A DNA stretch of 64,000 nucleotides, taken from Lepidurus packardi. Lineage: Eukaryota > Arthropoda > Branchiopoda > Notostraca > Triopsidae. The notes beneath the pieces are model-generated. The model was not told the DNA's origin. It saw only the letters and a program-made list of their open reading frames with translations, and made no database searches. Made by a program: the position numbers and the translations under genes. This document shows positions 1 to 64,000 of this stretch, piece by piece (position 1 is the first letter of the stretch; each line of letters starts with the position of its first letter). The stretch lies in NCBI GenBank assembly GCA_023053545.1, contig JAKZAN010000055.1, positions 62,001 through 126,000 of the forward strand, read 5' to 3'.

Positions 1-180
1 CACAGCCAATTTCAATTCTGCTTACTTTTTCTGCACTTCACAGTTGACACGTAAGATATTTACTTATTTTTGAATATCATTTAAACCTTAACTGCAGCGA
101 GGGGAAAAGAAAGTTTGCAGACTGGCTGCGTTTTTTGAGCAATATGACAAATACCTTGAACCATAAATAAACAAAATTAA

Positions 181-404
181 TGACGAGATCTTTTTACTTT
201 AAAATGACATTTTTGTCCATTAGCGCTGGGGCTTTTTGCTGGTCAGTTGGTCTATCACCTATTTGACATCGATTTTTCAGATGGCAATGCGATTCAACGC
301 ATACTTTTAAAATCTTTTATTTACAGCAATAGTAGTTGGCCTGATACTTGGGTTGCTCAACATGATTTTCAGAATAGGTAATTTCAAGAACAGAATTAAA
401 TAGA
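181..404 (+). pseudogene. decayed small membrane protein gene
   Basis: Three successive reading frames together read like one short membrane protein. The opening ATG at 181 starts a hydrophobic segment; the frame then changes near 240 to give a stretch reading GQLVYHLFDIDFSDGNAIQR, and changes again near 317 to give LFTAIVVGLILGLLNMIFR followed by a basic tail and a TAG stop at 402-404. The last part is a clear membrane segment with a positively charged end. I cannot assign a family. Two indels within about 220 bases mean it is either decayed or misread. Bases 1-180 hold nothing I can recognise. Confidence 0.4.
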
Positions 405-437
405 ACCAACATTAACAGCTGGACTTCAAAAAATCCG

Positions 438-802
438 ATGAATCAAACCAAATCAATCCGGCCTTTTATTGGTGCCAAAGACTTTGAAATCTCCCGGCGG
501 TTCTATCGCGACCTCGGTTTCGACGAACACATCATTTCACCTTCGTTTTCCTATTTTGAAACAGACGCTATCGGTTTCTACTTGCAACAAGCTTACGTTA
601 AGGATTGGATCGACAAACACGATGGTTTTTCTTGAAGTCGATGATGTTGAGGCATATTGGCAAACAATCAATCAATTGGATTTAATGACTAAATATGCTA
701 ATGTCCGGCTTCATTCCCATTCGAAACCTGGACTGGGGTAAAGAATGTTTCATTCATGATCCATCTGGAATTTTATGGCATGTGGGCGAATTTAATAAGT
801 AG
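438..802 (+). pseudogene. glyoxalase/bleomycin-resistance (VOC) family protein, frameshifted
   Basis: The start MNQTKSIRPFIGAKDFEISRRF is followed by a phenylalanine/tyrosine-rich stretch, a typical first half of the VOC fold. The frame breaks near 620, continues with VFLEVDDVEAYWQTINQ, breaks again near 712 and closes with IHDPSGILWHVGEF and a TAG at 800-802. The H-DPSG-W ending is a hallmark of VOC proteins. The joined protein would be about 120 residues, normal for the family. Members bind metals or sequester drugs, but this one cannot be assigned a substrate. Both breaks are single-base shifts, with no other internal stops, so read error is as likely as decay. Confidence 0.7.
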
Positions 803-830
803 CGCAGCGGATCCTTTTAATTGAATCCCT

Positions 831-875
831 CGCTCCGCAAAGTCTCCTGACTTTGAGGCTTATCGCGCCGGCAAC
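831..875. repeat. hairpin repeat family C, copy 1
   Basis: The segment carries CCGCAAAGTC, a TCCT loop, GACTTTGAGG, then CTTATCGCGCCGGCAAC. A second copy lies at 13258-13302 in the same orientation with over 90% identity. The two copies bracket the cassette array. The inverted half here is slightly decayed compared with copy 2. Confidence 0.8.
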
Positions 876-1024
876 CCCCGCCCGCCTCCGCAAAGTTCAA
901 CAATTAAAAAGTCCATTCGCTGATTTGTGAGAAAAAAACGATATATTTGAAAAACGGTGCAAAGTAGCGCATATACACCCGAAATTAGGTAGATTAGCGC
1001 TAGTTTGTAGCGCATATAAACAAG
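876..1024. other. intergenic stretch before the first cassette boundary
   Basis: No gene is visible. The motif TAGCGCATATA occurs twice (965-975 and 1008-1018), the second copy just before the inferred cassette boundary at 1024/1025. I could not find the two arms of a full attC-like hairpin here, so this may be an ancestral insertion point or a worn site rather than a complete recombination site. Confidence 0.35.
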
Positions 1025-1312
1025 TTATAACTCATTCGTGCCTAATATCACATCCAAGGCTAGGTCGAGTAAAGCTAATTCACATAATCTTTCAAATTCT
1101 CCTAAATATTTTGATTCTTCGATAATAGCTACTCTACATTCTTCTCTAAACATTGAATTATTTTCTCCAAAAACTTTGTCTCCTATTTTTTTGAATTCAT
1201 TAATCCATTTTGTTTTTTCTCCAATAAGTTCGAAATATTTTTTTTCGCCATATACCTTAATTACTTCAATCTTATATGCTTCTTTCAATTCTTCTAATAA
1301 TTTTTCATCCAT
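1025..1312 (-). CDS. hypothetical protein in cassette 1
   Basis: A 95-residue, highly charged, mostly helical protein (starts MDEKLLEELKEAYKIEVIK) with no signal peptide or membrane segment. I do not recognise the family. The minus frame is preferred over the plus-strand open frame at 1038-1331 because its composition is that of a soluble protein, while the plus frame is serine/phenylalanine rich as expected of an antisense shadow. The gene runs against the direction of the cassette array, which a minority of integron cassette genes do. Its TAA stop (1025-1027 on the complement) is formed by the first bases of the cassette. Confidence 0.65.
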   Translation of the reverse strand: MDEKLLEELKEAYKIEVIKVYGEKKYFELIGEKTKWINEFKKIGDKVFGENNSMFREECRVAIIEESKYLGEFERLCELALLDLALDVILGTNEL

Positions 1313-1324
1313 AATAAAAAACGA

Positions 1325-1454
1325 GTTATAACAGCAATTACACGCTATTGCTAGATTGTGATTAATTTAATTTTTGTTTTGTGTCTTTAAGTTCCGTGTT
1401 AAACTGAAAGATAGTTTTGTGTTTTCACGCAACAGACGTGTAGTTGCGACACGT
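1325..1454 (+). repeat. attC-like site 1, interrupted by IS copy 1
   Basis: The R''-like box GTTATAAC (1325-1332) matches the cassette start at 1024-1031. The 5' arm AGCAATTACACG pairs with the 3' arm CGTGTAGTTGCG (about 1438-1449), separated by an AT-rich loop. The 3' arm ends at ACGT (1451-1454), where the IS begins; the remaining half of the core (TTAGC) is on the far side of the IS at 3167-3171. Like the other sites, the 3' arm has about four extra bases next to the core. Confidence 0.65.
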
Positions 1455-3167
1455 CAGGCTGTGAATAAACCCCATTTTTCCTTCAAAAACAAAGTGTGAG
1501 ACACGCATAAACTGCTTCTAAGCAATGCTAAATTTTGAAGTAAGTTGGTTTTTCCAAAATGCGAAATGAGCTAAAAACAACTTTAAACAAGTCGTTTTTA
1601 TCAAAAACAAGACCCTTCTCTTGTAAGGCGAGTTCCAGGTCTTGAGTTTCAGCAGTAAATCGGGCACGCCGAGGATATTGATGCTGCGTGTGAGGTTGTA
1701 AACCAACATAATCAAGCTGTGTTCGCCGTTTACTTTCTCCAATCCTGTTAAATCCGTGTAATTGTAGCCCCATTTTCGCTTAATCGTGCCAAAAATGTGT
1801 TCGTTGATTTCCTGCCGCTTGCGGTATAGCTGGGGGTTGGCTTTGTAGCGCTCGAGGTTCTCTTCTACTGCCTCGGCATATTGGCTGCGATCCAGTTCCC
1901 TTCCGCCCTTTCTACTGGTGCATAAATCCTTCACAGGACAGGTTTTGCAGGCTGGCGTGCGGTACTTTTGGAACTGATAGCCACTTTCCTCGGTTCGGCC
2001 GGTTTTCTTGTGCCAACGCCCCGTCGTGCTCAGGGTTTGTCCTTGCGGACAGGTGTAGGTATTCGACTCTTTGTTGTAGGTAAATTTCGATACAAAATAG
2101 TCAGGTTGCGTACCGTTTTCGTTGCTCTTGCCTTGATCGGGAACCGCAACAATCGTAGTGATGTCGTGGTTTTTGCAGGTGTCCAGTTCGCGTCCGTTGT
2201 GGTAGCCTTTGTCAACCAAGGTCGTAAAAGTTTCTACTTCCAAGTTTTCCTTGGCTTCGATGGCAATGGCCGAAAGTGCGTTTCTATCGTTCCGATTGAT
2301 GGTATGCGTGGCCACAACCAGGTTGTGCCTGTCATCCACCGCAGCCTGAATATTGTAGGCTATCTCGACCACTTGCCCTTGAACCAACAGCGCTCTGGCA
2401 TCTGAATCGGTGGTGCTGATTTGAGGTTCGCCGCTGGCTTTTAACTGCGTTTCAAGCAGTTCATAGTTGATCTTGTTGTGCTTTAAACGCTCGAGTTTTT
2501 GTTGGATGTTTGTAACAGCCGTTGATTTTTCTTGGCTGTCGTTTTGGTCCAATGCCGCTAGATATTCCTGCGTTTTTGCTTCGATATAGGCTAAGTGTTT
2601 GTCGATTTTCTTTTGGTTGAAGTTGGACTTTTTCCCATTGTGCGCTCGGGATTTTGTGCCGTCAATCGCGATGGTTTCGCCACCAATTAGGTTTGCATCT
2701 TTCAGAAACGACACAAACAATTTGAAGAGCTGCCGCAGCGCTTTTGGGTTGTCCTTCCTAAAATCAGCTATTGAGTGATAGTTCGGTCGGCGTGCTTCCA
2801 CCAACCACTGCATTTCCAAATTGCGTTGGCACTCCTTCTCCAATCGTCTGGAACTTCTGATGCCATTAATATAACCATACAAATAGATTTTTAGAAACAA
2901 CTGCGTTTCAAAACTCGGCCGACCTTCAGTTTTCAGCACCTTTACCGCAAACCCGAGCTTTTCTAAATCTATACTATTAACAAATGCGTCAATAAAACGC
3001 ACTGGATTGTCAGCAGAAATGGTATCTTCCAGACTGCTCAAATTAAACTGATGGCGGGAAATTCCTTGGATATGTTGCATGTATAAATATAGTTAGTTCG
3101 GGTATTTCCTACAAACTTTTAGCTATATTTGTTTAAGGATTGTGGACGTTTTTTCACGGTCTGACGT
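1451..3167 (-). mobile_element. IS1182-type insertion sequence, copy 1 (1717 bp)
   Basis: Bounded by ACGTCAGGCTGTGAA on the left and the inverted TTCACGGTCTGACGT on the right. Since ACGT is also the centre of the AACGTT core of the target site, it may be a 4-bp target duplication, leaving 11-bp inverted repeats starting CAG. One transposase gene fills the element on the minus strand. A TATATTTG box at 3124-3131 points out of the right end into cassette 2. Copies 2 and 3 have the same length to within 1 bp. Confidence 0.85.
1518..3080 (-). CDS. IS1182 family transposase
   Basis: A 520-residue DDE transposase. The N-terminal part (residues 1-110) is the InsH-type helix-rich domain with the NPVRFIDAFV and FRKDNP motifs. 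Catalytic residues are likely D140 (in AIDGTKSRAHNGKKS), D290 (in LVDKGYHNGREL) and E427 (in EINEHIFGTIKRKWG). A cysteine cluster (CKTCPVKDLC, about 378-387) precedes the last catalytic residue, as in this family. The frame is complete. A likely promoter on the minus strand just upstream reads TTG, 20 bases, TATATTTA. The C-terminus is nearly identical to copy 3 and differs from copy 2. An antisense frame of 145 codons inside the gene is a shadow. Confidence 0.93.
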   Translation of the reverse strand: MQHIQGISRHQFNLSSLEDTISADNPVRFIDAFVNSIDLEKLGFAVKVLKTEGRPSFETQLFLKIYLYGYINGIRSSRRLEKECQRNLEMQWLVEARRPNYHSIADFRKDNPKALRQLFKLFVSFLKDANLIGGETIAIDGTKSRAHNGKKSNFNQKKIDKHLAYIEAKTQEYLAALDQNDSQEKSTAVTNIQQKLERLKHNKINYELLETQLKASGEPQISTTDSDARALLVQGQVVEIAYNIQAAVDDRHNLVVATHTINRNDRNALSAIAIEAKENLEVETFTTLVDKGYHNGRELDTCKNHDITTIVAVPDQGKSNENGTQPDYFVSKFTYNKESNTYTCPQGQTLSTTGRWHKKTGRTEESGYQFQKYRTPACKTCPVKDLCTSRKGGRELDRSQYAEAVEENLERYKANPQLYRKRQEINEHIFGTIKRKWGYNYTDLTGLEKVNGEHSLIMLVYNLTRSINILGVPDLLLKLKTWNSPYKRRVLFLIKTTCLKLFLAHFAFWKNQLTSKFSIA

Positions 3168-3293
3168 TAGCAGAAAATTTTGAAAAACGAAACGCTAAAC
3201 CTGATTAAAATCATAATACATTGACAGTTGTGACATCAGTAAATAAGCACAAATTAAAAATAATTAATTATTAACAATTTAAACTCAAGTAAA

Positions 3294-4762
3294 ATAAAGA
3301 AAATCATAATTTTATTAGGTCTAACGGTTATTTTTTCATCTTGTTCAAATGATGATATTGATAACAAAGTTGAGTTAAACGAGGTTAACAACAAAAAAGT
3401 ATTAAAAGAAATTTCATTACTAATTGGTGAGACACTTAAAAACCAAGAAGTAAGAAATGAAATTCTTGAAACAGTAAATGAGGTTGACTCTTATGGTAAC
3501 GCAGTTTCTTTTGCTCTTTTATTAGGTGAAAATTCTAAAACTTCTGATTATGAGAAGAGAAAAATGGAAACTGTTTTAAATAAAACAATTTCTGGTAAGT
3601 CAGAATCTTTATTTAAAGCACATTTGAATAATATTTTTTCTTCTAACAAGGAGAAATATGTTGAATTAAATAAAACTTTTGAAAATAATCCAAATATTTT
3701 GAAAAGAACAAATTTATCGGAATTGGAATCATATTTAATTGAGAATGAATTAGAATTGTATTTTCCTTACAAAGATAAATTTGATTGGGAACATCTGATT
3801 TCTTATACCGTTACATTTGAAGACGAAAATCCTAACGGTAATTACGAAGGTTTTAAGTATTTAGGTTTGACTTATGAAGAAGTAAGCAATATTATAGATG
3901 ACTACCTTTTTGAGAATCCAACAGTTGCAATAATTCCAATGGATAAAGACTATGTTGGTGAAGATTTAAGGATTTCTTATAATAATCAAACACATTATCT
4001 AAATCCAAATTTATCATTTGAACATATTTCAGATTTTTACGACAATCTATATGGAGGTGGTAATTTTGGTGGTGGATATGCTGGCGGCGGTAGTACAGGT
4101 GGTGGTACAACTGGAGGTGGTAATACTGGTACAACACCACAGAGAATTAGGTTAACACAAAATGTTAATCCCTATACTTTTTTTAATGAAAATCATATTC
4201 TTACAAATTACATACCAAAAGCTAGAATAACTACAACAAGTTGGAAAAGAACATTATCAAAAGCACATAGAACAAGAAATTGCTAGAGCTGGTTCAACAG
4301 TTGCAGTGAATCCAAACGGTACTTTTAGTGCGATGACTAATACATTTTATTTTGATTTTGACATTAGTGCTTCAGATTTAAGAAATAAAAGATGGAAAAA
4401 TGTAGGTATAATGTTTGACCCTAATTGGCACAAAACCAAAGGTAGTCAACAAATCATTGTATGGACAAAAAGAAGTAATGCTAGTAATTCATCTTTGCAG
4501 GTTAAGAATCAAATTAAAATAGACGCACAAGGTAATTACACACCTAATACTTCAATTTCAGCAACATTTAATGCAAGTAGTGAAACTAAAGCTATTTTTA
4601 GAGGTAACGTTGAACTTGATAGGGATCAAGTTTTAACAACTATTGTTAATGGTTCAGGAGTACGATAATGCAACACATAATCATAATGGTGCAAATTTAT
4701 CAGTAAGGAGAGTTGCTAATAATTTTGAATATATCTTTGATATGTTTTACACGAATTTATAA
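3294..4762 (+). pseudogene. lipoprotein with glycine-rich linker, frameshifted
   Basis: First gene of cassette 2. The frame open from about 3294 reads KKIIILLGLTVIFSSC, a lipoprotein signal with lipobox FSSC, then a charged helical domain. A glycine-rich linker (GGGNFGGGYAGGGSTGGG, near 4051-4110) separates it from a C-terminal domain. The natural start would be the AAG-preceding codon at 3294-3296, which is ATA, not ATG; the next ATG (3564) would lose the signal peptide. The frame breaks near 4255 and again near 4660, ending NFEYIFDMFYTNL with TAA at 4760-4762. Total length would be about 490 residues. The family is not recognised; it is probably an exported surface protein. Confidence 0.6.
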
Positions 4763-4771
4763 ATTATCTTT

Positions 4772-4805
4772 AGCAGACCACAATGTGTGGTCTGCTTTTA
4801 TATTT
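4772..4805 (+). terminator. intrinsic terminator after the cassette 2 lipoprotein
   Basis: Perfect 11-bp stem AGCAGACCACA / TGTGGTCTGCT (4772-4782 and 4786-4796) with a 3-nt loop, followed by a T-rich tract. It sits 10 bases after the lipoprotein stop and ends 7 bases before the next gene. Confidence 0.85.
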
Positions 4806-4811
4806 TAACTT

Positions 4812-5398
4812 ATGAAAAAAATTATCATATTAATTTTATTTATTTCAACTACTGCAATTGCCCAATTAAATGAAAATATCTCAATTGGCTCAAGTTTTGC
4901 GCATTTTGATGACACTAATGGTTTTGAAATAAATATGTCGTATTGCTCTCGAATCAATAGATATTTAGGTGTTGAATTCAAAATGAATTATGCAAAAACA
5001 AGTGATTTTCCAGCTACTTATAGATTTTCTGAACAAATTAATCAAAATTATTGGTTTTCTAAGAGTACAATTTTTAATGTAACACCTAATTTGCATCTTG
5101 TATTTATTGATGAAAGAAAACATCATTTTTCATTTTATGGAGGTATAGGTTTAATGTTTATTGATACCGCTGACAATACAAATTTTATTACAAACCCCCA
5201 ATGAATTTAATTTTGAATCTAGTTCAGAATCTTATTCTACCATATCAAAAACAATTGGTATAAAATACGCTTATTATATTAAAAAAATTGGTTTTGGTAT
5301 AGATGCAAAATTAATATCGCCCTTAAAAAAAAAATGATGACTATTTTGGTCAAGATAATTATAGAACAATTGGTTTATTTTTAACTAAAAGATTTTAA
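4812..5398 (+). pseudogene. outer-membrane beta-barrel protein, frameshifted
   Basis: The start MKKIIILILFISTTAIAQ is a signal peptide with the AQ cleavage end common in Bacteroidetes. What follows is alternating hydrophobic/polar strands with aromatic ends and FYGGIGLMF, as in small porin-like beta barrels. The frame breaks near 5200, continues with FNFESSSESYSTISKTIG and ISPLKKK, breaks again in the run of ten A at about 5325-5334, and ends with YRTIGLFLTKRF and TAA at 5396-5398, the terminal aromatic expected for a barrel. Joined length is about 195 residues. It lies in cassette 2, two bases before the next gene. Breaks in homopolymers suggest read errors. Confidence 0.6.
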
Positions 5399-5400
5399 CA

Positions 5401-5995
5401 ATGAAAAAAATAATTCTACTTTTATGTTTTATATTAGTTTTTGAAAATCTGACTGCACAAAATATTGACGAACCAAAATTCAGAACTTTTTTTGATTGTG
5501 GGTTATTTAACAGTAGCTTCAAATTCAGCATCAGATGGCGGTAATTATCTTTCTGCTGGTTTTGGATACAAAATTAATTCGGATTTTTGGCTTAATTTAA
5601 CATTTATAAAGATATCTGCATCTGGAGAATTTGAACAAAACCCTTTATTTATTAACAATGAGACAAACTATCATAGCACAATGATTATCCCAAACACTTT
5701 AGTAAAGAATGGAAATTATCAAATAAATTTTATTTTTCTGGTGCAATTGGAGGGGCATTAATTTTTGAAAAAGTTTTTAGTTCCATCAGTTATTACTAAT
5801 AATTCCAATAATATAGTTGGTGTTGAATTTACTAATCAAGGTGAATCTTTTAATATTGGTTTGTTTGGGGATTTAAATATTAAATATGAAATAATTAGAA
5901 ATTTAAGCTTATTTATAAGTGCAAAATCATTTTTACCTTTAAATCTCGAACCAGACAGTTTTTTATTAGGCGTAGGAATTGAAATTAAGCTATAA
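5401..5995 (+). pseudogene. second outer-membrane beta-barrel protein, frameshifted
   Basis: ATG at 5401 opens MKKIILLLCFILVFENLTAQ, a signal peptide. The protein continues across at least three frame changes (near 5490, 5705 and 5760-5800): VASNSASDGGNYLSAGFGY, then NKFYFSGAIGGALIFEKVF, then NIGLFGDLNIKYEIIRN and LLGVGIEIKL with TAA at 5993-5995. The glycine and aromatic pattern is that of an outer-membrane barrel of about 195 residues. It follows the previous barrel gene by two bases, so the two were likely cotranscribed. The R''-like box of attC site 2 starts seven bases after the stop, the usual position in a gene cassette. Confidence 0.6.
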
Positions 5996-6001
5996 ATCTT
6001 C

Positions 6002-6129
6002 TGCTAACAGCCATTTTGCGTAATTGCGGCGGCAGTGTATAAATTTAAAGTTTAGGCAAAAATCAAACATCAGTTATTGCTCAAAAGTTTAGCATTAAAA
6101 ATCCGCAACTACGCAAAGTGGCGAAACGT
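6002..6129 (+). repeat. attC-like site 2, interrupted by IS copy 2
   Basis: The R''-like box is TGCTAAC (6002-6008); with its upstream bases, TTCTGCTAAC is the exact reverse complement of the cassette 2 start GTTAGCAGAA (3166-3175). The 5' arm CATTTTGCGTAATTGCGG pairs with the 3' arm CCGCAACTACGCAAAGTGG (6102-6123) with only a few mismatches or wobbles. The arm ends GCGAA then ACGT, where IS copy 2 begins. Confidence 0.7.
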
Positions 6130-7842
6130 CAGGCTGTGAATAAACCCCATTTTCCCTTCAAAAACAAAGTTTGAGACACGCATAAACTGCTTCTAAGCAA
6201 TGCTAAATTTTGAAGTGCGTTGGTTTTTCAGAAATGCAAAATGAGCTAAAAACAGGTTTAAATAGGTCGTTTTTATCAAAAACAAGACCCTTCTCTTGTA
6301 AGGTGAGTTCCAGGTCTTGAGTTTCAGCAGTAAATCGGGCACGCCGAGGATATTGATGCTGCGTGTGAGGTTGTAAACCAACATAATCAAGCTGTGTTCG
6401 CCGTTTACTTTCTCCAATCCTATTAAATCCGTGTAATTGTAGCCCCATTTTCGCTTAATCGTGCCAAAAATGTGTTCGTTGATTTCTTGGCGCTTGCGGT
6501 ATAGCTGGGGGTTGGCTCGGTAGCGCTCGAGGTTCTCTTCTACTGCCTCGGCATATTGGCTGCGATCCAGTTCCCTCCCGCCCTTTCTACTGGTGCATAA
6601 ATCCTTCACAGGACAGGTTTTGCAGGCTGGCGTGCGGTACTTTTGGAATTGATAGCCGCTTTCCTCGGTTCGGCCGGTTTTCTTGTGCCAACGCCCCGTC
6701 GTGCTCAGGGTTTGTCCTTGCGGACAGGTGTAGGTATTCGACTCTTTATTATAGGTAAATTTCGATACAAAATAGTCAGGTTGCGTACCGTTTTCGTTGC
6801 TCTTGCCTTGATCGGGAACGGCAACAATCGTAGTGATGTCGTGGTTTTTGCAGGTGTCCAGTTCGCGTCCGTTGTGGTAGCCTTTGTCAACCAAGGTCGT
6901 AAAAGTTTCTACTTCCAAGTTTTCCTTGGCTTCGATGGCAATGGCCGAAAGCGCGTTTCTATCGTTCCGATTGATCGTATGCGTGGCAACAACCAAGTTA
7001 TATTTGTCATCCACCGCAGCCTGAATATTGTAGGCTATCTCGACCACTTGCCCTTGAACCAACAGCGCCCTGGCATCTGAATCGGTAGTGCTAATTTGAG
7101 GTTCGCCGCTGGCTTTTAGTTGCGTTTCCAGCAGTTCGTAGTTGATCTTGTTGTGCTTTAAACGCTCGATTTTTTGTTGGATGTTTGTAACAACCGTTGA
7201 TTTTTCTTGGCTATCGTTTTGGTCCAACGCTGCGAGATATTCCTGCGTTTTTGCTTCGATATAGGCCAAGTGTTTGTCGATTTTCTTCTGGTTGAAGTTG
7301 GACTTTTTTCCGTTATGCGCTCGAGATTTTGTACCGTCAATCGCGATAGTTTCACCACCAATCAGGTTTGCATCTTTCAGAAACGACACAAACAATTTGA
7401 AGAGCTGCCGCAGCGCTTTTGGGTTGTCCTTCCTAAAATCAGCTATTGAGTGATAATTCGGTCGGCGTGCTTCCACCAACCACTGCATTTCCAAATTGCG
7501 TTGGCACTCCTTCTCCCATCGTCTGGAACTTCTGATGCCATTAATATAACCATACAAATAGATCTTTAGAAACAACTGTGTTTCAAAACTCGGCCGACCT
7601 TCGGTTTTCAGCACCTTTACCGCAAACCCGAGCTTTTCTAAATCTATACTATTAACAAACGCGTCAATAAAACGCACTGGATTATCAGAAGAAATGGTAT
7701 CTTCCAGACTGCTCAAATTAAACTGATGGCGGGAAATTCCTTGGATATGTTGCATGTATAAATATAGTTAGTTCGGGTATTTCCTACAAACTTTTAGCTA
7801 TATTTGTTTAAGGATTGTGGACGTTTTTTCACGGTCTGACGT
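6126..7842 (-). mobile_element. IS1182-type insertion sequence, copy 2 (1717 bp)
   Basis: Ends are as in copy 1: ACGTCAGGCTGTGAA at left, TTCACGGTCTGACGT at right. The flanking DNA joins to GCGAA-ACGT-TACCTGC, i.e. an attC-like core. It carries one complete transposase gene on the minus strand. A TATATTTG box at 7799-7806 faces outward into cassette 3. It is the most divergent of the three full copies in its left end. Confidence 0.85.
6193..7755 (-). CDS. IS1182 family transposase
   Basis: A 520-residue DDE transposase, same architecture as the copy at 1518-3080, with D140, D290 and E427 conserved. Notable substitutions against copy 1 are W80 for L, I for L near 196, KY for RH at 251-252, R for K in RYRANPQ, and a changed C-terminus (TTYLNLFLAHFAFLKNQRT). 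The frame is complete with no breaks, in contrast to the neighbouring cassette genes. Confidence 0.93.
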   Translation of the reverse strand: MQHIQGISRHQFNLSSLEDTISSDNPVRFIDAFVNSIDLEKLGFAVKVLKTEGRPSFETQLFLKIYLYGYINGIRSSRRWEKECQRNLEMQWLVEARRPNYHSIADFRKDNPKALRQLFKLFVSFLKDANLIGGETIAIDGTKSRAHNGKKSNFNQKKIDKHLAYIEAKTQEYLAALDQNDSQEKSTVVTNIQQKIERLKHNKINYELLETQLKASGEPQISTTDSDARALLVQGQVVEIAYNIQAAVDDKYNLVVATHTINRNDRNALSAIAIEAKENLEVETFTTLVDKGYHNGRELDTCKNHDITTIVAVPDQGKSNENGTQPDYFVSKFTYNKESNTYTCPQGQTLSTTGRWHKKTGRTEESGYQFQKYRTPACKTCPVKDLCTSRKGGRELDRSQYAEAVEENLERYRANPQLYRKRQEINEHIFGTIKRKWGYNYTDLIGLEKVNGEHSLIMLVYNLTRSINILGVPDLLLKLKTWNSPYKRRVLFLIKTTYLNLFLAHFAFLKNQRTSKFSIA

Positions 7843-7883
7843 TACCTGCTATGCTACGAGAAACCTTGCTAACATTGAAATAA

Positions 7884-8624
7884 ATGCAAAATAAGAACAA
7901 ATTACTGTTAGCGTTAAGAGCTGAAAAATCAAATGTTGAAATCCATAAACATTCGGCTTTTCAAATTGTATTTACTGATGACAATCCATTTTTAACAACG
8001 ATTGAAAACAAAACACATAATGAAATCTTCGGTTTTGCCATAAAACCACAAGTAGCACATTCTTGTGAATGTAGCCAAAGCAACTTAATTATTCTGAATA
8101 TAGAACCTTACTCGTTTTTAGGTAAGTACATTTCAACAAAATTAAGACAATCAAATTTCACAATTTTTACTAATCAAAAGGAGTTTCAAAATTTCTTTGA
8201 AAGTGCAAAAACTGAATTTTCACTTACAAGTTTGATAAGTAACAACTATAACCAAAACATTCAACCCACAGACGAAAGGATACTAAAAGTCATTTCTTTG
8301 ATAAATGAACAATTTAAAGTTGAAAACATTTCAACTCAAGATATTGCAAAACAAGTTTTTCTATCACCTTCTCATTTGGCAACTTTATTCAAACAACAAA
8401 TGGGAAGTAGTATTAGCAAATATCTTTTATGGACAAGGTTACGAAATGCTATATTTCTAATTCTTACCGAAAAAGATAAAACTTTGACCAAAATCTCATT
8501 GGAAAGTGGTTTTTATGACTCTTCACAGATGATAAAATATATGTACCAAATGTTTGGTATTTCGCCATCAAAACTAAAACAGAAAAGTGATTTGATACAA
8601 TTTTTAGACTTTGAGACACCGTAA
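7884..8624 (+). CDS. AraC family transcriptional regulator
   Basis: A 246-residue protein. Residues about 140-235 carry two helix-turn-helix units: STQDIAKQVFLSPSHLATLFK and LTKISLESGFYDSSQMIKYM, ending FGISPSKLK, the AraC/XylS signature (usually ..S.FSR.FK..G.sP..yR). The N-terminal 130 residues look like a short cupin-like sensor domain. It is the first gene of cassette 3 and lies 31 bases before an esterase gene on the same strand, so it may control that gene. The IS copy upstream carries an outward -7-like box that could feed transcription. The effector is unknown. Confidence 0.85.
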   Translation: MQNKNKLLLALRAEKSNVEIHKHSAFQIVFTDDNPFLTTIENKTHNEIFGFAIKPQVAHSCECSQSNLIILNIEPYSFLGKYISTKLRQSNFTIFTNQKEFQNFFESAKTEFSLTSLISNNYNQNIQPTDERILKVISLINEQFKVENISTQDIAKQVFLSPSHLATLFKQQMGSSISKYLLWTRLRNAIFLILTEKDKTLTKISLESGFYDSSQMIKYMYQMFGISPSKLKQKSDLIQFLDFETP

Positions 8625-8655
8625 TTTTGCGGTTCAATCTTAAAATAATATAAAA

Positions 8656-9489
8656 ATGAGTATTAACAATCAAATAATTGAAGAAAACAGAGCCTTGTAC
8701 GATAGTGTAGGAAGCATTTATCCAGCACACGAAGCAGTAAATATTTCAAAAGAAATCATAAACGACATCACCTGTCATTGGTTTAAACCAACCAATAGCA
8801 AAACTAATGAATTGGTTATTTATGTACACGGAGGAGGATATGCCATTGGTTCATTTCAATCTCATAAAGCAATGGTTTCTCATTTTGCCAACGGTTTAGA
8901 AAGAACCATTCTTTTTGTTGAATATTCTTTAGCACCCGAAAAACCATATCCAAACGGTTTAAACGATGTAGTGAATATTTATCAATGGGCAACAGTAAAG
9001 TTTGCAAATCATCAATTGTATTTAATGGGCGATAGTGCAGGTGGTGGTTTGGTTATTGCTTGTGTAAATGAAATAAATCTTCAAATACTAAAATCGCCCA
9101 AAGCCATTGCTTTAATTTCGCCTTGGTACAATTTGGAAACCAACAATCCATCTTCCGAAAGTCGCCAACATTTAGACCAAATCTTAAACAAAGAAATGGT
9201 TCAGAATTTTGCTTATGCTTATGCAGGTAGCGATTTATCAAAAGCTGACCCAAGCCAAATTCAATTTAATAGTTTTCCTCCTGTTTTTGTGGGCGTGGGA
9301 ACTAACGAAATTTTGTTTGACGATGCGTTTAATTTTTTCGATATGGTTTATAAGATTCAAGAAAATACCCAGTTGAAAATTTACAGCGGACAAGGACACG
9401 TATTAACGCAATTAAATATTTCAAGCACTGCAGCTCAAGATTTAATTATTAATATTAACAACTTTTTTAACACAACAGAAAATGTATAG
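8656..9489 (+). CDS. alpha/beta hydrolase, HSL-type esterase
   Basis: A 277-residue hydrolase without signal peptide. The oxyanion-hole motif VHGGGYAIGS lies near residues 54-63, the nucleophile motif MGDSAGGG near 124-131, and the aspartate/histidine pair is plausible in FDDAFNFF (near 222) and SGQGHVLTQL (near 247). The HGGG plus GDSAGG pair marks the hormone-sensitive lipase family (short-chain esterases, acetyl-hydrolases). It overlaps the following YCII-like gene by 8 bases, so the two are cotranslated. It sits in cassette 3 after the AraC regulator. Substrate cannot be told from sequence. Confidence 0.88.
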   Translation: MSINNQIIEENRALYDSVGSIYPAHEAVNISKEIINDITCHWFKPTNSKTNELVIYVHGGGYAIGSFQSHKAMVSHFANGLERTILFVEYSLAPEKPYPNGLNDVVNIYQWATVKFANHQLYLMGDSAGGGLVIACVNEINLQILKSPKAIALISPWYNLETNNPSSESRQHLDQILNKEMVQNFAYAYAGSDLSKADPSQIQFNSFPPVFVGVGTNEILFDDAFNFFDMVYKIQENTQLKIYSGQGHVLTQLNISSTAAQDLIININNFFNTTENV

Positions 9490-9754
9490 AATATTAGTTT
9501 TAATCTCCTTATCGGACACCGGAATTCAGACAATAATATCAAATCCTGAATTACCCAAAAAGGAAATGGAATTCGTCAACAAATGGAAAGAAGAAAATAT
9601 TTTGGAAAGTTTTTATATTTCAGTTTCAAAAAAAGATGCAGTCTTAATATTTCAAAATATTGACGAAACCAAGACGAAGGAACTTATTGAGATTTTGCCT
9701 TACTTTCCGTATATGGAAAAAATTGAATATCACAATTTAAACAAACAGTTTTAA
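9482..9754 (+). CDS. YCII-related / muconolactone isomerase-like small protein
   Basis: A 90-residue protein (MYRILVLISLSDTGIQTII at the start) with the ferredoxin-like pattern of YCII and muconolactone delta-isomerase-like proteins: an N-terminal beta strand, NPELPKKEMEFVNKWKEENILESFYISVSKKDAVLIF in the middle and LPYFPYME near the end. Such proteins are dimeric, and their functions are mostly unknown. It starts inside the last codons of the esterase gene (8-base overlap). It is the last gene of cassette 3; attC-like site 3 begins about 70 bases downstream. Confidence 0.6.
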   Translation: MYRILVLISLSDTGIQTIISNPELPKKEMEFVNKWKEENILESFYISVSKKDAVLIFQNIDETKTKELIEILPYFPYMEKIEYHNLNKQF

Positions 9755-9824
9755 TCATAGTTGGCTTGGCAGATAACCTTTAGAACGACATTAAACTTTT
9801 GTCAGCGAACCGACAGAAAGCACA

Positions 9825-9956
9825 GCAGGTAACAGCAGTTTGGCAAAATGGCGGGTTTAGTGCTAAATTGAACATTTGGTTTTAAAAAGAAGTTTAGTTC
9901 TAAATTGAAAGTAAGTGCTTCAAAAACCGCCACTTCGCCAAGCTGCGAAACGACGT
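9825..9956 (+). repeat. attC-like site 3, interrupted by IS copy 3
   Basis: The R''-like box GCAGGTAAC (9825-9833) is the exact reverse complement of the cassette 3 start GTTACCTGC (7841-7849). The 5' arm AGTTTGGCAAAATGGCGG pairs with the 3' arm CCGCCACTTCGCCAAGCT. The loop contains two near-copies of TTTAGTgCTAAATTGAA. The 3' arm ends GCGAAACG then ACGT at the IS junction. Confidence 0.72.
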
Positions 9957-11670
9957 CAGGCTGTGAATAAACCCCATTTTTCCTTCAAAAACAAAGTGTG
10001 AGACACGCATAAACTGCTTCTAAGCAATGCTAAATTTTGAAGTAAGTTGGTTTTTCCAAAATGCGAAATGAGCTAAAAACAACTTTAAACAAGTCGTTTT
10101 TATCAAAAACAAGACCCTTCTCTTGTAAGGCGAGTTCCAGGTCTTGAGTTTCAGCAGTAAATCGGGCACGCCGAGGATATTGATGCTGCGTGTGAGGTTG
10201 TAAACCAACATAATCAAGCTGTGTTCGCCGTTTACTTTCTCCAATCCTGTTAAATCCGTGTAATTGTAGCCCCATTTTCGCTTAATCGTGCCAAAAATGT
10301 GTTCGTTGATTTCCTGCCGCTTGCGGTATAGCTGGGGGTTGGCTTTGTAGCGCTCGAGGTTCTCTTCTACTGCCTCGGCATATTGGCTGCGATCCAGTTC
10401 CCTTCCGCCCTTTCTACTGGTGCATAAATCCTTCACAGGACAGGTTTTGCAGGCTGGCGTGCGGTACTTTTGGAACTGATAGCCACTTTCCTCGGTTCGG
10501 CCGGTTTTCTTGTGCCAACGCCCCGTCGTGCTCAGGGTTTGTCCTTGCGGACAGGTGTAGGTATTCGACTGTTTGTCGTAGGTAAATTTCGATACAAAAT
10601 ACTCAGGTTGCGTACCGTTTTCGTTGCTCTTGCCTTGATCGGGAACCGCAACAATCGTAGTGATGTCGTGGTTTTTGCAGGTGTCCAGTTCGCGTCCGTT
10701 GTGGTAGCCTTTGTCAACCAAGGCCGTAAAAGTTTCAATTTCCAAGTTTTCCTTGGCTTCGATGGCAATGGCCGAAAGTGCGTTTCTATCGTTCCGATTG
10801 ATCGTATGCGTGGCAACAACCAAGTTATATTTGTCATCCACCGCAGCCTGAATATTGTAGGCTATCTCGACCACTTGCCCTTGAACCAACAGCGCTCTGG
10901 CATCTGAATCGGTGGTGCTGATTTGAGGTTCGCCGCTGGCTTTTAACTGCGTTTCAAGCAGTTCATAGTTGATCTTGTTGTGCTTTAAACGCTCGAGTTT
11001 TTGTTGGATGTTTGTAACAGCCGTTGATTTTTCTTGGCTGTCGTTTTGGTCCAATGCCGCTAGATATTCCTGCGTTTTTGCTTCGATATAGGCTAAGTGT
11101 TTGTCGATTTTCTTTTGGTTGAAGTTGGACTTTTTTCCGTTATGCGCTCGGGATTTTGTGCCGTCAATCGCGATGGTTTCGCCACCAATTAGGTTTGCAT
11201 CTTTCAGAAACGACACAAACAATTTGAAGAGCTGCCGCAGCGCTTTTGGGTTGTCCTTCCTAAAATCAGCTATTGAGTGATAGTTCGGTCGGCGTGCTTC
11301 CACCAACCACTGCATTTCCAAATTGCGTTGGCACTCCTTCTCCAATCGTCTGGAACTTCTGATGCCATTTATATACCCATACAAATAGATCTTTAGAAAC
11401 AACTGCGTTTCAAAACTTGGCCGACCTTCGGTTTTCAGCACATTTACCTCAAAACCTAGCTTTTCTAAATCTATACTATTAACAAATGCGTCAATAAAAC
11501 GCACTGGATTGTCAGCAGAAATGGTATCTTCCAGACTGCTCAAATTAAACTGATTGCGGGAAATTCCTTGGATATGTTGCATGTATAAATATAATTAGCT
11601 CGGGTATTTCCTACAAGTTTTTTGCTATATTTGTTTGAGGACGGTGGAAGGTTTTTTCACAGTCTGACGT
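9953..11670 (-). mobile_element. IS1182-type insertion sequence, copy 3 (1718 bp)
   Basis: Left end ACGTCAGGCTGTGAA, right end TTCACAGTCTGACGT. Its left end matches copy 1 and its right end matches the deleted relative at 12254-12676 (GGTGGAAGG instead of TGTGGACG), so it is a mosaic. A TATATTTG box at 11626-11633 faces outward into cassette 4. The outer flanks join to an AACGACGTTAGC core. Confidence 0.85.
10020..11582 (-). CDS. IS1182 family transposase
   Basis: A complete 520-residue transposase with D140, D290 and E427. The N-terminus carries changes shared with the deleted element (N10 in SRNQFNL; GFEVNVLK at 43-50), the centre shares KY at 251-252 with copy 2, and the C-terminus is identical to copy 1. 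No frame breaks. Confidence 0.93.
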   Translation of the reverse strand: MQHIQGISRNQFNLSSLEDTISADNPVRFIDAFVNSIDLEKLGFEVNVLKTEGRPSFETQLFLKIYLYGYINGIRSSRRLEKECQRNLEMQWLVEARRPNYHSIADFRKDNPKALRQLFKLFVSFLKDANLIGGETIAIDGTKSRAHNGKKSNFNQKKIDKHLAYIEAKTQEYLAALDQNDSQEKSTAVTNIQQKLERLKHNKINYELLETQLKASGEPQISTTDSDARALLVQGQVVEIAYNIQAAVDDKYNLVVATHTINRNDRNALSAIAIEAKENLEIETFTALVDKGYHNGRELDTCKNHDITTIVAVPDQGKSNENGTQPEYFVSKFTYDKQSNTYTCPQGQTLSTTGRWHKKTGRTEESGYQFQKYRTPACKTCPVKDLCTSRKGGRELDRSQYAEAVEENLERYKANPQLYRKRQEINEHIFGTIKRKWGYNYTDLTGLEKVNGEHSLIMLVYNLTRSINILGVPDLLLKLKTWNSPYKRRVLFLIKTTCLKLFLAHFAFWKNQLTSKFSIA

Positions 11671-11705
11671 TAGCACCAATGGTAGGACGACATAACAACA
11701 GACCA

Positions 11706-12099
11706 ATGACAAACATAAAAGCAATTTACTTTTTGACACTTTTGACTTTCACATTAACTGCGTGTGAACAGACAAAAAGTGACAGAACTATACTTGGAAA
11801 TCATACGCTGAACAAGAACTTAAATCGGCACTTACCGACAAATCCCAACACAACGTAATTGATAACAAGACTTCAATTATTAAAGACAGTTTGACTGCAA
11901 TAAACGTAGCAGAACCAATTCTTTTCAGCATTCACGGCAAAGACAACATTAATAAACAGCGACCATATGAAATTTACTTCATTGACAGTTATTGGGTAAT
12001 TGGTGGAACACTTCCAAAAGAATATTTAGGCGGGACACTTTTTTAATAATCATTGACTCAAGAGACTGTAAAATAATTAGAATAACTCACGGAAAATGA
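11706..12099 (+). pseudogene. NTF2-fold immunity-like lipoprotein, frameshifted
   Basis: Cassette 4 cargo. The start MTNIKAIYFLTLLTFTLTAC is a lipoprotein signal with lipobox LTAC. The frame breaks near 11800, continues KSALTDKSQHNVIDNKTS and YEIYFIDSYWVIGGTLP, then LGGT, breaks again in the T-run near 12040, and ends IIIDSRDCKIIRITHGK with TGA at 12097-12099. The YWVIGGTLP...GGTF.I.ID...G..I...HGK pattern is that of the NTF2-fold immunity protein family. Such proteins usually neutralise a polymorphic toxin, but no toxin gene is nearby. Joined length is about 130 residues. Both indels lie in or near short homopolymers. Confidence 0.6.
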
Positions 12100-12127
12100 C
12101 AACGACAGACCGACACGAACGAACCAC

Positions 12128-12257
12128 TGGTGCTAACAGGCGTTTGGCAAAAAAGCGGGTTCAGTGGTTAATTGAAGCTTTGTGCTTCGTTTCAAGTTCA
12201 GTGCTTGCAGACAGTTCAGTGCTTCGAAGTCCGCTTCTTCGCCAAGCGCCAAAACGT
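12128..12257 (+). repeat. attC-like site 4, interrupted by the deleted IS
   Basis: TGGTGCTAAC (12128-12137) is the reverse complement of the cassette 4 start GTTAGCACCA (11669-11678). The 5' arm GGCGTTTGGCAAAAAAGCGG pairs with the 3' arm CCGCTTCTTCGCCAAGCGCC with only wobble-type differences. The 3' arm ends CAAA then ACGT at the junction. It starts 28 bases after the stop of the immunity-like gene. Confidence 0.72.
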
Positions 12258-12676
12258 CAGGCTGTGAATAAACCCCATTTTCCCTTCAAAAACAAAGTCT
12301 GAGACACGCATAAACTGCTTCTAAGCAATGCTAAATTTTGAAGTAAGGGTTGCTCCAGAATGCAAAAATGCGCCGTTTATACAAGCATACAAAGATCTAC
12401 AAAAACAGCTATGTTTCAAAACTCGGCCGACCTTCGGTTTTCAGCACATCTACCTCAAACGTGAGCTTTTTTAAATCTATACTATTAACAAATGCGTCAA
12501 TAAAACGCACTGGATTATCAGCAGAAATGGTATCTTCCAGACTGCTCAAATTAAACTGATTGCGGGAAATTCCTTGGATGTATTGCATTTATAAACATAG
12601 TTATTTCGGGTATTTCCTACAGGTTTTTTGCTATATTTGTTTGAGGACGGTGGAAGGTTTTTTCACAGTCTGACGT
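12254..12676. mobile_element. internally deleted relative of the IS1182-type element (423 bp)
   Basis: Both ends match the full copies (ACGTCAGGCTGTGAA and TTCACAGTCTGACGT). About 90 bases of the left end are kept, then the sequence jumps to the region encoding transposase residues 1 to about 65 at the right end; roughly 1.3 kb is missing. The remaining coding DNA has diverged (for example EVDVLK for EVNVLK), so the deletion is not recent. It is inserted at the same core position as the full copies, so it may be mobilised in trans as a non-autonomous element, or be a copy that decayed in place. Confidence 0.8.
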
Positions 12677-12769
12677 TGTGTGCTAGTTTAGCAGAAAATT
12701 TACGGTGAAAAGAAAACTGAAAAAATAAATAATGTGATTTGGAATCTTATTCCGAAAAAATAAATCAAA

Positions 12770-13153
12770 ATGCAGACAAATTATAAATTGACTTCAACTT
12801 TAGGCGAAATATTTGTCTATGTTATTTATATAATCGGAATTGGATTTACAGGCTTTCTAATCTACAGTGTAATAATAAAAGATACAAGCGGAATTTTGAC
12901 TTGTTTACTGCTAATTCTGTTTTTCTATTTTGCTTTTATCACTAAAATTCTGAAATTTAAAAATGTCACTTTTGACAATAAATCGATTTATTTAGAAGAC
13001 GAAAATATTTCACTAAAAGAAGTAAAAAGCATTAAACTTGGAGAAATAATATTCCGCAAAAATGGAAAAGAAGTAAAAATAAATTACAACTATTTTTATG
13101 CCAAAAATTATAAAAAGCTTACAGAATATTACGAAACTGAAAATAAATCATAA
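12770..13153 (+). CDS. hypothetical two-helix membrane protein (cassette 5)
   Basis: A 127-residue protein. Two membrane segments (about residues 13-33 and 43-58) are followed by a basic soluble domain with VTFDNKSIYLEDENISLKEVK and IIFRKNGKEVKINYNYF, an arrangement like small PH-fold membrane proteins (STM3941-like or bPH), but I cannot name a family with confidence. It lies in cassette 5, starting 94 bases after the cassette boundary. The truncated attC-like site 5 begins 10 bases after its stop. Confidence 0.7.
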   Translation: MQTNYKLTSTLGEIFVYVIYIIGIGFTGFLIYSVIIKDTSGILTCLLLILFFYFAFITKILKFKNVTFDNKSIYLEDENISLKEVKSIKLGEIIFRKNGKEVKINYNYFYAKNYKKLTEYYETENKS

Positions 13154-13163
13154 ATAAAAAACC

Positions 13164-13257
13164 AGCACACAACATCCACTACAACGGATTTGGGCATTTG
13201 GCTTAATGGAAAAATGGTCTTGTATTTGGTAAGATTTGTGCATAGTGGAAAAAACCC
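13164..13257 (+). repeat. attC-like site 5, 3' half missing
   Basis: AGCACACAAC (13164-13173) is the reverse complement of the cassette 5 start GTTGTGTGCT (12675-12684). The following CTACAACGGATTTGGGC and GGCTTAATGGAAA are shared with site 6 at 18061-18190 (there on the minus strand). The expected 3' arm and AACGTT core are absent; instead the sequence runs into hairpin repeat C at 13258. Confidence 0.65.
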
Positions 13258-13302
13258 CGCTCCGCAAAGTCTCCTGACTTCGCGGCTTATCGCGCCGGCA
13301 AC
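13258..13302. repeat. hairpin repeat family C, copy 2
   Basis: CCGCAAAGTC-TCCT-GACTTCGCGG gives a near-perfect 10-bp stem, followed by CTTATCGCGCCGGCAAC. The same repeat is at 831-875. Here its right end forms the last codons and TAA stop of the cyclophilin gene on the minus strand, so the stem also lies right after that stop and may act in 3' end formation. Confidence 0.8.
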
Positions 13303-13937
13303 ACGTATGCCTTTCGAATCAAATCCAATTTGGGATGGGTTTTGTAGAATAAAGTCCTATTTTGATACAAGTTGGGATCGCTCATCGGGTATTCTGCATA
13401 ATCGGAATACAGCTGATCGACTACCGCCATACCTTTCACAACCCGACCAAACGCCGGGAATCCGATAACTTCTTCCATGTTGATCGTATCCAATGAACGA
13501 TTGTCCTTCAAGTTTATAAAAACTTCTAAATCGCGGCTTTCTTGGCCCGAACGGGCAAAAGAAACCGTTCCGCGCAAATTCGGCAATTTTACCGGCTCAT
13601 CTGGAATTTTCTTCTGCCGCCATTTGTTCATGGCAATGGTATCTGTATTGCCAAATTGCGCCACAAAACCGGCAACAACACGATAGAAGATTGCATTGTC
13701 ATAATAATTGTGCTGACACAATTGATAAAACCGATCAGCAGCAGCGGGCGAATTTGAACGATCTACTGCAATATCAAAATCGCCTTTTGTGGTTTCGAAC
13801 CGCACCACGAAGCTTGGTGGCGCTTGCTCATCTAACCATTTTTGGTCGAACTCTGGATTTTTACAAGATGAAATTAGCAGCAAAACAGCCGCAAAAGCGA
13901 TAATTTGACGACAAGTTCCTAAAAGTGTAATTTTCAT
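13287..13937 (-). CDS. cyclophilin-type peptidyl-prolyl isomerase lipoprotein
   Basis: Taking the ATG at 13937 gives a 216-residue protein starting MKITLLGTCRQIIAFAAVLL with lipobox LISSC, so a periplasmic or outer-membrane lipoprotein; the longer frame from 13982 would bury this signal. The cyclophilin core is visible: FETTKGDFDIAV, then NAIFYRVVAGFVAQFGN, LRGTVSFAR, and FGRVVKGMAVVDQL. These enzymes speed proline cis-trans isomerisation during folding in the envelope. The last five codons (VLPAR) come from hairpin repeat C, which suggests the native C-terminus was altered by the repeat. It is single-gene and divergent from etfB. Confidence 0.88.
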   Translation of the reverse strand: MKITLLGTCRQIIAFAAVLLLISSCKNPEFDQKWLDEQAPPSFVVRFETTKGDFDIAVDRSNSPAAADRFYQLCQHNYYDNAIFYRVVAGFVAQFGNTDTIAMNKWRQKKIPDEPVKLPNLRGTVSFARSGQESRDLEVFINLKDNRSLDTINMEEVIGFPAFGRVVKGMAVVDQLYSDYAEYPMSDPNLYQNRTLFYKTHPKLDLIRKAYVLPAR

Positions 13938-14101
13938 AATGCAACATTCGTTTTTCAAATGTATGAAAAGGCGGCCGTTCAACGAACGTTAAAAAGCAAC
14001 GAAATCGTTATAATACAGAAAAATATTATGCGTGCATAGTTCTTTTTTAAATTTTATTCTTTAAATTCGTACCCTAAAAATTCCACATTAATTACTATAA
14101 A

Positions 14102-14848
14102 ATGAAAATATTAGTTTGCATCAGCCACGTGCCTGATACTACTTCAAAAATTAATTTTACCAACGGTGATTCAGAGTTTGATGCCAATGGGGTTCAGTTT
14201 GTAATCAATCCGAATGATGAATTTGGCTTAACCCGTGCCATTTGGTTTCAGGAGCAGCAAGGTGCAAATGTCACTGTTGTGAATGTGGGCGGACCGGAGA
14301 CGGAAGCTACATTGCGAAAAGCATTGGCAATTGGTGCAAACGAAGCAATTCGTGTGAATGCAAATCCAACTGATGGTTTCTTCGTGGCCAAGCAATTGGC
14401 TGAAGTGATCAAAAATGGCGGATATGATTTGGTAATTGCTGGAAAAGAATCATTGGATTACAACGGCGGTATGGTGCCTGGAATGGTGGCAGCATTAACC
14501 GATGCTAATTTTGTGAATTCTTGTATTTCACTAACAGTTGATGGAACGAGCGCAAAAGCAATCCGTGAAATTGACGGTGGAAAAGAAACTGTTTCTACTA
14601 CACTGCCATTAATTATTGGTGGTCAGAAAGGATTGGTTGAAGAGAAAGACTTGCGCATTCCGAATATGCGTGGCATCATGACGGCAAGAACAAAAGCATT
14701 GACCATTTTGGAGCCTGTTGGAGCTGACGCAAAAACAAAATCGGTTAAGTTTGAAAAACCAGCACCGAAATCGGCTGTGAAAATGTTTGCACCAGACGAT
14801 TTGGATGGTTTGATTAGTGCACTTCACAACGAGGCAAAAGTACTTTAG
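14102..14848 (+). CDS. etfB: electron transfer flavoprotein subunit beta
   Basis: A 248-residue protein starting MKILVCISHVPDTTSKINF, the standard EtfB/FixA N-terminus. AMP-binding-type features are seen in NVGGPETEATLRKALAIGANEA and VIAGKESLDYNGGMVPGMVA; PLIIGGQKGLVEEKDLRIPNMRGIM matches the conserved EtfB C-terminal segment. Together with EtfA it forms the soluble heterodimer carrying electrons from acyl-CoA dehydrogenases to the quinone pool. etfA follows 132 bases downstream, separated by an intergenic repeat, and the two are very likely one operon. Confidence 0.95.
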   Translation: MKILVCISHVPDTTSKINFTNGDSEFDANGVQFVINPNDEFGLTRAIWFQEQQGANVTVVNVGGPETEATLRKALAIGANEAIRVNANPTDGFFVAKQLAEVIKNGGYDLVIAGKESLDYNGGMVPGMVAALTDANFVNSCISLTVDGTSAKAIREIDGGKETVSTTLPLIIGGQKGLVEEKDLRIPNMRGIMTARTKALTILEPVGADAKTKSVKFEKPAPKSAVKMFAPDDLDGLISALHNEAKVL

Positions 14849-14858
14849 AAATCTGATG

Positions 14859-14944
14859 TCGCGTTAGGGATTGAAGCGGTATCCTTTTTTTGTAAAAAAA
14901 AGATATAGCGAAAAGCCCGGCCCGCTTTTTCTGCGGGAACGCCC
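14859..14944. repeat. intergenic repeat family A, copy 1
   Basis: Starts TCGCGTTAGGGATTG, contains ATCCTTTTT, GATATAGCGAAAAGCC and a GC hairpin (CCCGCttttt..GCGGG) and ends GAACGCC. A second copy is at 58987-59084. It fills the gap between etfB and etfA. Confidence 0.75.
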
Positions 14945-14980
14945 AAAACAAAAAAATATAAAAAATTAAAATATTTCATC

Positions 14981-15946
14981 ATGTCTATATTGATATATGC
15001 CGAATCGGCTGAGGGAAAATTTAAAAAAGTAGCGTTTGAATTGGCTGCCTACGGAAAAAAAGTAGCAGAATCGATGGGAACGACAGTCACTGCACTGGCT
15101 ATTAACGTTAGCGATGTTTCGGAATTGTCGAAATATGGCGTTGACAAAGTGTTGAAAGTTTCGAACGACCAATTGAATGCTTTTTCAGCGAAAGCTTATG
15201 CTGACGTTTTGAAACAAGCGGCACAAAAGGAAGGCAGCAAGATTATTGTGCTTTCGACTACAACGGACAGTTTGTATTTGGCGCCTCTTGCAGCTGTTGC
15301 TTTGGACGCTGGTTATGCTTCTAATGTAGTGGGATTGCCGGAAAGCACATCGCCATTTCAGGTGAAACGCCACGCATTTTCGAACAAAGCTTTTACGGTT
15401 ACGGAAATTGCAACTGATATTAAGATTTTAGGTCTTTCAAAAAACTCTTATGGGATTTTTGAAAGCGCATCGAACATGACTTCAGAAGATTTTTCGCCAG
15501 CAATTAGCGCGAATGATTTTGGTGTGAAAACAGAATCGGTTGACCGTACGGTTGGGAAAGTAACCATTGCAGACGCTGACATTGTTGTTTCTGGCGGACG
15601 CGGGTTGAAAGGGCCTGAAAATTGGGGTTTAATTGAAGATCTTGCGGGTGCTCTTGGCGCTGCAACTGCATGTTCAAAGCCAGTTTCTGACTTGGGTTGG
15701 AGGCCACATAGTGAGCACGTTGGGCAAACTGGAAAGCCGGTTGCTTCTAACTTGTATATCGCGGTTGGGGTTTCTGGCGCGATTCAGCACATTGCGGGAA
15801 TCAATTCGAGCAAAGTGAAAGTTGTGATTAATGCCGATGCTGATGCACCGTTTTTTAAAGTAGCAGATTATGGGATTGTGGGCGATGCGTTCGACATTTT
15901 GCCACGATTGACAGAAAAAATAAAAGCGTTCAAAGCGAATAATTAA
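14981..15946 (+). CDS. etfA: electron transfer flavoprotein subunit alpha
   Basis: A 321-residue protein. The N-terminal half starts MSILIYAESAEGKFKKVAFE, typical of EtfA/FixB. The C-terminal FAD-binding domain is clear: VVSGGRGLKGPENWGLIEDLAGALGAATACS-like sequence at about 205-235, the WRPHSEHVGQTGKPVAS-like loop near 245-260, and VGVSGAIQHIAGI near 265-278. It binds FAD and pairs with EtfB. It lies downstream of etfB in the same direction, and a terminator follows. Confidence 0.95.
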   Translation: MSILIYAESAEGKFKKVAFELAAYGKKVAESMGTTVTALAINVSDVSELSKYGVDKVLKVSNDQLNAFSAKAYADVLKQAAQKEGSKIIVLSTTTDSLYLAPLAAVALDAGYASNVVGLPESTSPFQVKRHAFSNKAFTVTEIATDIKILGLSKNSYGIFESASNMTSEDFSPAISANDFGVKTESVDRTVGKVTIADADIVVSGGRGLKGPENWGLIEDLAGALGAATACSKPVSDLGWRPHSEHVGQTGKPVASNLYIAVGVSGAIQHIAGINSSKVKVVINADADAPFFKVADYGIVGDAFDILPRLTEKIKAFKANN

Positions 15947-15974
15947 TAAATTTAAGCTTTACCTTACAATTATT

Positions 15975-16020
15975 GGCCATTTGATTTTTGAATATAGCAA
16001 AAGTCAAATGGTCTTTTTAT
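15975..16020 (+). terminator. terminator after etfA
   Basis: GGCCATTTGA (15975-15984) pairs with TCAAATGGTC (16004-16013), with a long loop, followed by TTTTTATTT. It closes the etfBA operon 28 bases after the etfA stop. Confidence 0.7.
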
Positions 16021-16064
16021 TTCAAATTAAAATTCGGTACTTTGCAGTATACATTTGTAGAAAT

Positions 16065-16697
16065 ATGAGCCTTGTAAAATTGACCATAAAAGGGATTTCG
16101 TATAGCCAAACACAGAACGGGGCGTATGCATTAATCCTGAATGAAGCTGATGGCGAGAAGAAGCTTCCAATTGTTATTGGCGCCTTTGAAGCCCAATCAA
16201 TTGCGATTGCTTTAGAAAAGGAGATTAAACCGCCGCGTCCTTTGACGCATGATTTGTTTCGGAATTTTGCGGAGCGCTTCGATATTGTGGTCAAACAAGT
16301 TATTATTCACAAGCTCGTTGACGGTGTTTTTTACTCCAGTATTATCTGCGAACGCGATAAGATTGAGGAAATTATCGACGCGCGAACGAGCGACGCAATT
16401 GCATTGGCTCTTCGGTTTAATGCCCCTATTTTTACCTACAAAAATATCTTGGACAAAGCTGGAATTTACTTAAAAACAAGTTCTGAAACAGACGAACACG
16501 GCAATGCTGACGGCGACGACATTTTGTCGCATCCTGAAACATTTGGAGCCGTAGAAACGAATTCTGCTAAGGACACTTACGCTAAATTTAGCCTAAGCGA
16601 ATTAAACGAACAACTGGAAAGTGCTGTGAATGATGAAGATTATGAAAAAGCAGCGCAAATTCGAGATGAAATTTCGAAGCGAGAAATAAATCCCTAA
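16065..16697 (+). CDS. bifunctional nuclease family protein with UVR motif
   Basis: The ATG at 16065 gives 210 residues starting [20 protein letters not shown]; the upstream in-frame start at 15981 would run through the etfA terminator and is rejected. Residues 5-125 match the bifunctional nuclease (BFN, DUF151) domain: [22 protein letters not shown], and [19 protein letters not shown]. The C-terminus ([19 protein letters not shown] and RDEISKRE) is a UvrB/UvrC-type motif, the usual fusion in Bacteroidetes. Role is uncertain: members of this fold have been linked to nuclease activity. thyA follows after 11 bases, so it likely shares a transcript with thyA and folA. Confidence 0.88.
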
Positions 16698-16708
16698 CAT
16701 ACATTCTC

Positions 16709-17533
16709 ATGAAGCAGTACCACGATCTTGTTAAGCATGTCTTGGAAAACGGCGTTCAGAAAGGCGACCGCACCGGAACAGGCACTAAAAGTGTATTTGG
16801 CTACCAAATGCGTTTTGACCTTAGTGCAGGCTTTCCGATGGTTACGACCAAGAAGCTTCACTTGAAATCGATTATACACGAGCTACTTTGGTTCCTGAAA
16901 GGCGATACGAATATTGATTACCTAAAAGAAAATGGGGTCAAAATTTGGGACGAATGGGCTGATGAAAATGGCGATCTTGGTCCGGTTTACGGCTACCAAT
17001 GGCGCAACTGGAACGGCGACGAAATCGACCAAATCACGGAATTAATTGAAACATTGAAAACCAATCCGAACAGCCGACGCATGTTGGTTTCCGCTTGGAA
17101 TCCGTCTGTTTTGCCCGACACAACAAAATCGTTTGCTGAAAACGTAGCCAACGGAAAAGCTGCATTGCCGCCTTGTCACGCATTTTTTCAGTTTTATGTT
17201 GCCGAAGGGAAATTATCTTGTCAACTGTATCAACGCAGCGCCGACATATTTTTAGGCGTGCCGTTCAATATCGCTTCATACGCATTATTCACGATGATGG
17301 TCGCGCAAGTCGTTGGACTAGAAGCAGGTGAATTTATTCACACTTTTGGCGATGCACACATCTACAACAACCATTTTGAACAATTGGAATTGCAGCTTTC
17401 ACGCGAAATTCGCCCGCTGCCAACCATGAAAATAAATCCGGAAGTTAAAAATATTTTCGATTTCACGTTCGAAGATTTTACCTTAGAAGGCTACGATCCG
17501 CATCCACATATTAAAGGCGCTGTCGCTGTTTAA
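16709..17533 (+). CDS. thyA: thymidylate synthase
   Basis: A 274-residue ThyA. The catalytic cysteine is C156 in [12 protein letters not shown]; also seen are R21 in [17 protein letters not shown] (61-68), YGYQWRNW (94-101), the phosphate-binding [12 protein letters not shown] (121-132), [18 protein letters not shown], and [10 protein letters not shown]. It makes dTMP from dUMP with methylene-tetrahydrofolate, giving dihydrofolate, which the next gene (folA, 6 bases downstream) recycles. Length is normal. Confidence 0.97.
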
Positions 17534-17539
17534 ATAAAC

Positions 17540-18034
17540 ATGAATACACAACAAGTCATTTTAGTTGCTGCGGCGGCAGAAAATAATGCTTTGGGGAAAG
17601 ACAACCAATTGCTTTGGCATTTGCCAGATGATTTTAAGCGTTTCAAAGCACTCACGACTGGGCATCATATAATTATGGGAAGAAAGACTTTCGAAAGCTT
17701 TCCAAAACCATTGCCAAACAGAACCCACGTTGTGATTACGCGCCAGCATGATTATAAACCAGAAGGTTGCATTGTGGTGCATCGTTTTGAAGATGCATTA
17801 TCAATCGTGCCAAAAGGCGAACCTGCTTTCGTAATTGGAGGCGGCGAAATCTATGCACTTTCCCTCCCATTTGCCACAAAAATCGAACTGACGCGGGTGC
17901 ACGCAGCATTCGACGCGGACGCATTCTTTCCTGAATTTGGTGCAGACGCTTGGCATTTAGAAGCAAGCGAATCACATGCAACAGACGAGAAGCACGCATT
18001 TGCATTCACGTATGAAACGTTTGTCAGAAAATAA
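17540..18034 (+). CDS. folA: dihydrofolate reductase
   Basis: A 164-residue DHFR. VAAAAENNALGKDNQLLW-like N-terminus, catalytic acid D30 in HLPDDFKRFK, IIMGRKTFESFP (NADPH and substrate binding), and FVIGGGEIYALSLP near 93-106. It reduces dihydrofolate to tetrahydrofolate and lies 6 bases after thyA, a functional pair. The lone toxin-antitoxin cassette begins 30 bases after its stop, on the other strand. Confidence 0.96.
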   Translation: MNTQQVILVAAAAENNALGKDNQLLWHLPDDFKRFKALTTGHHIIMGRKTFESFPKPLPNRTHVVITRQHDYKPEGCIVVHRFEDALSIVPKGEPAFVIGGGEIYALSLPFATKIELTRVHAAFDADAFFPEFGADAWHLEASESHATDEKHAFAFTYETFVRK

Positions 18035-18060
18035 CAAACATTATTCAAACCCTCGATTGT

Positions 18061-18190
18061 CAACGTTCTCGCCCTACAGCGGGTTTGGGATTAAATTAAG
18101 CCCTATTTTCGGGTTTGCCAAATATTAGCAAATACAAAACCATCTTTCCATTAAGCCAATTGCCCAAATCCGTTGTAGCGTGTGTTGGCA
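18061..18190 (-). repeat. attC-like site 6, intact and IS-free
   Basis: Read on the minus strand: R''-like TGCCAAC, 5' arm CTACAACGGATTTGGG, a long loop, 3' arm CCCAAACCCGCTGTAG, then GGGCGAG and the core AACGTTGAC. It is the only complete, uninterrupted site in the window and shows what the others looked like before the IS arrived. It starts 10 bases after the antitoxin stop, the normal place for attC. Confidence 0.75.
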
Positions 18191-18199
18191 GATGTAGCT

Positions 18200-18493
18200 T
18201 TATATTTCGATTTGGATTTTTACTTTTCCTCCAAGTCCTTTTTCAACTATATCATACAAAGTTTTAAGAGTTAAATTACTTCCGTTATTTTCAATTCTAG
18301 AGATATATTCTCTTTTTTTTGCAACTAAATCGCCCAATTCAGTTTGTGTCAAATGCTTTTCTTCACGAGCTTTTTTCAAAAGCAAACCGATTTTAAAACC
18401 TTGAAATTCTCTTTCAAGTTCATCACGTCTTACGGTTCCTTTTTCGCCGTAAACTTCATTTTTAATTTCTTTCCAACTTTTAGTTTCCATCAT
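18200..18493 (-). CDS. XRE-type antitoxin (HigA-like)
   Basis: A 97-residue protein. The helix-turn-helix is in residues about 36-75: LKKAREEKHLTQTELGDLVAKK then REYISRIENNGSNLTLKTL. The family binds and neutralises a partner RelE/HigB toxin and represses the operon. Its first ATG (18493) overlaps the last base of the toxin stop (TAATG), so it is translationally coupled as second gene, the HigBA order. A second ATG follows immediately, so the start could be one codon later. Confidence 0.88.
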   Translation of the reverse strand: MMETKSWKEIKNEVYGEKGTVRRDELEREFQGFKIGLLLKKAREEKHLTQTELGDLVAKKREYISRIENNGSNLTLKTLYDIVEKGLGGKVKIQIEI

Positions 18494-18834
18494 TATTTAG
18501 ATTTTTCGTTGTAATATTCTGTCATTAAACGCAAAGCTTTTTCAATTTCTTTTTTTGGAGTTTTCTGCGTTTTCTTTTGAAAGCCATTTAATAGAATTAC
18601 AAGTTTTCCATTATCAAAAAAACAAAACACTCTCCAAATATTAGAACCAAGTTGGATTCGTGCTTCATATAAGCCGTTTGTTCCTTCCATTGATTTAAAA
18701 TAGTTTGAAGGAACTCTTTCTAAAGTTTCGATAGCTTCAATTATTTTGAATATTTTATCTTGAACTTTTTTTGGTTGTTCCAAGAGAAAATTTTCAAAGT
18801 GATTTTCATATGCTATAACTTCCCGTACTTTCAT
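18493..18834 (-). CDS. RelE/HigB-like (Gp49 family) toxin
   Basis: A 113-residue protein with the compact RelE fold pattern: FENFLLEQPKKVQDKIFKII near the start, NGLYEARIQLGSNIWRVFCFF in the middle, and VILLNGFQKKTQKTPKKEIEKA, the Gp49-like signature in which the basic residues after the LLNGFQKK strand are functional. Members cut ribosome-bound mRNA. The gene comes first in the pair, followed by the XRE antitoxin. A perfect inverted repeat lies 9 bases upstream of its start. Toxin-antitoxin pairs are common cassette cargo in chromosomal integrons. Confidence 0.87.
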   Translation of the reverse strand: MKVREVIAYENHFENFLLEQPKKVQDKIFKIIEAIETLERVPSNYFKSMEGTNGLYEARIQLGSNIWRVFCFFDNGKLVILLNGFQKKTQKTPKKEIEKALRLMTEYYNEKSK

Positions 18835-18843
18835 TTTTCAAAG

Positions 18844-18859
18844 GTAACTTAAAAGTTAC
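18844..18859. promoter_or_regulatory. palindromic operator of the toxin-antitoxin operon
   Basis: GTAACTT-AA-AAGTTAC is a perfect 7-bp inverted repeat with a 2-bp spacer, just upstream of the toxin start. The XRE antitoxin is the likely ligand (autoregulation). Confidence 0.6.
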
Positions 18860-18920
18860 TTTATTTACAAATTTTTCGTTGTTTATTATCGGTGCGGGGC
18901 TATATCTGCCAACAATAGCC

Positions 18921-18928
18921 TATATTTG
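18921..18928 (+). promoter_or_regulatory. -7 box of the ubiE promoter
   Basis: TATATTTG fits the Bacteroidetes TAnnTTTG box, 15 bases before the ubiE ATG. The cassette boundary at 18912/18913 is only 8 bases upstream, so any -33 element is now cassette DNA. Confidence 0.55.
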
Positions 18929-18942
18929 CAATAAATTTAGCC

Positions 18943-19677
18943 ATGTCAGAAAAAGTCAAACCTTATAAAGATTCAGATCTCGGAAAGAAAGAGCAAGTGG
19001 CTCAAATGTTCGATAACATCTCTGGAAATTACGACGGATTAAACCGCGTAATTTCATTTGGAATTGACGTGAAATGGCGTAAAAAAGTGGTGAAACTTGT
19101 CACAGATACCAATGCCAAAACAATACTTGATATTGCAACTGGCACTGGCGATTTGGCCATTATGTTGGCACGCACAAACGCCGAAAAAATCGTTGGCATC
19201 GACATTTCAAACGGCATGCTAGAAGTGGGCCGAAAAAAAATAGCAACCGAAAATTTATCGCCAAAAATCGACATGGTTCTAGCCGACTCAGAGGCCATTC
19301 CCTATCCTGATGACTCATTCGACGCCATCACCGTTAGCTTCGGAATTCGGAACTTTGAGACGCTCGAAAAAGGATTAGGCGAAATTTTACGCGTACTGAA
19401 ACCAAACGGGATTTTCGTGATCTTGGAAACATCAGTACCGGAAAAAACACCATTCAAACAAGGCTACTCTTTCTATACCAAAAATATTCTGCCGCTCATC
19501 GGAAAACTATTTTCTAAAGACAACGCGGCCTATGGCTACCTCTCGGAATCAGCGTCTGTTTTTCCATATGGTGAAAAATTAAACAATATTTTACGCAAAA
19601 CTGGGTTTATAAACGTACAGTCAATGCCGCAAACGTTTGGCGTAGCAACCATTTATTCAGCTTCAAAAACCGCATGA
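18943..19677 (+). CDS. ubiE: demethylmenaquinone methyltransferase
   Basis: A 244-residue class I methyltransferase. SAM-binding motif [15 protein letters not shown] near 61-75, [15 protein letters not shown] near 86-100, and the UbiE-specific [16 protein letters not shown] near 123-138, then [16 protein letters not shown]. It makes the last C-methylation step of menaquinone, the quinone of Bacteroidetes. It overlaps porT by 4 bases (ATGA), a gene order kept in flavobacteria. Confidence 0.94.
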
Positions 19678-20363
19678 AAAAAATAATTTTATTAGCAATA
19701 ACACTCTGTTTTGCAAACAGTTATGCCCAATTCGGAAAAAATCCATTAATTAACTTGGAAAATTTCGACAAGCAACGTGTGCATTGGGGCTATTTTCTTG
19801 GCTTCAACAGCTATGGTTTCAAAATGGATTATAAAACCGTCGGACCCGATGTTAAAGTCGAAAACACAACAGGTTTCAATGTTGGTTTGGTGGGGAATTT
19901 ACGCTTGCAAGAATATATTGATTTGCGCTTCGAACCGGGACTTTATTACACACAAAGAAACCTAACTTATCCAGGTTTTACAAGCATAATCGACTCAGAT
20001 CGCGAAGTAAAATCGACTTATATTCATTTTCCGTTATTGCTGAAATTCTCGTCATTGCGCACCGGAAATATCAGGCCTTATCTGCTTGGCGGTGGTTCTG
20101 CGACGCTAAATTTATCCAGCAACGAAAAATCAAAAGACGATAACGAAGCACAGCGTTTTCGCATGAAAAGCTGGACTACGAATTATGAAGTTGGTTTTGG
20201 TGTCGATCTGTATTTCGAATACTTCAAGTTTTCGCCTTCCATTCGTGGCGTTTTTGGCCTCAAAGACGAACTTGTGCGCGACAACGACCCAAACAGCCCG
20301 TGGACAAGCAACATCGAATCACTAAAAACACGCGCAATTCTAGTCAATTTCACGTTTCATTAA
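19674..20363 (+). CDS. porT: type IX secretion outer-membrane protein PorT
   Basis: A 229-residue protein with signal peptide [19 protein letters not shown] and an eight-strand beta-barrel pattern ([70 protein letters not shown]). [16 protein letters not shown] are typical of PorT, needed for type IX secretion of surface adhesins and enzymes. The position right after ubiE and near trmH and tamL supports the name. A T9SS client is encoded at 59186-60157. Confidence 0.85.
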
Positions 20364-20374
20364 TCGATTTTTTC

Positions 20375-20490
20375 AGGAGCTATTTCCCGCCTTCTGCTCT
20401 ATCTTTTTTGCCACAAATTTCAGCTAAAAAAGAAAATTGTCCAGGCAAAAAAGGATGCCGCTGCCAGTCGGGGCTATGGCATTTGCCTAA
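20375..20490. repeat. intergenic repeat family B, copy 1
   Basis: Begins AGGAGCTATTTCCCGC, then CTCTATCTTTT, and closes AAAAAGGATGCCGCTGCC and GGGGCTA..GGCATTTGCCTA. Related copies are at 34438-34548 and 52637-52740. Its end abuts the stop of the methyltransferase gene. Confidence 0.75.
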
Positions 20491-21219
20491 TTATCGACGT
20501 CTAAATTCACTCAAAATTATTGCAGCCGCTGTGGCCACATTCAAACTTTCAGTAGCTTGAAATTCACCAAATCTCGGAATCGCAATTCTATCCGAACTCA
20601 GTCTTTCAATTTCAGCCGAAATGCCATTGGCTTCATTACCCAATACTATTATGCCTTCTGCAGGCAAATCTGCTTTGTATACATCGGAACAACCATCCAT
20701 GAAAGTCCCAAAAACTGGGAGTTTTGATTGTTGCAAATAAACAGTCAAATCCAAGTAATTCACTTGTACACGCGTAATCGATCCCATGCTCGCTTGCACA
20801 ACTTTTGGATTATAAACATCTGCTGTTTCGCGAGAACAAACCAGTTGTGAAACACCAAACCAATCGCACAACCGCATGATTGTGCCAAGATTTCCAGGAT
20901 CGCGAATGTCATCCAAAGCCACAATTAGCCCTTCGTTCAATGGCGGTTTTTCTTCAGGCATATAAAAAGTCGCAAACGATTCGTTTGGCGTTGTTAACGC
21001 ACTGATTTTTTTCAGATCTCCTTCAGAAATTAGTGTTCTTTGTGAACCAAGATCTGGCCGAAAACTCGGGTTAATTGTATACAAATGTTCAAGCTCAAAA
21101 CTAGAATTAAGCAGTTCATTGATAACTTTTGCGCCTTCGGCAAAAAATAAACCGTTGTTTTGCCTAAACTTTTTTTGATGCAGACTTGTTAATAGCTTAA
21201 TTTGGTTTTTACTAACCAT
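20491..21219 (-). CDS. TrmH/SpoU family RNA 2'-O-methyltransferase
   Basis: The ATG at 21219 gives 242 residues starting MVSKNQIKLLTSLHQKKFRQ; the longer frame to 21285 crosses into the divergent tamL gene and is rejected. SPOUT signatures: LIVALDDIRDPGNLGTIMRLCDWFG (motif 1), GIIVLGNEANGIS (motif 2) and IAIPRFGEFQATESLNVATAAAIIL (motif 3). It methylates a ribose in rRNA or tRNA; which one cannot be told. The N-terminal part is an RNA-binding substrate domain (SpoU_sub_bind-like). Divergent from tamL, 38 bases apart. Confidence 0.9.
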   Translation of the reverse strand: MVSKNQIKLLTSLHQKKFRQNNGLFFAEGAKVINELLNSSFELEHLYTINPSFRPDLGSQRTLISEGDLKKISALTTPNESFATFYMPEEKPPLNEGLIVALDDIRDPGNLGTIMRLCDWFGVSQLVCSRETADVYNPKVVQASMGSITRVQVNYLDLTVYLQQSKLPVFGTFMDGCSDVYKADLPAEGIIVLGNEANGISAEIERLSSDRIAIPRFGEFQATESLNVATAAAIILSEFRRR

Positions 21220-21229
21220 AGAAAAAATG

Positions 21230-21237
21230 TACTTTTG
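21230..21237 (+). promoter_or_regulatory. -7 box of the tamL promoter
   Basis: TACTTTTG fits TAnnTTTG and lies 21 bases before the tamL ATG in the short divergent spacer. No TTG at standard spacing upstream. Confidence 0.45.
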
Positions 21238-21257
21238 GCTTAATTTAATTCCATCAC

Positions 21258-23804
21258 TTGAGAAACTTCTCTGCAAAAATATCATTATTTATCCTATTTG
21301 GGCTATTTATATCCAGTTGCGACTCCGTTAAAAGAGTTCCAGAAGGAAAACACTTGCTGACTAAGAACGAAATCCTTACAAATGGCAAGAAGGAAAATAA
21401 TATTTTAGTTCCAGAACAAATATATCAAAAACCAAATTCGGCCATTTTGGGCTATCGTTTGCGCTTAAATTTGTGGAATGTTGCCAAAAAAAACCCAGAT
21501 TCAGCTTATAAAGCACGCTTCATTAAAGATCCCGCAAAATATAAACGGCAGGCAAAATTATTATCTAAAAAACAAGTTGATCGTTTGGGGCATTCGTTTT
21601 GGTACTCGGGCATTCACAACTTTCTAAAAAAATCTGGCGAAGCGCCTGTCATTATCGACGAAAAAAGCACAGTAAAATCTTTGTCGCGGTTGCGCGGATT
21701 TTATTTTAATAACGGCTATTTCGACACGAAAGTGACTTACAAAATCGACACGATAACGAATAAGAAAGCGAAAATCAAGTATGTCATTTCAACTGGGCAA
21801 CCTTATGTTTTGGATAGTCTTTACACATCAATTGCCACTCCTGCCTTGGATTCATTATATAAATTATCTTTGAAAGAAACCGTAATTAAAAGCGGAAAAC
21901 AGTATCGAACAGCTGATTTTGAAGCCGAAAAAAATCGAATCTCGACTTATTTTAGAAATCATGGCGTTTATCATTTTCAGCAGAATTATGTAAAATTCGA
22001 AATCGACACAGTTGGCATAAAAGGCAATAAAGCAAACGTAAACCTTATTATAAACGATTTTTCTTATCGCGATAATGATTCGACTAAAACAACGCCTTTC
22101 AAAATATTCAACATAAGCCGTGTGAATATTTATACTGCTGACCCTACGGATAAAACATTCAGCTCCAAAGGCGATAGTCTCACTTACAAAAATTTTCATA
22201 TTTACAGTACAGGGAAATTACGGTATAAGCCGAAAGCACTCACAAACGCAATATTTGTAGTGCCAAACAGCATATTTGGGGACACAAAAACCACCTTAAC
22301 TTCTAGGTATTTAAGCAACTTGCGGGTGTTCAATTACCCCTCAATTTCTTATGCCATCGACAGCACCGGCAATGGTTTGCTGGCTAACATTTATGTTGTT
22401 TCAAGGCCAAAATACCAATTCGGAACCAGATTAGACTTTCTGCATTCCAATATCCAAGATTTCGGAATTGCTGGCAATGTATTTTTAACGATACGAAATA
22501 TATTTCGGGGCGCTGAAACCTTAGAATTATCTGGACGTGGCAATGTGGGCTCGTCAAACGATTTTGCAAATCCAAATAACACGTTCTTTAACATCTCAGA
22601 ATATGGTGCTGACGTGAAACTTTCGTTTCCTCGTATCTTCTTCCCGATACCATCAGAAAAAGTCATTCGAAAAACAATGATACCGTCCACGGTAATTAGC
22701 ATCGGTATTGCGAAACAGCAAAACATCGGATTGGATAAAGAAAATTTTACAACCGCAATTAGCTACAATTGGACCCCTCGAAAATCCACTACGGCACGTT
22801 TAGACATTCTGAACATACAGTACGTTAACAATGTTAATGTGGGCAATTATTATAATGTTTATAAATCGTCGTTTAGTGCGTTAAATAATTTCGCTTTAAT
22901 CTACAATGCTAATCCCGACTATTTTGATGAAAGCGGCAAACTTAAAATAGAGTCTGGAACAGCGGCCTTCACGAACGATGCATTGACAGGCTCAAATGGT
23001 GTGAACCCTTCAGCAACAGACCTTAAGGCCATTAGAAGTATTGAAGAAAGAAGGAAGAGATTGACTGAAAACAATCTAATTTTTGCGTCCACCTATAGTT
23101 ATTCTAAAACAACAAAAAGCGATCAAAACGACAACACTTTCCACGTGTTTAAAACTAAAATTGAATCTGCTGGAAACCTGTTGGGCTTGCTGTCAAAATT
23201 ATCAAATGAACCGACAAAGTTAGATGAATCCAAAACCTTTCTTGATGTTGCCTATTCGCAGTACATCAAAACAGAAATGGAACTGATCAAGCACTTCAGC
23301 CTTGGTCATCAGAAAGTGCTTGCCCTTCGCTTTTTTGGCGGAATAGCAGTTCCGTATGGCAATTCGAATAGCATTCCCTTTTCGCGCAGTTACTTTGCAG
23401 GAGGATCGAATGACAATCGCGCGTGGCAGAGTTACGGTCTTGGGCCTGGCAGTTCGCCAAATATCAACGATTTTAATGAAGCGAATATGAAACTGGCTTT
23501 TAGCGCTGAATACCGGTTTAACATTTTTAATGCCGTTAACGGCGCCTTGTTTGTAGATGCGGGCAATATTTGGAACGTTCTCGACAACGAAAAAGATGAA
23601 AAATCAGTATTTAAAGACTTTAGCTCACTTCGCAACACAGCGGTAGGATCGGGAATTGGATTTCGCTATGATTTTGGTCTGGTGGTACTTCGATTGGATC
23701 TCGGATTTAAAACTTATAATCCATCAGACCCGCATAACAAATGGTTCCGAGAGTATAATTTAAGACATTCTGTCCTAAATTTCGGAATTAATTACCCGTT
23801 CTAA
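21258..23804 (+). CDS. tamL: TamL-like lipoprotein of the BamA/TamA (Omp85) family
   Basis: An 848-residue protein. The N-terminus MRNFSAKISLFILFGLFISSC is a lipoprotein signal (lipobox ISSC), which distinguishes the Bacteroidetes TamL form from TamA. POTRA-type segments follow (VKRVPEGKHLLTKNEI, then LSRLRGFYFNNGYFDTKVTYK near 140 and FRNHGVYHFQQNYVKFEID near 235). The last 400 residues form the 16-strand barrel, with SRSYFAGGSNDNRAWQSYGLGPG (the conserved RGF-like loop in this family) and a final strand SVLNFGINYPF ending in F. It works in outer-membrane assembly. Confidence 0.88.
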   Translation: MRNFSAKISLFILFGLFISSCDSVKRVPEGKHLLTKNEILTNGKKENNILVPEQIYQKPNSAILGYRLRLNLWNVAKKNPDSAYKARFIKDPAKYKRQAKLLSKKQVDRLGHSFWYSGIHNFLKKSGEAPVIIDEKSTVKSLSRLRGFYFNNGYFDTKVTYKIDTITNKKAKIKYVISTGQPYVLDSLYTSIATPALDSLYKLSLKETVIKSGKQYRTADFEAEKNRISTYFRNHGVYHFQQNYVKFEIDTVGIKGNKANVNLIINDFSYRDNDSTKTTPFKIFNISRVNIYTADPTDKTFSSKGDSLTYKNFHIYSTGKLRYKPKALTNAIFVVPNSIFGDTKTTLTSRYLSNLRVFNYPSISYAIDSTGNGLLANIYVVSRPKYQFGTRLDFLHSNIQDFGIAGNVFLTIRNIFRGAETLELSGRGNVGSSNDFANPNNTFFNISEYGADVKLSFPRIFFPIPSEKVIRKTMIPSTVISIGIAKQQNIGLDKENFTTAISYNWTPRKSTTARLDILNIQYVNNVNVGNYYNVYKSSFSALNNFALIYNANPDYFDESGKLKIESGTAAFTNDALTGSNGVNPSATDLKAIRSIEERRKRLTENNLIFASTYSYSKTTKSDQNDNTFHVFKTKIESAGNLLGLLSKLSNEPTKLDESKTFLDVAYSQYIKTEMELIKHFSLGHQKVLALRFFGGIAVPYGNSNSIPFSRSYFAGGSNDNRAWQSYGLGPGSSPNINDFNEANMKLAFSAEYRFNIFNAVNGALFVDAGNIWNVLDNEKDEKSVFKDFSSLRNTAVGSGIGFRYDFGLVVLRLDLGFKTYNPSDPHNKWFREYNLRHSVLNFGINYPF

Positions 23805-23816
23805 AAGTATAATTCA

Positions 23817-23824
23817 TAATTTTG
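23817..23824 (+). promoter_or_regulatory. -7 box of the fba promoter
   Basis: TAATTTTG fits TAnnTTTG, 27 bases before the aldolase ATG. Confidence 0.45.
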
Positions 23825-23850
23825 TAAGCATAAACAAAACGAAAATAATC

Positions 23851-24918
23851 ATGAGCCACAACATAAAACCAGGCGTAGCAACAGGCGACCAAGTACAAGA
23901 AATTTTTAGATATGCAAAGGAGAAAGGGTTCGCGTTGCCTGCCGTAAACGTGACTGGCTCTAGCACAATTAATGGCGTGATGGAAACCGCTGCGAAATTA
24001 AACGCGCCGGTAATTATTCAATTCTCAAATGGAGGCGCAATATTTAATGCTGGAAAAGGCCTGTCAAATGCAAACGAACAAGCTGCGATTGCAGGTGGCG
24101 TTGCAGGTGCAAAACACATTCATACACTAGCAGAAGCCTATGGCGCAACCGTTATTTTGCACACAGACCATTGCGCAAAAAAATTATTGCCATGGATTGA
24201 TGGTCTGCTAGATGCTTCAGAAAAACATTTTGCAGAAACAGGGAAACCATTGTTCAGTTCACACATGATTGATCTTTCAGAAGAGCCAATCGAAGAAAAC
24301 ATTCACATCTGTAAATCATATTTAGAGCGGATGTCTAAAATGGGCATGACTTTAGAAATTGAGTTGGGTATTACAGGTGGCGAAGAAGATGGCGTTGACA
24401 ATTCGGATGTTGACAGCTCTAAATTATACACTCAACCAGAAGAAGTTGCCTATGCTTATGAAGAATTAATGAAAATTAGTCCGCGTTTCACGATAGCAGC
24501 TGCATTTGGAAATGTTCATGGCGTTTACAAACCAGGTAACGTGAAATTGACACCAAAAATTCTTAAGAACTCACAAGAATTTGTACAGGCGCGTTTTCAG
24601 ACTGGCGAAAATCCAGTTGATTTTGTGTTTCATGGCGGTTCTGGGTCAACAATAGAAGAAATCAGAGAGGCAATTGGCTACGGTGTCATTAAAATGAACA
24701 TTGATACTGATTTGCAATTTGCTTTTACAGAAGGAGTTCGCGATTATGTTGAGCAAAATATCGAATATTTACGCACGCAAATTGGAAGTCCTGACGGTCC
24801 AGAAGTACCAAACAAAAAACACTATGACCCGAGAAAATGGGTTCGTGAAGGCGAATTAACATTCAACAAACGTTTGGCTCAGGCTTTTTCAGATCTAAAT
24901 AATGTGAATACGCTTTAA
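23851..24918 (+). CDS. fbaA: class II fructose-bisphosphate aldolase
   Basis: A 355-residue enzyme of the long (FbaA, E. coli-type) form. Metal and active-site motifs: ILHTDHCAKKLLPW (D and H near 108-111), LEIELGITGGEEDGVDNS near 168-185, AAFGNVHGVYKPGNVKL near 218-234, FHGGSGS near 264-270 and VIKMNIDTDLQFAF near 283-296. It splits fructose-1,6-bisphosphate in glycolysis and works backward in gluconeogenesis, with Zn2+. Own promoter and no operon partner visible. Confidence 0.96.
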   Translation: MSHNIKPGVATGDQVQEIFRYAKEKGFALPAVNVTGSSTINGVMETAAKLNAPVIIQFSNGGAIFNAGKGLSNANEQAAIAGGVAGAKHIHTLAEAYGATVILHTDHCAKKLLPWIDGLLDASEKHFAETGKPLFSSHMIDLSEEPIEENIHICKSYLERMSKMGMTLEIELGITGGEEDGVDNSDVDSSKLYTQPEEVAYAYEELMKISPRFTIAAAFGNVHGVYKPGNVKLTPKILKNSQEFVQARFQTGENPVDFVFHGGSGSTIEEIREAIGYGVIKMNIDTDLQFAFTEGVRDYVEQNIEYLRTQIGSPDGPEVPNKKHYDPRKWVREGELTFNKRLAQAFSDLNNVNTL

Positions 24919-24934
24919 ATTGACATTAAAGTTT

Positions 24935-24942
24935 TAGCTTTG
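24935..24942 (+). promoter_or_regulatory. -7 box of the accD promoter
   Basis: TAGCTTTG fits TAnnTTTG, 37 bases before the accD ATG; a TTGAC lies 12 bases upstream, closer than the usual -33 spacing. Confidence 0.45.
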
Positions 24943-24979
24943 CACCCGCGATTGCGAATAGACAAACAAATTGTAAAAT

Positions 24980-25835
24980 ATGGCTTGGTTTAAAAGAACA
25001 GAAAAAGGAATTACCACTGCAACAGAAGATAAAAAAGATGTTCCGAAAGGATTGTGGTATAAATCACCAACTGGAAAAATCGTTGATGCTGATGAACTGG
25101 CGCGCAATCTATATGTAAGTCCAGAAGACGGTTTTCACGTTAGAATTGGCAGTAAAGAATATTTCGAAATATTATTTGATGATAACGAATTCAAAGGAAT
25201 TAGACGCGAATATCACATCGAAAGATCCATTAAATTTTGTTGATACTAAAAAATACGCAGACCGATTGAAAGACGCAATCGACAAAACCAAATTGAAAGA
25301 TGCAGTGAGAACTGCAGTTGGGAAATCTAAGGGCAACGACTTAGTTGTTTGCTGTATGGATTTCGCATTCATTGGCGGTTCGATGGGTGCAGTAGTTGGC
25401 GAGAAAATTGCAAGGGGAATTGACCACGCAATCAAAAACAAAATCCCGTTCGTTATGATTTCGAAATCTGGCGGTGCCAGGATGATGGAAGCAGCATACT
25501 CGCTGATGCAATTGGCCAAAACCTCGGCAAAATTAGCGCAACTGGCTGAAGCAAAAATCCCATACATTTCGTTGTGTACAGACCCAACAACAGGCGGTAC
25601 GACAGCTTCTTACGCAATGTTAGGAGATGTTAATATTTCAGAACCTGGCGCTCTAATTGGCTTTGCTGGGCCAAGGGTAGTGAAAGACACGACTGGAAAA
25701 GACCTGCCAGAAGGATTTCAGACGGCTGAATTTGTCTTGGAACATGGCTTTTTAGATTTTATTACACCTCGAAAAGAACTAAAAAACAAAATTAATTTAT
25801 ACTTGGATTTGGTTCTCAACCAAGCCGTGCGATAA
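24980..25835 (+). pseudogene. accD: acetyl-CoA carboxylase carboxyltransferase subunit beta, one-base frameshift
   Basis: The first frame ([19 protein letters not shown] through [12 protein letters not shown]) breaks at AAAGG near 25193-25197; dropping one A continues [19 protein letters not shown] and the whole carboxyltransferase core: [70 protein letters not shown] and ending [10 protein letters not shown]. The joined length, about 284 residues, is normal. AccD is essential for making malonyl-CoA, so a read error is far likelier than decay. The N-terminus lacks the four cysteines of the zinc ribbon found in E. coli AccD, as I recall for flavobacterial AccD. Confidence 0.92.
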
Positions 25836-25854
25836 AATAAAAAATAGAATTTAA

Positions 25855-25888
25855 AGCCCGATTTAATGATTTAATTCGGGTTTTTTTT
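25855..25888 (+). terminator. terminator after accD
   Basis: CCCGA (25857-25861) pairs with TCGGG (25876-25880) with an AT-rich partly paired centre, followed by eight T. It lies between accD and the convergent permease gene. Confidence 0.8.
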
Positions 25889-25904
25889 GTGCCTTATAAA
25901 GACC

Positions 25905-27161
25905 CTACATACCCGTTCTGATGGCTTCAACCGGATCTAATTTTGATGCTGAAATGGCCGGTAAAATTCCAGAAATCAAGCCAATAATTGCGGCTAACGA
26001 TGTGCCCAAGAACACATTGCCCATACTTAAAACAAATTCAAAATCTAAGGCATTGGTTAGCACTAGCGTAATCAAGTAAACCAACAATAAACCGATTATA
26101 CCGCCAATTACAGAAAGAATTACGGCTTCAAAAAGAAATTGAAACAAAATGAATCTGTTTTTGGCGCCGAGCGATTTTTGAATGCCTATTAAATTTGTGC
26201 GTTCCTTTACGGAAACAAACATAATATTAGCTATTCCGAAGCCGCCCACAAGAAGTGAAAATCCACTGATAATCCAGCCAACTAAATTCATCTGAGCCAC
26301 AATGCCGTCAATTAAATCTGTAAAGCCAGAAAGAATATTAATAAAAAAGTTGTCTATTTCTTCTGATTTAATGCCGCGAGAAGTTCTGATTTTCTGTGTA
26401 ATTTCTCCTTTAAGGGCGTCAATATCTGCGCCTTTTTGCGGCTTAATAATGATTACTGGCAACATTGTTTTTTCTGTCTTTTGGCCGTACAATCTTCGTA
26501 AAAAATTAGAAGGCAAAAAGGCCGATGTGTCATTGCTTTCGCCAAACATTCCAGCGCCTTGCTTTTTAAGTACGCCAATAACAGAGAACCGCTGGCCATA
26601 AATCCGTACACTTTTCCCAATGGGATCAGCGTCTTTAAAAAGGGTTTTAGCGACCTCATATCCCAAAACAATGACCTGAGCACCAGAATTTGATTCCGAT
26701 TCCGAATAAAATCTGCCTGTTTCAAATTCTAGAGTTTGCACATCCGTAAATTCCTGCGTAGCAGCCACAATATTGACGCTGTTCACCATTTCCGTTCCAA
26801 ATTTTATTGTCTCAGCTTTAAAAACGAAATACTGAAAACAAACCTGCTCGGCACCGCCAAGAACCTTGCTCATAGTGTGGTATTCTTCATAAGTCACATC
26901 AGGAAATTGCTCAGTTTTCCACCGCGGAATACTGCTCGGCCCAAAAGACTGCCTTGTTAAATAGATTGTGTTTTTATCCAAAGAACTAAGATCTTTCTTA
27001 ATCTTCCGATCGAGTGAGTCGACTGCAGCCAAAACTGCTATAATCGAAAATATTCCAATAGTCACACCAAGCAGCGAAAGCAAAGTCCGTAGTTTGTTAT
27101 TTCGAAGCGCACTTATGGCGAAACTGAAGCTTTCTTTTAATAGGCGAATGTAGACCAGCAT
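25905..27161 (-). CDS. MacB/FtsX-type ABC transporter permease
   Basis: The ATG at 27161 gives 418 residues (MLVYIRLLKESFSFAISALR); the longer frame adds ten residues with no support. An N-terminal membrane segment (LLSLLGVTIGIFSIIAVLAAV, 26-46) is followed by a MacB-type periplasmic domain (VIVLGYEVAKTLF, SVIGVLKKQGAG) and a C-terminal three-helix FtsX domain (FANIMFVSVKERTNLIGIQKSLGAKNRFILFQF-like, near 318-350, then two more helices). It ends DPVEAIRTGM, the usual end of the family. It would couple a cytoplasmic ATPase to export or signalling; no ATPase gene is next to it. Confidence 0.9.
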   Translation of the reverse strand: MLVYIRLLKESFSFAISALRNNKLRTLLSLLGVTIGIFSIIAVLAAVDSLDRKIKKDLSSLDKNTIYLTRQSFGPSSIPRWKTEQFPDVTYEEYHTMSKVLGGAEQVCFQYFVFKAETIKFGTEMVNSVNIVAATQEFTDVQTLEFETGRFYSESESNSGAQVIVLGYEVAKTLFKDADPIGKSVRIYGQRFSVIGVLKKQGAGMFGESNDTSAFLPSNFLRRLYGQKTEKTMLPVIIIKPQKGADIDALKGEITQKIRTSRGIKSEEIDNFFINILSGFTDLIDGIVAQMNLVGWIISGFSLLVGGFGIANIMFVSVKERTNLIGIQKSLGAKNRFILFQFLFEAVILSVIGGIIGLLLVYLITLVLTNALDFEFVLSMGNVFLGTSLAAIIGLISGILPAISASKLDPVEAIRTGM

Positions 27162-27285
27162 AATTTTAATTTCTTGGGTAAAATTGCGCAATTTTCAGCA
27201 TAAAACCTAATTGATTATACAGGAAAATACTTCAAGCCCAATCGAAAAATATTAAAATTCGCTATTAACGCTAATCAAAAAAAAC

Positions 27286-27293
27286 TACTTTTG
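27286..27293 (+). promoter_or_regulatory. -7 box of the purH promoter
   Basis: TACTTTTG fits TAnnTTTG, 23 bases before the purH ATG. Confidence 0.45.
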
Positions 27294-27316
27294 CACAACT
27301 AAAATCCAACTACTAA

Positions 27317-28843
27317 ATGCACAACAACAAAACCATTAAATCAGCGCTTATTTCTGTTTTTTCCAAAGACGGATTAGAGCCCTTAATTCAAGAATTGCAC
27401 AAACAAAATGTTATATTTTATTCTACTGGTGGCACTCAGGAATTCATTGAAAACCTAGGCTTTCCCGTAATCCCCGTTGAAGATGTAACTTCATATCCGT
27501 CTATTCTTGGTGGCCGAGTGAAAACATTACACCCAAAAGTTTTTGGTGGTATTTTGAACAGGCAAGATAATGAAAGTGATGTGAAGCAAATGGTTGAATA
27601 TGAGATCCCACAAATTGATTTGGTAATAGTTGACCTCTACCCATTTGAAAAAACAGTTGCATCTGGCGCATCGGAATCAGACATCATCGAGAAAATCGAC
27701 ATTGGCGGAATTTCCTTAATTCGAGCAGCCGCGAAGAATTTTAAAGACACCGTTATACTCTCTTCGATGACACAATATGCTGGGTTTTTAGAATTAATAC
27801 AAACTAAACTCGGCACCACAGATTTAGAAGACCGCAAAAAATTAGCAACGCAAGCATTTCACGTTTCTTCTAATTACGACACAGCTATCTTTAACTATTT
27901 CAATACTGATGATACTTATTACAAAGCAAGTATAGACAATGGGATGACGTTGCGATATGGCGAAAATCCGCATCAAAAAGGGTTTTTCTTCGGCGACTTC
28001 GATTCGATGTTCACAAAATTACACGGAAAAGAATTGTCTTACAACAACCTTCTTGACGTTGATGCTGCTGTAAATTTAATTTTAGAATTTAAAGAAAACG
28101 ACCCTACTTTTGCCATCTTAAAACACAATAATGCATGTGGATTAGCAACCCGCAGCACAATGAAACAAGCCTATTTGGATGCCTTGTCAGGCGACCCTAC
28201 GTCTGCGTTTGGAGGTGTTTTAATTGCAAATGGCAACATTGACAAAGAAACTGCAGAAGAAATTAACAATCTTTTTTGTGAAGTAGTGATCGCACCATCG
28301 TTTGATGAAGCTGCAATTTCCATATTAAACGAAAAAAAGAATAGAATAATTTTGGTTTTAAATGATGTAGAACTGCCTCAAAAACAAGTCAGAAGCTGTT
28401 TGAACGGCGTTCTTATTCAGGATCGGAACAACATCACTGATACTAAAGCCAACTTAAAACACGTTACAGAGACGACCCCTTCCGATTCAGAAGTATCTGA
28501 TTTGATTTTTGCTTCAAAAATTTGTAAGAATACAAAATCAAACACAATCGTATTGGCAAAAAATGGTCAGTTGCTTGCAGCAGGCACAGGTCAAACATCT
28601 CGCGTTGATGCTTTAAAACAAGCAATTGAAAAAGCAAACACGTTTGGATTCGACCTGCACGGCGCAGTAATGGCAAGTGATGCATTTTTCCCTTTTCCTG
28701 ACTGCGTGGAGATCGCAAAAAACGCGGGCATTAGCGCTGTTATTCAGCCAGGTGGGTCAATAAAAGACGAACTAAGCATTAATTATTGCAACGAAAATAA
28801 AGTTGCAATGGTATTTACTGGAATACGTCATTTTAAACATTAA
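27317..28843 (+). CDS. purH: bifunctional AICAR transformylase / IMP cyclohydrolase
   Basis: A 508-residue PurH. The N-terminal IMP cyclohydrolase (MGS-like) domain shows ALISVFSKDGLEPLIQEL, STGGTQEFIENLG and GGRVKTLHPKVFGGIL. The transformylase domain shows LRYGENPHQKGFF, LSYNNLLDVDAA, ILKHNNACGLA, DPTSAFGGV, GQTSRVDALKQAIEKA, SDAFFPFPDCVEIA and IQPGGSIKD. It makes the last two steps of IMP synthesis. It is 54 bases upstream of mreB, a gene order common in Bacteroidetes, but a separate promoter box lies before mreB. Confidence 0.96.
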   Translation: MHNNKTIKSALISVFSKDGLEPLIQELHKQNVIFYSTGGTQEFIENLGFPVIPVEDVTSYPSILGGRVKTLHPKVFGGILNRQDNESDVKQMVEYEIPQIDLVIVDLYPFEKTVASGASESDIIEKIDIGGISLIRAAAKNFKDTVILSSMTQYAGFLELIQTKLGTTDLEDRKKLATQAFHVSSNYDTAIFNYFNTDDTYYKASIDNGMTLRYGENPHQKGFFFGDFDSMFTKLHGKELSYNNLLDVDAAVNLILEFKENDPTFAILKHNNACGLATRSTMKQAYLDALSGDPTSAFGGVLIANGNIDKETAEEINNLFCEVVIAPSFDEAAISILNEKKNRIILVLNDVELPQKQVRSCLNGVLIQDRNNITDTKANLKHVTETTPSDSEVSDLIFASKICKNTKSNTIVLAKNGQLLAAGTGQTSRVDALKQAIEKANTFGFDLHGAVMASDAFFPFPDCVEIAKNAGISAVIQPGGSIKDELSINYCNENKVAMVFTGIRHFKH

Positions 28844-28849
28844 TTTGTT

Positions 28850-28857
28850 TAACTTTG
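28850..28857 (+). promoter_or_regulatory. -7 box of the mreB promoter
   Basis: TAACTTTG fits TAnnTTTG, 40 bases before mreB and 7 bases after the purH stop. Confidence 0.45.
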
Positions 28858-28897
28858 TTCGTTAAAATTTTTATAATACTTAAACTCCGAAAAACCT

Positions 28898-29926
28898 ATG
28901 GGATTTTTTGACTTCATGACCGAGGAAATAGCAATTGACCTTGGTACAGCTAACACTTTAATCATTCACAATGATAAAGTTGTTATTGACAGCCCTTCGA
29001 TTGTTGCCCGCGACAGGATCTCAGGTAAGATCACTGCCGTAGGTAAAGAGGCAAATATGATGCAAGGTAAAACCCATGAAAACATCAAGACCATTAGGCC
29101 TCTAAAAGATGGTGTAATTGCGGATTTTGATGCTTCGGAGAAAATGATCAGCATGTTCATCAAAAGTATACCAGCCTTAAAAAAACGAATGTTCACACCA
29201 GCATTAAGAATGGTTGTTTGCATTCCATCTGGAATTACGGAAGTTGAAATGCGTGCTGTTAAAGAATCTTGTGAACGTGTAAACGGGAAAGAAGTATACT
29301 TAATTCACGAACCGATGGCTGCAGCTATTGGTATCGGGATTGACATTATGCAACCTAAAGGAAATATGATTGTTGACATAGGCGGTGGAACAACCGAAAT
29401 TGCCGTAATTGCTTTGGGCGGCATTGTTTGCGATAAATCAGTAAAAATTGCCGGAGACGTGTTCACTAACGATATTATATATTACATGAGAACGCAGCAC
29501 AACTTGTTTGTGGGAGAGGCAACTGCTGAAAAAATAAAAATTACTATTGGAGCTGCAATCGAAGATTTGCAAACACCACCTGAGGACATGTCTGTTCAAG
29601 GACGTGATTTGCTAACTGGTAAGCCAAAACAAGTTGAAGTATCTTTCCGAGAAATTGCAAAAGCGCTAGACAAATCGATTCAGCGTATTGAAGATGCTAT
29701 TATGGAAACGCTATCTCAAACACCACCGGAATTAGCAGCAGATATCTACAACACCGGAATCTACCTTGCAGGAGGCGGATCAATGTTGCGCGGACTTGAC
29801 AAGAGAATCTCTCAAAAAACAGATCTTCCTGTTTATATCGCAGAAGATCCTTTGCGTGCTGTTGTTCGTGGAACCGGACTTGCGTTAAAAAACATTCCGA
29901 AGTTTAGAAGCATTCTTATCAAATAA
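28898..29926 (+). CDS. mreB: rod shape-determining protein MreB
   Basis: A 342-residue bacterial actin. Phosphate 1 DLGTANTLI near 11-19, IHEPMAAAIGIGI near 138-150, phosphate 2 IVDIGGGTTEIAVIALGG near 160-177, EKIKITIGAA, and adenosine loop IYLAGGGSMLRGLDKRI near 289-305. It forms membrane filaments that direct lateral wall growth. First gene of the mreBCD-mrdA-rodA operon; mreC follows after 38 bases. Confidence 0.97.
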   Translation: MGFFDFMTEEIAIDLGTANTLIIHNDKVVIDSPSIVARDRISGKITAVGKEANMMQGKTHENIKTIRPLKDGVIADFDASEKMISMFIKSIPALKKRMFTPALRMVVCIPSGITEVEMRAVKESCERVNGKEVYLIHEPMAAAIGIGIDIMQPKGNMIVDIGGGTTEIAVIALGGIVCDKSVKIAGDVFTNDIIYYMRTQHNLFVGEATAEKIKITIGAAIEDLQTPPEDMSVQGRDLLTGKPKQVEVSFREIAKALDKSIQRIEDAIMETLSQTPPELAADIYNTGIYLAGGGSMLRGLDKRISQKTDLPVYIAEDPLRAVVRGTGLALKNIPKFRSILIK

Positions 29927-29964
29927 ATTCGGACAACGGGCCAGATTAAACAGATTAAACACTC

Positions 29965-30789
29965 ATGCAGCAAATTTTCAATTTTGTATTTAAAAACAGT
30001 ACCAAGCTACTGTTTTTGCTGCTTTTGAGCATTTCCTTGATTTTGACTATCCAAGCGCACTCCTTTCATAAAAGTAAGGTGATTAGTTCTGCCAATTTCT
30101 TTACGGGTGGAATCTACGAACAAATTAATTCTGCTGGAGAATATTTCACCTTAAGAAGCCAGAACGAAGAATTAGCACTTGAAAATGCGCGTCTAAAAAA
30201 CATACTATTCAATCAAAAAGATACCACGGGAGCTCCGGTCATTAATCCCAAAATTGGCATTGAAAAGACAAACGTAATTGTCTCTAAAGTAATCAAAAAC
30301 AGTTACAGCACTTTTGAAAATTACTTAACAATTGATAGCGGTTCTGAAGCCGGAATAGAGTCGGACATGGGCGTGGTTAACAGCTCTGGTATTATTGGAA
30401 TTGTCGACAAAACGTCAAAAAATTATGCGACCATTGTGAGTATTCTAAACGTGAAATCGCAGATCAACGCCAAATTAAAAAAATCCAATCACTTCGGATC
30501 ACTAGTTTGGAACGGTAAGAGCACTGGCTACGTGCAATTAATAGATGTTCCGCGGTTGGCTGCCGTGCGAAAAGGCGACACCATTGTAACAGGCGGACAA
30601 TCAATCATATTCCCAGAAAATATTGGAATTGGCGTTATCGATAAAATTTTCACCGATAATCAAACAAATTATTACACAATAAATGTGAAATTGTTTAATG
30701 ACATGACTAACCTGGGACACGTCTATGTGATCAAGCAAAAAGACCGCGCGGAGATTATTAACCTTCAAAAAGCTTCAAAAGGTGAATAG
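29965..30789 (+). CDS. mreC: rod shape-determining protein MreC
   Basis: A 274-residue protein with one N-terminal membrane helix (FLLLLSISLILTIQAH, 17-32), a coiled coil (ARLKNILFNQ region, 62-85) and the periplasmic beta domain: VIVSKVIKNSYSTFENYLTI, GIESDMGVVNSSGIIGIVDKTSKN, SILNVKSQINAKLKKSNHFGSL and VRKGDTIVTGGQSIIFPENIGIG. It links MreB to the wall synthases. It overlaps mreD by 8 bases. Confidence 0.94.
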   Translation: MQQIFNFVFKNSTKLLFLLLLSISLILTIQAHSFHKSKVISSANFFTGGIYEQINSAGEYFTLRSQNEELALENARLKNILFNQKDTTGAPVINPKIGIEKTNVIVSKVIKNSYSTFENYLTIDSGSEAGIESDMGVVNSSGIIGIVDKTSKNYATIVSILNVKSQINAKLKKSNHFGSLVWNGKSTGYVQLIDVPRLAAVRKGDTIVTGGQSIIFPENIGIGVIDKIFTDNQTNYYTINVKLFNDMTNLGHVYVIKQKDRAEIINLQKASKGE

Positions 30790-31288
30790 CGCGGTAATCA
30801 TAAATGTTTTGAGATTCATATTTTTAATTTTGGCGCAGGTCATTATTTTCAACAATATGAATCTATTTGGGTTTCTCAATCCGTTTCCATACGTTTTGTT
30901 CCTGATTTTATACCCAGTGAATGGCAATAAAGCAGGATTAATCGCAGCCGGATTCGCGATCGGACTCATGATGGACATGTTTTCTAATTCGGGCGGTGTG
31001 CATGCGGCTTCATGCTTAGTATTAGCTTATGCGCGACCATCGATTTTTAAATTTTCATTTGGGTTAAGCTACGAATATCAGACAATTCGAATTAATGACG
31101 TACTAACACCAGAACGTTTTTCGTTTATATTAATTTCAGTTGTAATACACCATTTCACAATGTTTCTGCTAGAAGTTTTTCGCATAAGCAGTATTTGGGA
31201 CATTTTACTGAGAACCATATTTAGCACGATTTTTACGATCTTAATTTGCATTATTATAATTTACATTTTTAAGCCAGGAAAAAGATGA
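30782..31288 (+). CDS. mreD: rod shape-determining protein MreD
   Basis: A 168-residue membrane protein with about five helices (IINVLRFIFLILAQVIIFNN first, NPFPYVLFLILYPVNGNKAG, then the FAIGLMMDMFSNSGGVHAA motif and two C-terminal helices). The length, topology and place between mreC and mrdA identify it although MreD sequences vary. Overlaps mreC by 8 bases and mrdA by 4, so it is translationally coupled. Confidence 0.9.
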   Translation: MNSAVIINVLRFIFLILAQVIIFNNMNLFGFLNPFPYVLFLILYPVNGNKAGLIAAGFAIGLMMDMFSNSGGVHAASCLVLAYARPSIFKFSFGLSYEYQTIRINDVLTPERFSFILISVVIHHFTMFLLEVFRISSIWDILLRTIFSTIFTILICIIIIYIFKPGKR

Positions 31289-33168
31289 GAAAGGTTTTAC
31301 TGCCCGTATTGGTTGTAGTCTGTGCCGCACTTCTTTTGCTACGATTGTTTTATCTTCAAGTTATCGACGATACTTTAAAACTAAAATCGGATAACAATGC
31401 AATAAAGATTAAATACGATTATCCCGAACGTGGCTATATCTATGACCGAAAAGGAAAGCTCCTTGTCGCCAATCAACCTTCATATGACATCATGGTTACG
31501 CCAAAAGATGTAAAGAATATCGACACTTTGGAATTCTGCGAATTGCTTAAAATTACCAAAGAAGACTTTATTAAAATAATGGAAAAAGCCCGGGTCTATA
31601 GCCCGCGCATTCGATCAGTCTTTTTGCCACAATTAAACAAAAGCGAGTTTGCTGCTTTTCAGGAAAAAATTAGAAAATTCCCTGGGTTCGAGATTCAAAA
31701 GCGTTCGCTACGCGATTATCAAGTCAATTTTGGTGCAAACGTTTTCGGCTTCATTACGCAAGTCAACGAAGGCATTATCAAAAAAAATCCATACTACATA
31801 AGCGGCGATTTAATTGGACGTCAAGGTGTTGAAGAAAGTTACGAAGAGATTCTGCGCGGCGTAAAAGGTGTAAAATACATTCAAAAAGACAAGTACAACC
31901 GAGAAATTGGTTCATACAAAGAAGGGAAATACGACACAATAGCTGTTCAAGGAAAAGACATTCACTTGACTATCGACTTGGAATTGCAAAAATATGGTCA
32001 AGAATTGATGATTAACAAACGAGGTGGAATTGTGGCTATCGAACCTTCAACTGGTGAAATTCTAGCTTTAGTTACCGCACCTTCATACGACCCAGCAATT
32101 TTAGTAGGCCGACAAAGATCACGCAATTACACAAAGCTTTATCATGACTCGATTGCAAAGCCCTTATACGACCGTCCATTATTAGCTGAATACCCACCAG
32201 GCTCACCATTCAAGATTCTAACAGGACTGATCGGTCTTCAAGAGGGCGTTATCGATGTAAACACCGGATTTGTTTGCCACCACGGATTCAGTTATGCACG
32301 GGGCAGATTCATGAAATGCCACGATTCTGGCGTATCTGTTCTGCACAACGGCATCTACAATTCATGCAATACATATTTCGCAAATGTATACATGAAAACA
32401 ATCAATAAATTTGTAAAGCCAGCTGATGGCGTAGACGTTTGGAGTAACCACCTAAAAAGTTTTGGACTAGGTCAGTTCATGGGATATGACTTGCCTACCG
32501 GGAAAAAAGGAAGCCGACCAACATCAAAAACCTACAAAAGAATTTATCCAAATGGCGGATGGAGAAGCACGGCAATTGTTTCCAATGCAATTGGGCAAGG
32601 CGAAGTTTTAATGACGCCCATTCAGCTTGCGAATATGATGGCAACAGTCGCAAATCGCGGTTATTACTTTACGCCCCACATCATCAAAACGATAAAAGGC
32701 GAACAAATAGACAAGGCATTCAGAACAAAACACGTCACAACAATAAACAAAAAATACTTCGAGCCCGTTATCGCAGGACTTTATGACGTATACAATTTAG
32801 GAACTGCCAAATCAGTTCGCGTTGAAGGAATCGAGATTTGCGGCAAAACAGGGACAGCAGAGAACTTTGCGAAAATTAATGGAAAACGCACAAAATTACA
32901 AGATCACTCCATTTTTGTCGCTTTTGCCCCTAAAGACAATCCAAAAATTGCAATCGCAGTATTTGTTGAAAACGGCTATTGGGGTGCACGATGGGCTGGT
33001 CCTATTTCTAGTTTAATGATCGAAAAATATTTGCGTGGAAAAATTTCCCGTACCGACTTAGAAAAACAAATGTTGCAAGGCAGCCTCGAAGGAGAATATG
33101 CAAAATATACCGGAAAGGCACCTGTAATACCAACAAATCAAGAAAACGAGGCTGAAGCAGAAAACTAA
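31285..33168 (+). CDS. mrdA: penicillin-binding protein 2 (elongasome transpeptidase)
   Basis: A 627-residue class B PBP. One N-terminal membrane helix (LLPVLVVVCAALLLLRLFYL) and the pedestal motif YPERGYIYDRKGKLLVANQP near 46-65. Transpeptidase motifs: S307-P-F-K (in YPPGSPFKI), S360-C-N (in IYNSCNTYF) and K521-T-G-T (in ICGKTGTAEN). It cross-links peptidoglycan during elongation as partner of RodA, encoded next with a 1-base overlap. The C-terminal acidic tail is variable. Confidence 0.95.
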   Translation: MRKVLLPVLVVVCAALLLLRLFYLQVIDDTLKLKSDNNAIKIKYDYPERGYIYDRKGKLLVANQPSYDIMVTPKDVKNIDTLEFCELLKITKEDFIKIMEKARVYSPRIRSVFLPQLNKSEFAAFQEKIRKFPGFEIQKRSLRDYQVNFGANVFGFITQVNEGIIKKNPYYISGDLIGRQGVEESYEEILRGVKGVKYIQKDKYNREIGSYKEGKYDTIAVQGKDIHLTIDLELQKYGQELMINKRGGIVAIEPSTGEILALVTAPSYDPAILVGRQRSRNYTKLYHDSIAKPLYDRPLLAEYPPGSPFKILTGLIGLQEGVIDVNTGFVCHHGFSYARGRFMKCHDSGVSVLHNGIYNSCNTYFANVYMKTINKFVKPADGVDVWSNHLKSFGLGQFMGYDLPTGKKGSRPTSKTYKRIYPNGGWRSTAIVSNAIGQGEVLMTPIQLANMMATVANRGYYFTPHIIKTIKGEQIDKAFRTKHVTTINKKYFEPVIAGLYDVYNLGTAKSVRVEGIEICGKTGTAENFAKINGKRTKLQDHSIFVAFAPKDNPKIAIAVFVENGYWGARWAGPISSLMIEKYLRGKISRTDLEKQMLQGSLEGEYAKYTGKAPVIPTNQENEAEAEN

Positions 33169-34427
33169 TGAAGAACCAAAGCATCACAAATAATCTGGAT
33201 TGGATCAGCGTGTTTATTTATGTGCTACTCGTTATAATGGGCTGGCTCAACATTTATTCCTCCTCGCTGTCTATTGAAGAAACCGCAGCAGGCTTCGATT
33301 TTTCTCAGAAATATGGCAAACAATTGCTATTTATACTGTTCACGATTCCACTAATTTTCATTGTCCTAACCGTGGAAGGTAAATTTTATGAAAAATACGC
33401 AAGTATCATTTTTATAATCGCACTGCTATCCTTAGTCGGTCTTTTTGCTTTCGGAAAAACAATCGCAGGACAACGCTGCTGGTATGCAATCGGGTCCTTT
33501 ACGCTGCAACCGTCAGAATTTGCCAAAGCCGCTACCGCACTCGCCATCGCAAAATACCTGAGCGACGTGCAAGTAAACCTTCGAGACGTGCGCACGCAAA
33601 TGGCGGTACTCGCAATCATCTTTTTGCCAGTTATACTCATTTTGCCGCAACCTGATCCAGGAAGCGCCTTAATATATTCGATTTTTATCGTAGTGCTATA
33701 CCGCGAAGGCATGCCAGCTTGGTACTTATGGCTTGGCTTCTTCGCAATTCTGCTGTTCATTCTCGCACTGGTTCTCAAACCACTCGTAATCATCGGCATC
33801 GCAGCAGCATTAATAATTCTGTTCTACCTTAAAAGCAGAATCGCTAACAGAAACATCATCGCTAGTGCACTAGCTTTCGTTATGATTACAGGCTACGTTT
33901 TATCAGTCGATTACGTCTTCGAACACGTCTTCAAACAACACCACCGCGACCGATTCAACATTCTACTGGGCAAGCAAGTCGACCTAAAAGGCGTCGGATA
34001 CAACACCAATCAATCAGAAATCGCCATCGGTTCTGGCGGATGGTTCGGGAAAGGATTTTTGGAAGGCACACAAACAAAAGGCGGTTTCGTACCGGAACAA
34101 CACACAGATTATATCTTCACAACCGTGGGCGAAGAATGGGGTTTTCTAGGCTCATTAGTGGTCCTTATGTTGTTTGTAGGCCTAATTCTACGCGTAATTT
34201 ACCTCGCCGAACGTCAAAAAACAAAATTTAGTCGGGTATACGGCCACTGCGTCGCAGGTGTACTTTTCATTCACTTTTTCGTCAACATCGCAATGGTAGT
34301 AGGCATCTTCCCAACAATTGGTGTCCCACTCCCACTCTTTTCATATGGCGGTTCAGGACTTTGGGGATTCTCCATTTTGCTGTTCATCTTTCTTAAAATG
34401 GATGCCAACAAAGTAAATGAATGGTAA
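33168..34427 (+). CDS. rodA: RodA SEDS peptidoglycan glycosyltransferase
   Basis: A 419-residue membrane protein with about ten helices. SEDS signatures: WYAIGSFTLQPSEFAKAATALAIAKYL near 105-130, LPQPDPGSALIYS near 162-174, GTQTKGGFVPEQHTDYIFTTVGEEWGF-like segment near 296-322 and GVPLPLFSYGGSGLWG near 384-399. It polymerises lipid II during elongation together with PBP2. Last gene of the mreBCD-mrdA-rodA operon. Confidence 0.95.
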   Translation: MKNQSITNNLDWISVFIYVLLVIMGWLNIYSSSLSIEETAAGFDFSQKYGKQLLFILFTIPLIFIVLTVEGKFYEKYASIIFIIALLSLVGLFAFGKTIAGQRCWYAIGSFTLQPSEFAKAATALAIAKYLSDVQVNLRDVRTQMAVLAIIFLPVILILPQPDPGSALIYSIFIVVLYREGMPAWYLWLGFFAILLFILALVLKPLVIIGIAAALIILFYLKSRIANRNIIASALAFVMITGYVLSVDYVFEHVFKQHHRDRFNILLGKQVDLKGVGYNTNQSEIAIGSGGWFGKGFLEGTQTKGGFVPEQHTDYIFTTVGEEWGFLGSLVVLMLFVGLILRVIYLAERQKTKFSRVYGHCVAGVLFIHFFVNIAMVVGIFPTIGVPLPLFSYGGSGLWGFSILLFIFLKMDANKVNEW

Positions 34428-34437
34428 ATGCTTCTTT

Positions 34438-34548
34438 TGAAGCTATTTCCCGCTTTCCGCACTATCTTGCGCAACAACCACACACTCAAAAACAGCTTTT
34501 GCCTAGCGCAAGGATAGTTAGCTTCAATCGGGGCTAGGCATTTGCCTA
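34438..34548. repeat. intergenic repeat family B, copy 2
   Basis: Starts TGAAGCTATTTCCCGC, has GCACTATCTTG, and ends AATCGGGGCTAGGCATTTG. Compare 20375-20490 and 52637-52740. The rest of the spacer (34549-34640) is A/C-rich filler with no gene. Confidence 0.72.
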
Positions 34549-34639
34549 CATACAAAATGTCCATTCAAATCAACCCAAATCAAACAACCATTCAACCATC
34601 AACACATAAAAAAAATCAACCCAAATCACACCATAAACA

Positions 34640-34670
34640 AAAAAAACTCCGCTGCAACGAGCGGAGTTTT
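34640..34670. terminator. bidirectional terminator between rodA and the protease
   Basis: ACTCCGCT (34646-34653) and AGCGGAGT (34660-34667) form an 8-bp stem with loop GCAACG. A-run before and T-run after, so it can serve both rodA and the convergent protease gene. Confidence 0.85.
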
Positions 34671-34694
34671 CAGTATCATCAAAATCAGATCAGC

Positions 34695-36928
34695 TTAGTT
34701 CTTAACTGCTTTCGCCTTCTTGATTTGCGCCGTAGATCTTGCAGGACTGCCCTTCAAATCATCCAGCACATTCACAGCTTCTTGCACGTAAATATCTTTG
34801 GTTAGGCTTTCATGCCACCTAACGCGCTTTTCCTTCAAAACCTCGTCTTTTTCTAGCGCATCTAACTCGTAACTTGGTGATGCAATCTTAAGTTTATTGT
34901 TAAAATCAGAAATCGACTTGTACTTTTTTGATTTTTCTTCCAAGGCCTTTTGCTCAGCTCTAAAATCCTCTAATCGAAGTCGATATTTTGTTTCTTCACT
35001 ACGCTCATTAATCCATTTTGCATTTTCATCGATTAATTTGAATGCGCCATTTTCAGCAATTCTCTTCTTACTATTGGCAATAGCCTGATCAAAGTTTACT
35101 TGGCGATTCCATGGCGTAAAACCTGCTGGATCTATCTTATCATACGGCATCGCATTATCCATATCACGTTCGCCCATTTTCACATAAGAATAGCGATCCG
35201 GCATAGCAACGTCGCTTCTGACACCTTCTAACTGAGTAGAGCCACCACTTATTCGGTAAAATTTCTGAACCGTTGTTTTCAGCGCGCCCATATCACCCAA
35301 ATCACTGCTTCTCAAAAACTGATTCAGATCTATAACGTTCTGAACAGTTCCTTTTCCATATGTTTGCGTACTGCCAATAATAATACCTCGGTTGTAATCC
35401 TGAATGGCTGCCGCCAAAATCTCTGAAGCGGATGCTGAAAAACTATTCACCATCACCACCAGAGGGCCATCCCACTGAATTCTTTTGTCGCGGTCATAAA
35501 GCACTTCTTTCTTTTTTTCCAGAAGACTTAACTTGCACAACAGGCCCTTCTTCTATAAAATATCCGGCAATATCAACAACCGTTTTTCAACGAACCGCCA
35601 CCATTGTCACGAACATCCATAATTAGGCCTTGAACGCCCTCTTTCTTCAACCGTTCTATCTCTAATGCAACATCCTTACTGGCATCACGCTCGTTTGGAT
35701 CTTCAAAATTAATGTAGAATTTAGGCAAGTATATAATGCCGTACTTTGTTCCGTCTTTTTCAATAATCGATGACTTCGCATAAGTTTCTTCAATTTCAAC
35801 CTCATCACGTATAATCGAAATGACCTTTAAGGTGCCATCCGCTTTCTTTACTGACAAACGAACTTCGGTACCTTTTGGCCCCTTAATTTTCTTTACCACA
35901 TCGTCCAAACGCATTCCCACTACATCTACAGCTTCTTTACTGCCTTGAGCAACTTTCAGGATCAGATCCCCAGGTTCCAATTCCTTGCCACGCCATGCCG
36001 GCCCGCCCGAAATTAATTCTGTAATTTCCGTATAATCGTTTTTCTTTTGTAAACGTGCTCCAATTCCTTGCAATTTTCCGCTCATCGAAACGTCAAAACG
36101 TTCCTTATCATCTGGTGCAAGGTAGCCTGTATGAGGATCAAAACGCGTTACAATCGAATTTACATAAACTGAAAACCAATCATTTCTGTTCAAATCTTTA
36201 ACAAAGCCAAAATATTCATCAAGTGACTTTTTAGCACTTTCCCGGGTTTCTTTTTCCAGTTCTGCAAACGTTTTCTTCTCTATTTTAACAGCTTCAGCTT
36301 TTGCAGCTTTATCCAGTTTTTTCGCTGTTTCTTGAAGCTCAAAAGCTGTTTTTTCTGTATGCTTCAAATCGCCAGCATCTTCTTTACCTGCCTTTTCTTG
36401 CAATTCGAGTTTATCCGTTAAGGAAGAAAGCGCGGATAATTTGAGTTGCTTTCGCCATTTATCCTGCAATTCTTCTAAATTTTGTGAATAGGGCAACTTT
36501 TCATAATCAATATTGAAAGTTTCATCTACAGTATAATCAAAAGGTTTATCAAGAATGGCTTTATAATAGGTTTGACTCTCTTTTAACCTTTGCATCAGCC
36601 GGTTATATGTTAAATCAAAAAACCTCAAATCCTTACTTTTAATTTGATCGTCGATTGCATTTTCATACTTAGCAAATTCATCGATATCAGATTGTAAAAA
36701 GAAGCGCTTGGAAGGATCTAGCGCCTGGATATAATCTTTATATACCCCCTTAGAAAACTTGTCGTCTATCGCCACTGGATCATAATGTCCACGTTCGATT
36801 ACGTAAGTCAGTAATTCTAATAAAAGCTTGTCCTTTTCAGGATCAGTATGAGCCGCTTTCGGAATAAAACTCCAAAACGCAACTGCTAAGGCCACTAAGA
36901 CCAATAAAAATTTATAATTCCTTTTCAT
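34695..36928 (-). pseudogene. prc: tail-specific (Prc/CtpA, S41) carboxy-terminal protease, two frameshifts
   Basis: From the ATG at 36928 (MKRNYKFLLVLVALAVAFW, a signal or anchor segment) the protein runs through the DUF3340-like N-terminal helices, a PDZ domain (GIGARLQKKNDYTEITELIS, AWRGKELEPGDLILKVAQG, VVKKIKGPKGTEVRLSV) and the start of the S41 domain (GLIMDVRDNGGGSLK). The frame breaks in AAAAA near 35583, continues VVDIAGYFIEEGPVVQVKSSG, breaks again in the A-run near 35515, and continues with catalytic serine in MVNSFSASASEI and lysine in QTYGKGTVQN. Joined length is about 740 residues, normal for Prc. It degrades misfolded or tagged envelope proteins. Homopolymer breaks point to read errors. 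Confidence 0.88.
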
Positions 36929-37156
36929 AAAATGGATTAAAGTATTCATCAAGTTCGATAACGAGAGTTAAAACTGTGCCAAAGATTTGATCTCAGCCAC
37001 AATAATTTGCTAAAGATACATATTTCAAAACAGCGTAGATTATTTGCTTATTTTTGTTTTTCAAAAGTATAAATAAATTTCTGAGTCTGCTGTTAAACTT
37101 TGTACAATCATATTGTGCCGACTCATATAAGTTGCATTTTAATTATATTGTTACAA

Positions 37157-37927
37157 ATGAACAAAAAACCACTGATTCTCGTCACAAACGATGACGGCAT
37201 AACTGCCCCTGGAATCCGCACATTAATTCAAGTAATGTCCAAATTGGGTGAAGTTGTTGTGGTCGCTCCAGACAAACCACAAAGCGCAATGGGACATGCA
37301 ATCACGATTAACAACACCTTATACCTCAACAAAATATCTGCTGAAGGCGCCGCGATAACTGAATATAGCTGTTCTGGAACACCCGTTGATTGTGTGAAAA
37401 TGGCGGTTAGTGAAATTTTGCACCGCAAACCAGATTTATGCGTATCTGGCGTAAACCACGGTTCAAATTCATCAATTAATATTATATATTCTGGCACAAT
37501 GAGCGCCGCTGTTGAAGCCGGAATTGAAGGCATTCCTGCAATTGGATTTTCGTTATCTGACTTTAGCTGGACCGCAGATTTTTCACAGATTGAAACTTTT
37601 ATAGAAAAAATTGCCAAGCAGGTTCTCGCAAACGGACTGCCAGACGGAGTGCTTTTAAACGTAAATTTTCCCACGCTAAAACAAGACCAAATAAAAGGCA
37701 TTCGAATTTGCAGACAAGCAAAAGCACTTTGGGTGGAGAAATTCGACAAGCGACAGTCTCCTCACGGAAAAGACTACTATTGGTTGACAGGGGAATTTGT
37801 GAACCAGGACAGAGGCGAAGACACAGACGAGTGGGCATTGCAAAATGGCTACATTTCTCTGGTGCCCGTACAGTTCGATTTAACTGCGCATCATGCCATA
37901 CAACTCCTTAACACCTGGGGATTATGA
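37157..37927 (+). CDS. surE: 5'/3'-nucleotidase SurE
   Basis: The ATG at 37157 gives 256 residues starting MNKKPLILVTNDDGITAPGI; TNDDG is the metal-binding SurE signature and fixes the start (the frame from 37100 adds 19 unsupported residues). Also APDKPQSAMGHAIT, YSCSGTPVDCVKMAV, VSGVNHGSNSSINIIYSGTMSAAVEAGI. It dephosphorylates nucleoside monophosphates and other phosphate esters. It overlaps the next small gene by 4 bases (ATGA), with lpxB after that. Confidence 0.95.
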   Translation: MNKKPLILVTNDDGITAPGIRTLIQVMSKLGEVVVVAPDKPQSAMGHAITINNTLYLNKISAEGAAITEYSCSGTPVDCVKMAVSEILHRKPDLCVSGVNHGSNSSINIIYSGTMSAAVEAGIEGIPAIGFSLSDFSWTADFSQIETFIEKIAKQVLANGLPDGVLLNVNFPTLKQDQIKGIRICRQAKALWVEKFDKRQSPHGKDYYWLTGEFVNQDRGEDTDEWALQNGYISLVPVQFDLTAHHAIQLLNTWGL

Positions 37928-38196
37928 GAAAAATAGACCTAATTTGGGGCCTTCTACTAGGTTTTATAACATCTTTTATAGGCTCGTATTTGTTTATTAA
38001 ATTATTTACGATTTACGATTTCAATGAAGGAATTTCGATTCTATCAATGCAAGGCTCACTAGGCAAATTGATTGCATTGGGCGCTGGATTGAACGTTGTA
38101 GCATTTTTTATACTTCTTAAATACAAAAAAGACCTTATGGCTAGAGGTGTCATTCTGGCAACAATTTTAACGACAATTTATACGCTTTTTCTCTAA
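37924..38196 (+). CDS. hypothetical three-helix membrane protein between surE and lpxB
   Basis: A 90-residue protein with three hydrophobic segments: LIWGLLLGFITSFIGSYLF, LGKLIALGAGLNVVAFFILL and GVILATILTTIYTLFL. The family is not named, but a gene of this type between surE and lpxB is seen in flavobacteria. It overlaps surE by 4 bases and lpxB starts 3 bases after its stop, so all three are one operon. Confidence 0.8.
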   Translation: MRKIDLIWGLLLGFITSFIGSYLFIKLFTIYDFNEGISILSMQGSLGKLIALGAGLNVVAFFILLKYKKDLMARGVILATILTTIYTLFL

Positions 38197-38198
38197 AT

Positions 38199-39323
38199 AT
38201 GAAATATTACATTATTGCAGGAGAAGCTTCAGGCGATCTTCATGGCTCAAACTTGATCAAAAACATTCACCTTGAAGACCAAAACGCAATCATTAGATGT
38301 TGGGGCGGTGATTTGATGGCGGAGGCTGGTGCAGAAGTGGTCAGGCACTATAAAACATTGGCTTTTATGGGATTCGCAGAGGTGGTTACGAATCTTAGAA
38401 CAATCTTGTCAAACATTGCATTTTGCAAAAAAGACATCGAGAATTTTCAACCTGATGCGCTTATTTTTATTGATTATCCAGGCTTTAATATGCGAATTGC
38501 AAAATGGGCTAAGCCACTAGGGATAAAAACTTTCTATTATATATCGCCACAAATATGGGCGTGGAAGGAAAGCAGAATAGCTGCAATTAAACGTGACGTG
38601 GATAAAATGTATGTTATTTTGCCCTTCGAAAAAGATTTTTACGAAGGCAAACATGACTATAAAGTAGAATTTGTGGGCCATCCACTAATCGATGCAATTG
38701 CAAACCGTGAAACCATTACCGAAGAAGCGTTTCGGACAACAAACAATTTTGACAAGAGGCCCATTATTGCTTTGCTGCCCGGAAGTAGGAAGCAAGAAAT
38801 CAAAAAAATGCTTTCGGAAATGTTGAGTATTGTACCTGATTTCCCTAATCACCAATTTGTAATTGCCGGAGCGCCAGGCTTAAGTTCCGAATTTTATCAC
38901 CAATTCACAACAAATCAGCACGTACATTTCATACAAAACAAAACCTATGATCTACTGTCATTTGCGACAGCCGCATTAGTCACTTCAGGTACTGCAACAT
39001 TAGAAACAGCGCTTTTTAAGGTTCCAGAGGTAGTTTGCTACAAAGGTGGCTGGATTTCCTACCAAATTGCCAAAAGAATAGTGACGTTGAAATACATTTC
39101 ATTGGTGAATTTAATCTTAGACAGGCAGGTCGTTACGGAGTTGATTCAGGATCAATGCAACAAGCTAACAATAAAAAAAGAACTGGATTTATTGTTAAAT
39201 TCCGAGACACGCAAAGCGATGCTAAAGGACTTTGATCTATTAGAAGAAAAATTAGGCAGAATTGGCGCATCACAGAAAACAGCGCGTCTAATTGTCGGCG
39301 AATTGCGAAAAACAATTGACTAA
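38199..39323 (+). CDS. lpxB: lipid-A-disaccharide synthase
   Basis: A 374-residue glycosyltransferase (GT19). Start MKYYIIAGEASGDLHGSNLI with the GEASGD motif; FMGFAEVVTNL, IFIDYPGFNMRIAKWAK, YYISPQIWAWKESRI, EFVGHPLIDAI, ALLPGSRKQEIKKMLSEML and TSGTATLETAL follow in family order. It condenses UDP-diacylglucosamine with lipid X in the inner membrane for lipid A. Last gene of the surE operon. Confidence 0.96.
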   Translation: MKYYIIAGEASGDLHGSNLIKNIHLEDQNAIIRCWGGDLMAEAGAEVVRHYKTLAFMGFAEVVTNLRTILSNIAFCKKDIENFQPDALIFIDYPGFNMRIAKWAKPLGIKTFYYISPQIWAWKESRIAAIKRDVDKMYVILPFEKDFYEGKHDYKVEFVGHPLIDAIANRETITEEAFRTTNNFDKRPIIALLPGSRKQEIKKMLSEMLSIVPDFPNHQFVIAGAPGLSSEFYHQFTTNQHVHFIQNKTYDLLSFATAALVTSGTATLETALFKVPEVVCYKGGWISYQIAKRIVTLKYISLVNLILDRQVVTELIQDQCNKLTIKKELDLLLNSETRKAMLKDFDLLEEKLGRIGASQKTARLIVGELRKTID

Positions 39324-39503
39324 CAGCCGAATAGACGCAAAATCGTGTTAAATAAACGTAAATTTTGTACGCTTTTTTTTAGAAAACGGAAAATTATGTT
39401 AGTTTTACAAAAAATCGTAATTACGTGTTTCTATTAATTCAAGTTAGCTTTTGAATTTTTATTAATAAATAAGAGCCATAACGGCTTTAAATAAAAAATA
39501 AAT

Positions 39504-40157
39504 ATGCAAAATAAATGTTCTTTCTTATTCGCCTTTCTCCTACTTGCAGCAATCTCAAATGCGCAAATTATTACCAGTAAAAAAGAAGCAATCAAAAAAG
39601 GCACTTACGAAAAACCGATAGACGCAACCAGCAATTTCACTTCAAACGCTCCAGTTGCAGCAACAAACAAAACCGCAAACGCTAAACCTACCAAAGCATT
39701 AGCAAGTAAAACGGTAAAAAAAGGAATCATCAACGACAAACCAGAGAACGATATCGAAATCGAACCTGTCGACAATTATGTAGCATTACAAATGATTAAC
39801 AATGCGATGCAATTTCTTGGGGTTAACTATCGAGGCGGTGGCACTTCAAGAGCTGGCATGGATTGCTCTGGTATGGTTACGGCAGTTTTCAATATATTTG
39901 AAAAAGCGTTGCCACGAAGTTCCAATGAAATGGCAAAAGTGGGTGAAAAAGTTCAGAAAGAGGAAGTTAAGAAGGGCGACTTAGTGTTTTTTAGAACCAA
40001 TGGAAAACACGGCATTAATCACGTTGGATTAGTGATAGAAGCAGATCAAGATGAAATTACTTTTATTCATTCCTCTACTCATCAAGGTGTAATCATTTCT
40101 TCTACGAAGGAACCATATTATAAAAAAGCATTCGTTCAAGCAAATCGGGTATTATAA
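39504..40157 (+). CDS. secreted NlpC/P60 (C40) cell-wall peptidase
   Basis: A 217-residue protein with signal peptide MQNKCSFLFAFLLLAAISNAQ, a low-complexity Lys/Ala/Thr-rich linker (residues 25-90) and a C-terminal NlpC/P60 domain. Catalytic cysteine in AGMDCSGMV, histidine in HGINHVGLVIE, and FIHSSTHQGVII completes the site. It cleaves peptide stems of peptidoglycan in the periplasm. It stands alone, with a strong terminator after it. Confidence 0.9.
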   Translation: MQNKCSFLFAFLLLAAISNAQIITSKKEAIKKGTYEKPIDATSNFTSNAPVAATNKTANAKPTKALASKTVKKGIINDKPENDIEIEPVDNYVALQMINNAMQFLGVNYRGGGTSRAGMDCSGMVTAVFNIFEKALPRSSNEMAKVGEKVQKEEVKKGDLVFFRTNGKHGINHVGLVIEADQDEITFIHSSTHQGVIISSTKEPYYKKAFVQANRVL

Positions 40158-40181
40158 AAGATCTATTTTAATTCATTCAGA

Positions 40182-40207
40182 AGCCGCTTTTACCAGCGGC
40201 TTTTTTT
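40182..40207 (+). terminator. terminator after the NlpC/P60 gene
   Basis: AGCCGCT (40182-40188) and AGCGGCT (40195-40201) form the stem, with seven T after it. Confidence 0.88.
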
Positions 40208-40272
40208 ATGATTTTATGCGGTTTCACCGCATCCAAAGAATAGCAGTTATATCCTATTTTGCTTAAAAAAAA

Positions 40273-42268
40273 ATGAATCTGCTAAAATTTCCGCTAACAT
40301 TGCCCTGCCTTTGTGTTATTTGCGGAATTATGCTCGCAAATTATTTTGCAATCGAACCTGAAATAATCTTGGGCCTGATAGGCGTAATAACTTTTTTGCT
40401 TGGCATTATATGCTTTAGCGCCGCACTGAAAAAAAAGTCAAATCCCTTCCACATTGTCCTTTTTTCACTCTGCATATTACTTGGCATCGCAGCGAAAAAT
40501 ATCAACCAAGAAAATTTAAGTAATAGTCATTTCACCAAAATAATTTCAAAACAAGGTTCCGTAGTTCTTAGCATCAAGAGCAAATTGCGAACAACTGAAA
40601 AATACCACCGGTATATCGCAAATGTGGAAACTATTGACAACAAAGCATGCAGCGGCAAAATTGTATTTGCGATCCCACGCGCTATGCCTGACTATATCAA
40701 CGGCAGTAGATTTCTAGCCATATCACCAATTTTTGCAGTAGGAAAAAATGAATTGCCGGGCACTTTTAATTACTTTACGTACTTAAAAAACAAAAATATT
40801 TACGGCACAATGTATTGCAAATCAAACGAATTTGTGAAAATTGGTGCGGATAAAAATGCTTACTACTATACCGATAAATTACGGCGAAAAATTATCAATA
40901 CGATTCGAGCGGCAGGTTTTGACGAAGATGCACTTCAAATTTTAAACGCGCTTGTATTGGGGCAGCAGCAGGAAATTGGAACAGAAACATTACAAAACTA
41001 TCAATATGCCGGAGCAGTTCACATCTTAGCAGTCTCAGGTCTGCATGTCGGACTGATCTTAATTATCATAAATTTTCTATTAAGATCAATGCCAAACATC
41101 GGACATTATAAGTCGGTCAAATTAGTAATAATTCTGATGCTACTTTGGGGATTCGCCCTTATGGCAGGCCTGTCACCTTCCATTGTACGAGCCTCTACCA
41201 TGTTTTCATTTGTTGCAATTGGAACCACGATGCAACGAACATCAAATGTGTTTTATACGCTTTTAATCTCGCTATTTGTTATTCTGCTGATTTCGCCAAA
41301 TTACATCTTCGATGTCGGATTTCAACTGAGTTACCTTGCTGTGTTTTCTATTATCTGGCTTCAGCCAAAAATTAGTAAACTTTGGTTGCCAACAAGCAAA
41401 ATTGCAAAATATTGCTGGGATATTCTTTCTGTTTCAATTGCAGCTCAACTCGGCACACTACCCATTACGCTATATTACTTTCACCAATTTCCTGGCTTGT
41501 TTTTCATAACCAACTTAGTAGTTATTCCTATTGTAACCGTAGCGATTGTTTGCGCATTACCGATAATGGCATTTGCTGCATTTGGGTGGGCGCATGCCAT
41601 TACGAATAGCATATTAGAAAACATTATAAAACTCCTGAATTATAGCGTTGAGTACATTGCTTCGCAGGACTATTTCGTATGCCGAAACATTCCATTTAAC
41701 AGTCTGATGTTGGCAGCTTCTATGGGCTGTTTTATTGCCCTTGGGCTATTTGCTCTACTACAAGAGATTTCACAGCGTCCTCTGGTTTTGTGTGACATTG
41801 CTGTGCGTTCAACTAACTTTCCTATACAGCGGATATCGAGCCTCAGTTATAGAGCGGTTAATTGTTACTGACGTACTAAAACAAAGTGCAATACTGGTTC
41901 AACAAGGGCAAAAAGCAGTATTGTATTCGGATTCCACTTCAATCGATTTACAGCCATTTAAAACAGCTAATTATATTAAAACAATTCAGAAAGAAAAGCT
42001 GAAAAATCTCTTTGTGTTTAAATCGAAAACCATTCTTGTTCTGAATAACCCAAAACTTTCCGAGATAGCAGAATCGCCCGATGTTTTGATTATTGCTGCA
42101 TCGCCACGTTTCAATTTAGACCGATACTTGATGTCGCACAAACCAAAACTGGTAGTTGCTGATGGTTCAAATTATAAAACCTTAGTGACACTATGGGCAG
42201 AAACTTGCAGACAAAAAAAAATCCCTTTTCATGGAACAGCTGAAAAGGGATGTTATATTATGGAATAA
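40273..42268 (+). pseudogene. comEC: ComEC/Rec2-type DNA uptake channel, one frameshift
   Basis: Starts MNLLKFPLTLPCLCVICGIM with N-terminal helices, an OB-like soluble part (residues 90-190), then the ComEC core: VHILAVSGLHVGLILIIINFLL near 255-275 and DVGFQLSYLAVFSIIWLQP near 340-358, with more helices. The frame breaks near 41735-41760 (ALGLFALL in frame one, YLLYYKRFHSVLWF in the next) and continues to TAA at 42266-42268, giving about 665 residues, usual for flavobacterial ComEC, which lacks the metallo-hydrolase domain. It moves single-stranded DNA across the inner membrane in transformation. I think the break is a read error. Confidence 0.85.
42212..42251 (-). terminator. minus-strand terminator inside the comEC 3' end
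   Basis: ATCCCTTTTCA (42221-42231) and TGAAAAGGGAT (42241-42251) form an 11-bp stem. Nine A just before it (42212-42220) become a U-run for minus-strand transcripts, so it ends the thioredoxin transcript while coding for the ComEC C-terminus on the plus strand. Confidence 0.75.
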
Positions 42269-42272
42269 ATCT

Positions 42273-42731
42273 CTAATTTTTTAAAATCTGATTTGCACTT
42301 TCCAGCCAAACCCCTGCACCTCCTGCAAGATATCCAGTTCTGCCCAATTGAGTAAAATTTGTTTTGCCGTCTTTGACATCGGCTCGCACCATCCAAACAG
42401 TAGGATATCCCTGAACTTGAAATGCTTGTTGAAGCTCCGCATTTTGTTTCTGCGTTTCTGGCTTTTGGGGCGTATTTCGTGGGAAATCCAATTCTACCAG
42501 CACAACATTTTCCTTTGCCCACTTTTCGAATTCTGGTGTTTTGAAAACTTCTTTTTGCAAACGAATACACCAACCACACCAATCACTTCCAGTAAAAAAT
42601 AAGAATAAGGGCTTTTTAGTCTTATTGGAAATTTTCGTGGCAACATTCATATCTGTATGCCAAACTGCTGACTGTGCTTGTATTGCAGACGAACTAAAAA
42701 CCAATAATAATACGAAGAATAAGTTTTTCAT
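42273..42731 (-). CDS. secreted thioredoxin-family protein
   Basis: A 152-residue protein with signal peptide MKNLFFVLLLVFSSSAIQAQ and a thioredoxin fold: LFLFFTGSDWCGWCIRLQKEVF carries the WCGWC redox pair near residues 52-56, then VVLVELDFPRNTP, VQGYPTVWMV with the cis-proline, and AGVWLESANQIL. It belongs to the DUF255/thioredoxin_7-like group, probably a periplasmic thiol reductase. The POT transporter gene lies 60 bases upstream on the same strand. Confidence 0.88.
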   Translation of the reverse strand: MKNLFFVLLLVFSSSAIQAQSAVWHTDMNVATKISNKTKKPLFLFFTGSDWCGWCIRLQKEVFKTPEFEKWAKENVVLVELDFPRNTPQKPETQKQNAELQQAFQVQGYPTVWMVRADVKDGKTNFTQLGRTGYLAGGAGVWLESANQILKN

Positions 42732-42790
42732 TTTTATATATTTTAAGAACTTTTATCAAATGACAAATTCGATGCCGAAATTAAAGAATT

Positions 42791-44323
42791 TTACTTTACG
42801 TCCTGCATTAATTTTTTAACCATGGGCGCTATAATAATTAAAACTAAGCCAGCTATAAGCGCATAAATGGCTAATTGCTTATAGCCATCTGCATAAATCG
42901 CAAGCTTTTCAGCATTTGTAGCCAGTTTTGAATCTTGTGCTATCCCAGCTCCCAAAACGCCTGCAAAATATTGTCCATATAAGCACTTGCTAGAAACCAC
43001 ATGCCCATCATGACAGCTTGCATTTTTCTTGGTGATAATTTTGTCATTGCAGACATGCCTATCGGCGACAAGCACAATTCACCAAAAGTGATAATAAACC
43101 AGCCAAAGGTGAACAAATCAAGCGAAGTAATCCCATTTTCGTTAGCAAAAAATTTCGCTGTATATAAAACACATAAAAGCCTGCTGCTAAAAAAAGGAAC
43201 CCTAGTCCAAATTTTACAATTGTGTTGGGCTCAATTTTTCGTTTGCTCAACCACAGCCAAACCATTCCAACAACTAGCGGCAAATGCAATAACAAATAAC
43301 GAATTAGCCGAATTGGTTAACGCCGTTTGGATCCACTTCGACGCCGATCAGTGTGTTTTCTACAATTATTAGCAGCAAACAAGCTTAAGGAACCGCCACT
43401 TTGTTCGAAAAAGGCCCAGAAAACAATCGAAAAAAAGATAAATACCAAGGCGGCGATCAATTTCTGTATTCTCTGCCCTACTAAAACCTCTTCATTTCAT
43501 ATACAATATAAATAAGAGAACATGGCCCAATTATATACATGAACATATCCGTGTATCCCGGGTTTGAAACTAGAATTATAATCAACGGAATAACGACCAG
43601 CGATCCGATATAAGTCAGGATTTCATATAAATTCCTTTTTGCAGGAGCCAGATCCACTAACGGCGAAACGCCTATATTGCCAAGCGATTTTTGAGTTTGC
43701 ACAAATGTTAGTAAACTTATTATCATGACAACAGCTGCAAATTCCGAAGGCAACATTCCAGCGCAAATGCTCTGGCACGTAAGCGGACAGCATTGTTCCC
43801 ATTTGCAACGGCAATGCACAAATAACCACCAATTAAGGCGCCTATATTCACGCCCATGTAGAAAAATGAAAAGCCAGCATCGCGTCGCGGATCATTCTCG
43901 GCATAAAGTCGGCCGACCATAGTGGAAATATTCGGTTTAAAATAACCTGTACCAATAATCGTAAAGCTAATCCCTAAAAAGAAGAATTGTTTTGGATCGA
44001 TAGCTAGAATTATACTACCAACAATCATTAAAATTCCACCCCAAAACAAAGATTTTCGGTATCCTAAAGATTTTGTCTGCAAATAACCCACCGATAAAGG
44101 TGAATGCGTATACAAAAGCTTGTGTAGCGCCGTACTGCAAATTGGCAACAACATCATCCATTTTGAGTTGGTGTTGGACCATAGAAAATAACCAACATGC
44201 CGCGCATTCCGTAGAAACTAAAGCGTTCCCACATCTCACTGAAAAAACAAGTACCAAAGTTGTTTGGGGTACCGTCCCCTTAAAATTATGTATAGCTGTT
44301 AGGTCTGCGATTGGATGATCCAT
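42791..44323 (-). pseudogene. POT-family peptide transporter (copy 1), multiply frameshifted
   Basis: The start MDHPIADLTAIHNFKG is followed, in changing frames, by VQHQLKMDDVVANLQYGATQ, FTFIGGLFADKI, YRKSLFWGGILMIVGS, GTGYFKPNISTMVGRLY, RRDAGFSFFYMGVNIGALIGGY, GMVWLWLSKRKIEPNTIVKF, and near the end VMMG-like and CLSPIGMSAMTKLSPRKMQA sequence before MVKKLMQDVK. The FKPNIS and FYMGVNIGA motifs are POT hallmarks. At least five frame changes are needed over 1.53 kb, the heaviest damage in the window. It is collinear with the intact POT genes next to it, so it is either real decay of a redundant copy or a poorly polished stretch. Confidence 0.8.
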
Positions 44324-44329
44324 AATTTA

Positions 44330-45989
44330 TTAGTTAATGCCTTTTTCGGCCATTACTTTATTCAGCTGCTTCAGAAGTGCAAACATCAACAACGTAGCAA
44401 ACATAAAGCAATCCGAAGTTAATCCAGAAGAAGTTTGTTTTGTCGTCGTAAGTATCCCATAAGCTTGCCAAAACACCACTCAATTTATTTCCGATTGACG
44501 TGGCAAGAAACCAACCGCCCATCATCAATGAAGTGATATTTACTGGACTTAATTTGGACACCACCGACAACCCCATCGGACTCAGGAACAATTCCCCAAT
44601 TGTGATGACGCCATAATTGGCCACCAGCCACCAAACACTGACCTTCTCGCTTCCATTGGCACCCATTCTAACAGCAGCAACCATAACCAAAACTGATAAT
44701 GCAGAGATTAACAAACCGAATGCAATTTTAGTTGGTGTTGACGGCTCTTTCTTTCTACTTCGTAAAAAAGTAAAGAAGGCCACAACGAGAGGCGTTAGAA
44801 TTATCACCCATCCAGGGTTGATCGATTGACTTAAATTTGTGGCCCACAATGTAACAGTTTGGCCTTCGGCTGGAAGCGTTTCAGACTTCACATTCCTAAA
44901 GTACAAAGGATAATTGAGTTCCTTTTGGACAACGCCGTTCTCCTTTTGCAATCGAAACGCAGCATCATAAACTGCGACGCTGTCTTTCTGATACACATTT
45001 TCATTCGCAAGGCGTAAACCCGAAAAAGTAGCAGCAGTTGTGCCGGTCACTTCTCGATCTGTATAACGATCAGCCCAGGTGTTCAGCGCAGAACCGTTCA
45101 ATTTGAACACCGCCCAGAATAAAATCACAACTGAAAAAATGGCCAACAAAGCCCCAATCGGACGTTTGTCTTCCGGTTTTGCGCGGTAGTATAATGAAAA
45201 ATAAAAAAGTACAACTGGAATACAAGCAAATATAAAAGCATCGGTCGAGTCTGAACCAAAGATGTAGCTGTTTGGATTGGATTCAGAGGTTACGCCTTTA
45301 ATTAACCATCCGATGACACCAAATACTGCCGATGGCAATAAAATAAACAAAACAATCTTGTAGAATGGCATATCGCCCTCTTGAACGCCTTTCTTTTGGT
45401 CGTATCCTGCATAATGTTTTGTTCCCATTATAAATACGACTACACCTATAAACATTCCAACACCAGCAGCCATGAAAGCATATTGCCATCCGAGCCAGAT
45501 TTGAAGCGCAGCGCCAAAAAAGTTACAGATAAACGCACCGACATTGATACCCATGTAGAAGATATTATAGCCTTCATCTTTCTTGTCTTTGTATTCTTCC
45601 TTGGAATAAAAATTACCCAATAAAGTTGAAATATTTGGTTTAAAGAAACCATTTCCGACAATTACCAAAGTCATTGCGACATACAACATTTGAATGGAAT
45701 GTATTCCCATCATGAGATAACCTACTCCCATTAGAATTCCACCTAAAATAATAGATTTCCTGTAGCCTAGATAGCGATCCGCAACTAAACCACCGATGAA
45801 TGGCGTTAGGAACACAAGCGCAATGAAAGTTCCGTACAAATCGGATGCTTCTTTCTCAGTCATGGCGAATCCCGCTTCTACGTCTTTAAGATACAGCGTA
45901 AAAATTCCGATCATTAAATAGTATCCAAAACGTTCCCACATTTCAGATAAAAACAAGTAAGGCAGTGCTTTAGGGTGCTTATTCCACAT
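44330..45989 (-). CDS. POT-family proton-coupled peptide transporter (copy 2)
   Basis: Starts MWNKHPKALPYLFLSEMWER with the ExxER proton-coupling motif (E and R near 16-20), then PFIGGLVADRYLGYRKSI, GFFKPNISTLLGNFY and YNIFYMGINVGAFICNFFGAA, the POT signature. About 14 helices including two extra ones between the bundles, plus a periplasmic insert near 320-390. The open frame stops at 44358, but shifting one base near 44385 continues as ATLLMFALLKQLNKVMAEKG to a TAA at 44330, which fits the family end. It imports di- and tripeptides. Confidence 0.88.
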
Positions 45990-46002
45990 AATAATTGATT
46001 TT

Positions 46003-46033
46003 AAAAAACAAACCTGCAGTTATTGCAGGTTTG
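46003..46033 (-). terminator. terminator after POT transporter copy 3
   Basis: CAAACCTGCA (46009-46018) and TGCAGGTTTG (46024-46033) form a 10-bp stem; six A at 46003-46008 give the U-run on the minus strand. Confidence 0.85.
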
Positions 46034-46060
46034 AAAGATATAAAAATATTTTTTGATGTG

Positions 46061-47743
46061 TTATCTCACGCCGTGCATCATTTTTTTCAAAACAGGCGTT
46101 AGCGCGACTAAAATGATTGCAGCCAAGCCAGTTAGCACCACAAATACCATGAAAAATTCAAAAAGATTGTGAATTTCAAAGCCAGCAAAAACAGGATTTG
46201 ACGAACTAATCTGATTTGCGTCTAACCATTTCAATTGTTCCGCAGTTGGCGTCACGGTTTTATCTAAGATGCCTTGTAGGTTAATATCCATTCCAGATTC
46301 TGCCGCTTTTTTAAATTTATCTTGAGTAGCTGGTAAAATTGATCCAAGTGTACCTGCAAGCGCATAACCTGCAGCATTTGAAAGGAAAAATACACCGTAT
46401 AATAAAGATGAAAATCGCTTTGGAGATAATTTCCCAACGAGCGATAAACCAATCGGTGACAAACAAAGTTCAGCACATGTTTGAATCAAGTATAAAAGAA
46501 TTAACCATTTGATAGCCAAAAGTCCGTCGCCAAGATCTTTCACATTGTGTGCGATGATGAAATAACTTACTGCTATTAGCGCCAAACCTATTGATTGTTT
46601 TACTGGCGATATTGGTTCTTTCCCTTTACTTCTTAAATAATCCCAAAGCATACTGAATGGCACCGCTAGTGCAACCACGAACAATCCGTTGAAAATTTGA
46701 ACCATTGATGGTGGCATCAACCATCCAAAGAAATCACGATCGGTTTGGTTGTCTGCAATAAATGTCAATGACGAACCTGCTTGCTCGAACGCAGCCCAAA
46801 AGAAGATGACGAAAAACGCCACGATATAAATTACAAAAATACGATCGCGTTCAATTTTAGTCAACGACGTATCTGAAATAATCAATCCGGCCAATGTTAA
46901 TCCACTTGCATAAATTAAAGTGTAAATTAAATTTTGACCCAATACAAAGTGAATAATTGCGCCTAAAGTCAAGAATGCCAAGCCAGATAGCAACAAAGCT
47001 TTGTTTGAGAACACTGCTTTTTGAGATTCTCCTTCTTCGAAATCAGCGGAATCATTTTTTGAAGGTAAACCTCCTAATGGACGTCCTTCTGGGCTAACGA
47101 CATACTTATCTTTAAGGATATAAAAAATTACAGTTCCTATCAACATTGCGATTGCAGCTGCTAAGAATCCCCATTTAAAAAGCGTGAATATCTCTAATGC
47201 CTTCACCGTTTTTTCACATCCCCCAATTAGTGGGCAGATCAATTGGCCTAAAAATGCACCAATGTTGATTCCCATGTAGAAAATCGTAAATGCAGAATCA
47301 AGTTTACTTTTTTCTTGTTTTGGATACAAGCTCCCAACCATACTAGAAATATTCGGCTTGAAAAACCCATTTCCAAAGATGATAATCCCAAGTGCCGACC
47401 ACATTAATGTATTGGCCAACGCAATGTTATCTGCAAAAACGCTTGCACTTGTAAACAACAAAAGTTGCCCAATTGCCATCATCAATCCTCCTAATAAAAT
47501 GCAATTTCTGTTTCCAAAGAAACGATCGGCCACGAAACCACCTAACATTGGCGTCAAATAGCAAAGACCAAGGAATCCACCATAGATAATCGAAGCATCT
47601 TCTTCTTTCATCATTAGTGAATTAACCAAGAAAAGCGTTAAAATCGCTCTCATCCCATAGAAATTGAAACGTTCCCACATTTCAGTTCCGAATAATACCC
47701 AAAGTCCTTTTGGATGTCCTGTTTTTACAGCAGTTTCTGTCAT
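46061..47743 (-). CDS. POT-family proton-coupled peptide transporter (copy 3)
   Basis: A complete 560-residue protein. MTETAVKTGHPKGLWVLFGT leads into EMWERFNFYGMRAILTLFLV with the ExxER motif, then PMLGGFVADRFFGNRNCILLGG, GNGFFKPNISSMVGSLY, FTIFYMGINIGAFLGQL, and ELCLSPIGLSLVGKLSP. Lengths and motifs match bacterial PepT-type (DtpT/YjdL group) transporters. Together with copies 1 and 2 and the dipeptidyl-peptidase upstream it forms a peptide-use block. A strong terminator follows. Confidence 0.93.
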   Translation of the reverse strand: MTETAVKTGHPKGLWVLFGTEMWERFNFYGMRAILTLFLVNSLMMKEEDASIIYGGFLGLCYLTPMLGGFVADRFFGNRNCILLGGLMMAIGQLLLFTSASVFADNIALANTLMWSALGIIIFGNGFFKPNISSMVGSLYPKQEKSKLDSAFTIFYMGINIGAFLGQLICPLIGGCEKTVKALEIFTLFKWGFLAAAIAMLIGTVIFYILKDKYVVSPEGRPLGGLPSKNDSADFEEGESQKAVFSNKALLLSGLAFLTLGAIIHFVLGQNLIYTLIYASGLTLAGLIISDTSLTKIERDRIFVIYIVAFFVIFFWAAFEQAGSSLTFIADNQTDRDFFGWLMPPSMVQIFNGLFVVALAVPFSMLWDYLRSKGKEPISPVKQSIGLALIAVSYFIIAHNVKDLGDGLLAIKWLILLYLIQTCAELCLSPIGLSLVGKLSPKRFSSLLYGVFFLSNAAGYALAGTLGSILPATQDKFKKAAESGMDINLQGILDKTVTPTAEQLKWLDANQISSSNPVFAGFEIHNLFEFFMVFVVLTGLAAIILVALTPVLKKMMHGVR

Positions 47744-47815
47744 ATTAATTGTCGGTTTTACTTTTGGTTAGTTTTAGTTGGTTATAAATTTTCGAGGATA
47801 AAATTAGTCATTTTA

Positions 47816-49955
47816 TTATACAATTGAATTCTGGTTTTTTCCACCATAAATTCCGTGGTTCTTATCCGGGTAGATCGCCCAATCAAATTGCTTGTTGGCT
47901 TGTACCAAAGCTTCAATCATTTGCATTGAATTTTGAACATGCACGTTATCATCGGCAGACCCGTGAATTAGTAAAAAACTTCCCTTTCAATTTATCAACA
48001 TGATTAATTGGAGAGTTCATATCATAACCGCTTGCATTTTCTTGCGGGGTTTGCATGTATCGTTCTGTGTAGATCGAATCGTAGAATCTCCAGTTGGTTA
48101 CAGGCGCAACCGCAATCGCCATTTTGAAGACGTCATTGCCTTTCAAAATACAATTAGATGACATGAATCCGCCGTAACTCCACCCAAAAATACCGATTCT
48201 AGATTTGTCAACGTAGGCGTAATTTCCAATTACTTTAGCCGCATCAATCTGATCTTCAACTTCAAATTTACCCAATTCCTTTTGTGTCACTTTCTTAAAA
48301 GCAGCACCTTTAAAACCAGTACCGCGCCCATCAAACACAGGCCACAATATATCCTTTCTGCGTTAGCATCGAAAACCAATAATCGTCAGAGCCATTCCAG
48401 TTGTTATCTACTTGTTGCGAACCAGGCCCAGAATATTGGTACATGAAAACAGGGTATTTCTTATTTGCATCAAAATCTTTAGGTTTTAGAATCCACGCAT
48501 TCAGTTGATTCCCTTTCTCAGTGGTCAACACAAAGAATTCTTTACTTGGCAAATTGTATGCTTTTAGCTTTTCAGAAATGCCTTTATTTTCTACAATCAA
48601 TTTTACCTCTTTACCTGATTTAGCATCGTTCAAGGTATACACCGGAGGCGTTGCAGCACTCGAAAATGAATTGATATACAATTGGAAATTCGGGCTAAAA
48701 GTAGCGTTGTTGAAACCAGTTGCAGTCGACAAACGTTTCTTGTTTTTCCCGTCTAAGCCAATGCTGTAAATATCGCGGTTGATTGATCCGTTTTCAACCG
48801 ATTGGTAAAATACTGTCTTTGATTTAGCGTCAAAACCGTAATAATTTGTCACTTCCCACTTCCCTTTCGTGATTTGGGTTTTTAGTTTTCCTGTTTTGTC
48901 ATATAAATAGATGTGGTTGAAACCGTCTTTTTCGCTTGTCCAAATAAAGCTATTGTCTGGCAGAAAAGTCAAATTATCTGTGATGTCGACGTAGGCTTTA
49001 TCCGTTTCATTTAAAACGATTTTTGAAGCAGCAGATTTACCATCGATAAACAACAAATCCAAATTGCTCTGGTGACGGTTCAAAATTTGCGCGCTCAACA
49101 CATTTGCATCGCTCGTCCACTGAATCCTTGGAATATAAAAATCAGAATACTGGCTTAAATTAACTTGTTTTGCCGACTTTGCAGCAACATCATATATAAA
49201 CAATGAAACTTCAGCATTCTTCTCGCCAGCTTTTGGATACTTGAATGTATCATTTGTTGGATACAAATCCTTATGGAACATATTCATTGTAAATTCTGGT
49301 ACCTTTGATTCGTCAAAACGGATGAAAGCCAATTTTGAACCATCAGCACTCCAATCGAACGCGCGCACAAATGCAAATTCTTCTTCATAAACCCAGTCCG
49401 TAATACCATTAATCACTTCATTCTTCTTGCCATCAGTTGTAATCTGTTGGGTTGTTTTCGAAGCGATATCATACACAAACAAATTGTTCGCTTTTGCAAA
49501 TGCAATCTTTTTTCCGTCTGGTGAAAAAGTAGGTTTCTTGAACGTGCTCTAAAATTTTGCTTAATTGCTTTGTATTTAAATCATACAAAAAGAAATCGGC
49601 CGTATAAGAACGTCGAAAAAATACTTTCCGTATTGTTTGCAATCAGCATCAATTTTTCATCAGAACTGAAAGAGTAACTGTCAATTCCTTTCAAATCTTG
49701 GTGGTCTTTGGTACTAATTAAGGTTGACACCTTTTCTAAAGTTGCAAAGTCATACAAATCGATTGTACTGCTTTTTGAAGCCCGATCTGAATTTACAATC
49801 GTATACTGATTGGAATTCTTCATTGATTGCAAAGCATCCATTCCTTTTGTTCGGAATGCACCTGTATAAATTTCTTCTACAGTAATTTTTTGTTGTGCCG
49901 AAACCGTTAAACTAACGAAGAACAACAGCGCGAAAAGCCTCATCGATTTTATCAT
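47816..49955 (-). pseudogene. dipeptidyl-peptidase IV (S9B), multiply frameshifted
   Basis: Starts MIKSMRLFALLFFVSLTVSAQ, a signal peptide. The DPP-IV beta-propeller follows in pieces (IVNSDRASKSSTIDLYDF; KIAFAKANNLFVYDIASKTTQ; GITDWVYEEEFAFVRAFDWS, with the double-Glu motif EEE; YPKAGEKNAEVSLF). The hydrolase domain has the serine in GIFGWSYGGFMSS, aspartate in [11 protein letters not shown] and histidine in [11 protein letters not shown], ending at TAA 47816. At least four single-base breaks (near 49580, 49500, 48340 and 47975) are needed. Joined length is about 713 residues, normal. It removes X-Pro dipeptides in the periplasm, which suits the adjacent POT importers. Confidence 0.88.
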
Positions 49956-50169
49956 TTTATGCTAGATATAAAAACCGTCAATTTTAGTGAAAAAATCGCA
50001 AACATCAATGCTTTTCCCCCTAAAATGCAATTTTGTTAAAAAACAATTAGACGCAAAAGATTATGTCCGTTACATTTTCAATGCAAAACTTCCTTATTGC
50101 TTTTCAAAATTTACATAAAAACCTGTAAATCAGCACCAAAATAAATCCAATTGCCCTCCCTTGAATGGT

Positions 50170-51217
50170 CTATAAAGGCCAACGTTTTAACTCCGGGAAA
50201 ATTCGGTTGGCAAAAAATTTTCGATTAGCTAGGTTGATTTGACTTGCAATCATTTCAGAAAAATCGCCATCACCCTTCATTCTAGAACCAAAACGGCTAT
50301 CATTTAAACTGCCACCGTGACAACTCCTGATTTGATTGAGTACTTTGTCCGCGCGATCAGGCATCGCCTTTCTAATCCAGTCTTCAAATATAACTGCAAT
50401 AGCGCCGTTCAAACGCACTACGGTATGCCCAATCGACAGCGCGCCTGCATCGGCAGCTGCTTTTGCCATCGGAATAATCTCGTGGCTGTTGATGCCAGGA
50501 ATAATAGGCGCTAGCATAACATTAACTGGTATTCCCGCATCAGAAAGAACCTGAACGGTATCCAGTCGCTTCTGAATTGTAGCAGTGCGCGGCTCTAATA
50601 ACAATCGCGTCTTCTCGGAAAGCGACGTAATGGGATATGCTTACGCCAACCAAATTATCTTTTGCTAATTCTTTCAGCAAATCAAGATCTCGCTTGATCA
50701 GCGCGTTTTTAGTTATAATTGATACTGGATGTTTATACTTCAAAAACACAGATAAGCACGCCCTCGTAATTTCGAACTTTTTTTTCTGCTGGCTGATAAC
50801 AATCTGTATTGCCTGAAAACAACAATGGGATAAGGATTCCAGTTCTTCCCCTGCAATTTATGTTCGAGTAAATTTGGCGCGTTCTTTTTTACTAAAATTT
50901 TTCTTTCAAAGTCCAAACCAGCGCCATAGCCCCAATATTCATGACTGTTGCGCGCAAAACAATACACACAGCCATGCTCACAACCTTGATAAGGATTGAG
51001 TGAGTACTGCAATGAAAGGTCTGGGACTTTTGACATGATTTATAATAGTTTTCGGAAAAACCTCTAAAAATTGCGTTGTGTTCGACTCGGGCAACTCGCC
51101 TTCGAGAGCGCAATAATTTAAAAAATCGGAAACCATTTCTGTTGGATTCGATAAAAACCGATTCGGGACATTAACCTGTGCCCCGCGTCCTTTGATATAA
51201 CCATCTTCACTCATCAT
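50170..51217 (-). pseudogene. PA0069-type radical SAM protein, frameshifted
   Basis: Start MSEDGYIKGRGAQVNVPNRF (ATG at 51217, or 51220), the typical start of this family. After a break near 51050 come LSLQYSLNPYQGCEHGCVYC and FARNSHEYWGYGAGLDFE; CxxxCxxC binds the 4Fe-4S cluster. Further breaks near 50800 and 50620 lead to KHPVSIITKNALIKRDLDLL, then LLEPRTATIQKRL, APIIPGINSHEI and the C-terminal DRFGSRMKGDG-like segment. Joined length is about 350 residues. The family is widespread, with unknown reaction. It is divergent from mvaA. Confidence 0.85.
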
Positions 51218-51286
51218 TTGCATCAAATTAACAACTGTTATACGTAAATTGAAAGCTACAAAAAACCACCATCTCACCCTAAAAGT

Positions 51287-51294
51287 TATCTTTG
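51287..51294 (+). promoter_or_regulatory. -7 box of the HMG-CoA reductase promoter
   Basis: TATCTTTG fits TAnnTTTG, 16 bases before the ATG. Confidence 0.45.
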
Positions 51295-51310
51295 CAAAAA
51301 CTTTTTAACG

Positions 51311-52629
51311 ATGAATCAAACAGTTGCAGGATTTTCCAAACTTTCAAAAGCAGAAAAAATAAATTGGATCGCCAAAACCTACTTTTCAAATCCAGAAGAG
51401 GCAAGTGCACTGATTAGAAACTACTGGAACGCTGATGAAAAAATTACAACAGCTCCACGACGAATTCATTGAAAATACAATCACAAACTTTTATTTACCC
51501 CTTGGTGTTGCGCCTAATTTCATCATTAATGGCAAGGCTAAAACGATTCCAATGGCAATCGAAGAGAGCTCTGTAGTAGCTGCAGCAGCTAAATCGGCTA
51601 AATTTTGGTCGACTCGTGGCGGCTTCAAAGCAACAGTAATCAATACTGAAAAAATAGGGCACGTACACTTCATCTATAAAGGGGAAGCTACGCATCTCGA
51701 ACAATTTTTTGCTGAAAACAAAACAAAATTCTTCACCCAAACAGAACACCTCACTAAAAACATGCGACAGCGCGGTGGCGGCATTCTAGATTTGAAACTC
51801 GTCAATAAAACGGGAATTTTACCAGATTATTTTCAATTGCACGCAACTTTCGATACAAAAGATTCGATGGGTGCAAACTTCATAAATTCTTGCTTGGAAC
51901 AGTTTCGCAACAACGTTGAAAGCAGAAATTAGCGCAAGTTCCCTATTTTCTGAAAACGAAAAACAGATTCAAGTAATCATGAGCATCTTATCGAACTATG
52001 TGCCAAATTGCATCGTTAGAGCCGAAGTTTCATGTGCAGTGGAAGATTTAGCGGAAAAAAATCTAGAAAATCCAGCAGAATTTGCCGAGAAATTTGTGCG
52101 CGCCGTGCAAATTGCCGAAGTAGAACCATTTCGAGCAGTAACACACAACAAAGGCATCATGAACGGAATTGACGCGGTTGTTCTTGCAACTGGAAACGAT
52201 TTTCGTGCGGTGGAAGCAGGCATCCACGCATATGCATCACGAAATGGCCAATATAGCAGCCTTTCGCACGCAAAAGTTGAAAACGGAATCTTCACATTTT
52301 GGATGGAAGTTCCATTGGCATTGGGCACTGTTGGCGGCTTGACTTCCTTGCATCCGCTCGTAAAATTATCGCTGGAAATGCTCGAAAAACCTTCAGCTCA
52401 GGAGCTCATGCAAATTGTAGCCGTAGCCGGATTGGCTCAGAATTTCGCGGCTTTGCGATCACTAACCACAACAGGAATTCAGGAAGGACACATGAAAATG
52501 CACCTCAACAATATCATTAACCAGTTCAACGCCAACAAAGAAGAACGCCAACAAATTCGAACACATTTCACCTCAAGGCCTGTCTCGCACGCTGCCGTTG
52601 TGGATTACATCGAAGAACTTCGTAAATAA
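51311..52629 (+). pseudogene. mvaA: hydroxymethylglutaryl-CoA reductase (class II), two frameshifts
   Basis: Starts MNQTVAGFSKLSKAEKINWI, breaks in the A-run near 51441-51446 (one A too many), continues LQQLHDEFIENTITNFYLPL and PMAIEESSVVAAAAKSAKFW (catalytic Glu), breaks near 51912, and continues with RAVTHNKGIMNGIDAVVLATGNDFRAVEAG-like sequence (catalytic Lys in THNKG, Asp in GNDFRAVE) to IEELRK and TAA. Joined length is about 438 residues, normal for class II enzymes. It makes mevalonate from HMG-CoA and precedes a GHMP kinase, so the mevalonate route is encoded here. I think the breaks are read errors. Confidence 0.9.
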
Positions 52630-52636
52630 TTTTTTT

Positions 52637-52740
52637 TGAAGCTATTCCTGCTGTTCGCTCTATCTTTTTATTTTAGAGGCAGTCAGGTTGAAAGAAAATT
52701 TTCAATAAAAATAAAAAGGATGCCGCTGCCATCAGGGCTA
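52637..52740. repeat. intergenic repeat family B, copy 3
   Basis: Starts TGAAGCTATTCCTGC, then CGCTCTATCTTTT, and ends AAAAAGGATGCCGCTGCC and CAGGGCTA. It fills the mvaA-GHMP kinase spacer. Compare 20375-20490 and 34438-34548. Confidence 0.75.
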
Positions 52741-52748
52741 AAAAACCA

Positions 52749-53657
52749 ATGAAAGAAACATTCTACAGCAACGGGAAATTATTGCTAACTGGCGAATATG
52801 TCGTTTTGAATGGCGCAAAGGCATTAGCATTGCCCACTAAATTAGGACAAAATCTGATCGCATCGCAATCTGATGACAGCCTGATAAAATGGAAAAGCAT
52901 CGAATCTGACGGAACAACATGGTTCGAAACAGAATTCGAAATTTCCGAATTGCGATCAAAACCTAAAAGCGAATCCACTATTCGCAATACACTGCACACC
53001 ATCTTGTATGAAGCCAATCTCCTAAATCCAAGCTTCTTCACTGATAAGGGATTCACAATCGAAACGCAACTCACTTTTCCACGACTCTGGGGATTGGGGA
53101 CATCATCAACCTTAATCAACAATATTGCGAGCTGGATGCGCGTTGATGCATTTGAATTACTGAAAAATAGTTTTGGCGGAAGCGGCTACGACATTGCCTG
53201 CGCAAAATCCAACACACCAATCGTATACCAGCTACTAAACGAAGTGCCAACATTCGAACCTAGCACCTTCAATCCGCAGTTTCACGAACACCTATATTTC
53301 GTATACCTCAATAGAAAACAAAGCAGCAAAGCTGCCATTGCGTCTTACTATAGCAACAGTAACAACGGACTTTCTACTAAAATAGCCAAGATCAACCAAA
53401 TCACAAATGCAGTTATTGAGGCAGAAAACGCCGGAATATTTAGTCGGGCATTGCACCAGCATGAAGTTATTTTGAGTGACATTTTAGAAATGGAAACGGT
53501 TCAAGAGGCATTCTTTAATGATTTCGACGGCGTCATTAAAAGTCTAGGCGGCTGGGGTGGCGATTTTGTATTAGCTGTTTCCAGACAAGACCCTACCGAC
53601 TATTTCGCCCAGCGTGGCTTTAACACGATACTGAAATACAAAGACCTCATTTTATAG
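52749..53657 (+). CDS. GHMP-family kinase (mevalonate pathway)
   Basis: A 302-residue protein. The N-terminus MKETFYSNGKLLLTGEYVVL has the substrate-binding GKLLLTGEY motif of mevalonate-type GHMP kinases; the ATP loop is RLWGLGTSSTLINNIASW near 114-131, and GGSGYDIACAKSN near 145-157 is the second conserved patch. It probably phosphorylates mevalonate or phosphomevalonate; the adjacent HMG-CoA reductase supports this, but the exact step cannot be decided from sequence. Confidence 0.85.
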   Translation: MKETFYSNGKLLLTGEYVVLNGAKALALPTKLGQNLIASQSDDSLIKWKSIESDGTTWFETEFEISELRSKPKSESTIRNTLHTILYEANLLNPSFFTDKGFTIETQLTFPRLWGLGTSSTLINNIASWMRVDAFELLKNSFGGSGYDIACAKSNTPIVYQLLNEVPTFEPSTFNPQFHEHLYFVYLNRKQSSKAAIASYYSNSNNGLSTKIAKINQITNAVIEAENAGIFSRALHQHEVILSDILEMETVQEAFFNDFDGVIKSLGGWGGDFVLAVSRQDPTDYFAQRGFNTILKYKDLIL

Positions 53658-53665
53658 CAAAAAAA

Positions 53666-53692
53666 AATCCCGAATAAATCGGGATTTTTTTG
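53666..53692. terminator. bidirectional terminator
   Basis: AATCCCGA (53666-53673) and TCGGGATT (53679-53686), loop ATAAA, flanked by A-run and T-run. Serves the convergent GHMP kinase and PpiD-like genes. Confidence 0.9.
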
Positions 53693-53708
53693 TATAATAA
53701 CCTATGAA

Positions 53709-55805
53709 TTAATAATTGAATTTTGTTCGATTGTCTTCTATATCTGCATTGGCTTTCAAAGCACCAAGAACCCTATTTGAATCTGATTGTCTCTGCTGGC
53801 TTACTTTAGCAACAAACGGCTTAAGGTCTTTGATCGCAGGCGCTTTCACAACTGATATCGCTTTCACAACATATACGCCAGAATTACCTTCAATTGCACC
53901 CGAAACTTTATTTGCACCAAGTGCAATTGCAGTTGAAACTACTTTAGGCTCTGCACCAAGATTTGGCAATACCGAATTTTCAGAGGTTAAATCTGCTGCT
54001 TGTTGAACAGTAACTTTGTTGTTTTGAGCAATTGCTTCCAAAGAAGCGCCAGTCATTTTTGCTTTAATTTTCTCTGCTTTCTTCTCGTTCTTCAATTTTG
54101 GCTCAATTGACACGCGAGCTTCCTCAAGCGCCAATAATCCTTCTGGGTTAACCCTTTTCAAACGAACGATAATATTACCAACATTCGTGATTTCAAAACG
54201 CTTAACGTCACCTTCGTTAGTTTCTTTGCTATATGCCCATCTAACAATTTGTCTTTGGTTTGGAATTCCGCCAAGATTTTCGTCCATAGCTTTAACCTTA
54301 ACCGCTGGATTAACCGTTAAACCTGCTGCTTTTGCAGTAGCAGCGAAATCCTTTTCGGTAGCGTCCATTTCAAATTTAACTGCTTTGGTATAAGTCTTAT
54401 CTGCTGTACTTTCCGATGGTTGAATTTTTTGAGCGATAGTCGCCAACTGAAGCGCTTCTTGCTTGTCAGTTACATTAATAATGTGGTAACCAAATTCTGT
54501 TTCCACTAGACCAATTTTACCAACTGGGCTGTTGAATACGAAATCATTAAAAGGTTTCACCATTTGTCCTGGTTGAAAGTAACCCAAATCGCCACCTGAA
54601 TTCGCAGAAGAGTCATCTGAATTGGTTAACGCTAAAATCATAAACGAACCTGGATTTGCTAAAGCTTGAGATAGTAATGATTCTGCTTTCGCTTTGGCTT
54701 CTTCTTTAGTTCTTTTTTCTTTTTTATTTGGCACTTGCGTACCTTCCCAGCTAATTAGAATGTGGCTTGCTTTTGCATTAGCGCCTGCTTTTCTTTTCAA
54801 AACTTTAGAAATGCAGTAGAAATCACCGCGCATGTAAGGGCCATAAATAGATCCCGCTGGTGTGGCGAATAATTGATCTGCAACTTCCGCCGGTAGATCT
54901 TTTTTCGCAACATATGTTGTGTCAAATGGAACTTCAGAGTTTTCATTTACGAAACTCGCAATGTTATTTGTTGTTCTGAAACCAGCCAAAGTATCGTTTT
55001 TGCCAGTTTCTTTGTTGTAACGAACAGCTGAATTTAGCAAAGCATTCACTTTTGCTTTTACTTCCGCTTCATCTTCGGCAGAAGGCTTGTCCTCGATTGT
55101 TACATATTCCAGTTCCCTGTTTTCTTCAGCTTTATATTTCTTTTCGTTTTTCTTCATGAATGCAACGATTTCTTCGTCAGAAACCGAAACATCGCTATCC
55201 TTAATAGAAGAAAATGGCACGGCAACATAATTGAATGAAACTCGGTTTTGCTCCATTTCGTATTTAAATTTACCTTCTAAGTTGGTTGTAAAAACGCCAC
55301 CTTTTACTAGTGAATTGTAAATCGCGTAAGTCGCATTTAAAGACGCTTCTTTTTCTCTTTCTTTCAGCGCTATTGCTTGTTCCGGATTTGATTTGAAAAA
55401 TTCTTTGAATTTTGCAACATCAAACTCGCCTGCAGCATTTTTGAACATTGGATTTTGCCCAATGTTTGGATCGTTTTTGAAATTTTCTAGAATGTGTTTT
55501 TCGCCAACGCGGATTCCGATTTTATCAAATTCAGCCGATAGCAAAGCTATTGCAATTTCTTGATCCCAAACACGATTAGCTGCTTGCGTTGGTGTAATGC
55601 CCTGTCCGCTTTTTTCTACGTTACTAACCTTTACTCGGAAATCTTCAAATGAAATATCTTTTCCATTAACGCTTCCTACGTCTTTGGACAACGAATTCAT
55701 CGCGCCGCTATTGAAGATATCGCCGATGATGAATGCTAACAAGCAAAATCCGATGATTAGTATAAGAAGAAGCGAACGCTGTCTGATTTTTGATAAAACT
55801 GCCAT
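53709..55805 (-). CDS. PpiD/SurA-like periplasmic peptidyl-prolyl isomerase
   Basis: A 698-residue protein anchored by one N-terminal helix (LLLILIIGFCLLAFIIGDIF, 11-30). A SurA_N-3-type chaperone region follows (GKDISFEDFRVKVSNVEKSG, ISVGEKHILE-like, PEQAIALKEREKEASL). The parvulin domain is at about 345-455: ANAKASHILISWEGTQ, SDDSSANSGGDLGYFQPGQMVKPF and LVETEFGYHIINVTDK. A second, degenerate isomerase-like region follows. It helps newly exported proteins fold. Upstream genes lie 129 bases away. Confidence 0.92.
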   Translation of the reverse strand: MAVLSKIRQRSLLLILIIGFCLLAFIIGDIFNSGAMNSLSKDVGSVNGKDISFEDFRVKVSNVEKSGQGITPTQAANRVWDQEIAIALLSAEFDKIGIRVGEKHILENFKNDPNIGQNPMFKNAAGEFDVAKFKEFFKSNPEQAIALKEREKEASLNATYAIYNSLVKGGVFTTNLEGKFKYEMEQNRVSFNYVAVPFSSIKDSDVSVSDEEIVAFMKKNEKKYKAEENRELEYVTIEDKPSAEDEAEVKAKVNALLNSAVRYNKETGKNDTLAGFRTTNNIASFVNENSEVPFDTTYVAKKDLPAEVADQLFATPAGSIYGPYMRGDFYCISKVLKRKAGANAKASHILISWEGTQVPNKKEKRTKEEAKAKAESLLSQALANPGSFMILALTNSDDSSANSGGDLGYFQPGQMVKPFNDFVFNSPVGKIGLVETEFGYHIINVTDKQEALQLATIAQKIQPSESTADKTYTKAVKFEMDATEKDFAATAKAAGLTVNPAVKVKAMDENLGGIPNQRQIVRWAYSKETNEGDVKRFEITNVGNIIVRLKRVNPEGLLALEEARVSIEPKLKNEKKAEKIKAKMTGASLEAIAQNNKVTVQQAADLTSENSVLPNLGAEPKVVSTAIALGANKVSGAIEGNSGVYVVKAISVVKAPAIKDLKPFVAKVSQQRQSDSNRVLGALKANADIEDNRTKFNY

Positions 55806-55934
55806 TTCTATTAAATTATTTTTTTAATTCAGTTTGCGAAAATACAATTATCTATTTAATAATTGCAGTTGAACGTGAGAAATTTCGATTTTTTAAATAT
55901 TCTAATCCTCAGCGATTTCAGTTGGTTGCCGAAT

Positions 55935-56129
55935 TTATTTGTTTTTATCTCGATCTGCAAATTTTTTAGCAAAATGCCTTCTAAAGAAAAACATGAAAAT
56001 TGCAACGCCCGCAATTATAAAACTCAGCAAATAGCCGCTCTCGGGATCGTTCATTTTTGAGATGCCATCGTAGATAAAAAAACCGGCAAATAGTAAGTAA
56101 ACGTATTGTGTTAATTTAAGGTAATTCAT
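55935..56129 (-). CDS. small two-helix membrane protein
   Basis: A 64-residue protein with two membrane segments (YVYLLFAGFFIYDGIS and YLLSFIIAGVAIFMFFF) and a basic tail RRHFAKKFADRDKNK. No named family. It is 10 bases downstream of lptC on the same strand, so it is likely in that operon. Confidence 0.75.
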   Translation of the reverse strand: MNYLKLTQYVYLLFAGFFIYDGISKMNDPESGYLLSFIIAGVAIFMFFFRRHFAKKFADRDKNK

Positions 56130-56139
56130 AACTTAGGGA

Positions 56140-56682
56140 TTATTCGTTGCGATCAATTTCGCCCGATATTTTTTGTGAATTAATTATTTTAAAGTCCTTT
56201 CTGAAATCGATTCCTTCTCCAGTAGAGGTTCCTTTCGAATCGGTAAATTTGAAACGTTGCTCCGTATAAAACCATTCATTCTTCTGGTCATAATAAAGCT
56301 GCTCAGTTTCCATCATTTGGCCAGTTTCGTTATATAGTTTTACGTGGCCTTGCAGGTCGATTATGTCTGTCCCTTTGTATGTAACGGCATAATCAGATTT
56401 AATAAAGGTCTTTTTGCCGTTTAGATCGTAGAATGTTACCGATATTCCTTTGGGAAATTCAGTGAAAGGGAAAGTCACAGTAGCATAATCGAGCATTTTG
56501 GGACTAACTAATATCGAGGTGATCCGGCCTGAATCTGTGTATTTTAAATTAAAATCGTCAGCTTCTCCACTTGGTGTAAATTCCGCAAAATTAATTTTTT
56601 GAACTTCTTTAAAATTGCTTTCGCAGCCCACTATTGCAATTGCGAGCGCGATAATCAAAAAAAAGTTATAAAGTAGCTTCAT
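56140..56682 (-). CDS. lptC: LPS export protein LptC (lipoprotein form)
   Basis: A 180-residue protein. MKLLYNFFLIIALAIAIVGC is a signal with lipobox IVGC. The LptC beta-jellyroll follows: PSGEADDFNLKYTDSGRITS, FPFTEFPKGISVTFYD, and DLQGHVKLYNETGQMMETEQ with WFYTEQRFKF near the end. In Bacteroidetes LptC often carries a lipid anchor. It bridges the LptBFG extractor and LptA for lipopolysaccharide transport. It follows the outer-membrane protein gene by 29 bases. Confidence 0.88.
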   Translation of the reverse strand: MKLLYNFFLIIALAIAIVGCESNFKEVQKINFAEFTPSGEADDFNLKYTDSGRITSILVSPKMLDYATVTFPFTEFPKGISVTFYDLNGKKTFIKSDYAVTYKGTDIIDLQGHVKLYNETGQMMETEQLYYDQKNEWFYTEQRFKFTDSKGTSTGEGIDFRKDFKIINSQKISGEIDRNE

Positions 56683-56711
56683 AAACAGTAGCAGCAGCGC
56701 CGCATCAATTT

Positions 56712-57959
56712 TTAGTCAAATTTACGTTTCACGAACCAGCGATCGTTTAGGGAAAGCCCGACCGAAATATTCGTGTAGTTTTCTTGAATCTGACCGATAC
56801 TTGTGCTGCCACGTTTTCCCATCTCAAATCCAACATTTATGTTCGAAAACAAGCCGCCTAATGGAAGTCCAACACCAGCTGTTATTGCAGCATCAGTTAA
56901 CACTTTGTTATTTATGGTTAGCCCTGTATTTTCATACCTGAAACCACCGCGATATACGACCCGCTCCAAGTAGCTTGAGAAAGAATTGTATTTTGGGATG
57001 TAGTAACCTCCGGCATTGATTTTATATCCGTTGGCAAAAGTTGTGCCTTGTATATCAGAAAACCTATTGCTTAAACTACTATTTTGCAGCAAAGTCACAT
57101 CAGCGCCCATCATCCATTTTTTTGTTTTGCCGATGCCAGCACCCAGATTAAAAGTCATTGGCACTGAAACTTTAGTATCTGCAACAGCCGCGCTAGCGGA
57201 TTCTACTACGCTAGTATTTCCTGATGTAAAAATCTGAACGATTGCAATGTTTCGAGAATTGCTAAATGCCACGCTGCTCTTAGGCGAAAAAGTTGCTGCT
57301 GAGAAAAAGTCCAGCTTGTTCAATTTAGTTCTGTAAGACAGTCCGAGGTTCAATGCAGCGCCGCTTCCAGAAGATGCATTGCTTTCGCGAGTGCCATATT
57401 GCACGTTTGAAGCAGTATAAAAACTCGTAGTTTGAATATTACCAAACAGGTAAGAGAACTCTGCTCCAACACTTAATTCCTTTGATATTTTGTATCCTGC
57501 GCCAAAGAACGCTTTATTTAATCCGCCTGAGCCTCTGTATTGTCTGCTTTCTTGGGATTCTGTTGTTGCGTATGACTGGATCTTGTAGCCTACCGATGTG
57601 AAAGGAACTAATCCGAAACCAGCACCAAACTTGCCCATCGGAAATGCCACGGCTAGATAATCCAAACCTGTTCGTCTTGATTTATCTGCTTCTGACGCCG
57701 ATTTTAGTTTTGTATTATTTGTGGTTGCTCCAACTGTGAAAGTCGTTAAGCTCAAAACTGGGTAGAAAGCAGGATTTTGAAAATTGAGATGAATACTATC
57801 TGCTAGAGCTGAAACACCGCCCATTGCGCGATTTTCGGCTGTACCTTTGAATCTTGTTTCTCCGAGTCCGTAGAACGAATAAGGGGAAGATGTTGATTCT
57901 TGCGCAGAAGAGACAAGAGCGAAAAGTAACATAATAGAGAGCAGGATTCTTTTGATCAT
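56712..57959 (-). CDS. outer-membrane beta-barrel protein (FadL-like pattern)
   Basis: A 415-residue protein with signal peptide MIKRILLSIMLLFALVSSAQ. The N-terminal hatch-like segment SPYSFYGLGETRFKGTAENR and AMGGVSALADSIHLNFQNPA recalls FadL/OmpP1-type barrels; the remaining strands alternate polar and nonpolar residues. The last residues are WFVKRKFD, so the terminal aromatic is one position in. The family is conserved next to coaX in flavobacteria, with unknown substrate. It overlaps coaX by 4 bases, so it is translationally coupled. Confidence 0.8.
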   Translation of the reverse strand: MIKRILLSIMLLFALVSSAQESTSSPYSFYGLGETRFKGTAENRAMGGVSALADSIHLNFQNPAFYPVLSLTTFTVGATTNNTKLKSASEADKSRRTGLDYLAVAFPMGKFGAGFGLVPFTSVGYKIQSYATTESQESRQYRGSGGLNKAFFGAGYKISKELSVGAEFSYLFGNIQTTSFYTASNVQYGTRESNASSGSGAALNLGLSYRTKLNKLDFFSAATFSPKSSVAFSNSRNIAIVQIFTSGNTSVVESASAAVADTKVSVPMTFNLGAGIGKTKKWMMGADVTLLQNSSLSNRFSDIQGTTFANGYKINAGGYYIPKYNSFSSYLERVVYRGGFRYENTGLTINNKVLTDAAITAGVGLPLGGLFSNINVGFEMGKRGSTSIGQIQENYTNISVGLSLNDRWFVKRKFD

Positions 57960-58678
57960 CGTTTATTTTGGTATTGGTATAAAGCATTCAGACTTTCCAA
58001 AAGAAAATTTGAATTGGCAAATATGGTATTTTTTAATCTTTTAGCCAAAAAATCAGTGTCGCCACCCGTTAAAATTATAATAAAGTTTGTTGATTTATTG
58101 GTGTAATGGTTGCAATAACTTTCAATTTCGGCAACAGTCCCGTTGATAACGCCGCTGTGAATTGATGATGCGGTTGATTTTCCTTCGACGAAATCTATTT
58201 CCATTTTGTCTAATAACGGTAATTTCGCTGTATAATGATTTAATGATTTGTAGCGGAGTAATAAACCCGGAGAGATCGCACCGCCTTGATAGACATCAAA
58301 TTCATCAACAAAATCATAAGTGATGCAAGTTCCGGCATCGATAATGAGTCTGTTTTGACCAGGAAACTGCAATACTGCCCCTGCTGCCAGCACCATTCTG
58401 TCGATTCCTAAGGTTTCTGGTGTTTGGTATGCGTTTTTGAAAGGAAACTGTCCATTTCTGACGATTGGCTGGTAATTTGCGAACTTATTCAAGTCGAAAA
58501 TGAAGTCATTTTGGACCGATGAGGAAGTTATTGTGGTGATTTCCGGAAAAATTTCGAATAAATTTTTAATATTTTTTTCGGCCTCTTCGTGGGCAAACGC
58601 AATGTGGTTAACTATGCTAGTTTGTTCAAAAACAGCGGCTTTGATTCTGGAATTCCCGACATCGATTGCTAAAAGCAT
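57956..58678 (-). CDS. coaX: type III pantothenate kinase
   Basis: A 240-residue CoaX. Phosphate motif LAIDVGNSRIKAAVFE near 3-18, TPETLGIDRMVLAAGAV near 88-104, and LIIDAGTCITYDFVDEFDVY and GGAISPGLLLRYKSL near 112-149. The Asp residues in these motifs hold the catalytic site. It does the first step of coenzyme A synthesis and does not feel CoA feedback. First gene of coaX-OMP-lptC-small membrane protein operon. Confidence 0.94.
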   Translation of the reverse strand: MLLAIDVGNSRIKAAVFEQTSIVNHIAFAHEEAEKNIKNLFEIFPEITTITSSSVQNDFIFDLNKFANYQPIVRNGQFPFKNAYQTPETLGIDRMVLAAGAVLQFPGQNRLIIDAGTCITYDFVDEFDVYQGGAISPGLLLRYKSLNHYTAKLPLLDKMEIDFVEGKSTASSIHSGVINGTVAEIESYCNHYTNKSTNFIIILTGGDTDFLAKRLKNTIFANSNFLLESLNALYQYQNKR

Positions 58679-58731
58679 ATTGTACTGATTAGAATGGCAA
58701 AGGTACGAAGAGATTTTTTTTAAAAAATATT

Positions 58732-58761
58732 TTGGATAAACTAAAAATGCTTCTATATTTG
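58732..58761 (+). promoter_or_regulatory. promoter of tRNA-Phe
   Basis: TTG (58732-58734), 19-base spacer, TATATTTG (58754-58761): a full Bacteroidetes -33/-7 pair, 14 bases before the mature tRNA. Confidence 0.65.
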
Positions 58762-58775
58762 CAACCCGTTAGCAC

Positions 58776-58848
58776 GGTACCTTAGCTCAGTTGGTAGAGC
58801 AATGGACTGAAAATCCATGTGTCCCTGGTTCGATTCCTGGAGGTACCA
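58776..58848 (+). tRNA. tRNA-Phe (GAA)
   Basis: Cloverleaf: acceptor GGTACCT/AGGTACC, D stem GCTC/GAGC, anticodon stem ATGGA/TCCAT with loop CTGAAAA (anticodon GAA, 58809-58811), T arm CCTGG-TTCGATT-CCTGG. The T stem has a T-T mismatch at its centre. CCA is not encoded. A promoter lies upstream and a strong terminator follows. Confidence 0.95.
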
Positions 58849-58856
58849 CAAAAAAG

Positions 58857-58887
58857 CCCTTAACATTAATGATGTTAAGGGTTTTTT
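58857..58887 (+). terminator. terminator after tRNA-Phe
   Basis: CCCTTAACAT (58857-58866) and ATGTTAAGGG (58872-58881) form a perfect 10-bp stem, followed by six T. Confidence 0.92.
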
Positions 58888-58986
58888 GATTTTATGCCTT
58901 TTGAAATGTTACGACATTTTGCTTTTTCCTTTTTAAGTAATGGTTGAATTCCTATTTTTTTTGCTGAATTCATTTGGATTGTTCTT

Positions 58987-59084
58987 TCGCGTTAAGGATT
59001 GACGTGAAAATCCTTTTTGTAGCGCAGCGGAAAAAAGATTGTAACAAAAGCCTGACCCGCCTTTTTTTTTTGGCGGGGAACGCC
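58987..59084. repeat. intergenic repeat family A, copy 2
   Basis: TCGCGTTAAGGATTG, AATCCTTTTTGTAGCGCAGC, AAAAAAGATTGTAACAAAAG, and a CCCGCC..GGCGGG hairpin ending GAACGCC match copy 1 (14859-14944) in order. It is the main content of the spacer after tRNA-Phe. Confidence 0.75.
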
Positions 59085-59134
59085 ATTGTAATTGAAGCTT
59101 TTGGCTTTTTATTTGGGCTTCGAAAAATCTCTAT

Positions 59135-59162
59135 AAAAAAATGGAGCCTAAAAAGACTCCAC
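59135..59162 (-). terminator. terminator of the T9SS protein gene
   Basis: TGGAG (59142-59146) and CTCCA (59157-59161) form the stem; the seven A at 59135-59141 give the U-run on the minus strand. 24 bases after the stop. Confidence 0.75.
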
Positions 59163-59185
59163 TTAATTATAAGGTGATTTGGGAA

Positions 59186-60157
59186 TTACTTCTTGATGAA
59201 TTTTGAAGTTGCTTTTCCTAGATCTGTTTCGATTGAAACGAAATAGATTCCAGCATTTAGGTCAGATACGTTGATTTTTGCTGATTCGACATCTGAAACG
59301 TAGTTTGTTTTTACGATTCGACCATTCATGTCGACTACTGAAATACCGTTAATTTTGGTATTGTTTTGCAGCACGATATTTAGTTCGTTTTGGACAGGGT
59401 TTGGATATATTGCGAAATTTTGTTTGAAAAATTCGTTTGCACCCAGAGTTCTGTCTATTGAAAAAGTATCGATTCCGATAATATCTGAATTTGACGCCGC
59501 AGAACCGCCACCTGTTACGAAATATCTGAACGCGAACTTAACTGCAGTCGCGCCTGTTAGGCCAGCAACTGTGTATGAGTATTGTGTCCAAACTTTTGGG
59601 TACACGAAGCCTGATACTAGGTCTGGATTTACAGATACGCACAAAGTTGTAAAACCGCCCACACTGTTTGTGTTGTTTGGCAAGGCTGGAGCGCTGTTTG
59701 GGCTCATTCTTAATTCGAGTCTGTCTGGAAAATCTTGTGCGCCGCTTGTTCCTTTTCTTGTATAGAAAGTGACAATATCGCCATTTTCGACGGTGATTGC
59801 TGGCGTGATTAGCCAGTTACTGATTGTTGCGCCATTTGCAGTTGCGTTATTTGTACTTGCAAAATTGACTAATGCAAAAGTGTTTGGCGTGCCATCTTGA
59901 CCGTTTGGGATAGGGCAAACATCTCCAACTGCATAAGTTTGATCTTGAAACGGCGTTGCTTGCACCGAGCTGCTTACTGTTACGGGCTGGAATGAAGCGA
60001 TTGACCACAATAACGTTGATGCCTGTGCGCTTTGATTTGTTCTTACCCAACCTGCAGTTGTTAGATCAGTGGTTACACCATTAAAACCGTAGTTGAACAC
60101 ATTTGTTTGTGCTATTGCAAAAAACGGCAATAAAAGAAAAAGTAAAGTTTTTTTCAT
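59186..60157 (-). CDS. T9SS-secreted protein with choice-of-anchor-J-like domain
   Basis: A 323-residue protein. Signal peptide MKKTLLFLLLPFFAIAQ; residues 20-235 are a jelly-roll of the choice-of-anchor/concanavalin type (LTTAGWVRTNQSAQ, NWLITPAITVENGDIVTFYT, KFAFRYFVTGGGS, IGIDTFSID). Residues about 245-323 are the type A C-terminal sorting domain: NEFFKQNFAIYPNPVQNELN, GISVVDMNGRIVKTN, INVSDLNAGIYFVSIET and KFIKK. The T9SS exports such proteins and anchors or releases them; PorT is encoded at 19674-20363. No catalytic domain seen. Confidence 0.9.
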   Translation of the reverse strand: MKKTLLFLLLPFFAIAQTNVFNYGFNGVTTDLTTAGWVRTNQSAQASTLLWSIASFQPVTVSSSVQATPFQDQTYAVGDVCPIPNGQDGTPNTFALVNFASTNNATANGATISNWLITPAITVENGDIVTFYTRKGTSGAQDFPDRLELRMSPNSAPALPNNTNSVGGFTTLCVSVNPDLVSGFVYPKVWTQYSYTVAGLTGATAVKFAFRYFVTGGGSAASNSDIIGIDTFSIDRTLGANEFFKQNFAIYPNPVQNELNIVLQNNTKINGISVVDMNGRIVKTNYVSDVESAKINVSDLNAGIYFVSIETDLGKATSKFIKK

Positions 60158-60223
60158 AGTTGTAAAATTTAAGTTCTCTCAAATATAAGAGAAGAAAATA
60201 ATTTTACAAACTATTGCTATGGC

Positions 60224-60850
60224 TTAGTATCTGAATACGAGGCCAAAAGTATGCTGAATTTGGTTTCCATATTTTTGTTGTTCGAAGCTTGACTTGCCTA
60301 TTGTTTGAAAGGAAAATCCGATATTATCGATTAAACTTTCGCCGTAGTATCGATTGTCTTCAAAGATTCGAAGCCATATATATGTGCCGAGGCCGTAATT
60401 GACGGTTGGTCTTGCAACCTTGTCGATTGACGTGGAGCCCAGGCCTAATAGCACATATGGCTGCACGTTCTGCAAGATATCATAGTAATATATGACGCTA
60501 GTGAGGTCAAATTTTATGTTGGCATCGATGGCAATATACTTTCTTGCTTTATCGATAATGAGGCCATCCACAAGCTTTCCGGCCTTATATGTGTTCCAAG
60601 TTAACGAGCCATCGATGATTATTTGGTCGGAAATTTGATAGCTATAGCCTAGATATGAAGGCGCTGCTATTGTGTTCCATTGCCCATTAAATTCGAACGC
60701 CCGGTGGTTGTAAGTGAATGAATCGTCGACAATATTTGTTCCGATTGTGAATTTATTAGGGTATTCTGTTTGATAACGTTGCGCGTGAACAGCACAAGTT
60801 ATTAGGATACAAAAAACGGTGATCAGTCGTGCGTACTTTGAAACTTTCAT
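60224..60850 (-). CDS. predicted outer-membrane beta-barrel protein
   Basis: A 208-residue protein. Signal segment LITVFCILITCAVHAQ (9-24) and eight or so amphipathic strands (FTIGTNIVDDSFTYNH, PSYLGYSYQISDQIIIDGSL, YVLLGLGSTSIDKVARPTVN, YGLGTYIWLRIF, HTFGLVFRY) ending in a terminal tyrosine after F, as in barrels. OmpA-barrel-like size. Function unknown. It precedes, divergently, the polysaccharide gene cluster. Confidence 0.78.
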   Translation of the reverse strand: MKVSKYARLITVFCILITCAVHAQRYQTEYPNKFTIGTNIVDDSFTYNHRAFEFNGQWNTIAAPSYLGYSYQISDQIIIDGSLTWNTYKAGKLVDGLIIDKARKYIAIDANIKFDLTSVIYYYDILQNVQPYVLLGLGSTSIDKVARPTVNYGLGTYIWLRIFEDNRYYGESLIDNIGFSFQTIGKSSFEQQKYGNQIQHTFGLVFRY

Positions 60851-61181
60851 TTGAGGTTTTTTGTTGAAACAAAAATAAAAAATATTTTATATTTTAACAA
60901 TAAATTCTTAAGTGGTTTCTTACTAATGTAATTTTTTGTGCCATTTGCCTCATTAGCAGCATGTTATAAAAAAGCGTTAAGTGAAATATTAGCATACGGA
61001 CTTCAGGCCATTTTCTGAAAGGTTTTATTTACAAATATCTTGAGTGCTTACTTGCAAACATAATTTGTATATTAATAAAAAAATACTCATTTTTGTTACA
61101 AATCAAGTTATACTAATCGCAAATACAAGCGCATTTTCGTGTTTGGCTTTACCGACTTCGCAGTATATTTATTAAATCATT
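60851..61181. other. 330-base spacer before the polysaccharide cluster
   Basis: An AT-rich region with no open frame, hairpin terminator or repeat I can support. It must hold the promoters of the divergent barrel gene and of the flippase gene, but I see no clear TAnnTTTG box. Confidence 0.5.
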
Positions 61182-62615
61182 ATGAGCTTAAAGAAAAAAG
61201 CAGTTTCTGGACTTTTTTGGGTTTTTATTCATCAGTCGAGCTCGCAAATAATTGCTTTTTTTGTTTCGATTATATTGGGTCGTTTGTTGATGCCTTCTGA
61301 ATTTGGTATAATAGCCTTATTGGGAATTGTTATGGGGATTAGCACAACGTTAATTCAGTCTGGCATGAACTCTTCTTTAATAAGGACTGAAAACCCTGAT
61401 GCTGATGATTATTCAACGGTATTCTACTTTAATATGGTTGTAAGCCTTATTCTTTACGCCATAACATTTGGCCTTGCGAAATCCTTTGCTGATTTTTATG
61501 CCATGCCAAAGTTGGAACAAGTAACAAAATGGTATGCGCTAATTTTTGTTTTTAACGCATTTTCGAGTATTCAGTTAACCCTAATTGAGAAGAAGATGAT
61601 GTTTAGACGAGAGTTTGTCATTAATTTGCCTTCTCTTATTGCTAGCAGTATAATCGGAATCGTAATGGCATATCAGGGATATGGCATATGGGCGCTGGTT
61701 GCAACAGGTCTTTCACAATCTATCTTATTAGCGATTCAGATATGGATAATTAGCGCATGGCGACCGTCATTGATTTTCAGCAAAGCAAAATTTAAGCAAC
61801 ATTTTGTATACGGCTATAAACTAACACTTTCTGGACTTGTAGACCTGTTGTTTACAAACTCCTATACGATTATAATTGGAAAAATTTATAATCCAGCTCA
61901 AGTGGGATTTTACAACAGAGCAGACAGTATAAAGCAATTGCCTGTAAGCAATCTTTCGACTATTTTAAATAAAATTACTTTCCCACTATTTGCAGAAGTG
62001 CAGAACGATGATATTAGATTGAAAGCAATATATCAAAAAATAATGCAACTAGTTGTGTATATAATTGCTCCGATTTTATTGGTAATGGCGGCAGTTGCAG
62101 AACCTTTATTCCGATTTCTTTTAACAGAAAAATGGTTGCCTGCCGTGCCATACTTCAGAATATTGTGCTGGGGTGGCATTCTATCTCCTATTCATAGCTA
62201 CAATTTAAATATTTTGAAAGTAAAGGGCCGAAGCGATCTGTTTTTAAAGTTAGAAATTATAAAGAAGATAATCTTACTAGGTATTATTGCCGTTACTTTG
62301 CCATATGGAATTAATGCATTGCTGTATGGCTCTCTTGGCTTTTCGGTCATTGTGTTTTTCGTAAACACACATTATACAGGAAAGTTTTTAAACTATACCG
62401 CATTAATGCAGGCAGCAGACTTACTTCCAACAATTGTGTTGGCTACCATTATGGCATTAGCGGTATACTTCGCAGATGGCTATTGGACAAGTGAAAGCCT
62501 AACAGACTTGTCAAGATTATTTTTGGCGGGAATACTTGCATGCGCGATCTACTTACTAATGAGTGTGGTATTCAAGCTCAGAGGATTTTACGAATTAAAA
62601 AACATACTAAAATAA
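61182..62615 (+). CDS. polysaccharide flippase (Wzx/MOP superfamily)
   Basis: A 477-residue membrane protein with about 14 helices. Opening MSLKKKAVSGLFWVFIHQSS and IILGRLLMPSEFGIIALLGI are the start of Wzx-like 'lipopolysaccharide biosynthesis' proteins (MOP flippase group, WzxC/TuaB type); FYNRADSIKQLPVSNLSTIL, FPLFAEVQNDD and FRILCWGGILSPIHSYNLNIL are also typical. It flips lipid-linked sugar repeats for surface polysaccharide. First gene of the cluster; glycosyltransferases follow. Confidence 0.9.
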   Translation: MSLKKKAVSGLFWVFIHQSSSQIIAFFVSIILGRLLMPSEFGIIALLGIVMGISTTLIQSGMNSSLIRTENPDADDYSTVFYFNMVVSLILYAITFGLAKSFADFYAMPKLEQVTKWYALIFVFNAFSSIQLTLIEKKMMFRREFVINLPSLIASSIIGIVMAYQGYGIWALVATGLSQSILLAIQIWIISAWRPSLIFSKAKFKQHFVYGYKLTLSGLVDLLFTNSYTIIIGKIYNPAQVGFYNRADSIKQLPVSNLSTILNKITFPLFAEVQNDDIRLKAIYQKIMQLVVYIIAPILLVMAAVAEPLFRFLLTEKWLPAVPYFRILCWGGILSPIHSYNLNILKVKGRSDLFLKLEIIKKIILLGIIAVTLPYGINALLYGSLGFSVIVFFVNTHYTGKFLNYTALMQAADLLPTIVLATIMALAVYFADGYWTSESLTDLSRLFLAGILACAIYLLMSVVFKLRGFYELKNILK

Positions 62616-62662
62616 GCCTTTGATTAAATTTAGCATTAAAGTAGCTTTTTATAAAATTAATT

Positions 62663-63529
62663 ATGAGTGATTTCCAATATCCTGTTGTAAGCGTTGTAAT
62701 GCTATCCTACTGCCATCAGAATTATATTCAACAAGCTATTGAAGGCGTGTTGATGCAAATCGCCAATTTTGAAATTGAACTTATAATATCTGACGATTGT
62801 TCGCCAGATCAGACGGACGAGATTGTTCGTGAAATCCAGAAGAAACATCCAAATGGCCATTGGATAAAATACAATCGTTATGCGAATAATGTTGGGATGA
62901 TGCCTAATTTCATACTTACATTGGGACGAGCAAAAGGGAAATTTATTGCAATTTGCGAAGGAGATGACTACTGGACAGACCCGCTAAAACTACAAAAACA
63001 AGTAGATTTCCTCGAAGCAAATGAGCAATATTCTGTTTGCGGAACTTACTGTGATGTTTTACAGTTTGACACGTTAAACAAGGCTAATCTAGCGAACGTT
63101 GAAATGGATACTTTCAACTTTTTTGATGTTGTCAACCAAAAGACAGTGCCAACCTTAACAATGTGCTTTCGAAATAACCTTGATTATACAAAATTATCGC
63201 CTTATACCTTTGGGGACCTGCCCCTACATTTGGAACTGACAAGAAACGGCGGAATGTTGGCAAAATTGCCTTTTGTTTCGGCTGTATATCGGTATCACGG
63301 AAAAGGTGATAATAGCGGAAAATCATCATACGAAAACTATAAAATACTTTTTGCACTCAAAAGCACTTATAATGACATCAATAAAATCGTTGGCTACAAC
63401 AAATATTTTCGAAAATCTATTAGGAAAATATTAGCCAATCAATTTAAGCATTTACTTACAGGTCGTTTTAAACTATTTAGTTTCCGAACGCTTCTTTTAT
63501 GTTTTTACTATTTAATTAAGACCTTTTAA
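62663..63529 (+). CDS. family 2 glycosyltransferase
   Basis: A 288-residue GT-A fold enzyme. PVVSVVMLSYCHQNYIQQAI near the start, ELIISDDCSPDQTDEIV (nucleotide-binding DD), then GKFIAICEGDDYWTDPLKLQ with the EGDDYW metal-binding motif. Lacks membrane segments until a weak hydrophobic end. It probably adds a sugar to the polysaccharide handled by the flippase 47 bases upstream. Sugar unknown. Confidence 0.92.
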   Translation: MSDFQYPVVSVVMLSYCHQNYIQQAIEGVLMQIANFEIELIISDDCSPDQTDEIVREIQKKHPNGHWIKYNRYANNVGMMPNFILTLGRAKGKFIAICEGDDYWTDPLKLQKQVDFLEANEQYSVCGTYCDVLQFDTLNKANLANVEMDTFNFFDVVNQKTVPTLTMCFRNNLDYTKLSPYTFGDLPLHLELTRNGGMLAKLPFVSAVYRYHGKGDNSGKSSYENYKILFALKSTYNDINKIVGYNKYFRKSIRKILANQFKHLLTGRFKLFSFRTLLLCFYYLIKTF

Positions 63530-63579
63530 AGAGGAAATGTGCCGAGCCTTGACTTTGTAAAACCAACTAAAATAAACAA

Positions 63580-64000
63580 ATGAAAATCCTTTACTCCATT
63601 GCATGTCTATCTGGAAAAGGCGGGACTGAAAAGGTGCTGTCTTCAAAAGCGTCTTATCTTGCCGCGATGGGTCATGATGTGACGATTTTGATCTCAGACC
63701 AGCACGGAAAGGAGTTGGCTTATCCAATATCAGATAAGGTGACCACTATCGATTTAAAAATAAAATCGATTGCAAATAAATCAGTAAAGGGCTTAAGTTT
63801 TATTTATAATGTTTTTTTACTTCGCAAATTATACAATCAGAAAATCAAAGAAATAAACCCCGACATTATAATTGTAATGGAAATTGGATATGAAGACTTT
63901 ATCATTCCATATTTGCATAAAACAATCCCTAAAGTTAGAGAACATCACACTTCCCGAATGGCTAGCATAAATTTCGAATCGTATTTGAGTCGACCGAAGC
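63580..64000 (+). CDS. family 4-type glycosyltransferase, cut by the window end
   Basis: The ATG at 63580 opens MKILYSIACLSGKGGTEKVL, the N-terminal Rossmann start with GGTEKVLS of GT-B (GT4-like) glycosyltransferases; AAMGHDVTILISDQ and NPDIIIVMEIGYED follow. 140 codons are open to the last base of the window; the donor-binding C-terminal domain lies outside. It follows the GT2 gene by 50 bases, same strand. Confidence 0.85.
   Translation, partial: MKILYSIACLSGKGGTEKVLSSKASYLAAMGHDVTILISDQHGKELAYPISDKVTTIDLKIKSIANKSVKGLSFIYNVFLLRKLYNQKIKEINPDIIIVMEIGYEDFIIPYLHKTIPKVREHHTSRMASINFESYLSRPK

Follow-up and report, generated by a model that had tools for sequence, protein, structure and literature searches.

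The window (the whole stretch of 64,000 nucleotides analysed here, which belongs to a flavobacterial genome in an assembly deposited as Lepidurus packardi) very probably holds an integron-type array that is without an integrase but retains its attI, with an intact-integrase copy elsewhere in the same assembly and with a predicted sister of IntI that has no I2 domain as its recombinase. Four attC sites are found there on one strand, and of an integrase gene only the seven final codons (Table 1), which is the make-up of a CALIN and agrees with the initial annotation of this region as an integron-type cassette array with a lost integrase. Its remark that no integrase was in view holds for the window, where there is the gene end only, and not for the assembly, as an intact copy encoding a tyrosine recombinase of 345 aa lies on another contig (C55:67254-68291).

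Table 1. Features of the cassette array and of the lone cassette in the window
Feature	Position	Strand	Remarks
Integrase gene 3' end: stop and the seven codons before it (K S P F A D L)	907..930	+	Aligns with end of intact C55 gene (KSPFDDL); remainder of gene absent
attI-like region	931..1023	+	Near-identical to stretch between C55 integrase and first C55 cassette
Cassette 1	1024..1332	+	Start/end self-match; ORF 1025-1312 on minus strand
attC of cassette 1	1324..1461	+	R1 E 4.7e-11; crossover split by IS
IS1182-family element	1454..3164	-	Transposase 1518-3080; NF033551 350.3 bits (cut-off 270)
Cassette 2	3166..6008	+	Outer-membrane barrel-like protein and others; some frames broken
attC of cassette 2	6000..6136	+	R1 E 4.5e-18; split by IS
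IS1182-family element	6129..7839	-	Transposase 6193-7755
Cassette 3	7841..9833	+	AraC regulator 7884-8624, alpha/beta hydrolase 8656-9489, 90-aa protein 9482-9754
attC of cassette 3	9825..9960	+	R1 E 2.3e-20; split by IS
IS1182-family element	9956..11667	-	Transposase 10020-11582
Cassette 4	11669..12137	+	Start/end self-match
attC of cassette 4	12129..12264	+	R1 E 2.1e-19; split by IS remnant
Deleted IS1182-family copy, 417 bp	12257..12673	-	Both ends retained
Cassette 5	12675..13173	+	127-aa protein 12770-13153; start/end self-match
Truncated attC of cassette 5	about 13165..13257	+	R' end gone, then dispersed repeat; no R1 match at E 0.1
Lone cassette	18060..18913	-	RelE/ParE-like toxin 18493-18834, HTH antitoxin 18200-18493
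attC of lone cassette	18056..18192	-	R1 E 1.6e-10

At all five cassette starts of the array 10 of 10 bases pair with the reverse complement of the cassette's own R'', base 11 is an A opposite a C (5/5), and bases 12-15 are all matched in four cassettes and at two of four positions in cassette 1, the self-matching units described in the initial annotation thus being real and longer than it had noted. As the two halves of the outer arm of a site belong to one and the same cassette, a start matches the end of its own cassette and no other. The claim that such self-matching is beyond chance is borne out by other arrays, in which 93 of 111 consecutive cassettes self-match at all five bases 3' of GTT, whereas 2000 shuffles gave 3.2 on average and never more than 10. 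Complementarity is likewise kept there, 91 of 108 start/end pairs fitting the rule; in those 91 it stops after 15 bp, and base 11 is always A, facing a C in 72 pairs and a G in 16.

The sites also fold and covary, with 91.3% of cells paired across 129 attC sites (55.8% when shuffled) and 695 double-change cells (198 when shuffled), so that the window has an array of cassettes each with an attC of R''/R' and a foldable, covarying stem, the last one truncated. A24 and C109 are invariant, unpaired and face each other in 33/33 rows of alignment A1, and 73 of 127 sites have T.G as the fifth L pair. By its length alone the R'/R'' match does not stand out: matches of 9-11 bases have already been published (PMC2727003), and the three canonical-type cassettes that we compared, a number set by the few sites that a canonical attC scan of IntI loci gave, have matches of 9 (L144), 12 (aadB) and 13 (G360) bases, the latter two without the mismatch at base 11.

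An earlier hairpin scan was noisy, with matches outside arrays and five in shuffled sequence at equal threshold (C55 1, C44 4, C53 0, C165 0), and a covariance model of attC type (R1), trained on loci other than the window, was therefore used instead. R1, a model of the kind that the initial annotation had proposed for the whole genome, detects four of the five window attC (E 5e-11 to 2e-20), the fifth being cut short. Applied to 26 of 37 integrase loci, 18 of which (L069 set aside) extend 2 kb or further in the 3' direction, R1 finds matches in 13 of the 18 and none in the other five, and all 45 matches at E<=1e-5 lie 3' of the integrase on the same strand; the seeds were hand-picked, nearly all near integrases, and matches near seeds are partly circular, with 15 of the 45 outside the training set. 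Among whole genomes 20 of 21 are positive, there being no match in genome G020, nor in stretches L126 and L129. No attC family of Rfam was matched at the gathering threshold.

All four internal attC of the window carry an IS1182-family element, one of them a remnant, at the crossover, and the pairing is visible only on reading the bases to the right of each element. The picture of five units in the initial annotation therefore stands as to self-matching and has to be amended in that the four internal sites are split, the fifth is without R' and the array opens with an attI-like region. In stretches of the same genome 11 of 11 exact left ends of the element lie at attC-like sites, and insertion by its transposase is at the G|TT crossover and comes with a CG repeat; as judged from these positions IS1182-family elements target the attC crossover. 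The insertion sequences of the IS1111 group likewise target attC; the window element differs in its IS1182-family transposase, its G|TT crossover and its CG repeat. These insertions would also suit a reading without cassette capture, in which the hairpins act as terminators or as scattered targets of the IS and successive insertions of IS1182-family elements gave rise to the units. We consider this very improbable and rejected it, given that an IS-like GTCA replaces GTT at only 2 of 129 sites in the arrays of other genomes (both L120), and that the self-match, found also in arrays without IS, links the start of a unit to its own end, no hairpin matching its own far end (0/129).

The attI-like region of the window contains GTAGCGCATATA twice, the second copy running into AACAA and then G|TT. 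A comparable site with crossover G|TT lies beside the integrase gene in all 17 loci with an integrase and detected attC, where a GTT no more than 320 nt from the gene has 6 or 7 of 7 bases matching the R'' of the first detected attC; the distance is 59-158 nt in 16 loci and 279 nt in L083, where a short additional unit precedes the GTT.

What defines an integron integrase is the I2 domain, to which recognition of the extrahelical bases of attC is ascribed. This additional domain is about 36 aa (PMC9229058), and between the same anchors we measured 58-59 residues in 24 of 25 members of the present family and 55 in one, as against 100 residues in 8/8 IntI and 62 in XerD, so that the 25 measured members are without the IntI insert of about 41 residues. 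Residues 184-239 of 2a3v face 14 profile positions, and TIGR02249 gives 191.6 bits, under its cut-off of 265. A fold comparison barely reached into the first 60 residues of the integrase. Every one of the 25 family rows shares a C-terminal SPxD with the 8 rows of IntI. In tree 2 the family and IntI are parted from XerA/XerD by a branch with support 99/96, which comes with a long-branch warning as the Xer branches are long; this tree was built with L103, XerC and some rows left out, and the family's own node has 86/71. In tree 1 the family is not one clade, the distant L063 and L064 and the divergent L103 grouping with IntI on an open fork. The recombinase thus appears to group with IntI rather than Xer, as a sister group without I2, and the intI-like tyrosine recombinase that the initial annotation suggested looking for is the one on C55, although it is not a canonical IntI.

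Across 299 genomes of one family the recombinase (E<=1e-60) is present in 194, eight of which reach only 1e-61 to 1e-71 and could have other recombinases, and attC in 240; both are found in 181, attC only in 59, recombinase only in 13 and neither in 46 (odds ratio 10.9, p 5e-14). Among the matches listed, 30 of 33 attC within 40 kb of the recombinase on one contig are downstream on the same strand, the remaining three being upstream on the other strand. It would seem very unlikely that this is merely a canonical IntI integron in Flavobacteriaceae with an unrelated XerC/D-like enzyme nearby, as canonical IntI at E<=1e-40 was found in 0/299 genomes of the family, though the same search was positive in 100 of 345 genomes of the phylum (93 over the cut-off). 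The XerC/D neighbour was itself rejected on the tree grouping and on the 17/17 loci with detected attC in which the end of the recombinase gene adjoins the attI-like region and the first cassette.

No cassette of 147, from 17 genomes or records, is common to two genomes (70% identity over 60% of the shorter). A fixed operon was rejected, and the fixed orthologous gene order that the initial annotation had named as counter-evidence was not seen; nor was movement of cassettes among relatives caught in the comparison. The two other refuting conditions set in the initial annotation, a lack of any attC-like fold and a loss of complementarity in other copies, did not come true either. The absence of shared cassettes would also fit a dead relic, in which sites persist and gene movement has ended in the window strain, as would the lost integrase, the four split internal attC and the cut last attC of the window. 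We regard such a relic as highly improbable, since C55 has an open integrase frame with its attI-like region and one or more attC free of IS, the candidate catalytic residues, which we take to be R202, K227, H292, R295, H318 and Y327, do not vary across the 25 rows of alignment A3, and the integrase has at least 120 database relatives at 76-86% identity.

Outside the array the window has a lone cassette with a 10-base R'/R'' match followed by a mismatch at base 11, the two proteins of which match TIGR02683 and TIGR03070 under their cut-offs. It splits the dfrA/ubiE pair, which is 66-239 bp apart in 7/7 relatives with no R1 site between the two genes in any of them, and is one cassette inserted off the array, lone cassettes of this kind being described in canonical integrons as SALIN (PMC9229058).

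The sequence itself shows the architecture, the self-matching and covariation, the attI-like region, the common orientation and co-occurrence with the integrase, and the off-array cassette; catalysis, the reacting strand and excision we infer as follows. The integrase would cut double-stranded attI between G and TT (ATAAACAAG|TT) and the folded single-strand attC of a circular cassette at the same G|TT point, such that cassettes would enter beside attI and could leave again, the conserved A.C mismatches of the attC arms being a putative stand-in for the canonical extrahelical bases. A tyrosine recombinase beside attI, head-to-tail cassettes, folded attC with R''/R' AAC...GTT and the G|TT crossover are all as in the canonical integron of IntI, attI and attC, from which the present system differs in an integrase without the I2 insert and transcribed towards the cassettes in most loci seen, and in attC arms with conserved A.C mismatches. 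Like CALINs as described in PMC9024848 and PMC9668308 the window array combines attC sites with the lack of an integrase, but it retains attI and the integrase gene end. An integrase that reads towards the cassettes is shared with the reverse-oriented IntI of Spirochaetota, which are however IntIs according to PMC9668308, whereas the present family is without the I2 insert.

A recombinase directly upstream of a resistance gene is also known from tet(X), the neighbour of which has been named XerD or TpnF (PMC7473080, PMC8635130), with no integron nearby according to the account in PMC7473080. The tet(X3)-neighbour recombinase has 52.9% identity to the present integrase over residues 125-345; a recombinase remnant lies directly upstream of tet(X3) and a left attC half seems to come 3' of the gene, where locus L085 gave no start matching the left-half R'' and no R1 match. 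Whether this "XerD" is the mobiliser of tet(X), as asked in PMC7473080, is a question to which the present family suggests an answer. An attC site of the type described here is also found in the blaVEB cassette of class 1 integrons, which points to a source of this cassette in Bacteroidota.

A description of the present system was not found among the titles and abstract starts listed in searches of the open-access literature, the search scope excluding preprints and subscription papers, and this is a widespread integron lineage, apparently undescribed in that literature, with recombination predicted from sequence. As the complete integron of Bacteroidetes, IntegronFinder 2.0 gives that of Salinibacter ruber M1, besides Chlorobi and Ignavibacteriae (PMC9024848), and given this entry a reservoir of mobile genes may have been overlooked. 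We lean towards a wider reading, in which Bacteroidota have a second, domain-less integron lineage whose I2-less sister of IntI would recombine folded attC with, apparently, mismatches in place of extrahelical bases, may keep the state that preceded I2, and would be a source platform from which resistance cassettes stem, blaVEB among them and perhaps tet(X). The origin of the pair of I2 and extrahelical bases has been called a chicken-egg paradox by Escudero et al. (PMC4792948), and a living I2-less sister with attC-like cassettes would open this question to testing.

The array's contig, C44, comes from an assembly whose 344 contigs add up to 108.6 Mb, a total like that of a eukaryote, and include flavobacterial ones. 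Each of the five gene units of the array opens with GTT and seven further bases, and these ten are reverse-complementary to the sequence ahead of the unit's own hairpin (10/10 bases in 5/5 units), so the self-matching described in the initial annotation stands; at base 11 all five units then have a mismatched A facing C, and beyond it 4/4 bases match in four units and 2/4 in the first, the pairing being read across intervening insertion sequences (IS). The frames of cassettes 2 and 4 seem interrupted, which looks like decay or sequencing error. A dispersed repeat (CTCCGCAAAGTCTCC...) is found at both array ends, with relatives on contigs C53 and C55, and the window also holds five Flavo-1 RNAs over the gathering score.

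No integrase had been in view, and a search of the whole assembly with the integron-integrase family has now found an IntI-like tyrosine recombinase on C55, at a score below the family's cut-off. Its gene is transcribed towards the cassettes. After the gene come a region of ~100 bases in which the repeat GTAGCGCATATA occurs twice, then G|TT and the cassettes, including one attC (the folded site ending a cassette) without an IS. The same attI-like region precedes the window array, and the 24 bases ahead of it encode KSPFADL*, the C55 counterpart being KSPFDDL*. Because this region and the integrase-end codons are kept, the window array is, judged from sequence, most probably an integron that has lost all of its integrase except the end. 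The attI end (GCGCATATAAACAAGTT) occurs a second time, behind an IS fragment inside the C55 arrays, and the first cassette of the C55 integron codes for an 849-aa ATPase matching candidate defence family PDC-S06 (1299 bits). Residues 1-60 of the C55 integrase, N-terminal strands and helices ahead of the core-binding domain, are barely covered by the fold comparison, and this segment is different or absent in distant family members.

The hairpins are recognised as attC by R1, a covariance model that we trained on 33 sites (one from this genome, 32 from relatives) and that is partly circular close to its seed sites; it detects four of the five window sites (E 5e-11 to 2e-20), all absent from the training set, as well as an unforeseen site on the opposite strand. 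Across 20 stretches of other genomes R1 found 129 sites on 18 stretches, on a single strand within each, and none on the integrase-bearing stretches L126 and L129. In 93 of 111 consecutive cassettes of these stretches all five bases after GTT match (2000 shuffles: mean 3.2, maximum 10); when each hairpin was compared with its own far end in this way, 0/129 matched. Of 108 pairs, 91 fit, the selection being on bases 4-8; in these 91, pairing ends abruptly past 15 bases and base 11 is always A, its partner being C (72), G (16), A (2) or T (1). Stem covariation, in an alignment that was model-fitted and hence biased towards the model structure, gave 91.3% of cells paired and 695 double changes versus 198 in shuffles, and was lost when partners were slid. 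Canonical sites, as described in PMC2727003, have 9-11 paired bases and extrahelical bases; in three canonical-type cassettes the match between start and end is 9, 12 and 13 bases long, and the two longer matches lack a base-11 mismatch.

The window units are separated by four IS1182-family elements, of which three measure 1.7 kb and the fourth is a 417-bp deletion remnant, each flanked by ...CG on the left and CG TT[AG]... on the right. In the stretches of the same genome that were examined, 11/11 exact IS left ends fall at the crossover within an R1 site (E 0.0007 for the sites at the two left ends on contig C165), and CGTT[AG] follows 8/8 right ends. In another species (L120) the left end of a related IS lies at an attC, and CGTCAA, not CGTT, follows the right end; at L045 a related right end adjoins a cassette start and a left end was sought there and not found.

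A protein database search scored 8000 proteins, all at E<=0.001, which surely include other recombinases; the 120 matches listed have 76-86% identity. Scanning 84,980 species genomes yielded 37 loci, which come from Flavobacterium, other Bacteroidota, Ignavibacteria and a Tenebribacter. In 17/17 loci with both integrase and detected attC, a GTT no more than 320 bases from the integrase gene, the best-matching one being taken, agrees with the R'' half of the attC in 6 or 7 of 7 positions; its distance is 59-158 in 16 loci and 279 in L083. L083 and L084 are circular Chryseobacterium plasmids with a full-length integrase of 65% identity; L083 has attC sites downstream of it, an IS110 and a group II intron, and L084 has no R1 match.

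An attC at E<=0.001 is present in 20 of 21 genomes having a relative, with up to 46 sites. In the large genome samples counts are lower bounds: among 299 genomes sampled from the family to which F. urocaniciphilum belongs, attC (E<=1e-5) occurs in 240 and the recombinase profile (E<=1e-60) in 194, eight of them only at 1e-61 to 1e-71, with both in 181, attC only in 59, recombinase only in 13 and neither in 46 (p 5e-14). The C55 protein as sole query matched 31/299 (E<=1e-70). Among the matches listed (150 attC, 150 recombinase) 33 attC lie <=40 kb from a recombinase on the same contig, 30 downstream on the same strand and three in the classical, divergent layout. IntI at E<=1e-40 was found in 0/299, nor in the control genomes of that run; the search works, since its identical form matched 100/345 genomes of a phylum sample. 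Canonical IntI exceeded the cut-off in 93 of these 345 (L131-L138 among the loci examined), which suggests that it is commoner in the phylum than passages in the literature imply, and some of these loci have an apparent attI at the gene's 3' end.

On plasmids, both blaVEB-3 and tet(X3) have fragments of the recombinase family immediately upstream. Papers on tet(X) mention an adjacent 'xerD', and PMC7473080 raises the question of its role; the tet(X3) locus has an apparent left attC half after the gene, and a complete cassette around tet(X3) was not found there. In two class 1 integron contexts the blaVEB cassette ends in an R1 site (E 6.7e-6 in L155, 3.8e-6 in L154). In L155 the start of this cassette shows a 10-base match to its R'' and has the base-11 mismatch. 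The L155 sequence upstream of G|TT, which we take to be attI1, has an annotated intI1 beside it; in L086 blaVEB is joined upstream of G|TT to the attI-like region of the recombinase family, and from G|TT onward the stretch compared is identical in both.

Coordinates of the features discussed
Feature	Location	Strand	Remarks
Five gene units	window 1024-13257		
attI-like region	window 931-1023		
Interrupted frames	window 3300-5995, 11700-12100		cassettes 2 and 4
Dispersed repeat	window 837-880, 13258-13303		
Flavo-1 RNAs	window 14856, 20379, 34442, 52640, 58984		
Unforeseen attC	window 18056-18192		R1
Lone cassette	window 18060-18913	(-)	toxin-antitoxin-like pair, between dfrA and ubiE
Second attI end	C55:60136-60152	(-)	
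ATPase cassette	L010 4545-7091	(-)	
attC beyond dfrA	L157 2047-2183 and 3035-3170	(-)	R1
attC beyond dfrA	L158 1266-1400		R1
attC beyond dfrA	L161 1302-1435		R1
blaVEB, plasmid	L086 5142-6763		attI-like region of the recombinase family
blaVEB, class 1 cassette	L155 891-1969		attC of this type
tet(X3)	L085 5004-7180		recombinase-family fragment directly upstream

In 7/7 relatives 66-239 bases separate the aligned ends of dfrA and ubiE, an interval in which R1 finds no site; the lone cassette of the window is an exact single-cassette insertion of the SALIN kind (a term from PMC9229058). Since three of the seven relatives (L157, L158 and L161) have R1 sites on the far side of dfrA, the neighbourhood of this gene may be favoured by cassettes.
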